Source of the DNA: Methylopila sp. 73B
Lineage (GTDB): Bacteria; Pseudomonadota; Alphaproteobacteria; Rhizobiales; Methylopilaceae
Reading direction: 5' to 3'
Length of the DNA stretch: 64,000 bases
Assembly (NCBI RefSeq): GCF_000526315.1
Contig: NZ_JAFV01000001.1
Span: 620,001-684,000, forward strand
Shown: positions 1 to 64,000 of the stretch, piece by piece
Layout: each line of letters starts with the position of its first letter
How positions within the stretch are numbered: the first letter of the stretch is position 1
The notes under the pieces: model-generated
What the model was told of the DNA's origin: nothing
Databases searched by the model: none
What the model saw: the letters and a program-made list of their open reading frames with translations, nothing else
Program-made: the position numbers and the translations under genes

Positions 1-3000
1 GCAACATGGTCGACCTTAAGGCTCTCGCCGAATGGCTTGAGATCAATGGCTTTTTTAGGTCTTCGACCGTCCGTGACTACGGTGAGTACGCCATCCGCGG
101 CGGCATCGTGGATCTGTTTCCCGCCGGCCACGCCGAGCCGATCCGGCTCGACTTCTTCGGCGACACGCTGGAGTCGATCCGGCCGTTCGATCCCGAGACG
201 CAGCGCTCCACCGGCCAGCTCCGCGCGCTCGACCTCGTGCCGATGTCCGAGGTGCAGCTCACCTCCGACACCATCCGGCGCTTCCGCCAGTCCTACGCCG
301 CGACCTTCGGGGCGCCGGGCCGCGACGACCAGCTCTACGCCGCGATCAGCGAGGGCCGGCGCTACGCCGGGCTCGAGCACTGGTCGCCTCTGTTCCACGA
401 CGGCATGGCGACGCTGTTCGACCATCTGGCCGACGCCCGCTTCGTGCTGGATCCTCTGGCCGAAGACGCAGCGGGCGAGCGTCTCGCGCTGATCGCGGAC
501 TATTACGACGCCCGCGTCACGCAGGCGAAGCAGGACAAGGGCGGCGGCGCCTACAAGCCGCTGAAGCCCGACGCGCTCTATCTCGCCCCCGCGGAGTGGC
601 GCGCGCGCCTCGACGAGATGGCGCCGCTGAAGCTGACGCCGTTCTCGCTGCCGGAGGGGCAGGGCGGGCGCGTGTTCGACGCCGGGGCCCGCGCCGGCCG
701 CAGCTTCGCCGCCGAGCGCGCTGACGAAAACGCCAACGTCTTCGACGCCGTCGCGGCCCACATCCGCGCGCTGAAGGAGGACGGCAAGCGGGTCGTCGTC
801 GCCGCCTGGAGCGAAGGCGCGCGCGACCGGCTCGGCACCGTGCTCGGCGACCACGGGCTGAAGGCGACCCGCAACGTCGCGAGCTGGCGCGACGCGATGG
901 CGCTGCCGAAGGACGCCGTGGCGCTCGGCGTGCTGGGGCTCGAGCAGGGCTTCGAGACCGACGAGGTCGTGGTCGTCGCCGAGCAGGACATTCTGGGCGA
1001 CCGGCTTGTGCGGGCGAAGGCCAAGCGCCGCCGCCCCCAGGACTATCTCACCGAAGCGGCCGGTCTCGCCGCGGGCGACCTCGTGGTGCACGTCGACCAC
1101 GGCATCGGCCGCTTCGCGGGGCTGAAGACCATCGAGGCCGCGGGCGCGCCGCACGACTGCGTCGAGCTGCATTACGCCAACAACGACAAGCTGTTCCTCC
1201 CCGTCGAGAACATCGAGCTGCTGACGCGCTACGGCTCCGAGGAGACCGAGGCCGTGCTCGACCGGCTCGGCGGCGCGGGATGGCAGTCGCGCAAGGCGCG
1301 CCTGAAGAACCGCATCCGGGAGATGGCGGGCGAGCTGATCAAGATCGCCGCGGCGCGCATGACCAAGGAGGCGCCGCGCGCGGTGCCGCCGGAGGGGCTC
1401 TACGACGAGTTCTGCGCGCGGTTCCCCTACGACGAGACCGAGGACCAGCAGGCCGCGATCGACGCGGTGCTGGACGATCTCGCCGCCGGCCGGCCGATGG
1501 ACCGGCTGATCTGCGGCGACGTCGGCTTCGGCAAGACCGAGGTCGCGCTGCGCGCCGCCTTCGTGGTGGCGATGACCGGGCGGCAGGTGGCGGTCATCGT
1601 GCCGACCACGCTGCTCGCCCGCCAGCACTTCAAGACCTTCGCCGAGCGCTTCCGCGGGCTGCCGCTGAAGGTGCGTCAGGCCTCGCGCTTTGTGTCCCAG
1701 AAGGAAACGACGGAGACCAAGAAGGGCCTCGCCTCCGGCGACGTCGACATCGTGGTCGGCACCCACGCGCTGCTGGGCAAGGGGATAGGGTTCAAGGACC
1801 TCGGGCTCGTGATCGTCGACGAGGAGCAGCACTTCGGCGTCGGTCACAAGGAGAAGATGAAGACGCTGAGGGCCGAGGTGCACGTGCTGACGCTCTCCGC
1901 CACGCCGATCCCGCGGACGCTGCAACTGGCGCTGACCGGCGTGCGCGAGCTCTCCATGATCGCGACGCCACCGGTCGACCGCCTCGCGGTGCGCAGCTTC
2001 GTGGCGCCGTTCGATCCGCTGATCGTGCGCGAGGCGCTGCTGCGGGAGCGCTACCGCGGCGGCCAGTCATTCTTCGTCTGCCCGCACATCGAAGACCTCG
2101 CCGCCGCCCGCAGCTTCCTCGAATCGCAGGTGCCCGAGGTGAAGTTCGTGGTGGCCAACGGCCAGATGGCGGCGGGCGACCTCGAGCAGGCGATGACCGA
2201 CTTCTATGAGGGCCGCTACGACGTGTTGCTCTCGACCGCGATCGTCGAATCCGGCCTCGACATCCCGAACGCCAACACGCTGGTGGTCTACCGCGCCGAC
2301 ATGTTCGGCCTCGCCGCGCTCTATCAGCTCCGCGGCCGCGTGGGCCGCGCTAAGACGCGCGCCTACGCGCTGTTCACAGTGCCCGCCAACAAGGCCCCGA
2401 CGGTGAACGCGGAACGCCGGCTCAAGGTGCTGCAGTCGCTGGAGGGCCTTGGGGCCGGCTTCCAGCTGGCGAGCCACGACCTCGACATCCGCGGGGCGGG
2501 CAACCTGCTGGGCGAGGAGCAGTCCGGCCACATCCGCGAGGTCGGCTACGAACTCTACCAGCAGATGCTGGAGGACGCGGTCGAGAGCCTGAAGGAGGGC
2601 GGGGCCGAGGTCGTCGCCGACCAGTGGTCGCCGCAGATCACGCTCGGCGCGCCGGTCATGATCCCCGAGGAGTTCGTCGGCGACCTCGCGATCCGCCTCT
2701 CGCTTTACCGGCGCCTCGCCGAGATCGACACCGACGAGGGGCTCGATTCCTTCGCGGCCGAACTGGTCGACCGCTTCGGCCCGCTGCCGAGCGAGGTGAA
2801 GCAACTTCTCGAGATCGCCGCCATCAAGGCGCTCTGCCGCCGCGCCAACGTGGAGAAGATCGACGCCGGGCCGAAGGGCGTGGTGCTGGCCTTCCGTGAG
2901 AATTCGTTCGCGAACCCGGACGGCCTTGTCCGCCACATTGCGATCGAAGAAGGCCCGAACGCCAAGGTCCGGCCGGACATGAAGATTGTGTTCAAGCGGG

Positions 3001-3092
3001 AGTGGCCGACGGTCGAGAAGCGCCTGAAGGGCGCCGCCAAGCTGCTGCGCGATTTGGTGAAAATTGCCGAGGCGGGGAAGAAGGCGGCGTAG
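1..3092 (+). CDS. mfd: Transcription-repair coupling factor Mfd (5' end outside window)
   Basis: Mfd is an ATP-driven DNA translocase that removes stalled RNA polymerase and recruits UvrA to lesions. About 1030 residues are visible against a usual length of about 1150, and the frame is open to the left edge, so the N-terminus is missing. The visible part starts in the UvrB-like module (VRGG/IVDLFP-like segment), followed by the RNA polymerase-interacting CarD-like domain near residues 350-410 (VVHVDHGIGRF). The Walker A motif GDVGFGKTE lies near residue 505 and the DEEQ box near 605. The helicase C-lobe and the C-terminal TRCF regulatory domain follow. Identification is secure. Confidence 0.97.
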   Translation, partial: NMVDLKALAEWLEINGFFRSSTVRDYGEYAIRGGIVDLFPAGHAEPIRLDFFGDTLESIRPFDPETQRSTGQLRALDLVPMSEVQLTSDTIRRFRQSYAATFGAPGRDDQLYAAISEGRRYAGLEHWSPLFHDGMATLFDHLADARFVLDPLAEDAAGERLALIADYYDARVTQAKQDKGGGAYKPLKPDALYLAPAEWRARLDEMAPLKLTPFSLPEGQGGRVFDAGARAGRSFAAERADENANVFDAVAAHIRALKEDGKRVVVAAWSEGARDRLGTVLGDHGLKATRNVASWRDAMALPKDAVALGVLGLEQGFETDEVVVVAEQDILGDRLVRAKAKRRRPQDYLTEAAGLAAGDLVVHVDHGIGRFAGLKTIEAAGAPHDCVELHYANNDKLFLPVENIELLTRYGSEETEAVLDRLGGAGWQSRKARLKNRIREMAGELIKIAAARMTKEAPRAVPPEGLYDEFCARFPYDETEDQQAAIDAVLDDLAAGRPMDRLICGDVGFGKTEVALRAAFVVAMTGRQVAVIVPTTLLARQHFKTFAERFRGLPLKVRQASRFVSQKETTETKKGLASGDVDIVVGTHALLGKGIGFKDLGLVIVDEEQHFGVGHKEKMKTLRAEVHVLTLSATPIPRTLQLALTGVRELSMIATPPVDRLAVRSFVAPFDPLIVREALLRERYRGGQSFFVCPHIEDLAAARSFLESQVPEVKFVVANGQMAAGDLEQAMTDFYEGRYDVLLSTAIVESGLDIPNANTLVVYRADMFGLAALYQLRGRVGRAKTRAYALFTVPANKAPTVNAERRLKVLQSLEGLGAGFQLASHDLDIRGAGNLLGEEQSGHIREVGYELYQQMLEDAVESLKEGGAEVVADQWSPQITLGAPVMIPEEFVGDLAIRLSLYRRLAEIDTDEGLDSFAAELVDRFGPLPSEVKQLLEIAAIKALCRRANVEKIDAGPKGVVLAFRENSFANPDGLVRHIAIEEGPNAKVRPDMKIVFKREWPTVEKRLKGAAKLLRDLVKIAEAGKKAA

Positions 3093-3126
3093 GCGGGGCC
3101 GCGTCTTAGAGCGACGCGACATCCCA

Positions 3127-3244
3127 GTGCGTGCTTCGAGACGCCTCGGCTTCGCCGAGGCTCCTCAGCATGAGGACAACTAAGTTTCCTCGCACCTCCT
3201 CATGCTGAGAAGCCTGTTGAAGAGAGGCGTCTCGAAGCACGCAC
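3127..3244. repeat. Nested palindromic intergenic element
   Basis: Outer arms at 3127-3146 and 3225-3244 are perfect 20-bp inverted repeats. Inner arms at 3164-3176 and 3197-3209 are perfect 13-bp inverted repeats. A small stem with arms CCTCGGC/GCCGAGG lies at 3144-3160. The same 17-bp palindrome recurs near 17404-17420, so this looks like a dispersed REP/BIME-type element downstream of mfd. It may also act as a transcription terminator. Confidence 0.7.
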
Positions 3245-3292
3245 TTGATCTGAGAGCCAGAGAGGGCTGAGGCTCAAACCCTCAAACCGCAA

Positions 3293-3853
3293 CTAGAACC
3301 AGCGCTCCTCCACCGTGATGGTGTCGCCCGGGCGCACGGGGTAGGTCAGCGGCACTTCGGCCTTGAACACCCGGTCGCCGTGGCGGCGGGTGAGCTCGAC
3401 CTTCTTTTTCTCGGCCCGCGGCGAGAAGCCGCTGGCGATCGCGACCGCGTTCTCAGCCGTCATTCCGACGACGTAGGGGTACTGCCCGGCGCTGTTGACC
3501 TCGCCGAGGATGTAGAACGGCCGGTAGCCCTCGATCTCGACGGAGACGCTGGGGTCACGCAGGAATCCGCTCTTGAGCTTGGCTTCGAGCCCGGTGCGGA
3601 CCTGGTCGGGCGTCTTGTTCACCACCGCGTAGCGGCCGACCAGCGGCATAGCGATCTGGCCGTCGGCCTCCACCGTGTAGCTGTTCGAGAGGTTGGGCTG
3701 GCCGAAGACGCTGACGCGCAACCGGTCGCCGGTGGCGAGCACGTAGGGTTCGTCGAAGGCCGCTGCGAGCGGCGGGGGCACCGCCCGCGGGCTGGAGCAG
3801 GCTCCGAGCAGCGCGGCGGCGAACGACAGGGTGAGCGTGAGGCGGGTCGACAT
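3293..3853 (-). CDS. Polysaccharide export lipoprotein (Wza/GumB-like)
   Basis: This 186-residue outer-membrane exopolysaccharide export protein begins with a lipoprotein signal (hydrophobic stretch, then LLGAC lipobox near residue 19). A polysaccharide export domain follows (YVLATGDRLRVSVFG, near residues 37-115), then one SLBB-like segment (FYILGEVNSAGQYPY). It is short for the family, comparable to GumB-type proteins with one SLBB domain. It is divergently transcribed from the GumC-like gene at 4020, as expected for an envelope-spanning export pair. The substrate polymer cannot be told from the sequence. Confidence 0.9.
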   Translation of the reverse strand: MSTRLTLTLSFAAALLGACSSPRAVPPPLAAAFDEPYVLATGDRLRVSVFGQPNLSNSYTVEADGQIAMPLVGRYAVVNKTPDQVRTGLEAKLKSGFLRDPSVSVEIEGYRPFYILGEVNSAGQYPYVVGMTAENAVAIASGFSPRAEKKKVELTRRHGDRVFKAEVPLTYPVRPGDTITVEERWF

Positions 3854-4019
3854 CGGCTAAGCGAGCCTCGCGTTGAAGGTTTACGCTTCGTTACGCCCAG
3901 TAGGGTTAACAATCGGTTGTCTTCCGGTGAACATGCCCGCGGCGAGTTAACCATGCGGCAACCATAACGATGGCTTTCTGACTGCAACAAACGCCTTCGA
4001 TCAGGAATCGGGAACGGAC
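3854..4019. promoter_or_regulatory. Divergent promoter region of the exopolysaccharide pair
   Basis: This 166-bp, AT-richer gap separates the export lipoprotein gene from the GumC-like gene. It contains an inverted pair GGTTAAC (3904-3910) and GTTAACC (3946-3952), 35 bp apart, which could bind a dimeric regulator. Promoter elements were not identified with confidence. Confidence 0.35.
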
Positions 4020-6185
4020 ATGTCCAACCGAACGAGCACCGCGGCGGAGGACGATCGCCCCGTTGGGGGAGAGATCGATCTGCGCGCGCTTGGCCGTGGG
4101 CTGTGGCGCCGCAGGTTCTGGATCCTCGGGCCCGCGCTCGTCGTCGCCGTGCTCGCCTTCCTGTTCGTTGAGCTCACCAGCCCCTACTACCGGGCGACCG
4201 CGCTGGTTCTGATCGAGAACCGCGACCAGCTCGCGCCCGGCGGCGGCGGGCAGGCGCCCCAGCTGCCCGACGAGCAGGCGGTCGCCACCCAGGTCCAGCT
4301 GATCCAGTCGCGCGATCTCGTGCGCCAGGTCGCGGCCAAGCTCGATCTCGGCCGGGACAAGGAGTTTTCCGCCGGCGACGGTTCGTTCCTGCAGAAGCTC
4401 GTCGGGCTGGTCGGTCTGGGCGACGTGGACGGCGATCAGCCGGTGCGCGAGCAGGTGGTCGACAAGGTCGCCAAGAACCTGTCCGTCTACCCGGTGTCCG
4501 GCGCCCGCGTGATCGGGATCGAGTTCGTCTCCACCAACCCGGACCGGGCCGCCAACGTCGCGAACGGCTTCGTGGACGCCTATTTCGACATCCAGCGCGG
4601 CGCGAAGCGCGACCAGAACCGCCAGGCCGTCCAGTATCTCTCCGAAGAGATCGAGCGGATGCGCGACCGCGTCAGCGAGGCCGAGGGCAAGGTCGAGGCG
4701 TTCCGCGCCAAGGCCGGACTGCTCGTCGGCGGCGGCGGCACGACCGTCACCGCCCAGCAGCTCGGCGAGATCAACACCCAGCTCGGTTCGGCGCGCACCC
4801 AGCAGGGCGAGGCCCGCGCGAAGGCCGACCTCATCCGCGACCTCCTGCGCCAGGGCCGGCCGGCGGAAGCGCTCGACATCGCGAACTCGGACGTCGTCCG
4901 CTCGCTGGTGCAGCAGCGCTCCCAGCTCGCCGCGCAGATCGCGAGCGAGGGCCGCACGCTGCTCTCGCAGCACCCGCGGATGCGCGAACTCGCGGCGCAG
5001 CTCACCGGCCTCGACGTCTCGATCCGCACCGAGGCGGAGAAGCTTGCCCGCGCCTTCGAGAACGAAGCCAAGTCCGCCGGCGCCCGCGTGGCGGCTCTCG
5101 AAGGCAGGCTCGAAGACCAGAAGTCGGTCGCGGCCACCGCGAACGACCAGGACGTCCAGCTTCGGGCGCTCGATCGCGAGGCGCGGACCCAGCGCGACCT
5201 GCTGGAGCAGATGCTGACCCGCTACCGCGAGACCTCGGCGCGCGACAACCCCGACGCGCTGCTGGCCGACGCCCGCATCATCACGAAGGCCGCGGCGCCA
5301 AGCGAGGCCTACTTCCCCAAGAAGATTCCGACCATCGTGCTCGCGACCCTCGGCGCCTTCGTGCTGGCGCTGTTCGCGGCCGCGACCGCCGAGGTGTTCA
5401 GCGCGGCCGGCCGCCGCCCGGAAGACGAGGACGCCGCGCCGCCGCCGCCCGCGGTGGGCGAGACGCCCGTGTTCGGCCGGCTTCAGGGCGCGGCCTACCA
5501 GACGCCGACGGAGACGGCCGCCGCGCCGGCGGCGGCCCCGCCCCCGCCGGGCCTTACGCCCTCGCGGGCGGAATCGATCGAGGTCGCGGACGCGGCCCTC
5601 GTGTCGGCGCTCGCCCGGCAGCTCGCGGCCATGCCGACGTCCAGCGGCGCGCTGCGGATCCTCGCGACCGGCGCGCGCGCCGACGTGTCCGTCGACGACG
5701 TCGCGACCAATCTCGCGCGCATCCTGTCCGAATCCGGCCGCCGCGTCGTCGCCGTCGACGCCGGGGGCGGCGCGCCGCGCCTCGGCGACGAGGCCACAGG
5801 GCCGGGCCTGGCCGAACTGCTTGAAGGCTCGGTGACCTTCGCCCAGGCGATCCATCGCGACCGCGGCTCGCGGGTGCACGTGGTGCCGCGGGGCGGGACG
5901 GCCTACGCGTCGCTCGACGCGGCCGCCCAGGGGCGCCTCGGCGTGGTGCTCGAAGCGCTCGCGCTCACTTACGATTTCGTCCTGCTGTCGACGCCTGGTG
6001 GAGTCGGCGCCGCCGACGCCTTCACGCCGCATTGCGAGGCTGCGATCCTGGTCTCCAACACCGGCGCCGGCGACGTCGCGACGGTCGACGCTCACGACCG
6101 GCTGAAGGCGACGGGCATCGAGGACGTCGTGGTTCTCCTCAAGCGCGACATCGGCCCCGACGACGGGTCGCGCCTCGCCGCCTGA
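4020..6185 (+). CDS. GumC/Wzz-family exopolysaccharide chain-length protein with degenerate kinase domain
   Basis: This 721-residue inner-membrane polysaccharide co-polymerase has a first membrane helix near residues 35-55 after a basic segment, then a Wzz domain and a long coiled periplasmic region (about 200-400). A GNVR-like region and second membrane helix lie near 440-455. The cytoplasmic C-terminal part (from about 530) has the fold pattern of a bacterial tyrosine kinase or ParA ATPase (RILATGARADVSVDDVATN, then VVAVDAGGG). The expected GxGKS/T P-loop lysine is absent, and the protein ends without a tyrosine cluster. It probably controls chain length but is unlikely to be an active kinase. 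Confidence 0.88.
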   Translation: MSNRTSTAAEDDRPVGGEIDLRALGRGLWRRRFWILGPALVVAVLAFLFVELTSPYYRATALVLIENRDQLAPGGGGQAPQLPDEQAVATQVQLIQSRDLVRQVAAKLDLGRDKEFSAGDGSFLQKLVGLVGLGDVDGDQPVREQVVDKVAKNLSVYPVSGARVIGIEFVSTNPDRAANVANGFVDAYFDIQRGAKRDQNRQAVQYLSEEIERMRDRVSEAEGKVEAFRAKAGLLVGGGGTTVTAQQLGEINTQLGSARTQQGEARAKADLIRDLLRQGRPAEALDIANSDVVRSLVQQRSQLAAQIASEGRTLLSQHPRMRELAAQLTGLDVSIRTEAEKLARAFENEAKSAGARVAALEGRLEDQKSVAATANDQDVQLRALDREARTQRDLLEQMLTRYRETSARDNPDALLADARIITKAAAPSEAYFPKKIPTIVLATLGAFVLALFAAATAEVFSAAGRRPEDEDAAPPPPAVGETPVFGRLQGAAYQTPTETAAAPAAAPPPPGLTPSRAESIEVADAALVSALARQLAAMPTSSGALRILATGARADVSVDDVATNLARILSESGRRVVAVDAGGGAPRLGDEATGPGLAELLEGSVTFAQAIHRDRGSRVHVVPRGGTAYASLDAAAQGRLGVVLEALALTYDFVLLSTPGGVGAADAFTPHCEAAILVSNTGAGDVATVDAHDRLKATGIEDVVVLLKRDIGPDDGSRLAA

Positions 6186-6239
6186 GCGCGCTGCGGGCCA
6201 CCGGCAGCTGTCGCCCTTCGAACCCGAGGCCGGCCGGGA

Positions 6240-6504
6240 CACGGCCTGAGCGAGATCGCCGGCGCGATCGCGGTCGCGGTCGAGCAACAGAACGCGACGA
6301 CCCGCGAAATCGTCGTCGCGATTTCCGAAGCTTCGCGCGGTGCGAACGACGTATCGTCCGGGGTGGGCGACGTCGCGCGGGCGGCGGACGAGGCGGGGCG
6401 CAGGCGCCTCCCAGCTCCTCTTGGCGTCCGGCGAGCTCGCCCACCAGGCGGAGACCTTGCGGTCCGAGGTCCACAGCGTCCTTGCGACGGTCAGGGCGGC
6501 CTGA
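6240..6504 (+). pseudogene. Frameshifted C-terminal remnant of a methyl-accepting chemotaxis receptor
   Basis: From about 6240 one frame reads SEIAGAIAVAVEQQNATTRE and continues through SRGANDVSSGVGDVARAADEAG, typical of the C-terminal signalling and adaptation part of a chemoreceptor. At about 6394-6397, in a run of four G, the family-like reading moves to another frame: AGASQLLLASGELAHQAE, then SEVHSVLATVRAA and a stop at 6502-6504. One extra base explains the shift. No start, membrane helix or ligand domain is present, because the GumC-like gene ends only 55 bp upstream. It is best read as a decayed tail. Confidence 0.7.
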
Positions 6505-6528
6505 CGTCCGCGAAAGGGCCCGGCGCGT

Positions 6529-7767
6529 TCAGTCGACGGGCTCCTTGGCCTCGGAGGTCTCCGTCGCGGCCACGGGCTTCGCCCGGAGTTTGCGGAGCCT
6601 CTCGACCAGACCGTAGGCGGTCGGATTCGCCTTGATGCGCGCCTTGGCGGCGGTCTTTGCCGCCGCCGCCGCCGCGACCGCGCGTCCCAGAGCGCTGACG
6701 CCGAAGATCGAATCGAACAGAGGTTCGCTGTCGGGGCAGTACATCTGCTTGTAGGCCGCCGCGCCGACGCCGAGGTCGAACCGGGTCATGCCGCGGGTGA
6801 TCGCGTCTTCGACCATGAAGTTCAGCAGCAGCTCGCCGGGGCTGTAGCGGGCGGGATCGCCGCTCGTGATCGAGTTGAACATGCCGCACATCCGGTCGGC
6901 GTCGCAGATCACCGCGAAAGTGGCGATGACCTGTTCGTCGAGGTCGAAGCCGTAGAGGTCGACGGTGCGCCCGGCGCCGTCCAGGCCGGCGGCTGCCCGA
7001 ATGAACCGGTCGACGCCCGGCACGGCGAAGGGATTGTCGACGCCGCGGGCGCCGAGGCGCTGGGCCTTCTGGCGGAAGTAGGCCTCGAGCACGCGTTCGC
7101 GGTCGTCGGCGCTTTCGGCGCGGTAGAGCCGCACCACGCCCTGCTCTTCGAACCGGCGCATCTTGCGACGCTGCGCGGAGCGCGTCTTGGCGGAGACGAA
7201 GCGCTTGAGGTGCAACTCGAGGCTTTCGGCCAGAGGGCCGCTGTAGCCTTCGTCCGGCGCCGCCTGGCGGGGCAGCGCCGCGAAGGGGTTTGGAAAGCCG
7301 TTCCACGCCATCGGCTGGTTGCGCAGGACGAACAGGTCCACGGCGCCGGCTCGCGCGGTCTCGCGGATCAGACGCGCGACCTCGCCGGCGTCGAAGGCGG
7401 CGAGCCGGTCGCGGCGGACGACGGGCATGTTGTAGTTGACGTGCGTGCCGCCGAGGAACGCAGCGGTCGTGACCCCGAACGACCGGCGCAGGCCGAAGGG
7501 CAGCAGGGCGACCGCCGCCCCGTCCCCGTCGCGCGCGACCGCGATCAGCGGCGCCGTCCGCTCATGCTCCGCGGCGTGATCGCTCCACGCTCGGAGGAAC
7601 GCGGGGGTCTGGTAGGGCGTGGCGAGGGAGCGGCCAAGCAGATCGGTCCAGAGCGGCTCGACGGCCGCGACGTCGCGGTGGATCTCGATCGACGCGAAAG
7701 CAGCGCCGGCGGCAGCGCCCGCGCTGCGAAACAGTGGGCGTCCCTCAATCATGTCGACGCTGGTCAT
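6529..7767 (-). CDS. FemAB/CelD-like GNAT acyltransferase
   Basis: This 412-residue protein (ATG at 7767; a GTG 13 codons upstream is possible) resembles the acetyltransferase-6 / cellulose biosynthesis CelD-like group, found widely in polysaccharide clusters. The central acyl-CoA N-acyltransferase part includes RFVSAKTRSAQRRKMRR and a C-terminal lobe with FDLGVGAAAYKQMYCPDSEP. Its neighbours, exopolysaccharide export genes on one side and a polysaccharide deacetylase farther on, fit a role in acylating a surface polymer or precursor. The actual acyl donor and acceptor are unknown. Confidence 0.8.
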   Translation of the reverse strand: MTSVDMIEGRPLFRSAGAAAGAAFASIEIHRDVAAVEPLWTDLLGRSLATPYQTPAFLRAWSDHAAEHERTAPLIAVARDGDGAAVALLPFGLRRSFGVTTAAFLGGTHVNYNMPVVRRDRLAAFDAGEVARLIRETARAGAVDLFVLRNQPMAWNGFPNPFAALPRQAAPDEGYSGPLAESLELHLKRFVSAKTRSAQRRKMRRFEEQGVVRLYRAESADDRERVLEAYFRQKAQRLGARGVDNPFAVPGVDRFIRAAAGLDGAGRTVDLYGFDLDEQVIATFAVICDADRMCGMFNSITSGDPARYSPGELLLNFMVEDAITRGMTRFDLGVGAAAYKQMYCPDSEPLFDSIFGVSALGRAVAAAAAAKTAAKARIKANPTAYGLVERLRKLRAKPVAATETSEAKEPVD

Positions 7768-7842
7768 GCTGGGGTCCGATCCAGTTTCTCGCTCCGACGA
7801 ACGCACGTCGAAGTTAAGGCCGCGCTAGCGCGCCGCGGTCCA

Positions 7843-9255
7843 TCACTTGCTCACGCGGAGATTGGACAGCGTGTCCCCGATGGTCTTGAAGGCGTTGGCG
7901 AGAGAGGTCGAGTTGCCGGCGTCGAAGTAGTACGAGGTGCTGGTGGCGCAGTTTTGCATCAAGGTCTTGGTGGCGCTGGCAGGATTATTGAAGGCGACGG
8001 TGAAGACCGTTATTCCGGCAGCTTTCATTTTACCGCAGACCGCCGTGAGGCGCGCGTCAAGCTTGGGCTCGCCGGCGGATGCGGACGTGACGCCAAGGCG
8101 CCCCTCGCTTGGATAGCCGTAGGCCGTGTAGAGTCCGTCGTAGAGCGTGTTATCGCCGTCGGTCATAATGACGGCGGCCTTCGTCATTCGCTTCGTTCCG
8201 TAATCGAGCGGCAGGCTATAGGTCGCCATGTCTCCCGCCCAAGTACCCCGCCAGCTCGGCGACAGCATCCGCCAGCCCCAGACCGCGCCCATATTGATGT
8301 GTGTCGCGCCCACCGCGGTCATCTTGCTGATGCCGCTTTTTATGGTCGTCTTTACGGGGGTCATCGGGGTGATTTCTGAAGGACAGTTGATGTTAGGGCC
8401 CTTCGAAGAGTTGATGGTATAAGATTTGGTGGTCACCCATTGGCCGTTTTTCCAGTTGCTGCTGGTCGTGATCCAGTTATTGAGGTGAGGATCTGCGTCA
8501 TCGTCTGGCGAGTAATAAGGTGCGAAGCGGGTGGCGGCAGTCTTCGGCGCATCGTCGGTCTGGTCATATCCGTTCGAGCGCTCTTCCACGCAGCCCCCCC
8601 AGGATGTCGTCCCCCAGTCGAGAGCGGCCACGGCGCCGGTCTTGAGCCAACTGGTATTCGACGTCCCGATATTTACGGTCTGGGAGAAGGGCACTAGCCC
8701 AACATATATATTGTTGGTCGTTGATTTCCCCGCGAATATGGAGTCCACAAGGTCATTTGCCGCCGACTTCAACGACGCTATGCTTCCGGACATCGAGCCC
8801 GTGTTGTCGAGCACGAGGGCGAGTTCGATTCCGGTCACCGCACGGGTGATCTCCGTGTAGGCGGTGACGTTCATCGTCTTCGTACCGAACAGCTGCATGA
8901 AGGTCGTCGGCAGCGACGCGGTCGCCGTCAGCGTGACGAGCGATTTGTCGGACGACACGGTCGTCTTGACGGAGGTCACCGTCGCGTTGTCGTAGCCGGC
9001 CGCGAAGTTGCTCTGGACAAATTTCAGCGCGTCGCCGTCGTAGTCCGACGTGCTGACGCGGGCGCCGACCGCAAGGCCGGCGGCGTCGAGGGCGTTGACG
9101 AGCCGCGCCCGCGCGACCACGCCACGGCCGGCGTCGAGCGAAAGCCCCATGGCGCCGAGCATGGCGAAGGCGGAGAGCCCGATGAGCGGCATCGCCGCGC
9201 CGTCTTCAGAACGGCGGAAGCGAGTGAGGAACGACAGGCGAGGGGGATTTGACAT
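7843..9255 (-). CDS. TadG-like pilus assembly protein with von Willebrand A domain
   Basis: The protein is about 470 residues from the ATG at 9255; an upstream ATG would add 11. The N-terminus is typical of Tad pseudopilin-like proteins: basic FRRSEDGAAMPLIGLSAF followed by one membrane helix. A vWA domain starts near residue 145 with the metal-site motif DNTGSMSGS and a later MTDGDN motif. TadG proteins sit in the envelope of Tad (Flp) pilus systems and may act in adhesion or anchoring. It is the last gene of a three-gene operon, 4 bp after the preceding stop. Confidence 0.87.
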   Translation of the reverse strand: MSNPPRLSFLTRFRRSEDGAAMPLIGLSAFAMLGAMGLSLDAGRGVVARARLVNALDAAGLAVGARVSTSDYDGDALKFVQSNFAAGYDNATVTSVKTTVSSDKSLVTLTATASLPTTFMQLFGTKTMNVTAYTEITRAVTGIELALVLDNTGSMSGSIASLKSAANDLVDSIFAGKSTTNNIYVGLVPFSQTVNIGTSNTSWLKTGAVAALDWGTTSWGGCVEERSNGYDQTDDAPKTAATRFAPYYSPDDDADPHLNNWITTSSNWKNGQWVTTKSYTINSSKGPNINCPSEITPMTPVKTTIKSGISKMTAVGATHINMGAVWGWRMLSPSWRGTWAGDMATYSLPLDYGTKRMTKAAVIMTDGDNTLYDGLYTAYGYPSEGRLGVTSASAGEPKLDARLTAVCGKMKAAGITVFTVAFNNPASATKTLMQNCATSTSYYFDAGNSTSLANAFKTIGDTLSNLRVSK

Positions 9256-9259
9256 GGCG

Positions 9260-9835
9260 TCAGCATGGTTTCGTGGTAAGCGCGCCAAGGCGCGGCCGGA
9301 ACAGGGATTGGCTATAGATGTCTGAGCTCGATTTGAAAAAGGTGCTGAATATTGGCGAAAATTTATAATATACTTCTGCTATAATTAGATTATCTTTGGT
9401 GTCCGATAGAAGTGCGGCTGAAATGGCGGCGTTTCCACCGGCGACGCCGATTTTGCTTGTCCAGGCGCTGGTGGCGGTGCTGTAGCATTGCCAGCTGACC
9501 TTCGGCTGAGTTCCGCTGAGATAGACGGACGTCACGATGGTGACGCCGGTGGATCCCGAAACGTAGCCCGGAAGGATCTGGCCGGTGGTCATGAACACCA
9601 GCGTCATGGCGTCCTTCGTCAAGGCCGTGTACTGCGAGGTGACGTCCGAGACGGCGAAGCCGACCTGCGCCACTTTCTTGTGGATCAGGACATAGCGCCC
9701 TACGTCGTACCCGCCGAGCAGCAGCAACAGGAGAACGGGGGCGGCGAGGGCGACCTCCGTGGCGGCCACGCCATCTTCCGAGCGGCCGACGCGCTTGGCG
9801 AAAGCTCCGAAAGCGCTGAGCAGGCGTGAACGCAT
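9260..9835 (-). CDS. TadE-like pseudopilin (second)
   Basis: This 191-residue protein has a short basic N-terminus and the TadE signature (EDGVAATEVALAAPVLLLLLLGG), a processed-type hydrophobic helix, then a small extracytoplasmic domain with two cysteines. Its ATG shares one base with the stop of the upstream TadE gene (TGATG), indicating translational coupling. The prepilin peptidase and the main tad motor genes are not in this window. Confidence 0.85.
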   Translation of the reverse strand: MRSRLLSAFGAFAKRVGRSEDGVAATEVALAAPVLLLLLLGGYDVGRYVLIHKKVAQVGFAVSDVTSQYTALTKDAMTLVFMTTGQILPGYVSGSTGVTIVTSVYLSGTQPKVSWQCYSTATSAWTSKIGVAGGNAAISAALLSDTKDNLIIAEVYYKFSPIFSTFFKSSSDIYSQSLFRPRLGALTTKPC

Positions 9836-10413
9836 CAGTAGGGCTCGTTCTTCACGACGGTGCGCGACGTCAGGGTGATGGGGGCGTTCGCGTTCATCCA
9901 GCGCGCGACCACAGGGGTGCGCACGGTCCAGGAGTATGTCGCCTTGAACACGACGATCTCGCCGCTCTGGCCCGCGCCGGCGCGGCCTCGGTCGGCGTCC
10001 CACTTTCCGTTGCCGTTCGTATCGGTGAACGTTTCGCCCGTGTCCCACTTGCCGTTCTTGTTCGTGTCGACGAAGTCCTCGGCCACGCCGATCTTGCTGA
10101 GATCTTCGTAGGCGAGGCTCGTGACGACGATCTTACTCGGGTCCAGATAGGACTCGGCGGCCTTCTTGATCGCAGCGGTGATGGTTGCGGCCTGCGTCGA
10201 GTTGGTGGCCGTGTACCCGGTCTTCGTGGTTCGCGCGCCTGCGAACGTGGCGTCGTCTAGCACCTGCTGCGCCGTGAGCAACAGGCCGGTCTCGATGGTG
10301 CCGACGATGAACAGCACCAGCACGGGGCCGACCATCGCGAACTCGATCGCGGTCACGCCACGGCTGTCGCGGCGGAAGTCGGCGATCCATGTCCTGAGAC
10401 GGCGTGCGTGCAT
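9835..10413 (-). CDS. TadE-like pseudopilin with calcium-loop-like repeats
   Basis: This 192-residue protein starts at the ATG at 10413, preceded by GGGAG; a start 20 codons upstream is possible. The N-terminus has the TadE motif (SRGVTAIEFAMVGPVLVLF) and one membrane helix. An unusual insertion contains two Asp/Asn-rich loops, DTNKNGKWDTGE and DTNGNGKWD, resembling calcium-binding thrombospondin-3/EF-hand loops. It leads the operon with the second TadE and the TadG-like gene. The loops suggest a calcium-dependent minor pilin, which is inference. Confidence 0.82.
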   Translation of the reverse strand: MHARRLRTWIADFRRDSRGVTAIEFAMVGPVLVLFIVGTIETGLLLTAQQVLDDATFAGARTTKTGYTATNSTQAATITAAIKKAAESYLDPSKIVVTSLAYEDLSKIGVAEDFVDTNKNGKWDTGETFTDTNGNGKWDADRGRAGAGQSGEIVVFKATYSWTVRTPVVARWMNANAPITLTSRTVVKNEPY

Positions 10414-10668
10414 GGGCGAGCAACTCCCGGCGAAACGACCTGCAGGGACGTTATCGCGCACAAATATATACATCGGCTAAAAACAACCGTGTAAATCTTG
10501 ATCTATTTCCAAACTTGTATTTTCATATGTGGTTAACTGTACTTCGTCCGCTGAGTATTGGCCGGTCGCCGCAAGATCGACGGACGATCGCCGTGACGGA
10601 GGTCGCCGTATGAACCGGCCGTTCACCAAATTGGGCGAAGATCAGCACGGGCGATTCGAGGGGGACGC

Positions 10669-11715
10669 ATGGCGGGCGTGAGGACAGCGGCCTTTCGCGC
10701 GGCGTTCGCCGGGCTTCACGCGAGCCGCGCCAACAGCTGGCTGGCGCGGCGCGCGCGGGGGCTAGGCGTCGTGCTGACGCTGCACCACGTGCGCCCGTGG
10801 CGGGAGCGCGCCTTCGCGCCCAACCGGCTGCTCGAAGTCACGCCCGAGTTCCTCGACGACGCGCTCGCCCGCGCGCGCACGCTGGGCTTCGATTTCGTGT
10901 CGCTCGACGAGGCGTGGCGACGGGTCTCGGTCGGCGTCTCGCTGCGCCCCTTCCTGCACGTGACCTTCGACGACGGCTACCGCGACGTGCGCGACTTCGC
11001 GCTGCCGGTGCTTGAGCGGCATGGCGCGCCCGCCACCCTCTATGTCGCGTCGGCCTTCGCCGAGGGCGAGGCCGAGATCTGGTGGCTGGCGCTGGAGGAG
11101 GCGCTGGTCCGCGCGCGCCGCGTCGTCGTGGATCTCGGGCGGGGCGAGGCGGTGCTGTCCACCTTCTCCGCGCAGGAGAAGGCGGCGGCGTGGGACGCGA
11201 TCTACTGGCGGCTGCGCTCAGGTCCGGAGGAACGGCTGCGGTCCGAGGTTCGCCGGCTGGCGGAAGAGCAGGGCGTCGACGTGTTCGGCTTCGCGCGCGA
11301 TCTCTGCATGCGCTGGGACGAACTGAAGGAGGTCGCGAAGAATCCCCTGGTCGCGATCGGCGCCCACACCGTCACCCACCCGATGCTGGCGAAGCATCCG
11401 GAGGACGCGGCGCGCGCCGAGATGGCGGACAGCCGCGAGGCGATCCGGCTCAAGCTCGGCGAAGCGCCGGCGCATTTCGCCTATCCCGTCGGAGATCTCT
11501 CGGCGGCGGGCCCGCGGGAGTACGACATCGCGCGCGACCTCGGCTTCGTCACCGCCGTCACGACGCGGCCGGGGCACCTGTTCAAGCGTCACGCCGCGAC
11601 GCCGACGGCGCTGCCGCGGGTCTCGCTGAACGGCCATTTCCAGACGCGCGCCGCGGTCGACGCGCTGCTCGCCGGCACACCGTTTCTAGGCCTGCGGGCG
11701 CTGGGACGCGGCTGA
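10669..11715 (+). CDS. Polysaccharide deacetylase (NodB/CE4 family)
   Basis: This 348-residue carbohydrate esterase family 4 protein shows the metal-binding first motif VTFDDGYRDV near residue 105 and a second histidine motif GAHTVTHPML near residue 230. A later FAYPVGD segment completes the NodB fold. Such enzymes remove N-acetyl groups from chitin-like oligomers, peptidoglycan or exopolysaccharide. No signal peptide is evident, so it may act in the cytoplasm on a precursor. It is a monocistronic gene ended by the terminator at 11762. The 255 bp upstream (10414-10668) is AT-richer and probably holds divergent promoters for this gene and the TadE operon. Confidence 0.88.
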   Translation: MAGVRTAAFRAAFAGLHASRANSWLARRARGLGVVLTLHHVRPWRERAFAPNRLLEVTPEFLDDALARARTLGFDFVSLDEAWRRVSVGVSLRPFLHVTFDDGYRDVRDFALPVLERHGAPATLYVASAFAEGEAEIWWLALEEALVRARRVVVDLGRGEAVLSTFSAQEKAAAWDAIYWRLRSGPEERLRSEVRRLAEEQGVDVFGFARDLCMRWDELKEVAKNPLVAIGAHTVTHPMLAKHPEDAARAEMADSREAIRLKLGEAPAHFAYPVGDLSAAGPREYDIARDLGFVTAVTTRPGHLFKRHAATPTALPRVSLNGHFQTRAAVDALLAGTPFLGLRALGRG

Positions 11716-11761
11716 GCGGGCGGGCGCTCCGCCCCAGCGCGACGTCCGGCGGAGAGCACAA

Positions 11762-11787
11762 AAAAGGCGGGCCTGAGCCCGCCTTTT
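11762..11787. terminator. Bidirectional intrinsic terminator
   Basis: A perfect 11-bp inverted repeat (11762-11772 and 11777-11787) with loop CTGA is flanked by A-runs on one side and T-runs on the other. It lies between the convergent deacetylase and rpsI genes and can serve both strands. Confidence 0.9.
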
Positions 11788-11814
11788 CCATCTGCAGAGA
11801 CCGAAGGCCTGCGA

Positions 11815-12294
11815 TCAGCGCTTCGAGAACTGGAAGCTCCGACGCGCCTTGGCGCGGCCGTACTTCTTGCGCTCGACCACGCGGCTGTCGCGGGTCAGGA
11901 AGCCGCCCTTCTTAAGGGCGCCGCGCAGCTCCGGCTCGAAGTAGGTGAGGGCCTTCGACAGGCCGTGGCGCACCGCGCCGGCCTGGCCGGAGAGGCCGCC
12001 GCCGGCGACCGTGACAGTGACGTCGTACTGGCCCTTGCGGTTCACCACGTCGAGCGGCTGCTGCAGGATCATGCGCAGCACCGGGCGGGCGAAGTAGACC
12101 TCGAGCGAGCGCTTGTTGATCTCGATGCGGCCCGAACCGGGGCGGATCCAAACGCGGGCGACCGCGTCCTTGCGCTTGCCAGTGGCGTAGGCGCGGCCGA
12201 ACTGGTCGACCTTCTTCTCGTACTTCGGGGCGTCGGGGGCGGACGCAGTGAGCGCGCCGCCGAGGTCGCTGAGCGACTGGATGTTCTCGGCCAT
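11815..12294 (-). CDS. rpsI: 30S ribosomal protein S9
   Basis: This 159-residue S9 has the expected [18 protein letters not shown] segment, the central [14 protein letters not shown] motif and the basic C-terminal tail ending [17 protein letters not shown], which reaches the ribosomal P site. A 25-30 residue N-terminal extension is normal in alphaproteobacteria. It is the second gene of the rplM-rpsI operon, 3 bp after rplM. Confidence 0.98.
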
Positions 12295-12297
12295 GAC

Positions 12298-12777
12298 TCA
12301 GGCGCTCCGGCTGTTCTTGCTGTTCAGGGCCGCGACGTCGAGCGGCGCCGGCTGCTGGGCTTCATGCGGATGGGTCTCGCCGCCGTAGACGCGGAGATTG
12401 CCGAGCTGCTTGCGGCCGAGGGGACCACGCGGGAGCATGCGCTCGACCGCCTTCTCCACCACGCGCTCCGGGAAACGGCCGTCGAGGATCTGGTGCGCCT
12501 TGCGCTCCTTGATGCCGCCGGGATAGCCGGTGTGCCAGTAGTAGGGCTTGTCCTGACGCTTCTTGCCCGTGAACACCACCTGGGCGGCGTTGATGACGAT
12601 GACGTTGTCGCCGTCGTCCACGTGGGGGGTGAAGGTCGGCTTGTGCTTGCCGCGAAGACGCATCGCGATCACGGACGCAAGGCGGCCCACGACCAGGCCC
12701 TTCGCGTCGATCACGACCCACTTCTTCTCGACCTCGGCCGGTTTGGCCACATAAGAGCGGGCCAGCTGGGGGCGCAT
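12298..12777 (-). CDS. rplM: 50S ribosomal protein L13
   Basis: This 159-residue L13 is identified by [18 protein letters not shown], the [15 protein letters not shown] segment and GYPGGIKER. The start at 12777 is chosen because it matches the family's N-terminus; the frame stays open upstream for 29 more codons that do not look like L13. The 196-bp gap upstream, AT-rich around 12885-12945, is likely the operon promoter region. Confidence 0.97.
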
Positions 12778-12973
12778 GGGGTGAACCTCGATTGAAAACG
12801 AAAGCGCGCCGGACGGGGTCTGGCGCGACGGGCTGGTGATACCGAACGCAGTGGAAAAAATCAACTCACGCGTAGGAGGAAAAACCAGTCAAAATCAGGT
12901 ACTTACAAAAAGGGTATCATATAACCTCCTCTGTGGTCGTACAGGGAGAGTGGTTTCAGCCGTCGTGTGGCGG

Positions 12974-13429
12974 TCATCCGCGCGGCGGGATGGAGTAGGT
13001 CGCGACCACATGCGCCACCGCCTCGTCCTCGCCGTCGGAGCGCAGTTCGGCCTCACCCACCGCGAGGCCGCGGCCGATCTTGAGATAGCGGCAGTGCGCG
13101 ATCAGGTCGCGAGGGTCCGGCCGCTTGAGAAAGTTGACGGAGAAGTTGGTGGTGACGGCGAGCTTCACCGGCCCGATCGCGCCGAGCAGCGCGACGTAGA
13201 GCGCGACGTCCGCGAGCGCCATCATCGCAGGTCCCGAGATCGTGCCGCCGGGCCGAAGATGCCGTTCGGCGTAGATCAGCCGCATGCGCGCGGAGCCGTG
13301 GCCCACCGCCTCGATCGCGTAGTCCACCCCGAGCCGGATCTGCGGAAACTCCGCATCCAGGAACGCCTGCATGTCGGCGATTGTCATGCGAGGAGCGAGA
13401 TCGGACGTCGGGCGTGGCATTTCCGTCAT
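12974..13429 (-). CDS. PaaI-type hotdog thioesterase
   Basis: This 151-residue single hotdog-fold domain has the motif GGTISGPAMMALADVALY that forms the central helix, then NFSVNFLKR and a C-terminal strand typical of PaaI/YdiI acyl-CoA thioesterases. Such enzymes hydrolyse aromatic or medium-chain acyl-CoA thioesters in the cytoplasm. The substrate is not predictable here. It stands alone between rplM and a divergent exported protein. Confidence 0.85.
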   Translation of the reverse strand: MTEMPRPTSDLAPRMTIADMQAFLDAEFPQIRLGVDYAIEAVGHGSARMRLIYAERHLRPGGTISGPAMMALADVALYVALLGAIGPVKLAVTTNFSVNFLKRPDPRDLIAHCRYLKIGRGLAVGEAELRSDGEDEAVAHVVATYSIPPRG

Positions 13430-13583
13430 GGTGGCGTCCCCATTGTCCCGTCATAGTCCCGAATCGACAAAGCCTGCCCGCATGTCGGGCGCGTCGAGGT
13501 CCAGGCAGGCGAGGCTTTCGCCGGTCGGGCCGCGGCGCGCAAGACCCCAAGGAGGCGCCCGCGTCTTCCGGAGGACGTCCGAA

Positions 13584-14252
13584 ATGAACATCGTCGCTGC
13601 GAGCCGCCTGCTGCGGGCCGCCGTTTTCGCCGGCATGACGCTGGGCGCCTCCGTGGCCCCGGCCTGGGCCCAAGAGCAGCCGAGCGCCGCCGTCGAGCAG
13701 ACCGGCGACGTCGAGCCGAAGCAGGTGCCGCTCAACGGCAAGCTGGTCGAGAGCTTCCTCGCCGCGTGGCCGGAGTTCGACAAGCTGCGCGAGAAGCTGG
13801 CGGCGCAGAACCCCCAGACCAAGGCGCAGGAAAACAGCACCGACCAGCCGGAGAGCGACGAAGCCGAGGTGGGCGAGGCCGAAGATCCGATCGGCGCGCT
13901 CGCGAGCTATCTCGACAAGCCCGAGGCCAAGGCCGAGATCGACGCGATCCTGAAGAAGCACCAGTTCGCGACCTATTCCGACTGGGCGGACGTGGCGCAG
14001 TCGGTGCTGCTCGCCTTCGGCGCAAGCGACCCGGAAGGCGGCGACACCGACCTCGCCGAGGAGAAGAAGAAGGTTCAAGCCGAGATCCAGAACGACGCGG
14101 CGCTCTCCGAAGACGAGAAGCAGGCGGCCCTGAAGGACCTTGACGAGCAGTTCGCGGCGCTCGAGAGCTTCCAGCCTCTGCCGGGCAACGTCGAGGCGGT
14201 GAAGCCCTACGTCGCCAAGATCAAGGCGCTGTTCGGCGAAGACGAGAACTGA
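13584..14252 (+). CDS. Exported protein of unknown function
   Basis: This 222-residue protein starts at the ATG at 13584, with GGAGGA eight bases upstream. It has a signal peptide (basic start, AVFAGMTLGASVA, cleavage after AWA). The mature part is acidic and mostly helical, including a segment rich in Glu and Asp (NSTDQPESDEAEVGEAED) and the recurring phrase EDEKQAALKDLDEQF. I do not recognise a named family beyond similar exported proteins in Hyphomicrobiales. It is probably periplasmic. Confidence 0.75.
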   Translation: MNIVAASRLLRAAVFAGMTLGASVAPAWAQEQPSAAVEQTGDVEPKQVPLNGKLVESFLAAWPEFDKLREKLAAQNPQTKAQENSTDQPESDEAEVGEAEDPIGALASYLDKPEAKAEIDAILKKHQFATYSDWADVAQSVLLAFGASDPEGGDTDLAEEKKKVQAEIQNDAALSEDEKQAALKDLDEQFAALESFQPLPGNVEAVKPYVAKIKALFGEDEN

Positions 14253-14381
14253 GCGAGGAGGGAGTCGCGGGCTGGCTCCGGCACACGCCAGCTTTGCTTC
14301 CGCGCACCCGCCCGCGTGCGGCCGTGCTCTGGATGCGCCCGTTCGAGAAGCCTAGATCGCTCGTCTTGAAGAGGAGCGATC

Positions 14382-15443
14382 ATGACGAACACAGCCCTGG
14401 TGGTCGGCGCGAGCGGCGTCGTCGGCGCCGCGACGGCCGAGGTCCTGTCCCAGGCGGGATGGCCGGTGCTGGGCCTCGCCCGGCGCCCCGCCACGCAGTC
14501 GGGCGTCGCCGCTCTGGCCGGCGACCTTCTCGATCCGTCGTCGCTGCGTGAGGCGCTGGCCGGCGCCGCACCCACCCATGTCTTCATCGCCACCTGGCTC
14601 CGCCAGGAGACCGAGGCGGAGAACATCCGCGTCAACGCGGCGATGGTGCGCAACCTGTTCGACGCTCTGCGTGCGTCGGGATCGGTGCGCCACGTGGCGC
14701 TGGTCACGGGCCTGAAGCACTACCTCGGGCCGTTCGAGAGCTACGGCAAAGGAACGCTCCCGCAGACCCCGTTCCGCGAGGACCAGGGGCGGCTCGACGT
14801 CGAGAACTTCTATTACGCGCAGGAGGACGAGGTCTTCGCCGCCGCGGCCCGCGACGGGTTCGCCTGGAGCGTCCACCGCCCGCACACGATCATCGGCAAG
14901 GCGGTCGGCAACGCCATGAACATGGGCACGACGCTCGCGGTTTACGCCTCGATCTGCAAGACGACGGGGCGTCCGTTCCGGTTCCCCGGAAGCGAGACGC
15001 AATGGCGCAGCCTCACCGACATGACCGACGCGCGTCTGCTCGCCCGCCACATGCTGTGGGCGACCGAGACGCCCGCCGCCGCGAACCAGGACTTCAACGT
15101 CGTCAACGGCGATGTCTTCCGCTGGAGCTGGATGTGGGAGCGGATCGCGGCGTGGTTCGAGCTCGAAGCCGAACCGTTCGACGGCGTGGTGCGCCCGCTG
15201 GAGGAGCAGATGGCGGACGACGCGACCGTCTGGCGCGACATCGCCGCCCGGCGCGGCCTCGCCGAGCCCGACCTCGGCCGGCTGGCCTCGCCCTGGCACA
15301 CCGACGCCGACCTCGGCCGGCCCATCGAGGTCGTCACCGACATGTCCAAGAGCCGACGCATGGGTTTTGCGCTCTATCAGCCGACCGACGACGCGTTCTA
15401 CGCGCTGTTCGAGCGGCTGAGGAGCGACCGGCTCATTCTGTAA
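14382..15443 (+). CDS. PRISE-type SDR reductase (progesterone 5-beta-reductase / iridoid synthase-like)
   Basis: This 353-residue extended short-chain dehydrogenase has the Rossmann motif VVGASGVVGAA at the N-terminus, the PRISE hallmark TGLKHYLGPFE near residue 110 and NFYYAQEDEVF near residue 140, which carries the active-site tyrosine of this group instead of classical YxxxK. PRISE enzymes are NADPH-dependent 1,4-enone reductases. In bacteria the natural substrates are mostly unknown. It is monocistronic. The family call is strong, the physiological role open. Confidence 0.85.
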   Translation: MTNTALVVGASGVVGAATAEVLSQAGWPVLGLARRPATQSGVAALAGDLLDPSSLREALAGAAPTHVFIATWLRQETEAENIRVNAAMVRNLFDALRASGSVRHVALVTGLKHYLGPFESYGKGTLPQTPFREDQGRLDVENFYYAQEDEVFAAAARDGFAWSVHRPHTIIGKAVGNAMNMGTTLAVYASICKTTGRPFRFPGSETQWRSLTDMTDARLLARHMLWATETPAAANQDFNVVNGDVFRWSWMWERIAAWFELEAEPFDGVVRPLEEQMADDATVWRDIAARRGLAEPDLGRLASPWHTDADLGRPIEVVTDMSKSRRMGFALYQPTDDAFYALFERLRSDRLIL

Positions 15444-15542
15444 GCGGCGCCCACAGCGCGGCGCGCCGGCCATCGTAAGCCACGCCGTCGCCCATCGGGC
15501 AGGGGGCTGCGCCGAGCGCGCGGACGCCTTAAGTCTGTGGGC

Positions 15543-15989
15543 ATGACCCAGACTTCACCCGACGCCATCCGCCAGATCCTCAGCTCCGTCCGCACCATCG
15601 CGGTGATCGGGGCGAGCCCCAATCCCTCGCGCGACAGCCACATCGTCGCCGCCTTCCTGGCCGCCCGCGGCTACCGCGTGTTCCCGGTCAATCCGGGCCA
15701 CGGCGGCAAGGATATCGCGGGCCTCATGACCTACGCCTCGCTCGCCGAGGTCCAGGAGCCGATCGACATGGTCGACGTGTTCCGCGCCTCCGAGCACGTC
15801 GCGGGCGTGCTGGACGAGGCGCTGGCGCTCGCGACGCCGCCGAAGGTGTTCTGGACGCAGCTCGGCGTGCGCGACGACGCTTCCGCCGCGCGCGCCGAGG
15901 CCGCCGGCTTGAAGGTCGTTCAGGACCGGTGCCCGAAGATCGACATCATGGAGCTGGGACTACCCGCCCGCGCCGGCGGATCCGATTGA
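15543..15989 (+). CDS. CoA-binding domain protein (YccU-like)
   Basis: This 148-residue single Rossmann-like CoA-binding domain has the motif IAVIGASPNPSRDSHIV near the N-terminus and VVQDRCPKID near the C-terminus. It corresponds to the stand-alone N-terminal domain of succinyl-CoA-ligase-type proteins. The start is ATG 15543. It lies 49 bp upstream of the sulfhydrylase gene in the same direction and may be cotranscribed. The cellular role of this family is not established. Confidence 0.85.
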   Translation: MTQTSPDAIRQILSSVRTIAVIGASPNPSRDSHIVAAFLAARGYRVFPVNPGHGGKDIAGLMTYASLAEVQEPIDMVDVFRASEHVAGVLDEALALATPPKVFWTQLGVRDDASAARAEAAGLKVVQDRCPKIDIMELGLPARAGGSD

Positions 15990-16001
15990 CGGCGCGACTT
16001 T

Positions 16002-16017
16002 CTGACGAATACGTCAG
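16002..16017. promoter_or_regulatory. Short palindrome upstream of the sulfhydrylase gene
   Basis: CTGACG-AATA-CGTCAG is a perfect 6-bp inverted repeat 22 bp before the sulfhydrylase start. It could be an operator or a small mRNA hairpin near the ribosome-binding region GGGAGA. No known methionine-related riboswitch is recognisable. Confidence 0.3.
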
Positions 16018-16038
16018 CACTCCACGGGAGAGAAACCT

Positions 16039-17337
16039 ATGTCTGAAGAGGCTCCTGGCCCACGCGCGCCCGGTTTCGCGACGCTCTCCGTCCACGCCGG
16101 CGCGCAGCCCGACCCCACCACCAAGGCCCGCGCGACGCCGATCTACCAGACGACGTCCTTCACCTTCGACGACGTCGACCACGCGGCGGCGCTGTTCGGC
16201 CTGGAGGCCTTCGGCAACATCTACACCCGCATCGGCAACCCGACGAACGCGGTGCTGGAGGAGCGCATCGCGGCGCTCGAGGGCGGCACGGCGGCGCTCG
16301 CCGTCGCGTCCGGCCACGCGGCGCAACTCCTCGTGTTCCACGGACTGCTGACGCCCGGCGACGAGTTCGTCGCCGCCACGAAGCTCTACGGCGGGTCGAT
16401 CAACCAGTTCGGCCACGCGTTCAAGAGCTTTGGCTGGAACGTCGCCTGGACCGATCCGGACGACCTGGAGGCCTTCGAGCGCGCGGTGACCCCGAAGACC
16501 AAGGCGATCTTCGTCGAGTCGATCGCAAACCCCGGCGGCACCGTCACCGACATCGCGGCGATCTCGGAGATCGCGAAGCGCGCGGGCGTCCCGCTGATCG
16601 TCGACAACACGCTGGCGACGCCGTACCTCGTAAAGCCGTTCGAGCACGGCGCGGACATCGTCGTGCATTCCGCCACCAAGTTTCTCGGCGGCCACGGCAA
16701 CTCCATCGGCGGGCTGATCGTCGACGGCGGCTCGTTCGACTGGCTCGCGAGCGGACGCTACCCCTTCCTGAGCGAGCCGAGGCCGGAGTACGGCGGCGTG
16801 GTGCTGGGCCAGACCTTCGGCAACTTCGCCTTCGCGGTGGCCATGCGCGCGCTGTCGCTGCGCGATCTGGGCCCTGCGCTGTCGCCGTTCAACGCGTTCC
16901 TGCTGCTGACGGGGATCGAGACGCTCCCGCTGCGCATGCGCGCCCATTGCGACAACGCGCTGAAGGTCGCGAGCTACCTCGAGAGCCATCCAAAGGTCGC
17001 CTGGGTGAACTACCCCGGCCTCGCCTCGAACCCCCACCACGCCCGCGCGCAGAAATATGCGCCCAAGGGCGCCGGGGCCGTGTTCACCTTCGGCCTCGCG
17101 GGCGGCTACGGGGCGGGCGTGGCGCTGGTGTCGAAAGTCAAGCTGTTCTCCCACCTCGCGAACGTCGGCGACACGCGCTCGCTGATCATCCACCCCGCCT
17201 CCACGACCCATCGCCAGCTCGATGAGGCGAAGCTCGCGGCGGCGGGCGCCGGGCCGGAGGTGGTGCGGCTCTCGGTCGGCATCGAAGACGCCGAGGACAT
17301 CATCGCCGACCTGGAGCAGGCGCTGGCCGCGGTGTGA
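16039..17337 (+). CDS. metY: O-acetylhomoserine sulfhydrylase (aminocarboxypropyltransferase)
   Basis: This 432-residue cytoplasmic PLP enzyme of the Cys/Met metabolism family makes homocysteine from O-acetylhomoserine and sulfide. The PLP lysine lies in [12 protein letters not shown] near residue 213. Other family landmarks are [22 protein letters not shown] and the C-terminal [18 protein letters not shown]. Length and insertions fit the MetY group rather than cystathionine gamma-synthase. A GGGAGA ribosome-binding site precedes ATG 16039. Confidence 0.93.
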
Positions 17338-17371
17338 GCCGGCGGGGCGCTTCAGAGGCGGGCGCGCGTCT

Positions 17372-17528
17372 CCCTCCTCGCGCCGCAGGCGCGGGGAGGG
17401 CGGCCTCGGCGAAGCCGAGGTCGGGTGGGGTGTTGGGCGTCGAGCGCGACCGTGACGTCGGCGTCTCTCTGGCCCCACCCCACTCGGCCGGGCTTCGCCC
17501 GTCCACCCTCCCCTCTATCGGGGGAGGG
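17372..17528. repeat. Cluster of intergenic hairpins (dispersed repeat)
   Basis: Three hairpins follow each other in the gap between convergent genes. They are 17372-17400 (12-bp arms with one wobble), 17404-17420 (CCTCGGC/GCCGAGG, the same palindrome as at 3144-3160) and 17506-17528 (CCCTCCCC/GGGGAGGG). It looks like a genus-typical palindromic element; it may stop transcription from both sides. Confidence 0.6.
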
Positions 17529-17575
17529 ACGCCCCCGCCTTATTCTTGGGACGACAGCCTGATCGACCCCTCAAC

Positions 17576-18685
17576 TCACGCCGCCGGCTGCGCCAGCCCG
17601 TGCGGCGCCTGCGCCTTCGCCCGTTCGCGCGCGGCGCGCTCGTGCAGCAGGCCGGCGTTCATGACCGCAAGCCCCAGCACGACGACCGCGCCGAACTGGT
17701 GGGCGAGGCCGAGCTCCAGCGGCACCACGTGGATCAGCGTCAGCACGCCGAGCCCCGCCTGCAGCGTCATCAGGAAGGCGAGGGCGACCGCGCGGTTCGA
17801 CGCCCTGCGGCAGAGCTTGGCGTTGGTGACGGCGAGGGCGTAGGCGAGCGTCGCCGCGAACAGCACGTAGGCGCCGATGCGGTGGTTGAGCTGCACCAGC
17901 GCGACGTTGTCGACGAAGTTCTCCCACCAAGGCGTCGTCGCGAACAACGTCGCGGCGGAGGGCGCGAACCCGCCGTCCATTAGCGGCCAGGTGTTGAACG
18001 AGAACCCGGCCTTCGAGCCCGCGACCAGTCCGCCGAGCAGGATCTGCACGAAGGACAGCGCCAACACGGCGTAGGCGCCGGCGCGAAGGCCCGGCCGCAG
18101 CAGGCCGCCGTCGCGGCCGAACTGCCTGAGATGCACGAGGAACAGCACCAGCGTCGCGAAGAAGGCGAGCGCCAGTCCGAGGTGCAGGGTGAGTTTCACC
18201 GGCGCGACGGCGGTCATGCCCTCCTGCAGCCCGGACGCCACCATGATCCAGCCGACCGCGCCCTGCAGGCCGAGCAGCAGGCCCATGGCGAACAGCGTGA
18301 GGCCCTCCTTCAGGCTCACGCGCCGCGTGGCTGCGGCGAAGCCGAGCCCGAGCAGGAAGACGACGCCGATGGAGCGGCCGAGCTGCCGGTGGCCCCACTC
18401 CCACCAGAAGATGAACTTGAACTCGCCGAGCGACATGCCCTCGTTCAGCAGCTTGTACTGCGAGCTTGCCCGGTACTTCTGGAACGCCTCGGCCCAGGGC
18501 GCCTCGCCGAGCGGCGGGATCGCGCCCGTGATCGGATTCCACTCGGTGATCGAGAGGCCGGAGCCCGTCAGGCGCGTGGCGCCGCCGACGACGACCATCA
18601 GCGCGACCAGCGCCAGTGTCAGCAGCAGCCAGCCGCGCAGGAAGCGGCGCGGAGGCGCGGGCGAGGGGACGGGGGATGCGGACAT
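17576..18685 (-). CDS. ctaA: Heme A synthase (COX15/CtaA)
   Basis: This 369-residue inner-membrane enzyme oxidises heme O to heme A for cytochrome c oxidase. About eight membrane helices are visible in two related four-helix halves. Family landmarks are GGATRLTGSGLSITEWNPI after helix 1, FIFWWEWGHRQLGR with a heme-ligand histidine, and LNHRIGAY. The start ATG 18685 is chosen because upstream codons do not resemble the family. The histidine pattern is of the alphaproteobacterial/mitochondrial (type 2) kind. Confidence 0.93.
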   Translation of the reverse strand: MSASPVPSPAPPRRFLRGWLLLTLALVALMVVVGGATRLTGSGLSITEWNPITGAIPPLGEAPWAEAFQKYRASSQYKLLNEGMSLGEFKFIFWWEWGHRQLGRSIGVVFLLGLGFAAATRRVSLKEGLTLFAMGLLLGLQGAVGWIMVASGLQEGMTAVAPVKLTLHLGLALAFFATLVLFLVHLRQFGRDGGLLRPGLRAGAYAVLALSFVQILLGGLVAGSKAGFSFNTWPLMDGGFAPSAATLFATTPWWENFVDNVALVQLNHRIGAYVLFAATLAYALAVTNAKLCRRASNRAVALAFLMTLQAGLGVLTLIHVVPLELGLAHQFGAVVVLGLAVMNAGLLHERAARERAKAQAPHGLAQPAA

Positions 18686-18806
18686 GCGGACCTCGCGGCC
18701 TCCTCGGGCGCCGGTTGAGCTTGATCGGAAGCTTGGGGACCGCTTTAAGTCCGCGAGGCGCCCCGAACAAGACGGCGTTTCGCCCACCCCCTCGACGGAG
18801 CCCGCG

Positions 18807-19007
18807 ATGCGCCCCCGCGCCAAGAAGCTGATCGGCACGGCCGTTCTGGTCGTCGGCGTGTCGATCTACGCGCTGATCGTGATGTTCGTGGGCCAGCTCA
18901 AGCTCGCCGGTTCGCACCCCGCGCTCCAGCTCGCGTTCTTCGCGTTCTTCGGGCTGCTGTGGGTCATTCCCGCGGGCCTGCTGATCCGCTGGATGGAGCG
19001 GGGCTGA
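18807..19007 (+). CDS. DUF2842 membrane protein
   Basis: This 66-residue protein has two membrane helices (about residues 8-28 and 40-60) and a GLLIRWMERG end, matching the small alphaproteobacterial DUF2842 family. Its function is unknown. It is divergent from ctaA, separated by 121 bp that should contain both promoters. Confidence 0.8.
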   Translation: MRPRAKKLIGTAVLVVGVSIYALIVMFVGQLKLAGSHPALQLAFFAFFGLLWVIPAGLLIRWMERG

Positions 19008-19107
19008 CGGCGCGCCGCGCGTCGTCATCGGCGCGCCGCGCTGCTATGGAAGCCTCACGTCGATCGAGATCCTCTCGCGCCGGGACCAGCACGGAGACCT
19101 GTCCGCC

Positions 19108-20100
19108 ATGGCTGAGCTGAACGCCGATCCGCTGCGCCCCCGCCCTGTCGACGACGCGCTGAACCCCGCGCGCCGCTACGGCGAGTCCACTGAGGCGAAC
19201 TACGCCGGCGCGACCTCGTTCCTGCGGCGACCCTACGCGCGCTCCGCCGAGGGCTTCGACGTCGCCGTCTGGGGCGTCGCGCTGGACACCTCGGTCTCCA
19301 ACCGGCCGGGAACCCGTTTCGGGCCCCGCGCGCTCCGCGAGGCCTCGACGGTCAACGTCGGCGACCCGGCCTATCCCTTCGGCTTCGACATCTTCGGCGA
19401 CATGGCGGTGGCGGACACTGGCGACTGCTCGCTGGACTACGGCCGGGTGGAGCTGATGCCCGCCGCGATCGAAGCGCAGGCGGCGGAGCGGCTCGCCACC
19501 GGCGCGCACCTCGTCACGCTCGGCGGCGACCACTTCCTCACCTATCCCGTGCTCAAGGCGCTGGTGGCGCAGCTCGGCCGGCCGGTGGCGCTGGTGCAGT
19601 TCGACGCCCACCAGGACACCTGGGACGACGACGGCTCCCGCATCGACCACGGCACGATGATCACCCGCGCCGTGCGCGACGGGCTCATCATCCCCGAGCG
19701 CTCGATCCAGATCGGCATCCGCACCCACGCGCCGAAGGACTACGGGATCGCGATCGTCGACGGCCTGCTCGCCGGCGAGATGGGTCCGATGGCTGTGGCG
19801 AGCCGCATCCTCGGCCACGTGGAGGACACGCCGGTCTACGTCAGCTTCGACATCGACTGCCTCGACCCCGCCTTCGCGCCGGGGACGGGCACGCCGGTGC
19901 CGGGCGGCGTCTCCTCCGCCTGGGCGATCTCGTGCCTCCGCCGCCTCGGCGCGCTGGACCTCAAGGGTTTTGATATCGTCGAGGTCTCGCCGCCCTACGA
20001 CCACGCCGGGATCACCGCGCTCGCGGGAGTCTCCATGGCGCAGATCTATCTCGGGCTGCTTGCCGAGCGGAAACGGGCGGGCTTGTCGATCAGGGTATGA
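19108..20100 (+). CDS. speB: Agmatinase-family ureohydrolase
   Basis: This 330-residue binuclear manganese enzyme shows the metal-binding motifs GGDHFLTYP, QFDAHQDTWDDD and SFDIDCLDPAFAPGTGTPVPGG in the right order. Agmatinases make putrescine and urea. Close relatives act on guanidinobutyrate, guanidinopropionate or guanidine, so substrate assignment is provisional. It is monocistronic and followed by the toxin-antitoxin operator. Confidence 0.85.
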   Translation: MAELNADPLRPRPVDDALNPARRYGESTEANYAGATSFLRRPYARSAEGFDVAVWGVALDTSVSNRPGTRFGPRALREASTVNVGDPAYPFGFDIFGDMAVADTGDCSLDYGRVELMPAAIEAQAAERLATGAHLVTLGGDHFLTYPVLKALVAQLGRPVALVQFDAHQDTWDDDGSRIDHGTMITRAVRDGLIIPERSIQIGIRTHAPKDYGIAIVDGLLAGEMGPMAVASRILGHVEDTPVYVSFDIDCLDPAFAPGTGTPVPGGVSSAWAISCLRRLGALDLKGFDIVEVSPPYDHAGITALAGVSMAQIYLGLLAERKRAGLSIRV

Positions 20101-20109
20101 CCGAGAGCG

Positions 20110-20147
20110 CTCCAATGATATACATTTCTTAGAGTATATCATTGGAG
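20110..20147. promoter_or_regulatory. Palindromic operator of the AbrB/PIN toxin-antitoxin operon
   Basis: Perfect 14-bp inverted repeats (20110-20123 and 20134-20147) flank a 10-bp spacer. The right arm contains the GGAGG ribosome-binding site of the antitoxin, seven bases before its ATG. Binding there by the AbrB-type antitoxin or the complex would block both transcription and translation, the usual autoregulation of such pairs. Confidence 0.8.
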
Positions 20148-20154
20148 GCGGATC

Positions 20155-20385
20155 ATGCAGGTCGCAAAATGGGGGAACGCGCTTGCCGTCAGGCTCCCGG
20201 CGGCTGTCGTCGAGGCGCTGAAGCTGAAGGCGGGAGACCAGATCGATATTCAGGTCGTCGGCGAGCGAGCCTTCGAAGTGGCGCGGGCTCCCTCCCGTGC
20301 GGAGCTTCTCGCCCGGCTGGACAAGTACCGCGGACGGTTGCCCGACGGCTTTCGTTTCGATCGCCTTGAAGCGAATGAGCGTTAA
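20155..20385 (+). CDS. AbrB/MazE-type antitoxin
   Basis: This 76-residue protein has a swapped-hairpin AbrB/SpoVT DNA-binding domain: WGNALAVRLPAAVVEALKLKAGDQIDI. The C-terminal part (RAELLARLDKYRGRLPDGF) probably wraps the toxin. It is translated from the operator-embedded ribosome-binding site and overlaps the toxin gene by 11 bp. Confidence 0.88.
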   Translation: MQVAKWGNALAVRLPAAVVEALKLKAGDQIDIQVVGERAFEVARAPSRAELLARLDKYRGRLPDGFRFDRLEANER

Positions 20386-20776
20386 CGCCTTCGTCGACAC
20401 CAACGTTCTCGTCTATCTCCTCGGCCAGGACAGTCGAAAGGCGGAGATCGGGAAGGCGCGCCTCGCCGAGGGCGCAACGGTGAGCGTGCAGGCGCTGAAC
20501 GAGTTCGCAAACGTCGCCCGCCGCAAGATGGCGCTGTCCTGGGACGAGCTGGACGATGTCCTCTCGGTCCTCAGGTCCGTTTGCGCCGTTGTGCCCGTCA
20601 CGGTCGAAACGCACGAGCGGGGCGTCGCGCTTGCCCGCCGTCACCAGCTCTCGGTCTACGATGCGATGATCGTCGCGGCCGCGAGGCTCGCCGGCTGCGC
20701 CACCCTGTGGTCGGAGGACATGCAGGACGGCGCGACGCTCGACGGCGTCACGATCCGCGATCCCTTCAGGGGCTGA
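20375..20776 (+). CDS. PIN-domain ribonuclease toxin (VapC-like)
   Basis: This 133-residue protein carries the acidic PIN residues: FVDTNVLVY at the N-terminus, ALNEFANV, SVYDAMIVAAA and WSEDMQDG. Such toxins cut tRNA or rRNA when freed from the antitoxin. The 11-bp overlap with the antitoxin gene indicates coupled translation. The cognate RNA target is not predictable. Confidence 0.9.
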   Translation: MSVNAFVDTNVLVYLLGQDSRKAEIGKARLAEGATVSVQALNEFANVARRKMALSWDELDDVLSVLRSVCAVVPVTVETHERGVALARRHQLSVYDAMIVAAARLAGCATLWSEDMQDGATLDGVTIRDPFRG

Positions 20777-20821
20777 TCCGAAGCTGCATCACCTGCCCCA
20801 AGTTAGGATGAGCGGACAGGC

Positions 20822-21691
20822 TCAGCCCACCGCCACGTCCAGCCCGAGGTCCAGCGTCGGCGCGGAGTGGGTGATGCGGCCGACGGAGATCAGGTCGACG
20901 CCGGTCTCCGCGATCGCCGCCACCGTCTCCAGCGAGACGTTGCCGGAGGCCTCCGCCGCCATCCGGCCGCCGATGCGGGCGACCGCTTCGCGCAGCAGGT
21001 CCGGCCCCATGTTGTCGAGCAGCACGACGTCTGCGCCGCCGTGGGCGATGACGCGGTCGAGCTGATCGAGGGTGTCGACCTCGATCTCGATCTTCACGAG
21101 ATGGCCGATGTAGCCCTTGGCCCCGTCGAGCGCGGCTTCGATCGAGCCGGCGACCGCGATGTGGTTGTCCTTGATCAGGATGGCGTCGTCGAGGCCGAAG
21201 CGGTGGTTCGCGCCGCCGCCGCAACGCACCGCGTACTTCTCGAACACACGCAGGCCCGGCGTGGTCTTCCGCGTGCAGCAGATCTTCGCCTTGGTGTGGG
21301 CGATGAGGTCGGCGTAGGCCGCAGTCGCCGTGGCGACGCCCGACAGCCGGCCCAGGAAGTTGAGCGCGGTCCGCTCCGCTGACAGCGCAGGGCGGGCGGG
21401 GCCTTCGATGCGGGCGATGACCATGCCGGGCGCGAGTTCGGCGCCATCGGTCAGTTCGGCCGCAAACGCGATCGACGGGTCTAGCGCCGCGAAGGCGGCT
21501 TGCGCCAGCTGGAGGCCGGCCAGCCGGCCGGGCTGGCGCGCGGCGATGACGAGGCGCGCGGTCGCGGAGGCTGGAATGGTCGCCGCGGTGGTGATGTCGC
21601 CTGCGCGACCGAGGTCCTCGGCGAGCGTCGCTTCGACGGCGCGGCGGACGGCGATCGGGTCCAGCCCGCCGAGTGGATGCGGGGCGCTCAC
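20822..21691 (-). CDS. nadC: Nicotinate-nucleotide pyrophosphorylase (carboxylating)
   Basis: This 289-residue enzyme converts quinolinate and PRPP to nicotinate mononucleotide. Landmarks are [45 protein letters not shown] (basic quinolinate/PRPP site) and the glycine-rich barrel end. Its ATG overlaps the nadB stop by four bases. It is the last gene of the nadA-nadB-nadC group. Confidence 0.96.
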
Positions 21692-23283
21692 GAGGCGGCC
21701 CGCGCCAGCGGCGCCTCGGCGCGCTCCAGCGCGTCGTCGAGCGTTAGCAGGGAGCGATGGGCGAGCGCGGGGACGGCGTCGGGCGCGTCGGAGCGGAAAT
21801 GGCCCCCCCGGCTCTCGCGCCGGCGTTCCGCGGCGACCGCGATCAACAGGGCGGTGGTCGCCATGTTGCGGGTGTCTGGGTCGTTCGCGGCCCGGCGGAT
21901 ACGGGCGAAGGTCTCGACCGCGCGGCCGAGGCCCACCGCGTTCCGCACCACGCCGACATGGTCGGCCATGGTCCGGCGCAGCTCCGCGACGGCCGCGCCA
22001 TCGGCGGACGTCGCGGCCGGCGCCGCGCGGGACGCGGCGACGCGCGGGGCGGGGAGGAGGCCCAGAATGTCCTCGGAGATGCGCGCGCCGAAGACGACGG
22101 CCTCCAGCAGCGAGTTCGAGGCGAGGCGGTTCGCGCCGTGGGCGCCGGTGGAGGCGGTCTCGCCGCAGACCCAGAGCCCGTCGAGCGAGGAGCGGCCGTT
22201 CGCGTCCACCAGCACGCCGCCCATGTGGTAGTGCGCGGCGGGCGCGACGGGGACCGGCTCCGTGACCGGGTCGACGCCCGCCGCCATGCAGGCGGCGTAG
22301 ACGGTCGGGAACCGGCTCGGGAAGCGCTCGCCCACCTTGGCGCGCGCGTCGAGGAAAGCGCCTCCGTTGCGCACGGCTTCGAATACCGCGCGGGCCACGA
22401 TGTCGCGTGGGGCGAGGTCGAGGTCGGGGTGCACGCTCTCCATGATGCGCCGGCCGGCATGGTCGACCAGCACCGCGCCCTCGCCGCGCAGCGCTTCGGT
22501 CGCAAGCGGCGCCGGGTCGCGGCCGACGGCGATCGCGGTCGGATGGAACTGCACGAACTCGAGGTCGGCCAATGTCGCGCCGGCCTCCGCCGCCATGGCG
22601 AGCCCGCCGCCGCGCGCCTCCACCGGGTTGGTGGTGACGGCGTAGAGGTGGCCGACGCCGCCCGACGCCAGCACCACCGCGCGGCCAATGATGCGCACCG
22701 GCTTCGCGGCGCCCGCGGCGCGGGCCGTGACGCCGACCACGAAGCGGCCTTCGGTGACGAGCTCCTCGGCGACCAGGCCTTCCAGCACCCGGATCGACGG
22801 CGTGCGCCGGACGGCGGCGACCAGCGCCCCCATGATGGCGCGGCCGGCGAGGTCGCCGTTGACGCGCACGATACGGCGCTCGGAATGCGCGGCCTCGCGG
22901 GAGAGTTGCAGCTTGCCTTCCAGATCGCGGTCGAACGGCACGCCGTAGGCGAGCAGGTCGGCGATGCGGGCGGGCGCCTCGCTGGTCATCAGCCGTGCGA
23001 TGGCCTCGTCGACGATTCCGGCGCCGGCCGCCACCGTGTCGGCGGCGTGGGACTCCGCGCTGTCGCCCAGGCCCACCGCGGCGGCGATCCCCCCTTGAGC
23101 CCAGGCCGAGGAGGCGCCGTCGCCGAGCGGGGCGGCGGTGACGATGGTGACGGGCCGGGGGCTGAGCTTCAGCGCGGTGAACAGCCCCGCGAGCCCGCCC
23201 CCGACGATGACGACGTCGTCGACGCCGGCCCAGGAGAGGGGCGCGAGCGCGTCGGGATCAAGAGGGTCGGGGGCGTCGGTCAT
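21688..23283 (-). CDS. nadB: L-aspartate oxidase
   Basis: This 531-residue FAD enzyme oxidises L-aspartate to iminoaspartate. The N-terminal dinucleotide motif is [17 protein letters not shown], followed by [25 protein letters not shown], and the active-site region [24 protein letters not shown]. It ends in a helical domain of the succinate dehydrogenase type. The gap to nadA carries a nested palindrome. Confidence 0.96.
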
Positions 23284-23319
23284 GGCGGAGGCTCTCGGCG
23301 CAAGCGGCGCGGTCGCGCC

Positions 23320-23430
23320 GTCATCCCGGCCGGAGCGGCGGAGCCGCGGAGAGCCGGGATCGTAATCCGGAAAGGGCTCTTCATTCTGAGCGCGATCCCG
23401 GCTCTCGGCTTCCGCCTCGGCCGGGATGAC
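23320..23430. repeat. Nested palindromic element between nadA and nadB
   Basis: Outer 13-bp arms (23320-23332 and 23418-23430) and inner 13-bp arms (23350-23362 and 23393-23405) are both perfect. The architecture matches the element at 3127-3244. Lying inside the nad gene group, it may reduce read-through or stabilise the upstream mRNA. Confidence 0.7.
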
Positions 23431-23443
23431 GGCCGTCCTCCGC

Positions 23444-24523
23444 TCAGATTTTCAGGTTCACCATGCGCTCGACGCTCGCGCGGGCGCGGTCGGCGATCAC
23501 CGGGTCGACCACGATCTCCTCGCGCATGTGCACCAGGCTCTCGAGGATCTTCGGCAGCGTGATGCGCTTCATGTGCGGGCAGAGGTTGCACGGCTTCACG
23601 AATTCGGTGTTCGGAGACGAGCTCATGATGTTGTCCGCCATCGAGCACTCGGTGATCAGCACCACCTTCTTCGGCGACCGGTTCTTCACGTAGTCCGCGA
23701 GCTTCGCGGTCGAGCCGGTGAAGTCGGCCTCGGCCAGCACCTCCGGCGGGCATTCCGGGTGCGCGAGGATCGTCACGTCCGGATCGGCCTCGCGGTAGGC
23801 GCGCAGCTCCTCAGCCGTGAAGCGCTCGTGCACCTCGCAGGCGCCGTTCCAAGTGATGATCTTCACCTTGGTCTGGGTCGCGATCCAGGCGGCGAGGTAC
23901 TGGTCGGGCAGAACCATCACCTCCGGAACGCCGAGGGATTCCACCACCGCGACCGCGTTGCCGGAGGTCAGGCAGATGTCGGCCTCGGCCTTCACCTCGG
24001 CGGTGGTGTTGACATACACGGCGACCGGCACGCCGGGGTGCTTCCGGCGCAGTTCGCGCACGTCCGCCGCGGTGATCGAGGTCGCGAGCGAGCAGCCGGC
24101 GCGCGAGTCCGGGATCAGCACGGTCTTGTCCGGGTTCAGGATCTTCGAGGTCTCGGCCATGAAGTGCACGCCGCACTGGACGATGACGTCGGCGTCGGTC
24201 TTCGTCGCCTCGCGCGCCAGCTGGAAGCTGTCGCCCACCACGTCCGCCACGCAGTTGTAGATCTCCGGCGTCTGGTAGTTGTGCGCCAGGATCACCGCGT
24301 TGCGGACCTTCTTGAGCTCGTTGATCGCCTTCACGTAGGGCGCGAAGAACGGCCATTCGACCGGCGGGATGACCGCCTTCACCCGCTCGTAGAGATGCGC
24401 CGTCGCGGCCTCCACCTCGGGAGTCCATGCGAGCGACGGCATGGCGACCGGCGGAAAACGCCGCGGCTCCACGCTAAGGCGCGGGCGGACGACGTCGGCG
24501 ACAAGGGCGGCGAGCGGGGACAT
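23444..24523 (-). CDS. nadA: Quinolinate synthase A
   Basis: This 359-residue iron-sulfur enzyme condenses iminoaspartate with dihydroxyacetone phosphate. Cysteine landmarks are [19 protein letters not shown] and [12 protein letters not shown], which supply the [4Fe-4S] ligands, and [10 protein letters not shown] lies near residue 80. Start ATG 24523 is preceded by GGGAGGA. It is the first nad gene and has an upstream palindromic site. Confidence 0.95.
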
Positions 24524-24552
24524 GGCGTCCTCCCAGGATCGAACCGTTCCAA

Positions 24553-24571
24553 TATGCTCATTTAGAGCATA
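24553..24571. promoter_or_regulatory. Palindromic site upstream of nadA
   Basis: TATGCTC-ATTTA-GAGCATA is a perfect 7-bp inverted repeat, centred about 40 bp before the nadA start and in an AT-rich context unlike the surroundings. It is placed like a promoter operator. NAD-biosynthesis repressors (for example NadQ) are known to control nad genes in alphaproteobacteria, so such a site is plausible; the assignment is inference. Confidence 0.5.
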
Positions 24572-24751
24572 ACTATGATAATGCGTCGCAGGCCGGAATA
24601 AAAGAGGGCGGCGCCATGAAAACGTCACGTGGCATACCAGACCCTTTAAGGCCGCGACATTGCAGATGGACGTTGGGCCCGCCTTCTCGCGTCGTCCTTT
24701 GCCTCGACCGGAGGACCCGCCTCTAACCTGAAGCGCCTCGCCGGGAAAGGG

Positions 24752-24774
24752 ATGGTCCGGTCAAGCCGGACCAT
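24752..24774. repeat. Intergenic hairpin
   Basis: Perfect 9-bp arms ATGGTCCGG / CCGGACCAT surround the loop TCAAG, in the 389-bp gap between nadA and the MFS gene. It resembles a short REP-type palindrome. I see no gene in the rest of the gap. Confidence 0.5.
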
Positions 24775-24912
24775 GACGGCCGAGGGGGTCGTTGGAGGCG
24801 CACGGCGCTCGTCCGATCGTTTCCCGAGATGCCGCGGATCATGGAGTTTCATGAGCCGCCGCCGCAGCGCGCCGCTAAGCTCGCGCCGGGATTCTCGTTC
24901 AGGAGGCTCGCC

Positions 24913-26133
24913 ATGATCGTCGCCGCCCGCGCCGTGCGCTCGCCGCTCGTCATCATCCTCTGCGGCTGCGCCATCGCGGCGCTCACCTTCGGGCCGCGGT
25001 CGGCGGCGGGACTGCTGCTCACGCCGATCTCGGAAAGCCACGGCTGGGGCCGCGACGTGTTCGCGATGTCGTTCGCGATCCAGAACCTGCTATGGGGCGT
25101 GGGCCAGCCCTTCGCCGGCGCGGTCGCCGACCGCTTCGGCGCGGTGCGGGTGCTGATGCTGGGCGGTCTCCTCTACGCCGCCGGCCTCGCCTTGATGCCG
25201 TTCTCGAGCGATCCGCTCGGGATGCACCTGTCCGCCGGCGTGCTGATCGGCTTCGGCCTGTCCGGCGCCTCGTTTTCGCTGGTGATCGGAGCCTTCGGAA
25301 AGCTGCTGCCGCCGGAGTGGCGGACGCTCGGCTTCGGCTTCGGCACGGCCGCAGGGTCCTTCGGCCAGTTCATCTTCACGCCCTTCGCCTCGGCGCTGGT
25401 CACCGCCTACGGCTGGCAGGCGACGGTGCTGATCTTCGCGGCGCTGATGCTGCTGGTGGTCCCGCTGTCGCTGGCGCTCGCCGCGCCGAAGGCGGCGCCA
25501 GGAGACGGCCCGCGGGTCCTCGACCAGACCATCCGCGAGGCGATCGCGGAGGCCGCGCGCACGCCGAGCTACTGGCTGTTGGTCGTCGGTTTCTTCACCT
25601 GCGGCTTCCATCTCGCCTTCATCACCGCGCATCTGCCGCCGTACCTCATTGACCACGGCGTTTCGCCCACGATCGGAGGCTGGACGCTCGCCCTGATCGG
25701 CCTGTTCAACATCGCAGGCTCGCTGTCGTCCGGCGTGCTGGCGGGGCGGATGCCGAAACGGGTGCTGCTGGCCGCGATCTACTTCGCCCGCGGCGTGCTG
25801 ATCGTCGGCTTCATCACGCTGCCGGTGACGCCGGCGACATCGCTCGCCTTCGGCGCTGGGATCGGCCTGCTGTGGCTCTCCACCATCCCGCCGACATCGG
25901 GGATCGTCGCCACCCTGTTCGGCACGCGCTACCTCACGATGCTCTACGGCTTCGTGTTCTTCTCCCACCAGGTGGGCTCGTTCTTCGGGGTGTGGCTCGG
26001 CGGCCTGCTCTACGAGCGTACGGGGAGCTACGACGTGGTGTGGTGGATCGCGATCGCGCTCAGCGTGATGTCGGGGCTCATCAACCTGCCGATCCGCGAG
26101 GTTCCCGTCGCGCGATTGGCGGCGGCGACCTGA
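24913..26133 (+). CDS. MFS transporter
   Basis: This 406-residue protein has 12 predicted membrane helices and is a major facilitator family member of the type with TPISESHGWGRDVFAMSFAIQ near the N-terminus and GAVADRFGAVRVLMLGG as the loop 2-3 signature. Start ATG 24913 follows AGGAGG at optimal spacing. The substrate is unknown. It converges on the PLP enzyme gene, and the 30-bp gap shows no clear terminator. Confidence 0.85.
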   Translation: MIVAARAVRSPLVIILCGCAIAALTFGPRSAAGLLLTPISESHGWGRDVFAMSFAIQNLLWGVGQPFAGAVADRFGAVRVLMLGGLLYAAGLALMPFSSDPLGMHLSAGVLIGFGLSGASFSLVIGAFGKLLPPEWRTLGFGFGTAAGSFGQFIFTPFASALVTAYGWQATVLIFAALMLLVVPLSLALAAPKAAPGDGPRVLDQTIREAIAEAARTPSYWLLVVGFFTCGFHLAFITAHLPPYLIDHGVSPTIGGWTLALIGLFNIAGSLSSGVLAGRMPKRVLLAAIYFARGVLIVGFITLPVTPATSLAFGAGIGLLWLSTIPPTSGIVATLFGTRYLTMLYGFVFFSHQVGSFFGVWLGGLLYERTGSYDVVWWIAIALSVMSGLINLPIREVPVARLAAAT

Positions 26134-26163
26134 AGACGGCCGCAACCGCGCCGCCCGCGACCC

Positions 26164-27516
26164 TCAGCGGTTCGCCAGCGCGTCGTCCAGCGCCTCGACC
26201 AGCATGTCGGCGTGGGCGCGCTCGAAGATCAGGGGAGGGCGGATCTTCAGGACGTTGCCGTAGCGGCCCGCGGCGCCGATCAGGATGCGCCGCTCGCGCA
26301 GGGCGTTGATGATGTAGCTCGCGATCTCCGGCGCCGGGGCGCCGTCGGCGACGAACTCGACGCCGAGGTAGAGTCCCGCGCCGCGCGCCTCGCCGATCGC
26401 GCCATGGCGCTGTCCCAGCGCCTTCAGCCGCGCCAGCATGTAGCCCCCCACGTCCGCCGCGTTCGCGATGAGCCCGCGCTCCTCGATCTCCTGCAGCACG
26501 GCGAGCGCCGCGGCGGAGGCGACGGGGTTGCCGCCGAAGGTGTTGAAGTAACCCACGCTCGCCGCGAAGCGCTGCATCAGGTCGAGCCGCGCCACCACGC
26601 CGCCGATCGGAATGCCGTTGCCCATGGGCTTGCCCATGGTGACGACGTCCGGCGTGACGCCGTGACGTTGGAAACCCCACATCGCGGCGCCGGTGCGGCC
26701 GAAGCCCGGCTGCACCTCGTCGGCGATGAACAGGCCGCCGGCCCGGCGCGTCGCCTCGACCGCCGGCGCCAGGAAGCCCGCAGGGTCGGCGGCGACGCCG
26801 TCGCTGGAGAAGATGGTGTCGACCAGAAGCCCGGCGAAGCCGTGCCCGCTCGCCTCCAGATCCGCGATCGCGGCGTCAAGATCGGCGGCGAATCGGCCCG
26901 CCACGTCGCCCGGGCCGAAGGGCGCGGGGATGGCGCGCACGTGCGGCGCGAGCGGCTGGCCGGGACGGGAGGAAGGCGAGACCTCCGTCACGGCGGTCGT
27001 GTTGCCGTGGTAGGCCATCTCGGTCACCACGAAGCCGCGTTTGCCCGTCGCCGCCGTCGCGATCCGGAGCGCGAGGTCGTTGCTTTCGCTGCCGGTACAG
27101 GTGAAGGCGACCTTGTCGAGCCCTTCGGGGAAGGTGGCGAGCAGCCGTTCGGCGTAGGTGTGAACGATGTCGTAGAGATAGCGGGTGTGGATGTTGAGCG
27201 TCGCGACCTGCTTCGCCACCGCCTCAGCGACCTTCGGGTTGCAGTGCCCGACCGAGGGGACGTTGTTGTAGACGTCGAGGTAGCGCGTCCCGTCCGCCTC
27301 CTGCAGCCAGACGCCGTCGCCCGAGACCACGTGCAGCGGACGATCGTAGAACAGCACCGAGGTCGGGCCGAACGACCGCTGGCGACGGGCGACCAGCGCC
27401 GCCGTCTCCGGCGAGAGGGCCGACGGGCGCGCGGCGTCGAAGGCGTTGAGGGCCAGGATTTGGCGGCTCGCCGCCGGCGCGGCGTCGGCCGGCCGAATGT
27501 TCGCGGGCGTGGTCAT
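26164..27516 (-). CDS. Class III aminotransferase-fold PLP enzyme (possible phospho-lyase)
   Basis: This 450-residue subgroup-III PLP enzyme has YLDVYNNVPSVGHCNPKV near the N-terminus, TCTGSESNDLALRIA, LFIADEVQPGFGRTG and the PLP lysine in TMGKPMGNGIPIGGV. It follows a small-molecule kinase gene by 17 bp. That pairing matches 5-hydroxylysine kinase with phosphohydroxylysine phospho-lyase, or ethanolamine-phosphate phospho-lyase, where the aminotransferase fold performs an elimination. An ordinary transaminase remains possible. Confidence 0.83.
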   Translation of the reverse strand: MTTPANIRPADAAPAASRQILALNAFDAARPSALSPETAALVARRQRSFGPTSVLFYDRPLHVVSGDGVWLQEADGTRYLDVYNNVPSVGHCNPKVAEAVAKQVATLNIHTRYLYDIVHTYAERLLATFPEGLDKVAFTCTGSESNDLALRIATAATGKRGFVVTEMAYHGNTTAVTEVSPSSRPGQPLAPHVRAIPAPFGPGDVAGRFAADLDAAIADLEASGHGFAGLLVDTIFSSDGVAADPAGFLAPAVEATRRAGGLFIADEVQPGFGRTGAAMWGFQRHGVTPDVVTMGKPMGNGIPIGGVVARLDLMQRFAASVGYFNTFGGNPVASAAALAVLQEIEERGLIANAADVGGYMLARLKALGQRHGAIGEARGAGLYLGVEFVADGAPAPEIASYIINALRERRILIGAAGRYGNVLKIRPPLIFERAHADMLVEALDDALANR

Positions 27517-27533
27517 GACGTCTCCTCGGGGTC

Positions 27534-28514
27534 TCAGCCGCGCTGGACCAGATGTCGCTCCGCGAGCTCGAGCGTGCCGTGGGTGAAGGGGACGCCCATG
27601 GACTGGGCGGTGGGCGTCTCGGCGTGCGAGGCGACCCAGGCGGTGAGCAGGATCCGCCGCAGCAGCAGGAAGGTCGGCATGATCGCGCGCTCCTCGCGCG
27701 AGACCGGCGCGACCGCGGCGTAGCCCTCGAGCCAAGCCTCCTGCAGCTCCGGAATGAACGGCTCGTGCTCCATGAAGCTCACGGCCGCGGCGAAGTCGTA
27801 CATGAACCAGGAGAAGCCGCAGTCGTCGAAGTCGATGACGCCGAGGCGGTCGCCGTCGACCAGCAGGTTCGCCGGCCGGAGGTCGGCGTGGATCAGGCCG
27901 AAGCGCTCGGGCGCCGCGCCGTAGGCCTCGACCTCGCGCCGCAGCACGGCCGAGGCGCGCTCGATCAAGGCGCGGCCTTCAGGCTCGAGGCCGAACCCGT
28001 CGCGCCAGTCGCCCCACAGCGGACGGACGCCCAGCATGGCGTCGAAGTCCCACAGCTTGCGACGAAAGCCAGCCGGCGTCCGCCAACCGCGGACGTGGCC
28101 ATGGAGCCCGGCGGTGATCGACCCGAGCGTGCGGTACCAGTGCGGCATGTCCGCCCCCGGCTCCGGCTCGCCGCCGCTCATGTGCTCGAAGGCGACGACG
28201 TGGCGAAGGCTGCCCTCGTCCTCGAAGGCGCCCAGCAGCTCGCCGTCGCGCATCCGCAGCGGCTCCGGCGTGGCGGCGACGCCGTCGGCGCGCAGCGCCT
28301 CGATCCAGGCGAGCTCGGAGCGGATCTCCTCGAGCGTGTGATAGTCCGGCCGGTGGACGCGGAAGACGATGCGCCGCCCGTCGTCGTCGGCAAGGAACGT
28401 GGCGTTCTCGGAGATGGTCAGCAGCCGGAGCCCGGCGTCCGGCCCGACGCCCCAGCGCGGCAGCGCTTCCCGCAGTCGCGCGGTGAGCCGCGCCAGAAAG
28501 TCGTCGTCGTACAT
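27534..28514 (-). CDS. APH/HYKK-like small-molecule kinase
   Basis: This 326-residue aminoglycoside-phosphotransferase-fold kinase has the catalytic loop LIHADLRPANLLVDG (HxDxxxxN) and the metal motif VIDFDD. The N-lobe has RIVFRVHRPDYHT. Start ATG 28514 is chosen over an upstream GTG. It is the middle gene of a deoR-kinase-PLP enzyme operon. By analogy with hydroxylysine kinase it probably phosphorylates an amino alcohol, after which the PLP enzyme removes phosphate and ammonia. This is an inference from context. Confidence 0.8.
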   Translation of the reverse strand: MYDDDFLARLTARLREALPRWGVGPDAGLRLLTISENATFLADDDGRRIVFRVHRPDYHTLEEIRSELAWIEALRADGVAATPEPLRMRDGELLGAFEDEGSLRHVVAFEHMSGGEPEPGADMPHWYRTLGSITAGLHGHVRGWRTPAGFRRKLWDFDAMLGVRPLWGDWRDGFGLEPEGRALIERASAVLRREVEAYGAAPERFGLIHADLRPANLLVDGDRLGVIDFDDCGFSWFMYDFAAAVSFMEHEPFIPELQEAWLEGYAAVAPVSREERAIMPTFLLLRRILLTAWVASHAETPTAQSMGVPFTHGTLELAERHLVQRG

Positions 28515-28601
28515 CCGTCGCCTCGTGGAGCCTCCCGACAGACATTCCACGGAAATGTGGCGAACGCAACAAACGCTGACTGAATCACCACAGGCCGGAG
28601 G

Positions 28602-29363
28602 TTAGGCCACCGTCACGTCGACGCCGTGCCGGCGGAGCATCTCCGCCAGCGGTCCCTCGGGCGGCTGGTCGCAGACGAGGGCGCCGAGCTCGCGCCAGCT
28701 GGCGTAGCGGGCGGGGAAGACCTTGTCGAACTTCGAACGGTCCGCCACCACCAAGGTCTCGGCGGCCCGCGAGGCGAGCACGCTGAAGATCGCGGCCGGC
28801 TCCAGCCGCGCGTCGGTCGCGCCTTCCGAGGTCAGTCCGCTCGCCCCGAGGATGGCGAGGTCGGCGGAGAAGTCGTGGAGAAAGCGCGCGGCGTGAACCC
28901 CCACCGTCGCGCCTTCGCTGGCGAGGTAGTTGCCGGGCGCCATGAGCACGGTGATCGTCGGATTGAGCGACAGCACGGTCGCCACGCTGAAGGAGTGGGT
29001 GACGACGGTCAGGCCCTTGTGCTCCACCGCGATGCGGCGGGCGACGTGCGTGGTCGTCGCGCCCGAGCCGATCATGAGCAAAGCGCCCGGCTTGATGCGC
29101 GCCGAGGCCGCCCGCGCGATGCGTTCGCGCTCCGCGATGAACAGGCCGTGGCGCTCGCCGACCGAGGGCTCGGCCCCGCGCATCGGCACCGCGCCGCCAT
29201 AGGTGCGGTTGACGAGCCCCTGGTCGGTCAATTCGTCGAGATCGCGTCGGATCGTCTCCGTGGAGACCCGCAGCCGGCCCGCGAGATCGGCGACCCGAAG
29301 GCTGGGTTGCTGGGTGATCTGCGCGAGGATCTCTTCGTGCCGGGCGGCCTTGGTGAGTTTCAT
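28602..29363 (-). CDS. DeoR-family transcriptional regulator
   Basis: This 253-residue protein has an N-terminal winged helix of the DeoR type (RVADLAGRLRVSTETIRRDLDELTDQGLVNRTYGGA) and a C-terminal sugar-phosphate-isomerase-like sensor domain (IGSGATTTHVAR, VVADRSKFDKV). DeoR proteins generally respond to phosphorylated metabolites, which fits regulation of the downstream kinase and PLP enzyme genes. It is the promoter-proximal gene, so the operon is probably autoregulated. Confidence 0.9.
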   Translation of the reverse strand: MKLTKAARHEEILAQITQQPSLRVADLAGRLRVSTETIRRDLDELTDQGLVNRTYGGAVPMRGAEPSVGERHGLFIAERERIARAASARIKPGALLMIGSGATTTHVARRIAVEHKGLTVVTHSFSVATVLSLNPTITVLMAPGNYLASEGATVGVHAARFLHDFSADLAILGASGLTSEGATDARLEPAAIFSVLASRAAETLVVADRSKFDKVFPARYASWRELGALVCDQPPEGPLAEMLRRHGVDVTVA

Positions 29364-29499
29364 TCGCTTGATACGATCGCCTCATACATACTTCGTCGCG
29401 TAGGATCCCGGTCCGGTTCGCGGACTTGTCCGGTCGATCGGCGCAGCGCAAAATCTTACACGCCCTTATTCGACGATAAACTCTGATTCAAAGACGGTC

Positions 29500-31020
29500 A
29501 TGATAGCTCTTCTCAAACGCTTCGGCGCGCTCAGGTCCGGACGAGGTTCAGCCAGTCCGGCGGTGACTGCGGCCGGCGAGACGCGGGAAGCGCTTCTGCG
29601 GGCCGAGGCCGAGGCGAGCCTTTCGGCCGGCGACTGGACGAAGGTTCTCGAACTCACCAGTTCGAAGCGCGACCTTGCCGCCGACGTTCGCCTGCTCGTC
29701 TTCCGCCTTTCCGCCGCGCGGGCGCTCAAGTCCACGGCGGTCATCCAGGAGGTCGGGCTCGCAGCGGCGTGGCTGCCGATGACCGTGGTGATGAGGCGGC
29801 GCATCGCGCACGATCTCGCGGCCGCCGACATGCCCGAACAGGCGTGGCGGGTGCTGACGGCCGATCCCGTGACGGTCGCCGATCCCCGCTTCCTGCAGTC
29901 GGCCCGCACCATCAAACAGAAGCTCACGGACCCGCGCTTGCTCGCGGAGGTGGATGCGGCGATCCGGAAGGCGGGCGGGGAGACGACGCCCGCCGCCGAT
30001 TACGAGCACGGCTACCACGAGAGCCCCGGCCTGACCGCCCAGGGAACGACGGCGGTCCACGCCGCCCCGGGCGTTCCGGCGGCTCAGGTCGAGCGTCTCG
30101 AAGCCGATCTCGCCAAGTTTCGCGACGGGCAGGCAAAGCCCTCCAAGCCGCGCGTCGGCGTCTATGAAAACGTTTTCGTCGACGGGAGCGGGCAGGTCTG
30201 GAGCGAAGACGGCTCCATCCTGCTCAGCCAAGGCGCGGCCGTGCCCAAGGTCTCGAAGGCCGACGTCGCGCACATCCCCTTGGCGCTTCATGTCTCCGGG
30301 CGGGCGAAGGGCCTGTACCCCTGGCTCGTCGAGCAGGCGCCGAAGCTGTCCTGGCTGCTCGCGGACGGCGCCCCGAAGCCTCGGCTTCTGCTGGGCGAAA
30401 AGGGGCAGGGCTACGAGCTCGAGACGCTGCGGCTCGCCGGCCTCGACGTGGCGGACGTCGTCCGCGGGAGCCGGCCGGTCTTCGTCGAAAAGCTCCTAGT
30501 CGCAAAGGCGGGGCTGCGGTCCTTCCCGCGCTGGAAGCGCATCGCACCGATCTACGACCGCATCGTCTCCCGCGCCCTGACGGAAGCCTCGGCCGACGCC
30601 TCCGATCGCATCTACGTCTCCCGCAGCGACGCCAGTCGGCGCAAGATGGAGAACGAGGCCGCCGTGGAGGCCGCCTTGACCGCCCGCGGCTTCCAGATCT
30701 GCGTGCTGTCCGAGACGCCGCTGGCGGAGCAGATCGCGGCGATGAGCCGGGCGAAGGTGATCGTGGGCGCGCACGGCTCCGGGCTCGCGCACATCGTAGT
30801 CGCTCAGCCGGGCGCCAAGGTGATCGAACTCCTGCCGATCTGCGACGGCGCCGACACGCTGCGGCTGACCTACGCCCATCTCGCCATCGCGCGCGGGCTC
30901 GAGTACCACGCCTGGGCCGAAGCGCAGGCGACCGCCAAGGCGCCTTGGCGCGTCCATCTCGACGGCTTCTTGTCCAAGCTCGACGAGCTCTTGGACGTCG
31001 CGCCGCGCGCCGCCGGGTGA
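29500..31020 (+). CDS. Glycosyltransferase family 61 protein
   Basis: This 506-residue protein has a GT61 (DUF563-like) domain in the C-terminal half: IYVSRSDASRRKMENE, GFQICVLSETPLAEQIAAM and KVIVGAHGSGLAHIVVAQPG. The first 200 residues are helical and of unknown role, with a TPR-like pattern. GT61 enzymes transfer sugars in capsular or exopolysaccharide synthesis. It opens a three-gene surface-polysaccharide island next to the prophage. Confidence 0.85.
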   Translation: MIALLKRFGALRSGRGSASPAVTAAGETREALLRAEAEASLSAGDWTKVLELTSSKRDLAADVRLLVFRLSAARALKSTAVIQEVGLAAAWLPMTVVMRRRIAHDLAAADMPEQAWRVLTADPVTVADPRFLQSARTIKQKLTDPRLLAEVDAAIRKAGGETTPAADYEHGYHESPGLTAQGTTAVHAAPGVPAAQVERLEADLAKFRDGQAKPSKPRVGVYENVFVDGSGQVWSEDGSILLSQGAAVPKVSKADVAHIPLALHVSGRAKGLYPWLVEQAPKLSWLLADGAPKPRLLLGEKGQGYELETLRLAGLDVADVVRGSRPVFVEKLLVAKAGLRSFPRWKRIAPIYDRIVSRALTEASADASDRIYVSRSDASRRKMENEAAVEAALTARGFQICVLSETPLAEQIAAMSRAKVIVGAHGSGLAHIVVAQPGAKVIELLPICDGADTLRLTYAHLAIARGLEYHAWAEAQATAKAPWRVHLDGFLSKLDELLDVAPRAAG

Positions 31021-31145
31021 GCCCCGGGCGGCGTCGCCCTCCCGGCGACCCCGTCGTCTTGGCGGACGGCGACCAAAGCGAGAAGGGCTCGGCCCTGGGT
31101 GGGCCGCCTGAGTTAGACTGGCTGCGACCCAGCGCCCTCGGGGCG

Positions 31146-32357
31146 TCACAGCAGGGAGGCGGCGAGCTCGCTGTTCAGCACGTCGAAGAGAGCCGAGAGC
31201 CGTTCGACGGCCAAGGCGAACGGAGCGATCCTGACGGCGACGGCGGCCCGCTTGAGCCCCTGTTCGACGAGACGACGGGTGCGCCCGAAAGCCGGATGCT
31301 GATACCCTGACTCGTCCAACACGTCGATGAAGGCTGAAGCCTGCTGCGGCGCCTTGTGCGCGAGCATCGAGTCCAGGATCTTGAGCGGAGTCTTGAGATC
31401 CGTGGGATGCATGCGTGAATAGGCGATCGCAACGGACAGCGCCTCGTCGCGACGGCCGATTCTGGCGTTCGCGGCCACGATCAACTGCGTGCGGTTGGCG
31501 ATCGGGACGTCGAACCTCTTGTCGACCTCCAAAAGCCGCAGGATCTCCGCCGGCCGGCGGCGCACCATGGCTGTGGCCATGGTGTAATAATAGACCCAGC
31601 TCGCGCGTTTCCGTCGTCGATACATCCTCACCACATCCAGATAACGATCCGCGAAGACGGCGTCGAAAAGCTTTAGCGTGCTTCTCGAGCCCCTGGTGAG
31701 GTGGATGACGCCGTGGCCGCGCAGCGGGACGCGGATCATCCTGGCGTCAGGCGCGGCCTTCTTCAGCAGCTTCGCGTGGCCACTGTCATGGGAATAGAGC
31801 GGATCGTAAACGATCCAGACCTTGCCGGCGACGTGGCCCGGCTCGATCATCCCGCCGCCGCCCTTGCCGAAATGGGTCGTGTACCGGCGGTCGAACGGCG
31901 TGACGACGGACGGATCGATGCCCGCCTGCGGAACGATCGCCAGGACATGCGTCGCCCCGAGTAACTTGCTGAACCGGATGGCGGCATAGCCGCCCATGCT
32001 GTTGCCGTAACAAAGCACTTTAGGGTAGCGCGCGAGGATCGGCTTCAGCCTGGCGGCCACCTCCTCCATGGCCGAAGGCGCGTACCAGTTCTTCTCAGTG
32101 GTGACGACGCCGATCGTGGCGACGCCGTTCTTCTCGACGAGCGCTTGGCCCCAGAACGACCGCCCGTCGGTCTTCAGCGCGTCCGCGGCGTCGTTGAAGG
32201 TGATGAGGAGGTAATCGCCGCCCCCCTCGTTCAGGAACGCGCTTATCGGTCCCGCTGACGCGATCAACTGAGCCAAGATATCCCCCGAGCCAAGAAAGTA
32301 GTCAGTCCTACCTTGGGGCTTTCCGTGCCTGCCAGACAGAGCCACGCCACCAGCCAT
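31146..32357 (-). CDS. Alpha/beta-hydrolase-like protein with helical C-terminal half
   Basis: In this 403-residue protein, residues 40-220 look like an alpha/beta hydrolase: the nucleophile elbow is YGNSMGGYAA (GxSxG), an acid residue lies around IVYDPLYSHDS, and a histidine in RGHGVIHL. The remaining half is helical (RRPAEILRLLEVDKR, then NARIGRRDEALSVAIAYSRM), reminiscent of TPR repeats. It lies 27 bp after the GT32 gene and probably belongs to the same operon. A role in processing or recognising a surface polysaccharide is a guess. Confidence 0.7.
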   Translation of the reverse strand: MAGGVALSGRHGKPQGRTDYFLGSGDILAQLIASAGPISAFLNEGGGDYLLITFNDAADALKTDGRSFWGQALVEKNGVATIGVVTTEKNWYAPSAMEEVAARLKPILARYPKVLCYGNSMGGYAAIRFSKLLGATHVLAIVPQAGIDPSVVTPFDRRYTTHFGKGGGGMIEPGHVAGKVWIVYDPLYSHDSGHAKLLKKAAPDARMIRVPLRGHGVIHLTRGSRSTLKLFDAVFADRYLDVVRMYRRRKRASWVYYYTMATAMVRRRPAEILRLLEVDKRFDVPIANRTQLIVAANARIGRRDEALSVAIAYSRMHPTDLKTPLKILDSMLAHKAPQQASAFIDVLDESGYQHPAFGRTRRLVEQGLKRAAVAVRIAPFALAVERLSALFDVLNSELAASLL

Positions 32358-32384
32358 CCCAAGATGAAGCGGGAGCGTCCGCCC

Positions 32385-33500
32385 TCACCAGAACTTGCAG
32401 CTGTAAAACAACGTGAGCGAATTGGACGCTTCGATTTTGTCTATCGACGCGTAAATCGCTTCGACGTCAGTCCTCGGTGCTGATCCAATAAGGTGGATCG
32501 GAGCGATGACATTAACCGACGACGCCAGCGCGGACGTCAGCAGGCAGCCGCCGACCGACCACCACGCGGCCACATTTCCGTCGAAGCCGGCGACCGTCGG
32601 CGACATCGCGTCCTTGTAGCGCTTCATGATGGGGTGGCCGGGAGTCGATCCCAGGATCGAATTGGTGAGGAACATCGCCCCCATGTTGAGCCGCCGGTAT
32701 CCCTTGGCGGGGATGCAGGTCATCCCGGTCATGCCAAGCAGGTCGTGGTAGTCTGCGCCAACGTCCACGGGAAACATGTCCATGTCGACGTAGAGACCGC
32801 CGAAATCATGCAGTATGTCCGCGCGGATCACGTCTACGGTGCCGGCATACCGGCGTTGTTTCAGGAAAAAGTCGTATGCATGAGATCCGTAGCACGAGAG
32901 AGACTCGACGTCGGGCTGTGTCCAAAGACGATATTCGTATCCATACTTGGAGCACCATGCGCGCCAGCGCTCCGAAGAGCCTGCGGGGCAGGGTTTGGGA
33001 CCGATCCACACCTGATGGATGATGCGGGGAATCGCTTTCGTCGCGTGCTTGCCGGCTTCGAGGATGTCCGCCCGGCTGATCTCGCGTTGTCGGATGCTTC
33101 GGGCCTGAGGACTGAGAGTGGTGGCGAGGCCGACCGCCTCGAAGGTGTCCCCGGCAGCAAGCGCCAACTTCCAGCGAACCGCATGCTCCCTAAGCCCCAG
33201 TCCGGCCGCAGTCAGAATACTGTCGCTCGACCGCAGTCCATCGATTTTCTGCGAGAGCAATTTTGCGAGATCGATATGACCAAATTTTATACAGCGGTCA
33301 ATGGCGGTTACAACATCGTTACGATCTTTAAATATAAAATCACTGATCGTTCTCCTTGTTTCTGCATAGGAGGTTATATCACTCCTATCAGTCGCGCTGA
33401 TTAAACGGTACAGCCTCTTGACCTGCAAAGCGTGATCCCCCCAGGCGCCTCTAGCCCAGATAGTAAGCCCTGTTCTCTCTGCAGGCGCAACCGGCGACAC
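32385..33500 (-). CDS. Glycosyltransferase family 32-like protein
   Basis: This 371-residue protein has the GT32 (DXD sugar-binding) signature: IPRIIHQVWIGPKP, then WCSKYGYEYRLWT, then RADILHDFGGLYVDMDMFPV with the DxD metal motif. The N-terminal third is helical and atypical. The only start upstream of conserved sequence is GTG 33500, so the N-terminus is uncertain. AT-richer stretches here and the prophage border suggest an exchanged surface-polysaccharide island. Confidence 0.78.
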   Translation of the reverse strand: MSPVAPAERTGLTIWARGAWGDHALQVKRLYRLISATDRSDITSYAETRRTISDFIFKDRNDVVTAIDRCIKFGHIDLAKLLSQKIDGLRSSDSILTAAGLGLREHAVRWKLALAAGDTFEAVGLATTLSPQARSIRQREISRADILEAGKHATKAIPRIIHQVWIGPKPCPAGSSERWRAWCSKYGYEYRLWTQPDVESLSCYGSHAYDFFLKQRRYAGTVDVIRADILHDFGGLYVDMDMFPVDVGADYHDLLGMTGMTCIPAKGYRRLNMGAMFLTNSILGSTPGHPIMKRYKDAMSPTVAGFDGNVAAWWSVGGCLLTSALASSVNVIAPIHLIGSAPRTDVEAIYASIDKIEASNSLTLFYSCKFW

Positions 33501-33737
33501 GCGCGGTCTGCGGGCTCTCTACACCTTGGATATTCATGATCGGGAGGGTTTCCCGGACATTGTGGTCCAGCGGAGCAAGACGGCGACAGGAGATCGTAGC
33601 AACTGAGCGGTACGGACAAGGTGACCGAGGCCGCCCACAACTTGAGGTTCTGAATCGCCGTCGTCTTGCTCTCCACTCCGTTATTGGCGCTTGCGGAACA
33701 GGGTCGTGAGGGCCATAACCCCACGGAAATGAGACTT

Positions 33738-33781
33738 CGGGGCGTAGCTCAGCCTGGTAGAGCGCCTGCTTTGGGAGCACC
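33738..33781 (+). tRNA. 5' half of tRNA-Pro(TGG), candidate prophage attL
   Basis: From 33738 the sequence gives acceptor strand CGGGGCG, a D-arm (GCTC/GAGC), an anticodon 5' strand CCTGC and loop TTTGGGA with anticodon TGG. After GCA (33777-33779) the sequence departs from a tRNA: the last two anticodon-stem pairs fail and no T-arm, TTCGA loop or 3' acceptor strand follows. The integrase gene ends 28 bp further on. This is how an att site inside a tRNA would look, with the rest of the tRNA at the far prophage end, outside the window. Confidence 0.72.
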
Positions 33782-33808
33782 TGCCTTGATTAGAAGGTAA
33801 CGTGGGTC

Positions 33809-35005
33809 TCAGCCCTCATTCTCTTGGACCTTCGGCAGTTTTTCCGACGCCCCCGCAGTCGGCGCTTCGGGATAATTTCGGGACAACCCGAACGAGGACA
33901 TGACGTCCCGCAGGTCCTCGTCCAGCACCTTCGCGTAGCGCGCGGTGGACGCTATGTCGGAGTGTCCGAGCATCCGCTGGACACCCTTCAAATTCTTCGA
34001 GCCCCGGAGCGCGCGCGTCGCGGCGTCGTGTCTGGCGTCGTGGAACCGGAACTCTGGGACGCCGGCCGCCCTCCGAGCTGCGTGATGGGCCTTCGTGAGG
34101 GTGTCGTAGCCGATTGGCTCCCGGCTGCCCTTGAGCCGCTTACGGTCTCCGGTGGTCCGCGATTGCTGCACCTCGTAGGTGAACACGACCGGCAGCGCAT
34201 GCTTCAGCATCTCTGCCTCGAAGATCGCGCGCACCTCGGGCGAAAAGGGGACGAAATGCTCCTTTGGAGCTTTGCCGCGCGCCCGCTTCAGAGTGATCGT
34301 GAAACCTCCGCGCTCGCGGTCGACCGCCGATCTGGGCAGGCGGCAGAGCGCAGCGCGCCTCACGCCGGTGAGCAGGTAGACCTTCACGATGGGCCGCAAG
34401 TCCTCGCGGAACGCTCCGATGTAGGCCGCGCGCTCGGCGTCAGTCAGGATGCGCGTCCGCTCGCGCTCCGGCAGCAGCAGATCCCTCCAAGGAATGTCCA
34501 CGTCGACCGGCACTCTCCAGACTCGCCGGGCGCGATTCAGCAGGCGCCGGGCGCACTGAACGATCTGGCGGTTCACCGTCGCCGGCGAGACAAGCCCGTG
34601 TTCGTTTGAGCCCTTGCGGGTCTTGATTGAAACGCGCTCTGCGGAGCGTCGGCGGACGGCGTCGGAAATCATGTTGGCATCGATCGAGATCAGCGGGGTC
34701 GTTCCGCCGATCAGCCGGCAGAGATGCGCCAGTGATGTCGCGGTGTCGTCGGCGCTCGCCTGGTGGCTGATCTCGCCATGGTAGCGGAAGGCGGCTTCGT
34801 CGAGCGTCAGCGCGTGCTGGAATTTCCCGGTCGCCGCTAGCTCGCGGTACTGGTTTTCGACACGCTCCGCTTTCGTGCGCGTTCTCTGGCCCGTTGAGCC
34901 GTGAAAGCGACGACGCTCCCCGGACGGCGTGCGGATGACGAAGTCGTAGTGCCAGAACTCCGAGCGGTAGGAGCCGTCTGAGCGCTTCGGTCTGTAGACG
35001 GACAC
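33809..35005 (-). CDS. int: Prophage tyrosine recombinase (integrase)
   Basis: This 398-residue phage integrase has an N-terminal arm-binding segment (MSVYRPKRSDGSYRSEFW, then FHGSTGQRTR) and a SAM-like core-binding domain. The catalytic domain shows the first arginine in LLTGVRRAALCRLP, HDARHDAAT (HxxR), MLGHSDIASTARY (second histidine and nucleophile tyrosine). It reads toward the tRNA half at 33738, the normal position beside the attachment site. The preceding excisionase-like gene overlaps it by 169 bp in another frame. Confidence 0.95.
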   Translation of the reverse strand: MSVYRPKRSDGSYRSEFWHYDFVIRTPSGERRRFHGSTGQRTRTKAERVENQYRELAATGKFQHALTLDEAAFRYHGEISHQASADDTATSLAHLCRLIGGTTPLISIDANMISDAVRRRSAERVSIKTRKGSNEHGLVSPATVNRQIVQCARRLLNRARRVWRVPVDVDIPWRDLLLPERERTRILTDAERAAYIGAFREDLRPIVKVYLLTGVRRAALCRLPRSAVDRERGGFTITLKRARGKAPKEHFVPFSPEVRAIFEAEMLKHALPVVFTYEVQQSRTTGDRKRLKGSREPIGYDTLTKAHHAARRAAGVPEFRFHDARHDAATRALRGSKNLKGVQRMLGHSDIASTARYAKVLDEDLRDVMSSFGLSRNYPEAPTAGASEKLPKVQENEG

Positions 35006-35232
35006 GGCGGGGCTCCCACGTAGGCCTCGATATCTTCGCGAGCGTAGACACGCCAGGTGTTGCCGCGAAGCCGGTAATTGATGAGGTGCTGATCGCCGAG
35101 CCCCTTCAGTGTTTTCTCGCTCTTGCCGAGAAGCGCGGCGGCCTGGGGGTGAGAGATCAGCCAGTGCTCGGTGAACGCCGCATCAAGGCGCTCGACCAAG
35201 GCACGAGGAAGATCAAGTTCTTCGCCTGCCAT
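34837..35232 (-). CDS. Excisionase-like HTH protein overlapping int
   Basis: This 131-residue frame starts at ATG 35232, one base after the previous stop. Residues about 20-75 form a MerR/Xis-type winged helix-turn-helix (LISHPQAAALLGKSEKTLKGLGDQHL, then WRVYAREDIEAYVG). The last 55 residues, rich in Ser, Thr and Arg, lie entirely inside the int gene and look like a shadow frame. Either Xis really has this tail or a frameshift truncates/extends it. Position and domain fit a recombination directionality factor. Confidence 0.7.
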   Translation of the reverse strand: MAGEELDLPRALVERLDAAFTEHWLISHPQAAALLGKSEKTLKGLGDQHLINYRLRGNTWRVYAREDIEAYVGAPPCPSTDRSAQTAPTARSSGTTTSSSARRPGSVVAFTAQRARERARKRSVSKTSTAS

Positions 35233-35233
35233 C

Positions 35234-35437
35234 CTACTCGCCACGTCCGTCCTCCTGTGCGGAGAGAGCGGCGCGGAGGCGAGCGATCACGTTCTCGACC
35301 ATCTCCAGTTCATCATCATGCTTCGCCCGCTCCTCGTCATTGGCCAGAGGCTCGCCAGCAGCCCAGTCTCGGATGCTCTCCAGAGCCGCCTCGATCTCTT
35401 CCGCAGTCGGCGCCTTCGTCAGCTCACCCTTCGCCAT
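35234..35437 (-). CDS. Small acidic phage protein
   Basis: This 67-residue helical, acidic protein (TAEEIEAALESIRDWAAGEP, then a Glu/Asp-rich helix) starts at ATG 35437 after GGAGGC. It overlaps the previous gene by 14 bp. No recognised family; it belongs to the leftward prophage operon. Confidence 0.6.
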   Translation of the reverse strand: MAKGELTKAPTAEEIEAALESIRDWAAGEPLANDEERAKHDDELEMVENVIARLRAALSAQEDGRGE

Positions 35438-35609
35438 TGTCGCCTCCATGCCTGCCAACAGCGGCGCGCAGAGCACTAATCCACTCGTCGATGGAAACGC
35501 TTGCTGCGACGTGCCACCCTTCCGGCAGCCCCCGCTCGCGCAGGGCGTAAGCATCGGCGACCATCGTTTCGCCAGTCCGAAGATTGATCAGCAGAACGCT
35601 CTCAGTCAT
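35424..35609 (-). CDS. Small phage protein
   Basis: This 61-residue protein begins MTESVLLINLRTGETMVADAY and continues with a short alpha/beta pattern (LPEGWHVAASVSIDEWISAL). GGAGGC precedes the start. It overlaps both neighbours by 8-14 bp. Not recognised. Confidence 0.6.
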   Translation of the reverse strand: MTESVLLINLRTGETMVADAYALRERGLPEGWHVAASVSIDEWISALRAAVGRHGGDNGEG

Positions 35610-35904
35610 TGTCGCCTCCATGCTTGGGGGCGGATGCGAGCATGGCGGCGTAGAAGCCGGGTCCCGTTGGGATCTTCGCACCGCGCTTGTAGCGTTTGCT
35701 GGCAAGGCGCATTGCGTCATCCGGCTCCGCCGGCACCACCCTCCAGCCTTCCACCTCAAGCGCGGAGAGCGCAGCCTTGGCGTTCGCCATGTACTCCGCG
35801 TGACCCTCGACGAGGGGGAAGTTCGCCGCACGGCTCGGCAGCCCTAAATCCTGGCAGTGCCGCGTCCACACACCCCGCGCCATGATCTCGACCACCTCAG
35901 TCAT
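35602..35904 (-). CDS. Phage protein of unknown function
   Basis: This 100-residue protein contains VEGWRVVPAEPDDAMRLA and a C-terminal GPGFYAAMLASAP segment, a pattern common among small phage-encoded proteins with a conserved P-x-P-T/D core. Start ATG 35904. It overlaps the following gene by eight bases. No function is known. Confidence 0.6.
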   Translation of the reverse strand: MTEVVEIMARGVWTRHCQDLGLPSRAANFPLVEGHAEYMANAKAALSALEVEGWRVVPAEPDDAMRLASKRYKRGAKIPTGPGFYAAMLASAPKHGGDND

Positions 35905-36352
35905 TGGCCTTTTCCTCGGTACGCTCGGCTTCGACGAGGGCGGCGGCGCGGCGGACATGATCGCTTGTGATGCTGTATGCCGGTCCCGCCGCCGGGCTGT
36001 AGAGGCAAGACCCGTAGCCGGCCGCTACAACGGGATCATCGTCTAGGAAAAGCTTGCCAGTTCGAGCGAACGGCTCCAGCGCCTCCACCGCGGCCGATAG
36101 CCGGCGCCGGAGGTCTTCGCCCCGCTCTTCTTCGGCCTCGGATCTAGCCAGATAGGCTAGAGCTGTCCTGGCGTTCTGCTCCAGCCCGAGTTGGGCTTGG
36201 GCCGCTTCCGCCCGCGCCTCATCCCGCTCGCGTTCGAGTTCGGCGGCGCGCGCTTCCGCGGCTTTGGCGCGGGCCTCGATGGCTTCGTAGCTGTCTGGGT
36301 CGGCCGCGGTAGACGCACGGCTTGTGGCCGTCTCCGCCCGCGACGGCGCCAC
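35897..36352 (-). CDS. Coiled-coil phage protein
   Basis: This frame of up to 151 residues has a strong coiled coil (EAIEARAKAAEARAAELERE onward) and a C-terminal segment LEPFARTGKLFLDDD, similar in style to Ea22-type accessory proteins. The N-terminal 20 residues overlap the zinc-ribbon gene in another frame, so the true start may be further downstream or the two may be frames of one broken gene. Confidence 0.55.
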   Translation of the reverse strand: MAPSRAETATSRASTAADPDSYEAIEARAKAAEARAAELERERDEARAEAAQAQLGLEQNARTALAYLARSEAEEERGEDLRRRLSAAVEALEPFARTGKLFLDDDPVVAAGYGSCLYSPAAGPAYSITSDHVRRAAALVEAERTEEKAND

Positions 36353-36440
36353 ATACCGGGCATGGTACGGTCTCGTCGCACAAAGGCTCGGGGCCGTCGT
36401 AGCGCTCGTCGTTGAACGGGCAGAACTCGACCGCGCTCAT
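36219..36440 (-). CDS. Small zinc-ribbon-like phage protein
   Basis: This 73-residue frame begins MSAVEFCPFNDERYDGPEPL and includes ETVPCPVCGAV with a later Cys, a plausible four-cysteine zinc site. Its ATG overlaps the upstream stop (ATGA). The arginine-rich last 30 residues lie over the coiled-coil gene and look non-native, which suggests a frameshift or an earlier natural end. Confidence 0.5.
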   Translation of the reverse strand: MSAVEFCPFNDERYDGPEPLCDETVPCPVCGAVAGGDGHKPCVYRGRPRQLRSHRGPRQSRGSARRRTRTRAG

Positions 36441-37339
36441 CGCCCGCCCTCCCGTCCCGATGCGACGTCGGCGGCCGCCGGGGGCGGATCGCAGGGCACG
36501 AGCATGGCGACGCCAAGGTGGCGGCTCAGTCTCGTGCGGTCTGCGTACTGCCGTGCGGCGGCTTCGTTGGCGCAAATCGTAGGACTGACAAAGGCGTCGT
36601 CCGGGTCGTCGCCGTACATGTTGACGAAGCCGATGCAGGTCTTCGGCTCCTCCGCCCGCGCTGCGGCCATATCGGCTTCGGCGGCTTCAGCGCGGGCAAT
36701 CTCGTTCGCAAGCGCGCCGCGGAACCAGTCGTCGAACGCGTCCGCGAAGTCGGCGATCTCACCGATGCTCGTGTCCACGACCTCGACACCAAAGCTCTCC
36801 AGCGTGGCGATGATCCTCGTCGTCCACTCCGGCCACGGGTCTGAGCGAGCGACGTCGCGCTGCTCTTCCATCTCGGCTAGTTCAGACTGAAGCCGCTCAA
36901 TCTCTTGTTGGGCTGCGGCCATATCCGCTTCGATGTAGGTGCGGGCGGGGGTGGCGGACTTCAGGGCGTCGAGCAGCGGCCCCACGACAGGTTCCATCGC
37001 CGGCTTCGACAGGATCGACGCGACGAGGGCGAGGCCTTTCGGAACAGCAGCCGAGACCGCATTTCGCAGGGTGGATCGATCATCATCATCCGTGACGTGG
37101 TAATCGATCAGGCGAAGAAGCTTCTCCCGCAAGGCGTCGCCCGCGACCGCGGCGGGCTGGGCGGAGGCGAGGGCTTCGTCGCGGGCGGCCCGGATTGTGT
37201 CCAACAGCGCGGCGACCTTGACAGGGACGGTCGGGCAATCGCCGGGGACATACTTGGCACGGTCATAGGCTGCGAAGACACGCTCAAGCAGCGCTTCCGG
37301 CCGCAGGTCGCCCGTGGGCGCAGCATGGGGGTCAGACAT
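36437..37339 (-). CDS. Phage protein with central coiled coil
   Basis: This 300-residue protein starts at ATG 37339, overlapping the previous gene by eight bases. It has an alpha-helical N-terminal half (LLERVFAAYDRAKYVPGD), a coiled coil (MAAAQQEIERLQSELAEMEE) and a C-terminal AAARQYADRTRLSRH helix. It is unrecognised; the multi-segment helical layout resembles accessory proteins of leftward phage operons. Confidence 0.65.
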   Translation of the reverse strand: MSDPHAAPTGDLRPEALLERVFAAYDRAKYVPGDCPTVPVKVAALLDTIRAARDEALASAQPAAVAGDALREKLLRLIDYHVTDDDDRSTLRNAVSAAVPKGLALVASILSKPAMEPVVGPLLDALKSATPARTYIEADMAAAQQEIERLQSELAEMEEQRDVARSDPWPEWTTRIIATLESFGVEVVDTSIGEIADFADAFDDWFRGALANEIARAEAAEADMAAARAEEPKTCIGFVNMYGDDPDDAFVSPTICANEAAARQYADRTRLSRHLGVAMLVPCDPPPAAADVASGREGGR

Positions 37340-37613
37340 CGGAGGGCTCCGCGTTCTTTTTGATTTTAGCGTAGAGTTTGGCTCGTTCTTTTTCCGAGCG
37401 ATCAAGCCAAGTCTGAATAGGTTCACGTTCAGCGCCGTGGGACACAAGATGCCCGCGCCACTCAGAGTAGGCTTCTGCCCTAGCGTCTTCTCCGGAATGC
37501 GGGCAGGATACCCACCCGCACTCGCATCTAACCTCAACACACGGATGCGCGCCCAAGCATCTATGGCCGGCGAGAGGAAGAACCTTACGATATCCTTTGA
37601 CCTCACCGCTCAT
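37332..37613 (-). CDS. Small Cys/His phage protein
   Basis: This 93-residue protein has a possible metal site (HRCLGAHPCVEVRCECGWVSC, counted as C-x6-C-x4-C-x-C-x4-C) and a helical C-terminus. It overlaps the next gene by eight bases and the preceding micro-ORF by eleven, typical of this compact operon. Unknown function. Confidence 0.6.
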   Translation of the reverse strand: MSGEVKGYRKVLPLAGHRCLGAHPCVEVRCECGWVSCPHSGEDARAEAYSEWRGHLVSHGAEREPIQTWLDRSEKERAKLYAKIKKNAEPSDV

Positions 37614-37674
37614 CGGACGCCTCCCGGCGCTTGAGGTCTGCGAGACGGGCGCGGAGGGGTTTCACGAACTTCAT
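37603..37674 (-). CDS. Micro-ORF coupled to the adenine methyltransferase gene
   Basis: This 23-residue basic peptide begins MKFVKPLRARLADLKRR. Its ATG overlaps the methyltransferase stop (ATGA) and its stop overlaps the next start by eleven bases. The perfect chaining is the only evidence that it is translated; it may also simply pass ribosomes to the next gene. Confidence 0.45.
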   Translation of the reverse strand: MKFVKPLRARLADLKRREASDER

Positions 37675-38375
37675 GCCGCATTCCTCCAGACTGCTTCTTT
37701 GGACACGGCCCCGCTCCTGCGACCGCGAGATGTAACGACTTCGTAAAGCGGCTCGAACGGAAGCCAGTCCGCCCCGACGTTCTCGCAAACGTCCACAGGG
37801 CCGGGCAGTCCTCGGCACCATGCCGCAAGAGACGAGAAGCTCAGGGATGAGTTCGGGTATCGGCGACCAGCCTCGTTGTTATACGGCGGGTCAATGTGCC
37901 AGTGCGCATGCTCGACTTCGATTTCCCACCATGCTTTACGAGCAATAGTCCAGCACTCGATTAGCGGCTTCTGCTCGATTAGCCTTCGCTTGACCGCAGG
38001 CCCCCAAACACGGCAATCGCTTTCACCGCGCCATTGGAAGTACCAAGGCGACAACGTGCTTGATGGTTCGGCGCGACCCTTTGAGACCCAGAACCGCGTG
38101 AGCAGTTGGGGGCCGCGGTCGAGCGCGAGGACTTCTGCATAATCTTCGAACGTATCTGGGATGCGGCGGATGTCATCTGCAGTGCAACCGATCAGCCACG
38201 ACCAAAGATCGCAAATGTCGCGCGACACATCGTACAGCTTGACGTGCTTGCAGTCCCATCTCGTCGCATAGCTCGCGGAGCCGGCGAACGGTTCGATGAC
38301 CAGATCAGCACGCGGCGGTCCGTAATGCTTTGCGCCGGTCCATTTAGACCCGTAGTAACTGAAGAACGGCTTCAT
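37671..38375 (-). CDS. D12-class DNA adenine methyltransferase
   Basis: This 234-residue Dam-type N6-adenine methyltransferase shows FFSYYGSKW (motif X), VIEPFAGSASYA (motif I, AdoMet) and HIDPPYNN (DPPY catalytic motif). No partner restriction gene is present, so it is an orphan phage enzyme that probably hides phage DNA from host restriction. It lies between two micro-ORFs, each joined by ATGA. Confidence 0.85.
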   Translation of the reverse strand: MKPFFSYYGSKWTGAKHYGPPRADLVIEPFAGSASYATRWDCKHVKLYDVSRDICDLWSWLIGCTADDIRRIPDTFEDYAEVLALDRGPQLLTRFWVSKGRAEPSSTLSPWYFQWRGESDCRVWGPAVKRRLIEQKPLIECWTIARKAWWEIEVEHAHWHIDPPYNNEAGRRYPNSSLSFSSLAAWCRGLPGPVDVCENVGADWLPFEPLYEVVTSRGRRSGAVSKEAVWRNAA

Positions 38376-38446
38376 CGACCCGCCCCCAGAACCTCGGCGA
38401 TCTCCGCCACCAGCCCCGCCCGCCCTTCCTTCGACAGCGGGGTCAT
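38372..38446 (-). CDS. Micro-ORF upstream of the adenine methyltransferase
   Basis: This 24-residue peptide begins MTPLSKEGRAGLVAEIAEVL. Both ends are joined by ATGA overlaps to the genes on either side. It resembles short helical peptides seen in other phage small-gene operons; function unknown. Confidence 0.5.
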   Translation of the reverse strand: MTPLSKEGRAGLVAEIAEVLGAGR

Positions 38447-38883
38447 GACTGGTCACCTGCGGGCGGGAGGAGAGCGGCGCGGGCGAGAACGCGAAGATCC
38501 ATGTGGTGCATCTTCGCCCACCCCGTACTGCTCAGGACGCTTTCGACCGGCTGGTCTTGAATTTGCGCGTTCGCGATTTCCTCAAGGACACGGCGCAGCC
38601 GCTCGTTCTCGGCCTTCAGAGCCGCGATCTCCGCCTCGCTCTCCACACCACGCGCTGCCTCGGTGAGGAGCGAGGGCAGGGCGTTGACGGCGGCGACGAT
38701 CAGGGCGGCATTGGCTGAAATGCGCGCCGGGATTCCGACAACGTCACAAAGCACCCGTTCGAGGCCTGGCACTATGTCGCCGCGAATTTCGTCGTAGTGC
38801 ATGTCATTGTTCCAAGGCCCCGGCGTTGCCTTCGCCAGCAGCTCCCGCAGCTCCGCGATCGTCTCGGGAAGGGGCGCGGTCAT
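38443..38883 (-). CDS. Ea22-like phage protein
   Basis: This 146-residue protein carries the Ea22-type opening IAELRELLAKATPGPW, then NAALIVAAVNALPSLL and a coiled coil (EIAALKAENERLRRVLEEI). This family is frequent in leftward or accessory operons of temperate phages and has no known activity. Overlaps the cytosine methyltransferase by four bases. Confidence 0.75.
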   Translation of the reverse strand: MTAPLPETIAELRELLAKATPGPWNNDMHYDEIRGDIVPGLERVLCDVVGIPARISANAALIVAAVNALPSLLTEAARGVESEAEIAALKAENERLRRVLEEIANAQIQDQPVESVLSSTGWAKMHHMDLRVLARAALLPPAGDQS

Positions 38884-39575
38884 GCTGCGGCTCCGAGCAT
38901 ATGCCCGATGACCTCAGCCATGGCGGGCGGGTTGCTGTCGCCTAGAGCTTCGATCCGCTCCCGGCGCTCATGCACGTCCTCGGTGCGCCAAGCATCCAGA
39001 TCGAAAGAGGGGATGGCACTTGGGTCCCAATCACCTCGGGAAGCTGCTGCCCTCTTGGCGCGCTCAATCGCGGATGGTCCCGCCGACCAGGCGACCTCCA
39101 GTCGCGGCAGGCTGGTGCAGGCAATGAGGTACACGCGCCGTCTTGGATAAGGCGCACCAACGTCCTCAGCGCCGAACTCAAATCGGGCGACGTGGAAGCC
39201 AGCTCTCGAAAGATGTCGAGCGACCGTGGCTTCCCACGCCGCGTTGCCCGGGGGCTGCTCCACGACAAACCATTCGACGCCGGCGTCGAGCCCGGCCGCC
39301 AGCATGTAGGGCCAGAGAGATACGCTGTCCCGATAGCCGTGGATGGCGGCGGCGACGCTCGTTCGCTGGCAAGGAGGTCCGCCAAAAATGACATCTGCGT
39401 CGGTGGCGGGCAGGCAGCGGATGTCGTCATGAAGCGGCACGCCAGGGTGAAGGCGCGCAAGCTCTTGCTGGCGCCGAGGGTTGCTCTCGCACAGCGCCAC
39501 GATCTCGAAAGACCCTGAGCGCTGCAGCCCCATCGCGTGGAAGCCGATGCAGAAAAAGACGTCGATGACCTTCAT
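38880..39575 (-). CDS. C5-cytosine DNA methyltransferase, compact variant
   Basis: This 231-residue enzyme begins with an atypical motif I (DVFFCIGFHAMGLQRSG) and has the catalytic FGGPPCQRTSV motif IV, VVEQPPGN in place of the usual ENV motif VI, and YPRRRVYLIA as motif VIII. It is shorter than stand-alone enzymes (usually above 300), with a small target-recognition region. It may still be active because the PCQ and RRR motifs are present. No restriction partner is nearby. Confidence 0.78.
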   Translation of the reverse strand: MKVIDVFFCIGFHAMGLQRSGSFEIVALCESNPRRQQELARLHPGVPLHDDIRCLPATDADVIFGGPPCQRTSVAAAIHGYRDSVSLWPYMLAAGLDAGVEWFVVEQPPGNAAWEATVARHLSRAGFHVARFEFGAEDVGAPYPRRRVYLIACTSLPRLEVAWSAGPSAIERAKRAAASRGDWDPSAIPSFDLDAWRTEDVHERRERIEALGDSNPPAMAEVIGHMLGAAA

Positions 39576-39853
39576 CGCGTCGCCTCCTGGATCCGGCGCG
39601 ACTGAGCGATGCGGACAAGCTCCTCGCCACAGAGGGCGTCGAAGTCTAGGCCCATCATGCCGAGGGCGAGGCGGGCTGCCGCTTCATGCCGCTGCCCGGC
39701 GTCGTGCTCGCGCCTGGCCGCATATCGATCCGCATCCGCGCGAAGGCATGCAGCCTGGTTGCGGCGTGCGATCATGCTGTCCAGTTCAACGACCTGAGCG
39801 TCGACATGGGCGTCGCGGGCGCCGTCAACCGGCGTGGTGACGGGGAGGCTCAT
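39572..39853 (-). CDS. Small phage protein
   Basis: This 93-residue helical protein (DSMIARRNQAACLRADADRY, then LGMMGLDFDALCGEELVRI) has four-base overlaps with both neighbours. No family recognised. Confidence 0.6.
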   Translation of the reverse strand: MSLPVTTPVDGARDAHVDAQVVELDSMIARRNQAACLRADADRYAARREHDAGQRHEAAARLALGMMGLDFDALCGEELVRIAQSRRIQEATR

Positions 39854-40170
39854 GACGAGGCCTCAGCGCGAGCGAGAGCGGCGCGAGCGGCAATGACAGC
39901 GGGCACTTTCTCCGCGTCCCAGAAACCGGCATCGCCGCTTTCAGCCAACTCGACAGCGTCAGAAACCATGGCCTTCAGCGCTGCGACCAGATCGTCATGC
40001 GCGTTGCAGGCGCGGACGATGAAGGCTGCGTTAGCTTCGGCATCGACGGTGCATGTTGCGACTGTGGCGATCGACAGTGAAATCCGCCGCTTCTCTCTGG
40101 CGGGCTTAATGTCGATCCAGTGTTCATCAGACCCACAGACGGCCCAAGGTGTAGGCGTGTGCGCGCTCAT
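39850..40170 (-). CDS. Phage protein of unknown function
   Basis: This 106-residue protein begins MSAHTPTPWAVCGSD; the TPTPW opening and the later NAAFIVRACNAHDDLVAAL resemble a widespread family of small phage proteins often found near Ea22 genes. Four-base overlaps on both sides. Function unknown. Confidence 0.7.
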   Translation of the reverse strand: MSAHTPTPWAVCGSDEHWIDIKPAREKRRISLSIATVATCTVDAEANAAFIVRACNAHDDLVAALKAMVSDAVELAESGDAGFWDAEKVPAVIAARAALARAEASS

Positions 40171-40367
40171 GACGCCCTCGTGGTGTTGTTCTGCTGGGAA
40201 GCCAGAGCGGCTGAAATGCCCGCGCGAAGAGCAAGGATGCGCGCTGACGGGAAGTTCTCGTCCCCAAAGAGTTGGTCTTCCCACGGGCACGAGGCTCCCG
40301 GCATCTCGTCTTCAAGCTCGCACTGGCGGGGCGAATAGGCACCGCAGAAGGGGCAGAGCGGGGTCAT
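40167..40367 (-). CDS. Small zinc-finger-like phage protein
   Basis: This 66-residue protein begins MTPLCPFCGAYSPRQCELED and has a further Cys at MPGASCPWED, giving a possible CxxC...C...C metal site. Starts two bases after the stop of the preceding micro-ORF. Unknown role. Confidence 0.6.
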   Translation of the reverse strand: MTPLCPFCGAYSPRQCELEDEMPGASCPWEDQLFGDENFPSARILALRAGISAALASQQNNTTRAS

Positions 40368-40369
40368 CG

Positions 40370-40486
40370 TCACCGCTCCCAGGCCGCAAGCGGCCTGCAG
40401 CCGCGAAACTCGGTGTCGACGGACAGCCCGCGCCATCCGAGGCGGAAGGCCAGAGCCCGCCCGCGAAGCTGGATCGTCAGGCGCAT
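40370..40486 (-). CDS. Micro-ORF in the leftward operon
   Basis: This 38-residue peptide begins MRLTIQLRGRALAFRLGWRG. Its ATG shares one base with the upstream stop (TGATG) and its stop is two bases before the next ATG. The exact spacing supports translation; the peptide is basic and has no recognised family. Confidence 0.5.
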   Translation of the reverse strand: MRLTIQLRGRALAFRLGWRGLSVDTEFRGCRPLAAWER

Positions 40487-40749
40487 CACCAAACCTCGGC
40501 AGGCTGGCGGCGACGCTCCATCGCGTCCTCACGGGCGCTGTCGACATCGCTGATGAGCTTTGAGCCGAGCTTCGACACACGGCCGGCGACGTCGAGGAGG
40601 TCGAAGTCCTCGCTGTCCAGCGCAGCCGCTTCCGGCACGGTGCGGAAGATGCCGTCGATCCGCTCGTTCAGGTGGCGAAGGGCTTCCGCGATGGTCTGGA
40701 GCTCGGCTCCAGCGTCCTCAGCGGCGTCCATGCGATCTCGGAATGACAT
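40486..40749 (-). CDS. Small helical phage protein
   Basis: This 87-residue protein is mostly helical (FRDRMDAAEDAGAELQTIAE, then VAGRVSKLGSKLISDVDSA). It is the first small gene downstream of the repeat protein, after a 60-bp gap with two hairpins. Unknown function. Confidence 0.6.
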   Translation of the reverse strand: MSFRDRMDAAEDAGAELQTIAEALRHLNERIDGIFRTVPEAAALDSEDFDLLDVAGRVSKLGSKLISDVDSAREDAMERRRQPAEVW

Positions 40750-40754
40750 CTGTC

Positions 40755-40799
40755 GTCTCCGTCTGTCGGGAGACGCCGGGGGCTGAGCCATCCCGGCGT
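40755..40799 (-). promoter_or_regulatory. Hairpins after the repeat-protein gene
   Basis: An 8-bp perfect stem (40773-40780 / 40792-40799) and a 5-bp stem (40755-40759 / 40770-40774) share bases, so they could be alternatives. They lack a T-run, and may lower read-through into the downstream operon or protect the repeat mRNA. Confidence 0.35.
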
Positions 40800-40809
40800 G
40801 GGGATGGGG

Positions 40810-42156
40810 TCAGGTGGAGGAGGTCTCTTCGAACTCGCCGGTCTCGGTCAGGCGGTAGGTCTTGCCCGCCTCAACGCCGTTCTCGCCAACCAGCGAGGAC
40901 CGAACTGAGACGAGGTCATAGCGGTCGGTCTTGCTGTTCCAGCGATGCGCTGCGAGCGAGATCGCGCCGCCGGCTTCAGCCCTTGCGGTTCCGCCGACAC
41001 CAAGGGACGCGGCGACAGAGGCGTGGCCTTTGACCGCCGCGTGGCCGCTGTCGCCGGTCGCCGCCGCGTGGCCGCTGTCGCCGGTCGCCGCCGCGTGGCC
41101 GCTGTCGCCGGTCGCCGCCGCGTGGCCGCTGTCGCCGGTCGCCGCCGCGTGGCCTCTGTAGCCGGTCGCCGCCGCGTGGCCGCTGTCGCCGGTCGCCGCC
41201 GCGTGGCCGCTGTCGCCGGTCGCCGCCGCGTGGCCGCTGTCGCCGGTCGCCGCCGCGTGGCCTCTGTAGCCGGTCGCCGCCGCGTGGCCGCTGTCGCCGG
41301 TCGCCGCCGCGTGGCCTCTGTAGCCGGTCGCCGCCGCGTGGCCGCTGTCGCCGGTCGCCGCCGCGTGGCCGCTGTCGCCGGTCGCCGCCGCGTGGCCGCT
41401 GTCGCCGGTCGCCGCCGCGTGGCCGCTGTCGCCGGTCGCCGCCGCGTGGCCGCTGTCGCCGGTCGCCGCCGCGTGGCCGCTGTCGCCGGTCGCCGCCGCG
41501 TGGCCTCTGTAGCCGGTCGCCGCCGCGTGGCCGCTGTCGCCGGTCGCCGCCGCGTGGCCGCTGTCGCCGGTCGCCGCCGCGTGGCCGCTGTCGCCGGTCG
41601 CCGCCGCGTGGCCGCTGTCGCCGGTCGCCGCCGCGTGGCCGCTGTCGCCGGTCGCCGCCGCGTGGCCGCTGTCGCCGGTCGCCGCCGCGTGGCCGCTGTC
41701 GCCGGTCGCCGCCGCGTGGCCGCTGTCGCCGGTCGCCGCCGCGTGGCCTCTGTAGCCGGTCGCCGTGTTCCCCTTGGCTTTCGCCAGCACCCATTCGACC
41801 GCCTTCTTGATGAAGGATGCGTCGTAGGTCAGCTCGGCCTTGATGGTGATCCTAGCCGCGGCGAGCTTGCTGTCGCTGTCGGAGCCGTCCTGACGCGCTA
41901 TCGCGCCGGACATCTCGACGACTGCGAGGCGCGATCCAAACGGGTAGTAGTTGAAAACGTCGAACGGGTTCTCGCAGGCGTGGAAGCCATTCTGGCAAAC
42001 CTCGATCAGGCCGCCCTGCTCGTAGGTCTTCCCGACCTCGAACTGGAAATCCCGGCACTTCAGATCGGCCTCGAACGCCTTGTAGGCGACGACGACTTCG
42101 CCCGGCTCAACTGCCGCGCTCGCTTCGGGCTTCTTCTTGGTTGCGGCCTTAGCCAT
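40810..42156 (-). CDS. DUF7666-like phage protein with 27 nine-residue repeats
   Basis: This 448-residue protein has N-terminal residues 1-125 matching a globular phage domain (VVAYKAFEADLKCRDFQFEV, then NGFHACENPFDVFNYYP, DUF7666-like, as I recall it). Residues about 130-373 are 27 tandem nonapeptides of form GDSGHAAAT (22 copies) or GYRGHAAAT (5 copies). The last 70 residues are a beta-rich cap. The regular Gly-His-Ala pattern suggests a beta-solenoid. It is the first gene of the leftward operon, facing two repressor operators. Confidence 0.75.
   Translation of the reverse strand: MAKAATKKKPEASAAVEPGEVVVAYKAFEADLKCRDFQFEVGKTYEQGGLIEVCQNGFHACENPFDVFNYYPFGSRLAVVEMSGAIARQDGSDSDSKLAAARITIKAELTYDASFIKKAVEWVLAKAKGNTATGYRGHAAATGDSGHAAATGDSGHAAATGDSGHAAATGDSGHAAATGDSGHAAATGDSGHAAATGDSGHAAATGDSGHAAATGYRGHAAATGDSGHAAATGDSGHAAATGDSGHAAATGDSGHAAATGDSGHAAATGDSGHAAATGYRGHAAATGDSGHAAATGYRGHAAATGDSGHAAATGDSGHAAATGDSGHAAATGYRGHAAATGDSGHAAATGDSGHAAATGDSGHAAATGDSGHAAVKGHASVAASLGVGGTARAEAGGAISLAAHRWNSKTDRYDLVSVRSSLVGENGVEAGKTYRLTETGEFEETSST
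41041..41769. repeat. 27 tandem 27-bp coding repeats
   Basis: On the plus strand the unit begins GTGGCCGCTGTCGCCGG and repeats every 27 bp. Five units carry the variant CCTCTGTAGCC in place of CCGCTGTCGCC; the last unit is degenerate. The remaining units are identical at DNA level, pointing to recent expansion or gene conversion. No spacers exist, so it is not a CRISPR array. Confidence 0.95.
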
Positions 42157-42212
42157 CGCTCTTGCTCCATCCGCCGCTGTCTGCGGCTGGGCCGCTGGGC
42201 TTCGATGGAGAC

Positions 42213-42229
42213 TATGCGCTAAACGCACA
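42213..42229. promoter_or_regulatory. Candidate repressor operator (left, site 1)
   Basis: TATGCG-CTAAA-CGCACA agrees in 11 of 12 arm positions with the perfect site TGTGCG-N5-CGCACA beside the repressor gene. It lies 57 bp before the start of the leftward operon. Confidence 0.65.
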
Positions 42230-42247
42230 GTGACGTCTACAGCTATC

Positions 42248-42264
42248 TATGAGAAAAACGCACA
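42248..42264. promoter_or_regulatory. Candidate repressor operator (left, site 2)
   Basis: TATGAG-AAAAA-CGCACA has the same arms and 5-bp spacer, and starts 35 bp after site 1. Together they lie between the divergent leftward operon and the gene at 42361. Confidence 0.6.
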
Positions 42265-42360
42265 AACTTTCGCATGAGGCTTCCGCGAATCAGACTCGAC
42301 TATCCGGACAACCTAGTTCAGCATGAGAACAGAAAAGGAACAAACGAGGCGTTAACGACC

Positions 42361-42861
42361 ATGCCTGAAGGGATCATCGCGAGGTTCACCCTCCACCTGA
42401 TGTGCGGCAACTGCTCCAAGATACAGACCCAAAACGTCGATGTCCGGAACGCGCCAGGCGCGCCGACCACCGTCAACGATCTGAACGAGAGTGGGCTTCT
42501 CGAGAAAGTGTCGTTCGTCTGCCGTGACTGCGAATGCCCGAGCGGCAGCATCCAGGCCGTCACGGCCTATCGTAAAGCCAACCCCGGCAAAACGGATAAG
42601 GAGCGCCCCCGGCTCAGGCGCTATGTTGTCGCCGGCTACGAGCGGCGGCAGGACAGGTGGTCTCAGCCGCTCGCGCCTTTCGAGGTGCGCTCAGAAGAGG
42701 CGGCTCGTCGGGTCGCTAAGGAGATTGCCGAAAAGTTCGGCGGCGCGCTCGCCACTGTTCAAGCAGGCGATCCCGAACTGGACGACTGGGAGACGCCCGA
42801 GCTGTTGCTGCACGTCGGGAAGGTCCCGCGACACGCGTTGACCGACTTCCGCGTGGAGTGA
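42361..42861 (+). CDS. Immunity-region protein with zinc ribbon
   Basis: This 166-residue protein starts at ATG 42361 (an ATG 29 codons upstream is possible). A four-cysteine zinc ribbon is formed by LMCGNCSK and FVCRDCECP. The C-terminal part is acidic and alpha/beta. It lies in the immunity interval, transcribed away from the left operators and toward the repressor gene; such genes may be expressed in the lysogen. Function unknown. Confidence 0.65.
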   Translation: MPEGIIARFTLHLMCGNCSKIQTQNVDVRNAPGAPTTVNDLNESGLLEKVSFVCRDCECPSGSIQAVTAYRKANPGKTDKERPRLRRYVVAGYERRQDRWSQPLAPFEVRSEEAARRVAKEIAEKFGGALATVQAGDPELDDWETPELLLHVGKVPRHALTDFRVE

Positions 42862-43087
42862 TGGGTTAACGAAAGCTTAACTTGGTTGCAGGCTGGAAAA
42901 GACTCGCCCACTATGTGGTTTGGCGCGCTGATTCGGCGCGTCAAACGAGAACGCCGCAGCTCTTGGGGAGCCGCGGCGCTGATAGAAACCGCCGGTGGGG
43001 CGGGTGCTGTGATCACAAAGCCGAACATGTTCTGCTTCGCGAGAAACGTCAACCGCTCTTTCGGCTCCTCGCCGAAAGGAGGGCCAG

Positions 43088-43288
43088 ATGGCCCGCAAGA
43101 AGAAGGAACTGCATCCGCGCATTGTGGCGTGGATTAAGCTCGCCCGCTCAATGGGTTATGGCTATGTGCCGATCGCGGCGTACTTCGTGATCAACCAGGG
43201 CCGCATTGCCGACGTGATGAAGGGGCGCATGAGCCCTGAGGTCCCGCCCGCGGCTCACCTGCCGCCTGACTTCCCTGCGCTGGCCTGA
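43088..43288 (+). CDS. Small basic phage protein, possibly DNA-binding
   Basis: This 66-residue protein begins MARKKKELHPRIVAWIKLAR and has a short helical pattern (YVPIAAYFVINQGRIADVMKG) like a resolvase-type helix-turn-helix. Strong ribosome-binding site GGAGGG. The 226-bp gap before it holds no convincing gene. It converges with the repressor gene, with only a GC-rich hairpin between. Confidence 0.65.
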   Translation: MARKKKELHPRIVAWIKLARSMGYGYVPIAAYFVINQGRIADVMKGRMSPEVPPAAHLPPDFPALA

Positions 43289-43324
43289 TCAAAACGAGGC
43301 TCGGCGGTCGCCGCCGGGCTTCAC

Positions 43325-44035
43325 TTACCACGCCATCTCACTGCGGACGGCGCGAACGAGGCCCATAAGGCGCACCTCGCGCCCGTCGTCGGCGGCGTAG
43401 TCCCGCTTCACCTTGATCGGCTTGTGCTTGGGATTGGTGGAGCGCGGACAGAACCACGTTTCGTCGTCGTGCCACTCCACCTGCTTGACCGACCACTCTC
43501 GCAGGTGGCCGCCGTCGCGGGTCTGCTCCACGACCACGACCATTCCATTCTGGATCGGAACACGGCCGCCAAGGTCGTCGAAGTCGACGCAGATGACGCG
43601 GTCCCCCTCGAGGATCGGCCGCGGCTTAAGGTCGTTCATGCTGTCGCCGTCAACGTCCAGCGCGAAGAGCCGGGCTCGCGGGAACTTGGGATCGCGCGGC
43701 TCATAGATCGTGACGTGCTCGACCTCGACAAACTCGTTCGCCTCGCGGAAGGCGCCGGCCTCGACAACGCCGACCACGCGCACGGGGATTAGATCGCCCT
43801 CAAACAGCGTCAGTTCGGAGCCGGAAGAGGGGAGAGGCGCTGCTTCCCCTAAATAAGTGGCTATCGCGTCCAGCTCGCGAGCCTTGATCTCCCTCTGCCC
43901 TTTGAGCGCCCGATTAATCGCTGCCGGCGCTACGCCAAGGTGGCGAGCAAGGCCACTCTGGCTTTTGCCAGGCTTCTCAAGTCCCTGCCGTAGCCACTCG
44001 ATTATGCCGTCGCTGGTCATGCGCGGATTACGCAT
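43325..44035 (-). CDS. LexA/CI-type prophage repressor (S24 self-cleaving)
   Basis: This 236-residue protein (ATG 44035; ATG 44020 is also possible) has an N-terminal helix-turn-helix KSQSGLARHLGVAPAAINRAL. The C-terminal S24 peptidase domain has cleavage site VEAGAF (Ala-Gly), serine in DGDSMNDL and lysine in WSVKQVEW. It should be inactivated by RecA-stimulated self-cleavage, making the prophage SOS-inducible. Two candidate operators lie just upstream. Confidence 0.9.
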   Translation of the reverse strand: MRNPRMTSDGIIEWLRQGLEKPGKSQSGLARHLGVAPAAINRALKGQREIKARELDAIATYLGEAAPLPSSGSELTLFEGDLIPVRVVGVVEAGAFREANEFVEVEHVTIYEPRDPKFPRARLFALDVDGDSMNDLKPRPILEGDRVICVDFDDLGGRVPIQNGMVVVVEQTRDGGHLREWSVKQVEWHDDETWFCPRSTNPKHKPIKVKRDYAADDGREVRLMGLVRAVRSEMAW

Positions 44036-44054
44036 ACCCGAGAGCGAACGGTCG

Positions 44055-44071
44055 ATTGAGAAAATCTCATA
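44055..44071. promoter_or_regulatory. Candidate repressor operator (right, weaker site)
   Basis: ATTGAG-AAAAT-CTCATA is an imperfect relative of the operator consensus but a good palindrome itself (TGAGA/TCTCA). It starts 34 bp from the perfect site, nearly the same spacing as the left pair. Confidence 0.5.
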
Positions 44072-44088
44072 GGCGGCGCTTGCTTTTC

Positions 44089-44105
44089 TGTGCGAATTGC
44101 GCACA
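44089..44105. promoter_or_regulatory. Candidate repressor operator (right, perfect site)
   Basis: TGTGCG-AATTG-CGCACA has perfect 6-bp arms and lies between the repressor (minus) and the Cro-like gene (plus), overlapping the likely PR promoter. Confidence 0.75.
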
Positions 44106-44113
44106 ATCGGGAA

Positions 44114-44347
44114 ATGCGATGTGAACCAGCCAAATCCCTGATTGAGAAGCTTGGCGGCCTGAGCGCCGTTTCGGACAGGCTCGGCTTGCATGTGTCCGCA
44201 GTCGTCCGCTGGAGGCTCCCGAAGCCCACAGGTACCGGCGGGCTCGTTCCGAGCAGGCATCACGCGTCTCTCATGGAGATGGGTGCAAAGCCGGAAGACT
44301 TCTTCGTGTCTTCGCCCGCCCCCGAGTTTGAGAGGGCGGCGTCATGA
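44114..44347 (+). CDS. Cro/YdaS-like DNA-binding protein
   Basis: This 77-residue helix-turn-helix protein contains LIEKLGGLSAVSDRLGLHVSAVVRW, typical of YdaS/Cro-type regulators that oppose the main repressor. First gene of the rightward early operon, nine bases after the perfect operator. The likely start is ATG 44114; GTG 44090 is less likely because it lies within the operator. Confidence 0.8.
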   Translation: MRCEPAKSLIEKLGGLSAVSDRLGLHVSAVVRWRLPKPTGTGGLVPSRHHASLMEMGAKPEDFFVSSPAPEFERAAS

Positions 44348-44712
44348 GCGAGTGCAAGGTTCCTGCGGCAGCGCTCAACTGGATCATCAACGGCGAAACC
44401 GGCATCTCGTCCACGGCGATTTGGGCGCACATGTGTGGCGTAACTTCCAATCGTACATGGGCCGACAACCCCGCTGACCCGGGGGACTTCAGCCGCTGCA
44501 TGAAGCTTTTGGATGCTGTCCCGGAATGGCGGGATCGTCTTCCTGAGATGTCGGGACGGTCTCCCGCTTGGCGGGGGCTGGTTGCCCGATGGGCGGAGAT
44601 CGAAAGCGTCTTCAAGGCTGAAGTCGCGGCCTCTCCGAACCCTGTGCATTGGTCCGCACCCGCGACCTATCACCTGATGAAGCTGGCAATGACTGAGGGA
44701 GCGGCAGCATGA
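44344..44712 (+). CDS. Early phage protein of unknown function
   Basis: This 122-residue protein contains the segments LNWIINGETGISSTAIWAHM and ADPGDFSRCMKLLDAVPEWR, a recognisable conserved phage family of unknown role found just after Cro-like genes. Overlaps the previous gene by four bases. Confidence 0.7.
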   Translation: MSECKVPAAALNWIINGETGISSTAIWAHMCGVTSNRTWADNPADPGDFSRCMKLLDAVPEWRDRLPEMSGRSPAWRGLVARWAEIESVFKAEVAASPNPVHWSAPATYHLMKLAMTEGAAA

Positions 44713-44801
44713 CCGCGCTCCCCCTCATCCTCTTCAGCGTCATCGTCGCCGCCATCCCCACCGCGTGCATGCACGGCGTCGCGAGCGGAGATCGCTCATG
44801 A
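44709..44801 (+). CDS. Micro-ORF, single membrane helix
   Basis: This 30-residue hydrophobic peptide begins MTALPLILFSVIVAAIPTAC. ATGA overlaps on both ends with adjacent genes support translation. Possibly a small membrane toxin or modulator, or only a coupling ORF. Confidence 0.55.
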   Translation: MTALPLILFSVIVAAIPTACMHGVASGDRS

Positions 44802-44977
44802 GCACCCAGCCCTTCGATCGGTTCGCATGGTTTGCGACCGGGTGGTTCTTCGCTTGGGTCGCCCTGCTGTTGTTCGTGGTGTTCATCGTCAAAGATCCCA
44901 CGACAGAGAAAGTCCAGCGCGGCTGGTTTGAGCATCAGGGAAAAGTCTACCGCGTAGTTCCCGCGGAGGTCCGCTGA
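44798..44977 (+). CDS. Small membrane protein
   Basis: This 59-residue protein has one membrane helix (WFATGWFFAWVALLLFVVFI) and a C-terminal segment GWFEHQGKVYRVVPAEVR. Chained by ATGA to the micro-ORF before it and TGATG to the one after. Confidence 0.65.
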   Translation: MSTQPFDRFAWFATGWFFAWVALLLFVVFIVKDPTTEKVQRGWFEHQGKVYRVVPAEVR

Positions 44978-45057
44978 TGACCTCCGTCTGGCTCTGCAAC
45001 CTCATGCTGTTCGCGACGATCGTCGTCGGCTTCGCGACCTCACGTCGGGGTACGTGA
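44977..45057 (+). CDS. Micro-ORF, hydrophobic
   Basis: This 26-residue peptide MTSVWLCNLMLFATIVVGFA continues to a basic end (TSRRGT). Its start shares one base with the preceding stop. It ends the coupled chain in this area. Confidence 0.5.
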   Translation: MTSVWLCNLMLFATIVVGFATSRRGT

Positions 45058-45250
45058 TGGTTAGCGCCTCAGCCATTTCCCGTTTTGCTTGTTCCCCCGC
45101 TGCGGCCTCCCCGTCCGCAGCCACCTCCGGAGCGCGCTCGTCTGAGCGCCGCCGCCTTTCTTCCACGAGACGCTGCAGCATCACGTTCGCCAAAACCTTT
45201 GCCGCCGCGTCTCCCAAGCTCGTCCACGTAGTCCCTGTCACCTCCTGCAT
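45002..45250 (-). CDS. Small reverse-strand gene inside the early operon
   Basis: This 82-residue minus-strand frame begins MQEVTGTTWTSLGDAAAKVL and has an amphipathic helix (NVMLQRLVEERRRRSDERAP). AGGGAG lies eight bases before the ATG. The plus-strand reading of the same DNA (45057-45338) is a Ser/Pro-rich shadow without a good ribosome-binding site. If real, it is the only reverse gene in about 20 kb. Confidence 0.45.
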   Translation of the reverse strand: MQEVTGTTWTSLGDAAAKVLANVMLQRLVEERRRRSDERAPEVAADGEAAAGEQAKREMAEALTITYPDVRSRSRRRSSRTA

Positions 45251-45300
45251 CGCAAAGCTCCCTTCTGCTGATCCCAAGATCAGCACAGGTCGTTTTGACG

Positions 45301-45696
45301 ATGAGCAAAAACTGTTTGCGGAAAAAGCAAATGCCTGACGGAGCCAGCCTGGATCAGGCCGCGTCTTGGGCCGATGATCTTCTGCGGTGGGAAAGCCGCG
45401 GTCCCGGCGACACTGACAACGCCCTGCGCCGTCTCGCGCGCCGCTATGGCGTCGCCTACGCGACCTTGTGGGCGCTTCGCTATCGGCGCCCGAAAGATCT
45501 GTACCTGTCCGCCTACAACAAGCTGGCCGCCGCCTATCGGGCAGAGCGCCAGCGCCAGTTCGATCGGCTCGCCCATGACATCGAAATCACCAAGGCCATC
45601 GCCGGGCCTGACGGCGCTGCTGTGGCTGCGGCTGAGGCTGTGGTTCAGGCGGCTGGCCGCTCGGATCGGCAAACCGCGAACACCGGGGAGGCATGA
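45301..45696 (+). CDS. Early phage HTH-like protein
   Basis: The frame is about 131 residues from ATG 45301; ATG 45331 is an alternative start. The core ALRRLARRYGVAYATLWALRYR looks like a helix-turn-helix, followed by a long helix (AYRAERQRQFDRLAHDIEIT). Similar proteins occur in phages of this bacterial order, as far as I recall. Role unknown. Confidence 0.65.
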   Translation: MSKNCLRKKQMPDGASLDQAASWADDLLRWESRGPGDTDNALRRLARRYGVAYATLWALRYRRPKDLYLSAYNKLAAAYRAERQRQFDRLAHDIEITKAIAGPDGAAVAAAEAVVQAAGRSDRQTANTGEA

Positions 45697-45699
45697 CCG

Positions 45700-45909
45700 A
45701 TGAAGCGCACCAGTCTGTTCAAACTGTCGGATTCAGAGGTCATTGAGCGTCGGCGCGAGCAGAGGCGCCGATCCGCTGAAAAGCTTCGCGCAGAGCGGAG
45801 GGCCGCCCTTCCGAATTTTGCCCCGTCCATCCCCTCAGTCACCCGTTTCGTGGACGGCTATGCGGTGTCTGTCGCACGCGTCTCGATCCTTGATGGAGCG
45901 AGGGCATGA
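45700..45909 (+). CDS. Small basic phage protein
   Basis: This 69-residue protein has a highly basic helix (VIERRREQRRRSAEKLRAER) and a hydrophobic C-terminal part. Overlaps the HNH gene by four bases. Not recognised. Confidence 0.55.
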   Translation: MKRTSLFKLSDSEVIERRREQRRRSAEKLRAERRAALPNFAPSIPSVTRFVDGYAVSVARVSILDGARA

Positions 45910-46415
45910 GCACGCCCAAGCTGATCACAATTGATCGTGTTCGACATGTCTTCTCTTATGACGGAGCTACCGGGATCCTGTCCTGGCGTATCTCGACGAC
46001 TAATCGAGTAAGAGCCGGCGAGGCTGTAGGGAGCCTCAATCGTTACGGCTACTTGGCCACGACGATCGACGGGAACAGGCAGATGGTCCACCGACTAATC
46101 TGGGCTTTCGTTTACGGAAAGTGGCCTGATGAATTTTTGGACCACATCAACGGTGATAGGTCCGACAACCGCCTGTGCAACTTGCGCGAAGCTAGTGCTC
46201 TGCAGAATGCGTGGAACTGCCGCCGTCATGCTGACAGCGTGACTGGCGTGAAGGGCATAAACTTCCACAAGGGTCGCAAAAAACCATTCCAGGCTCGGAT
46301 CTACAGAAGCGGCACTGTCAAAAGCCTTGGTTATTTCTCGACCATTGACGAAGCCGATGCGGCCTATCGCGCCGCCGATCGACTGTTGTCTGGCGAATTT
46401 GCGAGGGCAGCATGA
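45906..46415 (+). CDS. HNH endonuclease with AP2-like DNA-binding domain
   Basis: This 169-residue protein has an HNH-3-type nuclease: HRLIWAFVYGKWPDEFLDHI with NGDRSDNRLCNLRE. The C-terminal AP2-like region (VKGINFHKGRKKPFQARIYR, then SIDEADAAYRAAD-like end) binds DNA. This is the typical build of free-standing homing endonucleases in phages, so it may be a selfish passenger. Joined by four-base overlaps. Confidence 0.85.
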   Translation: MSTPKLITIDRVRHVFSYDGATGILSWRISTTNRVRAGEAVGSLNRYGYLATTIDGNRQMVHRLIWAFVYGKWPDEFLDHINGDRSDNRLCNLREASALQNAWNCRRHADSVTGVKGINFHKGRKKPFQARIYRSGTVKSLGYFSTIDEADAAYRAADRLLSGEFARAA

Positions 46416-46669
46416 TGACCGACCCTAGCCCGGATGCTGTTGCGAAAGAGCAGTTGTCCTCATTCGTCGGGCGCATTGAGCGTGTGAACGAACAGCGCGA
46501 TGCGACTGCTAACGATCTGAAGGAAATCTATGCGGAAGCCCGCAGCAATGGCTTCGACGTGAAGGTCCTCAAGCGGGTGATCTCGATCCGCCGCATGAAC
46601 CCCGACGATCGCGCCGAGATGGACGCGCTCCTCGACCTCTACCTGTCCGCTCTGGGGATGCAGTCCTAG
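46412..46669 (+). CDS. GapR-like DUF2312 protein
   Basis: This 85-residue protein matches the alphaproteobacterial GapR family: SSFVGRIERVNEQRDATAND, LKEIYAEARSNGFDVKVLKR and MNPDDRAEMDALLDLYLSAL. Chromosomal GapR binds overtwisted AT-rich DNA and stimulates topoisomerases. A phage copy beside recombination genes could support phage DNA replication. Confidence 0.88.
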   Translation: MMTDPSPDAVAKEQLSSFVGRIERVNEQRDATANDLKEIYAEARSNGFDVKVLKRVISIRRMNPDDRAEMDALLDLYLSALGMQS

Positions 46670-46779
46670 CGATAGGACCTCACGCGTGCGGGTGCACGAC
46701 GACTGCGCTGCGAGCAGGTGGCCCCGGCTCGCGATTGGGGCGCTCACCGGGGCCGTGTTCAGCAAGAACGGGTGTGAAG

Positions 46780-47517
46780 ATGGCCCAGGCCAACGAAATC
46801 AGCAAGATCGAGCCGCAGCGGTCCACAGAGGTCGCTACGACGAGCGAGAGCGCCGCGATCCTCTCCATCATCGAGCGCGCCGCATCAAACCCGGCGGTCG
46901 ATATCGACAAGATGGAGCGGCTGCTGGAGATGCAGCGTCAGGTTCGCGCCGACAACGCGAAGCGCGCTTTCTCCGCCGGCCTCGCGGAGATGCAGCCTGA
47001 TCTCCCGCGCATCGCCGAGCGCGGTAAGGGCCACAACGACAAGCGCTATGCCCTTTGGGAGGACGTGAACGAGAAAATCCGTCCGGTCCTCGCTCGCCAT
47101 GGCTTCGCCCTCACGTTTCGCACTGGACAGGGCGATGGGAAGATCAGCGTCACGGCCGTCCTGACGCACCGCGAGGGGCATTCGGAGGAGACGACGATGT
47201 TTCTGCCGTCCGATGCGTCGGGCAGCAAGAACCCGGTTCAGGCGGTCGGCTCCTCGACCTCCTATGGCAAGCGCTACACCGCGCTGGCGCTGCTCAACAT
47301 CACGACCGGCGGCGAAGACGACGACGGCAAGGCTGCGGGCGTCGGGGATCTAATCTCCGATGAGCAGCTTGAGGATCTGCGCGCCCTGGTGGCGAAGACG
47401 GACGCTGACGTTCGCCGCTTCTGCAGCGCCTACCGCATCGACGCCCTCCCCAACCTGCCGGCGGCGAAGTTCGACGACGCCATGGCGAAGCTCCGTCAGA
47501 AGGAGGCACGCAAGTGA
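46780..47517 (+). CDS. erf: ERF-family single-strand annealing protein
   Basis: This 245-residue protein has the ERF signature QAVGSSTSYGKRYTALALLN with ITTGGEDDDG, and an N-terminal RADNAKRAFSAGLAEMQ helix. ERF proteins anneal ssDNA and replace RecA in phage recombination. It overlaps the YqaJ exonuclease gene by four bases, the expected annealase-exonuclease pair. A perfect 8-bp hairpin (46720-46727 / 46747-46754) lies in its leader. Confidence 0.92.
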   Translation: MAQANEISKIEPQRSTEVATTSESAAILSIIERAASNPAVDIDKMERLLEMQRQVRADNAKRAFSAGLAEMQPDLPRIAERGKGHNDKRYALWEDVNEKIRPVLARHGFALTFRTGQGDGKISVTAVLTHREGHSEETTMFLPSDASGSKNPVQAVGSSTSYGKRYTALALLNITTGGEDDDGKAAGVGDLISDEQLEDLRALVAKTDADVRRFCSAYRIDALPNLPAAKFDDAMAKLRQKEARK

Positions 47518-48146
47518 TGCGGATCATCGATTGCGAGCAGGGCAGCCCGGAGTGGTTCGCCGCGCGCGCCGGAATGCCGACCGCGTCCGAGTTCTCGACC
47601 GTCATGGCGAAGGGCAAGGAGGGCGGCGCGAGCAAGATGCGTCGCACCTACATGCTGAAGCTGGCCGGCGAGATCCTGACCGGCGACCCGATGGAGGGCT
47701 TCTCCAACTCGCACACCGATCGTGGGCACGAGATGGAGCCCGAAGCGCGCGACCTCTACTCCTTCGTGGCGGACGTCGAGCCGGAGCGCGTCGGCTTCAT
47801 CGTCAACGGGGCGAAGGGAGCAAGCCCGGACAGCCTGATAGGCGACGTCGGCGCCCTGGAGATCAAGACCAAGCTCCCGCACCTGCTGATCGATGTGCTG
47901 CTCCGCGACGAGTTCCCGGCGGACCACAAGGCGCAGTGCCAGGGCGTGCTTTGGGTCGCTGAGCGCGAGTGGATCGACATCGCGGTCTACTGGCCGAGGC
48001 TCCCGCTGTTCGTGAAGCGGGCCTACCGCGATGAGCCCTACATCAAGGCCATGTCGGACGCGGTCGACGCCTTCAACGACGAGCTTCATGAGCTTGTCGA
48101 GAAGGTCCGCCGCTACGGCGGCGCCGGCCTCAGCGAGGCCGCCTGA
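47514..48146 (+). CDS. YqaJ/lambda-exonuclease-type recombinase nuclease
   Basis: This 210-residue protein has SPEWFAARAGMPTASEF at the N-terminus, RGHEMEPEARDLYSF, and the catalytic series ASPDSLIGDVGALEIKTK (D...ExK). It digests dsDNA ends to provide ssDNA for the ERF partner just upstream. Confidence 0.9.
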   Translation: MMRIIDCEQGSPEWFAARAGMPTASEFSTVMAKGKEGGASKMRRTYMLKLAGEILTGDPMEGFSNSHTDRGHEMEPEARDLYSFVADVEPERVGFIVNGAKGASPDSLIGDVGALEIKTKLPHLLIDVLLRDEFPADHKAQCQGVLWVAEREWIDIAVYWPRLPLFVKRAYRDEPYIKAMSDAVDAFNDELHELVEKVRRYGGAGLSEAA

Positions 48147-48655
48147 TGTCGACGCCGCCCCCGATCCACTGCGTCTGGGATGGCGAGGCGTTCGCGCCGG
48201 CGCCGCGTTTCGCCAAGCTTTGCGACGAGCACTTCGTCATCGGCGAGAGCTACCCGCTCGAGGTCCACGAGGAACGGTCGACCAAGACGCACAATCACGA
48301 GTTTGGCTGGCTGCGCGAGGCGTGGCTTAGCCTGCCCGAGAACATCGCCGCCGACTTCCCCACGCCGGAACACCTCCGCAAGCGGGCGCTGATCGAGGCC
48401 AACTTCTACGACGAGCAGATCGTCGACGCCGGCACCCAAGCTGCCGCGCTGCGCGTGTGCTCGGCATTCCGGGCTCGCGAAGAGTTCGCCTACGTCGTCA
48501 CCCGCGGCCCCATCGTGGTCATCCGCACGGCGAAGAGCCAATCCCGCCGCGTGATGGACAAGGCCGAGTTTCAGGCCAGCAAGACCGCGATCATGGAAGT
48601 GGTCGCCGGCATGCTGGGCGTGACGCCTGAGCAGGTGGGGAGGGCCGCAGCATGA
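48146..48655 (+). CDS. Conserved phage protein of unknown function
   Basis: This 169-residue protein begins with HCVWDGEAFAPAPRFAKLCD and contains EFGWLREAWLSLPENIAADF. It follows the exonuclease with a TGATG overlap, a position often used by Holliday-junction or NinB-like functions, but I cannot assign it. Confidence 0.65.
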   Translation: MSTPPPIHCVWDGEAFAPAPRFAKLCDEHFVIGESYPLEVHEERSTKTHNHEFGWLREAWLSLPENIAADFPTPEHLRKRALIEANFYDEQIVDAGTQAAALRVCSAFRAREEFAYVVTRGPIVVIRTAKSQSRRVMDKAEFQASKTAIMEVVAGMLGVTPEQVGRAAA

Positions 48656-48882
48656 CCCGCACCGAAGCCGTCGCCCTCCACCGCCGCGACAACCCCACAG
48701 CCTACGCCCCGCTTGGCGAAGGCGGCCTCATCATCGCCGGCCGCATGTGGCGAGACGGGAAGCGCTCAGACGAAATCGCAGACCGTCTGCACCGCCACGA
48801 GAGCGTCGTCGCGAACCAACTCGACGAGATCAAGGCGTCTGCGCGCGAGTGGGCTCTGCCTGTTGCGGAGGCCGCGGAATGA
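48652..48882 (+). CDS. Small HTH-like phage protein
   Basis: This 76-residue protein has the helical motif GKRSDEIADRLHRHESVVAN resembling a helix-turn-helix of the resolvase/GcrA type. Four-base overlaps with both neighbours. Function unknown. Confidence 0.6.
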   Translation: MTRTEAVALHRRDNPTAYAPLGEGGLIIAGRMWRDGKRSDEIADRLHRHESVVANQLDEIKASAREWALPVAEAAE

Positions 48883-49619
48883 GCAATCCGCTGAACAACG
48901 AATGCGTCACCGTGGCGGTCAAGGAGATCGAGGCCGCAGGCCGCCTGCCGAAGGTCGAGTTCCGCGGCAAGCATCTCGCAGTGGTCTGGGAACAGGCCGG
49001 GTCGCTCAAGACCTACATCGTGCCTTCAAGCCCTTCAGACCGCCGCGCCTGGCTGAACTGCCGCGCTGACGTTCGCCGCATTCTCCGTCCGGTAGAAGAC
49101 AAGGGCGCCGCCATCGCGTTCATGCCGAACCTGACGGCGAAGAATGGTGAGGTGGTCGCCAGCAGCAAGGATGTGGCGTCGGCATTCGAGAAGCGGCACG
49201 ACCACGTGCTCCGAGACATTGATAACCTATTGAAAAATATGGACTCCCCAGAATGCGCCATGGGCATGTTCTGGCCTGCGATGGAGGCTGACGGTTCCGG
49301 GATCGCACGCCGCGTCTACCATATCTCTCGCGATGGCTTCGCTCTCATCGCCATGGGCTTTACCGGGTCCAAGGCGCTGCGCTTCAAGCTCGCGTACATC
49401 CAAGCCTTCAACGCCATGGAGGGCGCTATCGCCAAAGAGCGAGAGCGCCAAGCGGTTACTTCGGCGGCTGGCGAGGTCAGGCGTCTAGAGGCGGATCTTG
49501 TCGCGTTGACGGATCTTGTTCTCGAACAGGGCACCGCGCAGTCGCGCCCAGCGCGCCGTCCGCCGTTCATCCGCCCGTCTGTCCTCAGGCGGCAGCGAAT
49601 GGAGGCTCGTAGGGCATGA
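48879..49619 (+). CDS. Rha-family phage regulatory protein with N-terminal extension
   Basis: In this 246-residue protein, residues about 80-190 form the Rha domain (VVASSKDVASAFEKRHDHVL, RDIDNLLKNM, YHISRDGFALIAMGFTGSKA, FKLAYIQAFNAME). An N-terminal 75-residue part binds no known family and a basic tail ends the protein. Rha proteins act as regulators or antirepressors in temperate phages. Confidence 0.85.
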   Translation: MSNPLNNECVTVAVKEIEAAGRLPKVEFRGKHLAVVWEQAGSLKTYIVPSSPSDRRAWLNCRADVRRILRPVEDKGAAIAFMPNLTAKNGEVVASSKDVASAFEKRHDHVLRDIDNLLKNMDSPECAMGMFWPAMEADGSGIARRVYHISRDGFALIAMGFTGSKALRFKLAYIQAFNAMEGAIAKERERQAVTSAAGEVRRLEADLVALTDLVLEQGTAQSRPARRPPFIRPSVLRRQRMEARRA

Positions 49620-49963
49620 AGCGCCGCAAGCTCTCCACCGCACAGCGAGTGCAGCTCTTCCTTGACCACAAGCGCACCTGCCACGTCTGTCTCGGACAGA
49701 TCGACGGCGCCCGTGAGGCTTGGGAGGTCGAGCACATCATCCCGCTCGCTATGGGCGGCGACGACGAACTCTCGAACATGGCTCCCGTCCACAAGAAGGG
49801 CTGCCACGAGCAGAAGACCCGCACCGAGGATGTCCCGGCCATAGCCCGCGCGAAGCGGCGCGAAGCCCGGCACCTCGGGGTGAAGAAGCCTTCGGACCGC
49901 TGGGCCTATGGGCGGAACAGCGACAAGAAGGCGAAGATCGGCGGGGGGTGGGAATACCGATGA
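49616..49963 (+). CDS. HNH endonuclease (early region)
   Basis: This 115-residue protein has RTCHVCLGQIDGAREAWEVE, HIIPLAMGGDDELSNM, and a CHEQK end, a standard small HNH with a zinc-binding cysteine set. It may participate in recombination or replication, or be a passenger. Confidence 0.85.
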   Translation: MKRRKLSTAQRVQLFLDHKRTCHVCLGQIDGAREAWEVEHIIPLAMGGDDELSNMAPVHKKGCHEQKTRTEDVPAIARAKRREARHLGVKKPSDRWAYGRNSDKKAKIGGGWEYR

Positions 49964-50310
49964 CCCCTCAGCACAGAATGCTGGCGCTTGGTCGCCTAAA
50001 AGCCGGGGTGCTCAACAAGACCGAACAGGCCTACGCCGATCACCTGCGGCGGCTCCAGATCGCCGGCGACGTCGCATGGTTTAAGTTCGAGGGCGTCAAG
50101 CTGCGCCTGGCGGACAGCACCTTCTACACGCCCGACTTCACCGTCATGGCGTCGGACGGGGCGATGGAGATGCACGAGGTCAAGGGCTTCTGGACCGACG
50201 ACGCTCGCGTGAAGATCAAGGTCGCCGCTGACCTCTACCCCTTCAAGTTCATCGCCGCGCAGGCCCTGCCCAAGAAGCAGGGCGGCGGTTGGCGCGTGGA
50301 GGCGTTCTGA
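49960..50310 (+). CDS. DUF1064 phage nuclease-like protein
   Basis: This 116-residue protein contains LNKTEQAYADHLRRLQIAGD, FYTPDFTVM and MHEVKGFWTDDARVKIKVAA, the E...D...ExK pattern of the DUF1064 family related to Holliday-junction-resolvase-like nucleases. ATGA joined with the HNH gene; TGATG with the next. Confidence 0.85.
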   Translation: MTPQHRMLALGRLKAGVLNKTEQAYADHLRRLQIAGDVAWFKFEGVKLRLADSTFYTPDFTVMASDGAMEMHEVKGFWTDDARVKIKVAADLYPFKFIAAQALPKKQGGGWRVEAF

Positions 50311-50618
50311 TGTCGCTCGTTCACCAAATCGAGCCTCTGGCGCTCGCCGGCATGCGCCCAAAGGACATTGCCGTTCGTCTCGGTGCGAGCCAGGACTATG
50401 TCCGCGCGGCCATGTCGCGGATGCGGAAACGCGGGGTGCCCATCCCGAAATTTGAAGGTGGCAATCTTTCTCGCACGTTCGACGACCGCGGGTGGGCGAC
50501 ACTACGCGCCCACGCCGAGCGGCGTGACCTTAGCGTCCGAGCCCTAATCAAGAAGACCGTTCTGAAGCTCGTGGAAGATGATCTGTTCGACGCCGTCCTT
50601 GACGACGGGGAGGGCTGA
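50310..50618 (+). CDS. Small HTH phage protein
   Basis: This 102-residue protein's N-terminal half is a helix-turn-helix (LALAGMRPKDIAVRLGASQD, YVRAAMSRMRKRGV). The C-terminal half resembles a ribbon-helix-helix tail. Probably a DNA-binding regulator. Confidence 0.65.
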   Translation: MSLVHQIEPLALAGMRPKDIAVRLGASQDYVRAAMSRMRKRGVPIPKFEGGNLSRTFDDRGWATLRAHAERRDLSVRALIKKTVLKLVEDDLFDAVLDDGEG

Positions 50619-50621
50619 CGC

Positions 50622-51479
50622 ATGAGCGCGCCGTTTTTACCCCTCTACGTCGGCGACTATCTCCGCGATACGCGCGGGCTCACCGCCGAACAGCATGGCG
50701 CGTACCTCCTGCTCCTCATGAGCATGTGGTCCGCGGGCGGACGGCTCCCAAACGATGATCGGAAGCTTGCGAGGTTCGCCAGCTGCACGCCTTCGCGATG
50801 GGCGAAGATCCGCGGCGACGTGCTGTCCTTTTTTGAGGTCCACGAGGCCGAGATCGGTCACGTCCGGCTGGGGTCTGAACTCGAAAAGGCTCAAGAAAAG
50901 TCGATCAAACGCGCCGAAGCTGGGAGCAAGGGCGGCCAGGCTAAGGCGTTGAAAGATAAGGTATTGGGTGTGGCAAATGCTATGCCTGAGCCATGCCATT
51001 CTTCAGAACCAGAACCAGAGAAGAAGAGAACACCAACTGACGTTGGTGTTGAGCGCGCAAGAGCGCCGAAGCCAAAAACTGGCCGGGCATCTCGTCTAGC
51101 CCCTGATTGGCGCCCCAGCCCGGAGACCTGGTCGAAGCTCAAGGAGGCGCATCGCGCCTCGGACGGCGAGCTTGAGCGAGAGTTGGTCAAGGCTCGCAAC
51201 TGGTCTGCCTCGGCCGCGAACGGGGCCAAGGTCAACCACGAGGCTTTCTTCGCGAACTGGTGCCTGACCGCAGAGGAGGGCGGCAAGTTCGGCCGCGCTC
51301 CGCCGGGCGGCCCGCCGAACATTCTCGACGTCGACCCCCGCACCGGAGACTTGCTCGATGCCCGCCAACCTTCCCGCCAAGATCGATCTTATCCCGGCAA
51401 TCGACCGAGCAGCCCCCGAGACTTCGACCCGGTCTTGGCCGGCGTGGCTTCAGCGTTCGGTCGTCGCGCTCACGGGTGA
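50622..51479 (+). CDS. DUF1376 replication-type protein
   Basis: This 285-residue protein has an N-terminal DUF1376 domain (PFLPLYVGDYLRDTRGLTAE, QHGAYLLLLMSMW), then a low-complexity linker and a C-terminal helical domain (FFANWCLTAEEGG region). DUF1376 proteins lie in phage replication modules. The last 122 bp overlap the next gene in another frame. Confidence 0.82.
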   Translation: MSAPFLPLYVGDYLRDTRGLTAEQHGAYLLLLMSMWSAGGRLPNDDRKLARFASCTPSRWAKIRGDVLSFFEVHEAEIGHVRLGSELEKAQEKSIKRAEAGSKGGQAKALKDKVLGVANAMPEPCHSSEPEPEKKRTPTDVGVERARAPKPKTGRASRLAPDWRPSPETWSKLKEAHRASDGELERELVKARNWSASAANGAKVNHEAFFANWCLTAEEGGKFGRAPPGGPPNILDVDPRTGDLLDARQPSRQDRSYPGNRPSSPRDFDPVLAGVASAFGRRAHG

Positions 51480-51966
51480 GGACTGGAACCGGCCGGTCCT
51501 GCCGGCTGGCTTCGGGCTCACCACACCGCAGCGGGCCGAGGTTGAGCGCCATGTGTCCGACCTCGAGAAGTTCGCCAAGGCTGGGCCGCCAGACCGCACC
51601 GGGGCGCTCGTGATGAGCCTGCTGTCCAGCTTCCCCAGGCAGGCGACGAACGCCGATGCCGGGGATGCCAAGGGCGAGGGGTACGCCATCGCTCTGGACG
51701 ATCTGCCGTCATGGGCCGTGAGGCGTGCGGTGGGCTTCTGGCTCCGCAGCGAGCATGGCGCCGGGCGCGAGAACTACGCCTTCGCGCCGAGCCCCCCGGA
51801 GCTGCGGCGGCTGGCGCTGATCGCTGCGGCGCCCGTTCGCGGAGACCTGATGCGGCTGCGTCGACTGCTCTCCGCAGAGGTCGAAAGGGACATCACGGAC
51901 AAGGAGCGCGCTGCGAACCTTGAGCGCCTGCAGGGCATCGTGAAGCACAAGGAGTTGGCTCAGTGA
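51358..51966 (+). CDS. Phage protein, possible replication accessory
   Basis: This 202-residue protein starts at ATG 51358 with GGAGA nine bases before. It contains LDDLPSWAVRRAVGFWLRSE and a C-terminal LRRLLSAEVERDITDKERAA helix. It sits in the usual helicase-loader slot but lacks a visible ATPase motif. Overlaps the DUF1376 gene by 122 bp. Confidence 0.65.
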   Translation: MPANLPAKIDLIPAIDRAAPETSTRSWPAWLQRSVVALTGEDWNRPVLPAGFGLTTPQRAEVERHVSDLEKFAKAGPPDRTGALVMSLLSSFPRQATNADAGDAKGEGYAIALDDLPSWAVRRAVGFWLRSEHGAGRENYAFAPSPPELRRLALIAAAPVRGDLMRLRRLLSAEVERDITDKERAANLERLQGIVKHKELAQ

Positions 51967-52025
51967 CCGGCGCGATCGTCTACGCCGCTGCGGCGGTGAT
52001 CAGCATCCGGGAGAGGGCTTCGTGA
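51963..52025 (+). CDS. Micro-ORF
   Basis: A 20-residue peptide starts with GTG overlapping the previous stop (GTGA) and reads MTGAIVYAAAAVISIRERAS. Its stop shares a base with the next ATG (TGATG). Translation inferred only from chaining. Confidence 0.4.
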   Translation: MTGAIVYAAAAVISIRERAS

Positions 52026-52318
52026 TGACGGACATAGTCGATCCGCAATCGGTGCTGGACCTCGCCAATGAACTTCACGGTCAGGCGTTCACCGTAATCG
52101 CTGGCAGTCCCGCTGAGCGGGCAATGCGACGCGCATCTAGCATGCTGCGCAGATGCTCCGGTGAACTCAATCGGCTGGAGAACCAAGCCAAGGCTTTGCG
52201 CTCTTCGCTCGCTGCCATCGCCAACGGCTCAACAGACGCGAACGCTCGCGAGGTCGCTCGCTCGGCTGCTGGCATTCGCAGGCCGACCGATGATCTTCAG
52301 CGCCGGGTCGGGTCATGA
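52025..52318 (+). CDS. Small phage protein
   Basis: This 97-residue helical protein (MTDIVDPQSVLDLANELHGQ; CSGELNRLENQAKALRSSLA coiled segment) overlaps the next gene by four bases. Unknown. Confidence 0.6.
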   Translation: MTDIVDPQSVLDLANELHGQAFTVIAGSPAERAMRRASSMLRRCSGELNRLENQAKALRSSLAAIANGSTDANAREVARSAAGIRRPTDDLQRRVGS

Positions 52319-52509
52319 ACGCCGCCCTCACCCTCGTCATCACGCTCTGCACGCCCGGCGATTTGTCCGCATGCATGCGTGTCTCGATCCCAGGCTTCAC
52401 GCTGCCAGGGGCTTGCGCTCTCGCTGCGGTGCAGGCTGGGGCCGAGCTGATCGCGGATCATCCGGGATACAGGGTCGCGCAGGCGAAGTGCGGGAGGGCG
52501 AGGCTATGA
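52315..52509 (+). CDS. Small phage protein, possibly exported
   Basis: This 64-residue protein begins MNAALTLVITLCTPGDLSAC with a hydrophobic start and a total of four cysteines. A lysis-type or membrane role is possible, not shown. ATGA overlaps. Confidence 0.55.
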   Translation: MNAALTLVITLCTPGDLSACMRVSIPGFTLPGACALAAVQAGAELIADHPGYRVAQAKCGRARL

Positions 52510-52766
52510 GCGCTCCGACGTTCCATCCCACGCGAAATCCGTTCTACCCGCAGCGGTGGTTCGCATGGCGGCCCGTGCGGCTGATTACGGGCAGGCTCGC
52601 ATGGCTTCGCACAGTAGAGACGGCCTGCATAACGCCGCAGCGGTATTACCTGACCGCGAAGTTTCAGGCATGGGCCTACTGGCGGCCAACCGACGAGATC
52701 GCCTGCTCTGAGGCCATGCAGATTGCACAACTTGAGCCTGTTGAGCACGAGGGAGATTGGCTGTGA
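52506..52766 (+). CDS. Small phage protein
   Basis: This 86-residue protein is rich in Trp, Arg and Tyr (PTRNPFYPQRWFAWRPVRL; then ITPQRYYLTAKFQAWAYWR). Four-base overlap with both neighbours. Unrecognised. Confidence 0.6.
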   Translation: MSAPTFHPTRNPFYPQRWFAWRPVRLITGRLAWLRTVETACITPQRYYLTAKFQAWAYWRPTDEIACSEAMQIAQLEPVEHEGDWL

Positions 52767-52978
52767 GCCGACACCGCTCAACGGGCTCGTATGGCCATAG
52801 CATCGAGCGAGTCCTCGCTGACTGCTACCGGGTCAGGTGGGTTGTCGATCGCTACTACCCCGACAGCCGGCTTCGTCATCCTCGTCGTTGTTCGCGGGAT
52901 ACGGATCATGCTGGAGCGGAGCGGTTCGCCAAGCGCTGGAACCTTCCTATGCCACAGGAGGCCACGCCCCATGGCTGA
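52763..52978 (+). CDS. Small phage protein
   Basis: This 71-residue protein has a GTG start overlapping the previous stop (GTGA). It contains GAERFAKRWNLPMPQ, a pattern shared with small phage proteins of this order. Overlaps the next gene by eight bases. Confidence 0.55.
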   Translation: MSRHRSTGSYGHSIERVLADCYRVRWVVDRYYPDSRLRHPRRCSRDTDHAGAERFAKRWNLPMPQEATPHG

Positions 52979-53225
52979 CGTCGTCCATCTCGCCACGAGC
53001 CGAGAGAGTCCGGCTGTCCGAGCGTGCGGGACGTGCCGTTATCAGCGCCGAGTGGGTTTTAGCGATCGGATGTGCGGCGCCGTCGAAAACCAGTGCTGCA
53101 CGGTGCGCATGTACCAAGCCAGCGGCTGCGGCCCAGCCGGCCTGCTCTGGGAGCCCCGTCCTCCCCGCCGCTCCTTCGCCCGCTGGATTTGGGACACGAT
53201 GTTTTCCATGGGGGCAGGGCGATGA
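52971..53225 (+). CDS. Small cysteine-rich phage protein
   Basis: This 84-residue protein has cysteines in ACGTCRYQ, RMCGAVENQCC and SGCGPAGLLW, a likely zinc-binding fold, followed by a basic region and a hydrophobic end. Chained by ATGA to the next gene. Confidence 0.6.
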   Translation: MADVVHLATSRESPAVRACGTCRYQRRVGFSDRMCGAVENQCCTVRMYQASGCGPAGLLWEPRPPRRSFARWIWDTMFSMGAGR

Positions 53226-53458
53226 ACGAGTGGCGCGACATCGATACGGCACCGCGTGACAGGCACATCTTCGTCTATGCGCCGGGTGCTGAGTTCGACC
53301 TGCCGGATATCGTCTCGCTCTGCCGCTGGCACCCAGACGCGGGCTTCTGCGTCGACGAGCTTCGTTACCCGACGCTCTGGGCCGAGATCGACTACCCCGC
53401 ACCGCCCGCCACCCCCTCCGCCCACTCTGTCGCCAAGCAGGAAGCTGAGCCCCGATGA
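53222..53458 (+). CDS. DUF551-like phage protein
   Basis: This 78-residue protein begins MNEWRDIDTAPRDRHIFVY, the typical opening of DUF551-type small phage proteins, with SLCRWHPDAGFCVD following. No known function. Confidence 0.65.
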   Translation: MNEWRDIDTAPRDRHIFVYAPGAEFDLPDIVSLCRWHPDAGFCVDELRYPTLWAEIDYPAPPATPSAHSVAKQEAEPR

Positions 53459-54093
53459 GCATCGCACAGAAGCGCCGCGCCAAGATCGCCTCCCGTGGCC
53501 GCAACCGGATGCAGGGGCCGCGAGAGCCAAACGGCCGCATCGATCGCAAGTGGCTAGCCGAGCAGCGCACTGAGAACGAGAAGATGGAAAGCCAGAGGGC
53601 CATCCAGCGGGCCACAGAGGCTCGCCAGCGGGTTTTCGGCCTGAGCGCGTCCCATGCCGCCCAAGCCGAGGCATCGACCGTTCTGGGCCGCCTGTGGCTC
53701 GCTTACGACGCGTCCAAGGACTACGCCATGGGCATCGACCGCGATCAATACGACGCGGCCATGCGCTACCAGACGATCCGCAACTGCTACCAGCGCGCCA
53801 AGGGCATCGCACCGGACTACACCGAGCCCCGGCCGGAAGAGGGCGGCGGCGGTGACGAGGTGTCCTACGAGGATTGGGCTGTCGCGGCTGCTGCTCGCTA
53901 TGACGGCATGGTGGAGGTGGTCGATGCCCTCTGCGTTTCACACCGGACCCCCGCGCCGAAGGAAGCTCTCCGCCTAATCGTGCTCGCGGATCAGGACATT
54001 CCCGAGCTAGTGGGCTCGCTTCGGCTAGTGCTCAACGCCCTCGCAAAGCACTTCTCAGGGCAGAAGGCGATGAGGCCCGAGATGGCGGCTTGA
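53455..54093 (+). CDS. Last gene of the early operon, unknown function
   Basis: This 212-residue protein has a basic N-terminus (AQKRRAKIASRGRNRMQGP) and a helical middle (DQYDAAMRYQTIRNCYQRAK). Located where late-gene regulators (antitermination Q-like) are often found, but no zinc site or family motif is seen. Followed by a 600-bp gene-free region. Confidence 0.6.
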   Translation: MSIAQKRRAKIASRGRNRMQGPREPNGRIDRKWLAEQRTENEKMESQRAIQRATEARQRVFGLSASHAAQAEASTVLGRLWLAYDASKDYAMGIDRDQYDAAMRYQTIRNCYQRAKGIAPDYTEPRPEEGGGGDEVSYEDWAVAAAARYDGMVEVVDALCVSHRTPAPKEALRLIVLADQDIPELVGSLRLVLNALAKHFSGQKAMRPEMAA

Positions 54094-54098
54094 CACGG

Positions 54099-54666
54099 GG
54101 GCGCAAATCTGACTCAGTGATGTCACCCTCTTAAATCTCCGATTTGCGCCCGCACCGGTTTGCCGAGGCGGGTTTAGGGATTCCAGCGGCAGGCGGAGCA
54201 GGACGCGCAGGCTTCATCGCCCATCACCCGAACGGTGGCCACGCTAAGGGCGCGCTGGATGTCAATCGGGCTGCCACCATCACCCCGATTGGATGCCTGC
54301 AACCGGCCCGGCCTTGGCGACTGGAACTCGCTTCGGTCAGGTCGGTTGTTCCCCGCCTCAGGGACACAGTGAGGCTCAGCCGCCGGCGGCGAACCAAGGC
54401 CGGAGCTTAGCACAAGCGGCTGACGAAGACCTGGTAGGCAGCCGGCCCGCAAGGGCGCTGAGTAGGGCGACAATTCAGTTCGACGGGAGGCCTCTTCGGA
54501 GGCGGAGGCCCAACAGCCTGCTGGGGATCGTTGGGGACGTGCCGGAAGCTCGGGAGAGCGGTCAGCCCTATCGCGCAAGCGCATCAGGGGACACGGGGTA
54601 ACACGGTCGGTGGAAGCTCTCTCGTTGATCCATCAGCCGTCCGGGAGCGATCTCGGGCGGCTTTTT
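54099..54666 (+). ncRNA. Candidate large structured phage RNA
   Basis: This gene-free 570-bp stretch lies between the early and late modules. Perfect helices: 54099-54109/54141-54151 (11 bp), 54183-54188/54253-54258, 54263-54270/54284-54291 (8 bp), 54300-54305/54343-54348, 54355-54360/54370-54375, 54398-54403/54442-54447, 54490-54503 (UUCG tetraloop), 54509-54514/54530-54535, 54548-54559, and 54561-54592 with a GCAA tetraloop. It ends in an intrinsic terminator. No reading frame across it looks coding. It does not match RNase P or tmRNA as I know them. Confidence 0.45.
54635..54666 (+). terminator. Intrinsic terminator before the late genes
   Basis: A 12-bp stem with one G-T pair (54635-54646 / 54651-54662), tetraloop GCGA, followed by TTTT. 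It would end transcripts entering from the structured region. Confidence 0.85.
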
Positions 54667-54711
54667 CATTTCAACCACGCTGGCCTCTGCGGAGGCGGAA
54701 AGGCGAACGCC

Positions 54712-54987
54712 ATGACTGACCAGACCGAAACCCTCGTCGAGTTTAAGATCCGCCCCATCGTCCGCTATGCGGTGACGAAGTACGAGTACACCTCGAACGG
54801 TGGGACTGGAAAATCTTCTCAACTCGGCGTCTACGACAACTTCGACACCTCGTATGAGGTTGGCGTTGCGCTGGCGAGGGGCGAGCAGCAGCGCCTTGGC
54901 GTCGAACCGTTCAGCATGGCTGTGGTGTTCCCATCCGATGTTCAGCCGGTCGTGGATGCCGCGAGACGGGTCGCCGGTCAGGCCTGA
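54712..54987 (+). CDS. Small phage protein
   Basis: This 91-residue protein starts at ATG 54712 after a purine-rich leader. It has an alpha/beta pattern (FKIRPIVRYAVTKYEYTSN; then GVEPFSMAVVFPSDVQPV). First gene after the terminator, so it needs its own promoter in 54667-54711 or beyond. Unrecognised. Confidence 0.65.
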   Translation: MTDQTETLVEFKIRPIVRYAVTKYEYTSNGGTGKSSQLGVYDNFDTSYEVGVALARGEQQRLGVEPFSMAVVFPSDVQPVVDAARRVAGQA

Positions 54988-54999
54988 CCGTCCATGCCC

Positions 55000-55227
55000 A
55001 TGAACAACCCGCGCTGCAGGACGGCATACAGCCTCACCGGAGGCCGCCGCTACCGGCGCACATGGCTAGGGCGCATGGTGCTTCAGCTTGAAGAGGGCTG
55101 CTACTCAGGTTTTGCTCCGAACCCGAACGAATGGGGCACGTGGTCAGATCGGCCTCACAACACGTTCCGTTGGAGAGACGCCACTTACGCCGACTTACAG
55201 CCTGTAGAGCGGGCCACTGCCGGCTGA
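55000..55227 (+). CDS. Small phage protein
   Basis: This 75-residue protein begins MNNPRCRTAYSLTGGRRYRR and is rich in aromatic residues (GFAPNPNEWGTWSDRPHNTF). Stop shares one base with the HNH start. Unknown. Confidence 0.55.
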   Translation: MNNPRCRTAYSLTGGRRYRRTWLGRMVLQLEEGCYSGFAPNPNEWGTWSDRPHNTFRWRDATYADLQPVERATAG

Positions 55228-55577
55228 TGCCGACCCGCCCGCCTCTTCATCGCCCTCTCGCATCCCGCTCCAAGAGAGAACGAGACAAGGCGCACGACGC
55301 AAGGCGCACCGCTGAGCAGCCATGGCGCAAGTGGTACTGGACGGCTCGCTGGCGGAAAATCGCCAAGGCGCATCTCGCCTCCAGCCCATTGTGTGTCGAG
55401 TGTCAGAAGTCAGGACGGGTTACCGCCGCGAGCGTCTGCGACCATGTGGTTCCGCACCGCGGCGACGAAACGCTGTTTTGGCAAGGGCAGAGACAAAGCC
55501 TCTGTGCATCGTGCCACAATGGGGCGAAGAAACGCCAAGAAGCTCAAGGCTTGATGCCGGGAGTCGATAGCCTCTAG
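55227..55577 (+). CDS. HNH endonuclease of the packaging module
   Basis: This 116-residue protein contains PLCVECQKSGRVTAASVCDH, VVPHRGD, and SLCASCHNGAKKRQE, the classical HNH with CxxC pairs. HNH proteins next to the terminase are required for cos cleavage in several HK97-type phages, so a role in packaging is likely. Confidence 0.88.
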   Translation: MPTRPPLHRPLASRSKRERDKAHDARRTAEQPWRKWYWTARWRKIAKAHLASSPLCVECQKSGRVTAASVCDHVVPHRGDETLFWQGQRQSLCASCHNGAKKRQEAQGLMPGVDSL

Positions 55578-55648
55578 AATCGGGCGGCCCGACGCAGTGC
55601 TGGACACACTGAGCCGGGCCTAACCAACCGAGTGCTGGAGGCACCTAG

Positions 55649-56443
55649 ATGGCTAACTGCGAACCTATTTCGCCAGCGCCTTTACGTAAATGCGACATCA
55701 CCCGCCGCGAAAATTCGATCAAGAGAAGGCTTAGGGTTTGCGAGAGTTGCGGCGCTGAATTTGTCGAAGGAAAACTAAGCGCTGAGCAGCGGGCAAAGGG
55801 GCACAAGGCCAGGTTCTGCAGCAACGCGTGCAGAGCGTCCTCCTCCCGTCTTTATGCCTCGGCCAAAGAGGCTAAGCGGGCCGAACGTTTAAGGCACAGA
55901 GACCGATTGGGACTGCCCCCAGCTTGGCAGCCGACCGAAGCAGCATGCATCGCATGTGCCGGACTTTTCATAGCGAGATCCGCTAACGCCAAAAGGTGTG
56001 AGCCCTGCAGGCCAGGCTATCCTAGGGCCAAGCTTACGAAGCCTTGCGGCGCCTGCGGCGAGCTCATTACTGGCAATGCCGCAAAGAAGTTCTGCAGCAA
56101 GTGCGTTCGTAGGCGCAGCGCTGCCCTATTCGTCAAGGCACATGGGGCAACAAAGAAGCATCGGCACAGAGCGCGGCGCTTCAAGGTCGAATACCAGCCT
56201 ATAAGCCCGGCCAAGCTGTTTGACCGGGATAGCTGGCGTTGTCAGATATGCGGGATCAAAACGCCTAAGCGTCTCCGGGGAACTCTAGAGCCCAATGCTC
56301 CGGAGATTGACCACCGCATCCCTATGGCCCTAGGCGGCCCTCACACTTGGGCCAACGTGCAGTGTGCATGCCGCGCCTGCAACATGGTTAAGGGCGCTAG
56401 ACTAGCTCTAGGCCAGCTCACGCTGTTCCCCGAGCCAATGTGA
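55649..56443 (+). CDS. Second HNH endonuclease with zinc knuckles
   Basis: In this 264-residue protein, N-terminal cysteine sets (RVCESCGAEF, ARFCSNACRASS, CIACAGLF, KPCGACGEL, KFCSKCV) form about four zinc sites. The C-terminal nuclease is WRCQICGIK with EIDHRIPMALGGPHTWANVQ. Lower GC and different codon use than its neighbours suggest recent acquisition. The preceding 71-bp gap has a direct repeat AGTGCTGGA (55596 and 55631). Probably a mobile endonuclease inserted between the packaging HNH and terS. Confidence 0.82.
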   Translation: MANCEPISPAPLRKCDITRRENSIKRRLRVCESCGAEFVEGKLSAEQRAKGHKARFCSNACRASSSRLYASAKEAKRAERLRHRDRLGLPPAWQPTEAACIACAGLFIARSANAKRCEPCRPGYPRAKLTKPCGACGELITGNAAKKFCSKCVRRRSAALFVKAHGATKKHRHRARRFKVEYQPISPAKLFDRDSWRCQICGIKTPKRLRGTLEPNAPEIDHRIPMALGGPHTWANVQCACRACNMVKGARLALGQLTLFPEPM

Positions 56444-56444
56444 A

Positions 56445-56464
56445 CCCCATGGGGGGGCGGTCTC
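56445..56464. other. Candidate cos / packaging start region
   Basis: CCCCATGGGG (perfect palindrome) runs into a seven-G tract and GCGGTC, about 75-90 bp before terS and directly after the HNH genes. G-rich, partly symmetrical sequences in this place are cos sites in many HK97-like phages. The cut positions cannot be read from the sequence alone. Confidence 0.4.
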
Positions 56465-56537
56465 AAAATCGGACGCGACTAGGGCGTGCACCGTAGGGGT
56501 AGTCATTTTCTCACACTGTCAAAACCGAGATCGTTTT

Positions 56538-57005
56538 ATGGCCCGTCCTCGCAAGCCTTCGCACCTGAAGGTCGTTTCGGGCACGGCTCGGAAAGATCGC
56601 GACAACCCGAACGAGCCGACTGCACCGATGGGTGCGCCCGACGCGCCGATCTGGCTCTCGGATCGGGGCGCTGAGATCTTCGCCGGCCTCTGCGCTACGA
56701 TCCACGGCATGGGGTACCTGTCGACGGCTGACCAAGCGGTTCTGGCGATGGCCGCGAGCCGGCTGGAAGAGGTCGAGATCGCGACGGCTCGAGTGGAAGA
56801 CGAGGGCCGGACCTACGAGACGCACAATGCCCAAGGTGAGCGGATGATCCGCCCCAACCCGATGGTGGCGCAGCGTTCGGAGGCCATGCGGCATGCGCAC
56901 GCGCTGTTGTCCGAGCTTGGGCTGACGCCTGCAGCTCGGTCGAAGGTCTCGGCGGGCAAGAAGACAGACGATAACCCGTTCAAGGCGCTGATGGGTGCCG
57001 GATAG
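56538..57005 (+). CDS. terS: Terminase small subunit (P27 family)
   Basis: This 155-residue protein starts with MARPRKPSHLKVVSGTARKD, the P27-family opening, and has LSTADQAVLAMAASRLEEVE. It recognises the packaging site and stimulates the large subunit. Overlaps terL by 11 bp. Confidence 0.9.
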   Translation: MARPRKPSHLKVVSGTARKDRDNPNEPTAPMGAPDAPIWLSDRGAEIFAGLCATIHGMGYLSTADQAVLAMAASRLEEVEIATARVEDEGRTYETHNAQGERMIRPNPMVAQRSEAMRHAHALLSELGLTPAARSKVSAGKKTDDNPFKALMGAG

Positions 57006-58704
57006 AAACTATGCCGCGGTCGCAGAGCGATACGCGCAGGAGGTTGTCAGCGGGAAGATTGCGGCGTGCCGATGGGTGTGCCTTGCCTGCCAGCGGCATC
57101 TCGACGACCTGAAGGCGTCGAAGCGCAAGGACTATCCCTATCGGTTCGACGCCGAGGCGGCCCGTAAGGTCTGCGCCTTCATCGAATTGTTGCCGCATGT
57201 GAAGGGGAAGTGGGCGTCGAAGCGCGAGCTTTTGGCCCTGGCTCCGTGGCAGGTGTTCAAGACAGCCGTTCTGTTCGGGTGGTTGAAGAAGGCGGACGGC
57301 AATCGTCGCTTCCGCCGCGCGGTCATTCTCGAGCCTAGGAAGAACGGCAAGTCGGCGTGGGCCGCCGGCGTCGGGCTCTACATGTTCGCTCTCGATGGAG
57401 AGCACGGTTCGGAGGTCTATTCCGGCGCCACGAGTGAGAAACAGGCTTGGGAGGTCTTCAGACCTGCGAAGTCGATGGCGGCTAAGACCCCTGCGCTGCT
57501 GAGCGCATGCGGCATCACCGTCAACGCGTCAAACCTGCATATGCTGGGGAACGAGAGCCGGTTTGAGCCGATGATTGGCAAGCCGGGCGATGGCTCGTCG
57601 CCGCACTGCGCGATCATCGACGAGTACCACGAGCACGAGACGGACGACATGGTTTCGACCATGGAGACCGGCATGGGCGCCCGTGAGCAAGCGCTGCTTC
57701 TGATCATTACGACCGCGGGCACGAATGTCGCCGGTCCTTGCTACCAGGCTGTCGTCGAAGCGCGGCGGATGCTGGAGGGGATCACCGACGATCCCGAAAC
57801 CTTCTCACTGATGTACGGGATCGATCCTCCGCGGGGGAAGCCAGAGGATCCGGACTATTTCGCCGGCGATGACTGGACCAAGCCGGAGACGCTGAAGAAG
57901 GCCAACCCGAACTTTGACGTGTCGGTGCGTGGCGAGTTCCTGCTGTCGCAGCAGCGCGACGCGATCAACAACGCCCGCAAGGCGTCCGCTTTCCGCACGA
58001 AGCACCTGAACGAATGGGTGTTCGCGAAAGAAGCCTACTTCAACATCGCGAAGTGGATGGCGTCCGCTGAGGACGGCCTTCGCATGGAGGACTTCGCCGG
58101 TCAGCCCTGCACAGTGGGGCTCGATCTCGCGAGCAAGGTCGACATCGCCGCGGCGGTGTTCCTGTTCCGCAGGCCTCAGGGCGGGTTCGCAGCTTTCGGC
58201 AAGTTCTACCTGCCTGAGAAGACGATCGAGCTAGAGGCGACGGGCAATTACGTCACATGGGAGCGCGCCGGTCGCCTGATCAAGACCGAAGGCGACATGA
58301 TCGACCACGAGAAGATCCTCGAGGACATCGTGGCGGCGTCCAAAGTCTACACGATCGACAGCATTGGGTATGATCCAGCGCAAGCGACCATGCTCATCAC
58401 TGCGATGATGAAAGAGAACCTGCCGGTTGTTGAGTTCCGACATACGGTTATGACGATGTCGGAGCCGATGAAAGAGGTCGAGGCCCTTATACGGTCTCAG
58501 AAGATCGCCCACGACGGCGACCCGTGCTTCGCCTGGCAGATCGGCAACGTCGTCACGAAACGCGACGACCCCAAAGACAACGTCTATCCGCGCAAAGAGC
58601 GTGCAGAGAACAAGATCGACGGCGCTGTGGCGCTGATCATGGCGATGGGTCGCCAACTGGTCGGAGCAGACCAGCCCATCGACGTCATGGCGATGATCGC
58701 CTAG
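56995..58704 (+). CDS. terL: Terminase large subunit
   Basis: This 569-residue HK97-type terminase has a GTG start overlapping terS. ATPase: LEPRKNGKSAWAAGVGL (Walker A), HCAIIDEYHEHE (Walker B), LLIITTAGTN (coupling motif). Nuclease: VGLDLASKVDIAAAV and the late acidic ENKIDGAVALIMAM. Gene length and motifs are complete. Confidence 0.95.
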   Translation: MPDRNYAAVAERYAQEVVSGKIAACRWVCLACQRHLDDLKASKRKDYPYRFDAEAARKVCAFIELLPHVKGKWASKRELLALAPWQVFKTAVLFGWLKKADGNRRFRRAVILEPRKNGKSAWAAGVGLYMFALDGEHGSEVYSGATSEKQAWEVFRPAKSMAAKTPALLSACGITVNASNLHMLGNESRFEPMIGKPGDGSSPHCAIIDEYHEHETDDMVSTMETGMGAREQALLLIITTAGTNVAGPCYQAVVEARRMLEGITDDPETFSLMYGIDPPRGKPEDPDYFAGDDWTKPETLKKANPNFDVSVRGEFLLSQQRDAINNARKASAFRTKHLNEWVFAKEAYFNIAKWMASAEDGLRMEDFAGQPCTVGLDLASKVDIAAAVFLFRRPQGGFAAFGKFYLPEKTIELEATGNYVTWERAGRLIKTEGDMIDHEKILEDIVAASKVYTIDSIGYDPAQATMLITAMMKENLPVVEFRHTVMTMSEPMKEVEALIRSQKIAHDGDPCFAWQIGNVVTKRDDPKDNVYPRKERAENKIDGAVALIMAMGRQLVGADQPIDVMAMIA

Positions 58705-58722
58705 CCGAAAGGCATTCTGAAC

Positions 58723-60660
58723 ATGAGCGTTGAACACCGAACGACGGTCTCGGCCGGCGATGGCTACGATTTTGTCATCAGCGACGGCAGCCGGGATACC
58801 TATGGCACCCGGATCAACCCGAATGGCTGGGATCTTCGGCGGTTCATTGCCAACCCCATCGCCTTTTTCGGTCATGCGAAAAGCGATCCGCTTCCGATCG
58901 GCACCTGGTCGAACCTGAGAGTTGAGAATGGCCAGCTGCGTGGCCGCCTCAAGCTCGCTGCGCCCGGAACAAGCAAGCGCGTAGACGAATACCGCACCCT
59001 TATCGAACAGGACATTCTCCGGGGCGTGTCCGCAGGTTTCCACGTCATTGAGCACGGGAAGCCGGGCGGCCCCTACGAATTCGAACGGCAAGAACTGCTC
59101 GAGGCATCTCTTGCAGCCGTGCCTTCGAACAAAAACGCCTTGGCCTTGGCCAGGTCGTTGAACGTTTCCGACGACACCCTGAACCTCGTCTTTGGCAGGA
59201 CTGCCGATGCAGACGTGGGGATGACGGGTCGCGGCCTTGGCGAGATCGCCGCGAACCCTCCTGTTACCCCACATCGAAGGAGCTCCACCGTGAGCAACCC
59301 CCTTGCCCAGCGCATCGTGGATGCGCAGGAGCGCGTTGTCGCGCTCCGTGACCAGCTGACCGATCATCTCGCCACCGTCGACGACCTGAACCCCGACGAG
59401 GCGTCGAAGACGGTCACCGACGAACTCAACCAGCGCATCGCCTCGCAGGAGAGCCACCTGGCGACCCTCCGCGAGTCCGAGGCCCGGCTGGCCGCCACGT
59501 CTGAGCCGGCGGCTCAGCAGCGCACCGCTGAGACCCGTCGTCCGTTCGCCGTGCCGGCTGTCAAGGTCGACCCGAAGAGCTACGCCTACCGTGCCGCGAC
59601 CATCAAGCTGCTCTCGCACATCGAGCGGAAGCCGGTGGATCTCGTGCGGCAGGAGCGCTACGGCGACGACGAGCCGACCAAGGTCGTCACCGGCATCCTG
59701 ACCCGCGCCGCGACGGCGCCGGCCACCACGACCACGTCGGGCTGGGCCTCGCAGCTTGTGGAGACCGTGAACGCGGACTTCATGGAAGACCTGATGCCGG
59801 CCTCGGTCTATCCGGGTCTGTCGGCTCGTGGCCTGCGTCTGAACTTCGGCCGCGCCGTCGCCATCAGCATCCCGTCCCGGTCGGCGACCCCAACCATCGC
59901 GGGCTCGTTCGTCGGAGAGGGCGCGCCGATCCCGGTTCGTCAGGGCGCGTTCACCTCGACCACGCTCACCCCGAAGAAGATGGCCGTCATCTCCACGTTC
60001 ACTCGTGAGATCGCCGAGCATTCGACCCCGGCGATCGAAGGCCTGATCCGCAACGCGATCCAGGAAGACACGGCCGTCGCGATCGACACCGTTCTCCTCG
60101 ACGCCACCGCGGCTAGCTCCATCCGTCCGGCGGGCATTCGCAACGGCGTCACTGTGACCACGGCGACCGCTGGTGGCGGCTTCGCGGCTCTGGTCGGCGA
60201 CATCAAGGCGCTCGTCGGCGCTCTGATCACGGCGACGAACGGCAGCGTTCGTTCTCCGGTGTGGATCATGAACCCGGTTCAGGCGATCTCCATCGCTCTG
60301 ACCCAGAACGCTGGCGGCGATTTCCCGTTTGCCAACGAGATCAACGGCAATCGCCTCCAGGGTTACCCGGTGATCCAGTCGGCGTCCGTGGCCGCTGGCC
60401 GCGTCATCCTCGTCGACGCCGCCGACTTTGTCAGCGTCACGGGCGACGAGCCGCGCTTCGACGTGAGCGATCAGGCGACGCTCCACATGGAGGACACCAC
60501 CCCGCTCGCGATCGGCGCGACTGGAACGCCCAACACGATCGCTGCCCCGGTTCGCTCGCTGTTCCAGACGGACAGCATCGGCATCCGGATGATCCTGCCG
60601 ATGAACTGGGGCTTCCGCCGCGCTGGCGTTCTGGCCTGGACCGAGTCCGTCAGCTGGTGA
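58723..60660 (+). CDS. Fused prohead protease and HK97-type major capsid protein
   Basis: In this 645-residue protein, residues 1-170 are an S78 prohead protease (catalytic His in FFGHAKSDPLPIGTW; Ser in LRGVSAGFHVIEHGK). A helical scaffold/delta segment (about 190-285) is followed by the HK97-fold capsid (about 285-645: SGWASQLVETVNADFMEDLM, ending GFRRAGVLAWTESVSW). Normally these are two genes. The protease probably cuts itself free during head maturation. The frame runs through the junction without a break. Confidence 0.92.
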   Translation: MSVEHRTTVSAGDGYDFVISDGSRDTYGTRINPNGWDLRRFIANPIAFFGHAKSDPLPIGTWSNLRVENGQLRGRLKLAAPGTSKRVDEYRTLIEQDILRGVSAGFHVIEHGKPGGPYEFERQELLEASLAAVPSNKNALALARSLNVSDDTLNLVFGRTADADVGMTGRGLGEIAANPPVTPHRRSSTVSNPLAQRIVDAQERVVALRDQLTDHLATVDDLNPDEASKTVTDELNQRIASQESHLATLRESEARLAATSEPAAQQRTAETRRPFAVPAVKVDPKSYAYRAATIKLLSHIERKPVDLVRQERYGDDEPTKVVTGILTRAATAPATTTTSGWASQLVETVNADFMEDLMPASVYPGLSARGLRLNFGRAVAISIPSRSATPTIAGSFVGEGAPIPVRQGAFTSTTLTPKKMAVISTFTREIAEHSTPAIEGLIRNAIQEDTAVAIDTVLLDATAASSIRPAGIRNGVTVTTATAGGGFAALVGDIKALVGALITATNGSVRSPVWIMNPVQAISIALTQNAGGDFPFANEINGNRLQGYPVIQSASVAAGRVILVDAADFVSVTGDEPRFDVSDQATLHMEDTTPLAIGATGTPNTIAAPVRSLFQTDSIGIRMILPMNWGFRRAGVLAWTESVSW

Positions 60661-60671
60661 CGATGAAAGTA

Positions 60672-60704
60672 CGGGCCGCGGGGAAACCTGCGGCCCGCCC
60701 TTTT
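60672..60704 (+). terminator. Hairpin after the capsid gene
   Basis: An 8-bp perfect GC stem (60672-60679 / 60690-60697) with TTTT at 60701. Likely partial terminator that makes more capsid mRNA than portal mRNA. Confidence 0.7.
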
Positions 60705-60722
60705 CCTTGAAGGAGGACGATC

Positions 60723-60923
60723 ATGTCCAAGGACAAGAACACCGAAGACCTGCAGCCGACCCCTACTCAGGCTGAGAACGACGCCGCGAAGCTCGGTGTC
60801 GTCGGCGAAGTGAAGCCTGTCGACGAGAAGTCTGACGACAAGGACGATGAGAAGTCGCGCGAGGCCAAGCCTGCCGCTTCGACCGGCTCCGGCTACCAGA
60901 CCCGCACCACGGGGAAGGCCTGA
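60723..60923 (+). CDS. Small acidic late protein
   Basis: This 66-residue protein is highly charged (EVKPVDEKSDDKDDEKSREA) and probably disordered. GAAGGAGGACGATC precedes the ATG. Possibly a head decoration or scaffold helper; unrecognised. Confidence 0.65.
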   Translation: MSKDKNTEDLQPTPTQAENDAAKLGVVGEVKPVDEKSDDKDDEKSREAKPAASTGSGYQTRTTGKA

Positions 60924-60927
60924 CCAC

Positions 60928-62301
60928 ATGGGGATGCTGTCGCGTGTCGCGGGCTTTTTTGCGGGTAGGTCCGTAGAAGGCGCGTACCGCGATGGCCCCT
61001 ATAATCTTCCGATCACAGGCGGCATCCTGCCTGCGGGCTCGCCGTGGAACTGGTGGCAGACCGGCGCTGACCCTGTGAGCTACGGCAACACCTCAACGAT
61101 GGTCGAGGCTTGTGTCTCGGCCTACTCGCAAACGGTCGCCATGTGCCCCGGGGATCATTGGCGCACGAACGAGAGGGGCGGGCGCGAGCGCGTTGTGAAC
61201 TCGGCGCTGGCGCGCATCCTCAGGAAGCCGAACGACTACCAGTCCATTTCGGACTTCATGTTGAACGCCGTGCGGTCCCTTTACGTGGACGGCAATACCT
61301 ACGCGCTCGCGTTGCGGAACGACCGCTTCGAGATTTCCGAACTGCACCTGATGAACCCGCGTGAGTGCTCTGCGCAGGTATCGGTCACTGGAGAGGTGTT
61401 CTATCGGCTCGGTGGCAATCCGATCATCGACAGGCGCGTCGATGGATCGTTGATTGTCCCGGCTCGAGACGTGCTCCACATCCGCCTGCATACGCCGCGT
61501 GATCCGCTAAAGGGCGAGTCCCCGATCTCAGCCGCGGCGATGGATCTCGCAGCCGGCAATGCGATGCTGCAGCAGCAGATTGCGTTTTACCTCAACCAGG
61601 CGCGGCCTTCGTCGGTTCTCGTCAGCGACCAGGTTCTGACGAAAGAGCAGGTTGCAACCCTCCGTGAACTCTGGAACGAGCAGAGCAAAGGCCTTAACGC
61701 CGGCGGCACGCCTATCCTCTCCGGCGGCCTTAAGCCCTTCAATCTCGGCAGCAACGCGAAGGACGCGCAGCTCGTCGAGATGCTCAAGCTGAGCGAGCAG
61801 CATGTAGCGCTTGTTTTCCGGACGCCACTTCAGATCCTCGGCATTGGCGACACGCCATTTGCATCGACAGAAGCGCTGATGACCAGCTGGGTCAGCCAGG
61901 GTCTCGGCTTCGCTCTGAACCACGTGGAGGAAGCTTTCGGACTCTTGTTTGGCCTGAAGGGTGTCCCGGCGGATTATCTCGAGTTCGATACCTCGGCGCT
62001 GCTGAGGTCGAATTTCAAGGAGCGCATGGAAGGCTGGGCGGTCGCGACCAAAGCCGGCCTCGCCATCAATGAGTTCCGAAACGCTGAAGGCTACGCCTCC
62101 GTAGCGCACGGCAATGAGCCGCGCGTTCAGCAGCAGGACGTTCCGCTAAGCGCTGCTTCCGCAATCCCTTCCGCTCCGCCTGCGCCGCCGGCTCCGGCCG
62201 CTTCTGAGCCGGACCCTGATAGCTCGGAGAGCGTCGCAAATGACAATGAGCGAGCCCGCCAACTCTTCCGAGCGTCGCACGTCCGCCATGTCACCATTTG
62301 A
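60928..62301 (+). CDS. Phage portal protein (HK97 family)
   Basis: This 457-residue portal has YGNTSTMVEACVSAYSQTVA at the start, LARILRKPNDYQSISDFMLN, HIRLHTPRDPLKGESPISAA, and LRTPLQILGIGDT-like segment near 310. A Pro/Ala-rich tail ends it. It forms the dodecameric DNA gate. Unusually it lies after the capsid gene rather than between terL and the protease. An alternative start is two codons later. Confidence 0.92.
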   Translation: MGMLSRVAGFFAGRSVEGAYRDGPYNLPITGGILPAGSPWNWWQTGADPVSYGNTSTMVEACVSAYSQTVAMCPGDHWRTNERGGRERVVNSALARILRKPNDYQSISDFMLNAVRSLYVDGNTYALALRNDRFEISELHLMNPRECSAQVSVTGEVFYRLGGNPIIDRRVDGSLIVPARDVLHIRLHTPRDPLKGESPISAAAMDLAAGNAMLQQQIAFYLNQARPSSVLVSDQVLTKEQVATLRELWNEQSKGLNAGGTPILSGGLKPFNLGSNAKDAQLVEMLKLSEQHVALVFRTPLQILGIGDTPFASTEALMTSWVSQGLGFALNHVEEAFGLLFGLKGVPADYLEFDTSALLRSNFKERMEGWAVATKAGLAINEFRNAEGYASVAHGNEPRVQQQDVPLSAASAIPSAPPAPPAPAASEPDPDSSESVANDNERARQLFRASHVRHVTI

Positions 62302-63337
62302 CGTTCTGGCTGAGGAGCTCGGCGCGGTAGCTGGACGGCTTGAGCGCGAGGCGGGTCTCAGGATTAGCGCCGCGCTCTCGGACATGCAGAGAGTTGATGC
62401 CGAGCGCGAGTTGCGCCTGTCCCGGCTCGAAAGGGCTGCAGAAGACCGGATCGCCAGCCTCCGCGACGGGCGCGATGGTTTGGACGGCGCTCCTGGGACC
62501 AATGGTGAGCCCGGCCTTCCCGGCCCGATTGGCGAACGTGGCGAAGCTGGCCCTATGGGCGAGCCTGGTCCGCGCGGAGAGCAGGGTGAGCGCGGAGAAA
62601 TGGGGCCTGCTGGCCCAATTGGCGAAACTGGCCCCGCAGGGCCGCAGGGCGAGCGCGGCGCTGACGGCGCCGTAGGCCCCCAAGGCGAGCGTGGAGAGCC
62701 TGGAGCCGTTGGCACAGAAGGCCCGTCCGGGCCGCAGGGTGTCCCGGGAGCCGTAGGCCCCCAAGGCGAGCGCGGCTCCGATGGCGCGCCCGGTGTTCAG
62801 GGCGAACGCGGAGAGCGCGGCGCTCCTGGCAAATTGAGCCACGTCCGGTCCTATGAGCCCGGCGTGCATTACGAAGGCGACATCGTGACATTCCGTGGCG
62901 CCACCTATCAGGCGGGTCGGGACACGGCCAACGATCCTTCACACGAAGATTGGACATGCATCGCCGAGCGCGGTCATGACGGCCAAACTTTCCAAGTTCG
63001 AGGCACTTTCGAGCCCTCGTCGTCGTATTCCCGTTTTGACGTGGTCGCTCTGAACAGCAGTTCCTTCGTGGCCCTCCGGGATGCGCCTGGCGCGTGCCCC
63101 GGAGATGGCTGGCAGGCTTTGGCGATGGGCGGCCGTCGAGGCGAGAAGGGCCCCGCGGGCGAGCGCGGACTGCAGGGAATTGCGGGACGCGATGGGATGC
63201 CCGGCGCGTCCATTGTAGGTTGGGAGACGGACCTCCGCGGCTATGTCGCCACGCCGATCATGAGCGATGGATCGCTTGGGCCTCAACTTGAGGTGCGGGT
63301 GTTCCTCGAGCGCTTTCTTGAAGAGACCGGCCGCTGA
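62240..63337 (+). CDS. Collagen-like phage virion protein
   Basis: This 365-residue protein overlaps the portal by 62 bp (GGAGAG eight bases before ATG 62240; ATG 62288 possible). A helical coiled start (DMQRVDAERELRLSRLERAA) is followed by about 40 uninterrupted Gly-X-Y triplets (residues 77-196, rich in GER, GPQ, GEP). Then comes a carbohydrate-binding-like module (YEGDIVTFRGATYQAGRDTA), a second similar module, and nine more triplets. Probably a trimeric fibre on the head or connector. Confidence 0.82.
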   Translation: MTMSEPANSSERRTSAMSPFDVLAEELGAVAGRLEREAGLRISAALSDMQRVDAERELRLSRLERAAEDRIASLRDGRDGLDGAPGTNGEPGLPGPIGERGEAGPMGEPGPRGEQGERGEMGPAGPIGETGPAGPQGERGADGAVGPQGERGEPGAVGTEGPSGPQGVPGAVGPQGERGSDGAPGVQGERGERGAPGKLSHVRSYEPGVHYEGDIVTFRGATYQAGRDTANDPSHEDWTCIAERGHDGQTFQVRGTFEPSSSYSRFDVVALNSSSFVALRDAPGACPGDGWQALAMGGRRGEKGPAGERGLQGIAGRDGMPGASIVGWETDLRGYVATPIMSDGSLGPQLEVRVFLERFLEETGR

Positions 63338-63966
63338 TGTCCGTCGTCGTCATCACCCCGCCCGAAGCGCTCCTGACGCCTGAAGAGGCGCAGATGATGG
63401 CTCCGGTGATGGCTGACGACGGCTATGTGCGTGTGCGCGAGCTTCTCGCTGCCGCACAGGCGGCCATAGAGCCGGTTTCTTGGCCTGGGGCGGCCTTCGG
63501 CCGTCAGACGCTCGAATGGCGGCTCTCTGGCTTCCCCTGCGCTTCCGAGCGGCTTCCGTTCGGCCCAGCGTCCAGCATCGTCAGCGTAAAGTACGACGAC
63601 GCGGACGGAGACGAGCGCACAGTCGACGCGGCGGACTATCGGCTGATCGACGGCGGATCGCTTCGGGCTCGGATCGAGCTTCGGCGCAACTGCTCCTGGC
63701 CGGCGACGGACTGCGGCGCAAACGCCGTAAGGATCCGTTACGTCACCGGGTCCGAGCGCACCGACCCGCGGCTGTCGGCGGCGAAGCAGGCGATCGTGCT
63801 ATCGGCTACGGCTCTGCGGTCGCTCTCGAGCGCGGATCTGGCGCTGAGGTCGGTCGAGGTCGTGGGCGTCAGCACCCGCACGTATGTCGTTTCCGATGCG
63901 GCCTCCAAGATCGTGCAAAGCGCGGTTGACCGCCTGCTGGCCCCCTATTGGGTACCCTCGGTATGA
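63337..63966 (+). CDS. Head-tail connector (phiE125 gp8 / gp6-like family)
   Basis: This 209-residue protein contains LLAAAQAAIEPVSWPGAAFG, RQTLEWRLSGFPCASERLPF and DYRLIDGGSLRARIELRRN, matching the phiE125 gp8-type head-completion proteins. Starts at the collagen-like stop and overlaps the next gene by four bases. Confidence 0.85.
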   Translation: MSVVVITPPEALLTPEEAQMMAPVMADDGYVRVRELLAAAQAAIEPVSWPGAAFGRQTLEWRLSGFPCASERLPFGPASSIVSVKYDDADGDERTVDAADYRLIDGGSLRARIELRRNCSWPATDCGANAVRIRYVTGSERTDPRLSAAKQAIVLSATALRSLSSADLALRSVEVVGVSTRTYVVSDAASKIVQSAVDRLLAPYWVPSV

Positions 63967-64000
63967 GCGCCGCTCAGATCCGAGCGGACTACGCTCTTTC
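63963..64000 (+). CDS. Start of a late phage gene (3' end outside window)
   Basis: ATG at 63963 overlaps the connector stop (ATGA); only MSAAQIRADYAL is visible. From its place it should be another head-tail joining protein, but the visible part is too short to tell. Confidence 0.5.
   Translation, partial: MSAAQIRADYAL

Follow-up and report, generated by a model that had tools for sequence, protein, structure and literature searches.

In phage lambda, a short terminated transcript, the late leader or 6S RNA, lies between Q and the late genes, and protein Q together with a DNA site overcomes its terminator. The EAR element, a structured RNA of ~120 nt located between genes of the Bacillus exopolysaccharide operon, promotes processive antitermination. 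In HK022 the put RNA, ~70 nt folded into two stem-loops, modifies RNA polymerase alone, without a dedicated phage protein (PMC9378689). The zinc-binding domain of the polymerase β′ subunit mediates put-type terminator read-through. Structured RNAs of other kinds are also carried by phages: GOLLD and ROOL are often found near tRNA islands, and GOLLD joins a conserved 3′ region to a variable 5′ region, with many members exceeding 800 nt (PMC12286853), while cabRNA of staphylococcal phages is a structured RNA that arises in their terminase region (PMC10686824).

Here we describe a conserved RNA core of ~150 nt (54480-54628, + strand) at the boundary between early and late genes of a prophage in the window, the whole stretch of 64,000 nucleotides of Methylopila sp. 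73B DNA that was analysed. The core belongs to a structured RNA family of alphaproteobacterial phages and prophages that is unmatched in Rfam. It is a new family within the general kind of structured phage RNAs, with a putative function, and we regard the existence of this family as nearly certain. An undescribed structured RNA at this boundary had been proposed in the initial annotation, and the proposal is upheld both by the lack of an Rfam match and by compensatory changes in homologues. Like lambda 6S RNA, the core follows the last early gene and precedes the late ones, with a terminator that would have to be overcome for late expression; unlike the lambda system of DNA site and protein Q, the core RNA is itself conserved in structure. 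It resembles EAR as a structured RNA among the genes of a long operon, whereas EAR belongs to a bacterial operon of Firmicutes and the core has no Rfam match. With cabRNA it shares a position at the terminase region, but cabRNA derives from the terS/terL coding sequence and its own sequence differs between phages, whereas the core is a conserved non-coding RNA.

The prophage in the window has its integrase at 33809-35005 and its terminase at 56538-58704, with head genes further downstream. Its last early gene (53455-54093, +) encodes a 212-aa phrog_15385 protein of unknown function, and the first ORF past the terminator (54712-54987, +; 91 aa) has a homologue in virus contig L006, where it comes after the RNA. 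The interval 54094-54711 (~620 bp) holds no credible gene, its contained ORFs being mechanical. A conserved reading frame was sought across related phages and none was found, the spacing of conserved blocks shifting by 1-2 nt and by non-multiples of three. The gap had been read beforehand as free of any plausible gene, with a UUCG loop, GCAA loops and a terminal intrinsic terminator, and all of these observations hold: the UUCG loop occupies 54495-54498, GCAA loops occur as well, and the core is followed, ahead of the first late ORF, by a terminator with a 12-bp stem (54635-54662) and a T-rich tail (to 54667, +). An inverted repeat with GCGCAAATC was also observed right after the phrog_15385 stop codon, both in the window (GGGCGCAAATC...GATTTGCGCCC, 54099-54151, +) and, as a similar GCGCAAATC...GATTTG in the same place, in phage Mae-JY35 (41432-41492); from its sequence, it is possibly a late-promoter/operator region.

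Folding energy did not distinguish this region from shuffled sequences. The whole 577 nt gave an MFE of -260 against -253 ± 6.4 for shuffles (z -1.18, with 12 of 100 shuffles equally good), the 5′ 387 nt alone gave a z of -0.94 and the core alone 0.29. With z-scores only between about +1 and -1.7, thermodynamic stability was discarded as evidence for an RNA. Many perfect helices are expected by chance because the DNA is GC-rich, and helix counts alone prove nothing about RNA structure. Of the ten or more helices counted earlier across ~570 nt, those within 54480-54628 are backed by homologues; the region as a whole folds no better than shuffles.

At the gathering score, a search of the window with Rfam 15, GOLLD and ROOL included, left the RNA at 54480-54628 unmatched. 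The covariance-model check suggested at the outset was thus carried out, and no family matched even permissively: with E up to 10, positions 54000-54760 and the Mae-JY35 locus gave unrelated sub-threshold matches only. Searches of L053, L007 and L009 (E up to 1-3) returned tRNAs together with weak sub-threshold YrlA and Plastid-ycf2 matches over those tRNAs. The idea that GUGCC...GCGGU resembles the 530 loop of 16S rRNA was dropped as unsupported. No description of the core RNA was found in the open-access literature, which leaves its unpublished status unproven.

The region containing helices P3 to P6 recurs in nine other phages or prophages, from alphaproteobacteria or metagenomes, and in one decayed Bosea copy. 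The nine relatives are Mae-JY35, Bosea, two Methylobacterium, a Bosea-family genome (L053, whose contig is too short to reveal phage genes) and virus contigs L006, L008, L057 and L058; together with the window and the decayed copy (L049) they form a set of eleven sequences. Among public phages and plasmids, Microcystis phage Mae-JY35 was the sole match, over 82 bases inside a ~970 bp non-annotated stretch reaching from the last early gene to the terminase end (record circularly continued). Directly upstream of the RNA in this phage is a weak relative of the 212-aa protein of the window, both being phrog_15385; searching viral contigs through this upstream protein gave no relatives. A gapped pattern built from the window and Mae-JY35 recovered virus contigs L006, L007, L008 and L009/L010 and, from ~85,000 genomes, Methylobacterium platani, Bosea sp. 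and M. gregans, where L010/L014 are apparently one M. platani locus and L007/L017 one M. gregans locus. The covariance model added L053 at 73 bits and, at 42 bits, L049, which is a second and divergent copy in Bosea, while window positions 54508-54605 score 98.6-101.7 bits. A final search with 22 bases of the P5 region as pattern yielded L057 and L058, which score 74 and 84 bits with the model and are thereby confirmed; both were picked by this pattern alone, yet carry P3, P4 and P6.

Model scans of the family and order of the host (397 and 396 genomes, apparently the same sample), of its class (385 genomes) and of its phylum (398 genomes) found nothing new; about ten candidates were scored per genome, so that absence here is weak and the rarity of the RNA family may be overstated. 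A match in Caulobacter phage CcrPW (E = 6) lacked the core, and pattern matches L011, L013, L015, L018 and L020-L042 lacked a convincing model match. Hosts could be placed for five members, all alphaproteobacteria, the remainder being virus contigs and Mae-JY35. The RNA of the latter (L005, PP438426.1; recorded from Microcystis) is the one found in alphaproteobacterial prophages, and the phage may actually infect an alphaproteobacterium present in the culture. The divergent Bosea core (L049:1501-1592) sits next to DNA glycosylase-like and catalase-like ORFs with phage genes absent, and is probably a decayed remnant.

The core runs from P1 to P1′ on the + strand, and its definition comes from the covariance model, ten relatives and covariation, with P1 assigned by direct pairing. 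The P1 arms, TCGACGGGAG (54480-54489) and CTCTCGTTGA (54619-54628), form 10 bp. P2 (54490-54503), recognized from sequence and fold and confined to subtype I, is the hairpin GCCTC-TTCG-GAGGC with the UUCG loop. P3 (54509-54535; CCCAAC/GTTGGG) has variable arms and shows two-sided changes at five of its six pairs. P4 (54538-54605; CGTG/CACG), in which a T-A pair becomes C-G in four members, encloses the most conserved part of the molecule (GCCGGAAGCnCGGGA...GCGGTCAG...GACACGGG). Within P4 lie a nearly invariant purine-rich sequence and the hairpins P5 (54548-54559; GCTC-GGGA-GAGC, with a GNRA-type loop, supported by the covariation alignment) and P6 (54566-54589; CCCT...AGGG, with an inner GCAA-capped stem), the last varying from ~25 to 90 nt across members. 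Sequence elements of the core include GCCGGAAGC and GGTCAG, and ~50 bases are invariant among the first seven members.

The first seven sequences served to draw the P3-P6 structure, which was tested on them and then on nine and eleven sequences; in the first model seed, one linker A was removed from three sequences, keeping the helices in register. In the eleven-sequence alignment, which consists of true sequences fitted by the model and hence leans towards it, 96.4% of cells at the 20 pairs are paired and 10 of the 20 pairs changed on both sides. The covariation score was 0.497; shuffles gave 0.152 ± 0.023, and the observed value was attained by none of the 500. When the structure was slid along the alignment pairing fell to 35-58%, a one-base slide giving about 40%. 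P3 contributes the bulk of the signal, while P4, P5 and P6 each have one clean two-sided pair. The comparison of homologues called for earlier has thus been made, and compensatory changes were found in the helices of 54480-54628.

P1 was tested apart from P3-P6, on unaligned flanks. Complete helices of 9-10 bp occur at nearly the same offsets (TCGACGGGAG/CTCTCGTTGA, TGATGCGAG/CTCGCATCA, TTTGCGAGAG/CTCTCGCAAA, TCAGCGGGCG/CGCCCGCTGA, TCGGCGAGAG/CTCTCGTCGA), those of M. gregans, L008, M. platani and Bosea being made of different letters at near-identical distance to P3/P4. Arms swapped between members still paired at 78%; judged from these sequences, the P1 helix is supported, but partly through shared letters. 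A second subtype (Mae-JY35, L006, L053, L057, L058) is without P2 and has a shorter P1 adjoining P3, which is clear in L006 and L053 and weaker in the other three.

Conservation is confined to the core. For the non-coding 5′ region of the window (54094-54479, +) neither conserved structure nor conserved sequence was found, and pairwise blastn between the 5′ parts of the loci gave only chance matches of 10-15 nt. A conserved 5′ domain was rejected on this lack of detectable relatives; helices within 54094-54479 are unsupported, and chance folding or an overlooked gene is possible there. The extent of ~570 nt given initially thus shrinks to a conserved unit of ~150 nt, and in three relatives (L008, L057 and M. 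gregans) the space between genes is tight and contains little besides the core.

Nine phages had a readable gene context, and each of them carries the RNA on the late-gene strand. In seven it stands between the early genes and the terminase: the window, Mae-JY35, L006 (via L054), M. gregans (L056), M. platani, Bosea and L058. In the other two it lies within the head operon, between large terminase and gpW in L008 and between portal/head-tail genes and the head protease in L057. The RNA of L008 begins ~5 nt past the terminase stop codon, and is therefore probably part of the operon mRNA. A strong terminator separates the core from the first late ORF only in the window and M. gregans (2 of 10 loci), where the distance from T-tract to ATG is ~45 and ~15 nt, respectively, leaving little room for another promoter. 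Such terminators are rare elsewhere: across the 88 kb that follow nine cores, a home-made scan detected six on the sense strand, two of them directly after the core against ~0.07 expected by position, a rough figure.

The strand, the location before or within the late operon and the squeezed terminator in two phages favour a cis-acting role at late entry, and we tentatively prefer, by analogy, the reading that the core governs transcription into the late genes through put-like read-through. In such a mechanism the core would act in cis within the transcript entering the late (packaging/head) operon: the nascent RNA would fold, its invariant P4/P5 part would bind RNA polymerase or an elongation factor, and the modified complex would read through the 54635-54662 terminator and later ones, much as HK022 put does for early genes. 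The non-coding 5′ part would then be promoter and leader, outside the conserved fold. In this reading the core would resemble putL/putR, being a phage RNA that transcription crosses before it reaches terminators and a long operon. It differs in its size of ~150 nt, its multibranched form, its place at the early/late boundary and its alphaproteobacterial phages; put, which is not known to be related to it in sequence, serves the early operons of a lambdoid phage. Against a cis-acting role, 8 of 10 loci have no terminator right after the core, a terminator-like site immediately precedes the core in L057, and the tRNA genes close upstream in 3 of 10 loci would equally fit a processed free RNA. 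The broader proposal, that these RNAs form an RNA-only (or RNA plus host factor) class of antiterminator that switches on the late operon of temperate alphaproteobacterial phages and has spread as a module across unrelated packaging machines, is rather doubtful. In the L006 phage a NusG-like protein (PF02357; L054:11438-11974, -) is encoded among the early genes, ~2 kb upstream of the RNA; such a protein as obligatory partner was rejected, being nearby in one carrier phage only.

The main rival, possible and given a lower probability than the cis-acting element, is a free trans-acting phage RNA like GOLLD or ROOL, with its own late promoter, the core as conserved 3′ domain and a variable 5′ domain, released by a terminator or by tRNA-processing enzymes. 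GOLLD and ROOL are known from phages, and the core shares with them a phage or prophage location (9 of 9 with context), tRNA neighbours (Met in L006, Thr and Asn in M. platani, Gln in L053) and a conserved 3′ part behind a variable 5′ part. Non-coding 5′ parts of ~150-800 nt in several loci, promoter-like upstream sites in Bosea, L058 and L053, and the terminator directly past the core in two loci would suit such a transcript. However, GOLLD and ROOL covariance models found no match, the 5′ parts share no detectable sequence, most loci have no terminator, and the large, ornate conserved 3′ half of GOLLD is replaced here by a unit of ~150 nt to which three loci add little, some members being just the core inside head operons. 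A tRNA-3′-end-like fragment (GGTTCGACTCCGGC...CCACCA) lies at ~655-690 (- strand) of L006, some 120 nt past the core; it may be what is left of a tRNA gene, or else an attachment site. Downstream of the core, L053 (~1775-1920) and L009 (~4190-4370) share a second non-coding block, in three short pieces at 80-85% by blastn, which has no Rfam match and was not seen in the window; by its sequence it could be another structured RNA.

An attenuator sensing a ligand or protein is improbable. Here, closed P1 would let the terminator form, and an alternative helix between CTCTCG of the P1 3′ arm and CGGGAG of the terminator 5′ arm would open the late operon. In the window these arms are close together and complementary over ~6 bp as predicted from sequence, and the many invariant bases resemble those of sensing RNAs, but M. 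gregans does not have the same arm overlap and most relatives have no terminator at that place. Still less probable is a self-cleaving ribozyme or a processing element for mRNA or tRNA: the compact multibranch fold with many invariant bases, and the location of the core between tRNA and mRNA in some loci, would be compatible with it, but Rfam ribozyme families are unmatched.

Packaging, one of the roles suggested originally, now appears very improbable, whether as a pRNA-like molecule or as a pac/cos site. Its position upstream of or within packaging/head genes in all nine phages would agree with such a role, which would tie the RNA to one packaging machinery; instead, the highly conserved core accompanies four unrelated large-terminase families, namely phrog_9 (window, M. 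platani, L058), phrog_38 (L006, Bosea), phrog_15 (L008, M. gregans) and phrog_3717/phrog_2 (Mae-JY35), which disfavours packaging and suggests an independent module. The UUCG and GNRA loops and multibranch pairing also point to an RNA rather than a DNA site. That there is no RNA at all, only chance folding or an overlooked gene, deserves almost no credence: the thermodynamic z-scores are not significant, but covariation far exceeds shuffled and slid controls and no frame is conserved, which already refutes this reading for 54480-54628.

To our knowledge, the switch to late transcription in temperate alphaproteobacterial phages, including those of Methylobacterium, Bosea and relatives, is little described. 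A compact RNA with many invariant bases and compensatory changes, shared across unrelated terminases, offers a concrete candidate for a control element. If it is a free RNA instead, it would add a member to the enigmatic GOLLD/ROOL-like phage RNAs.
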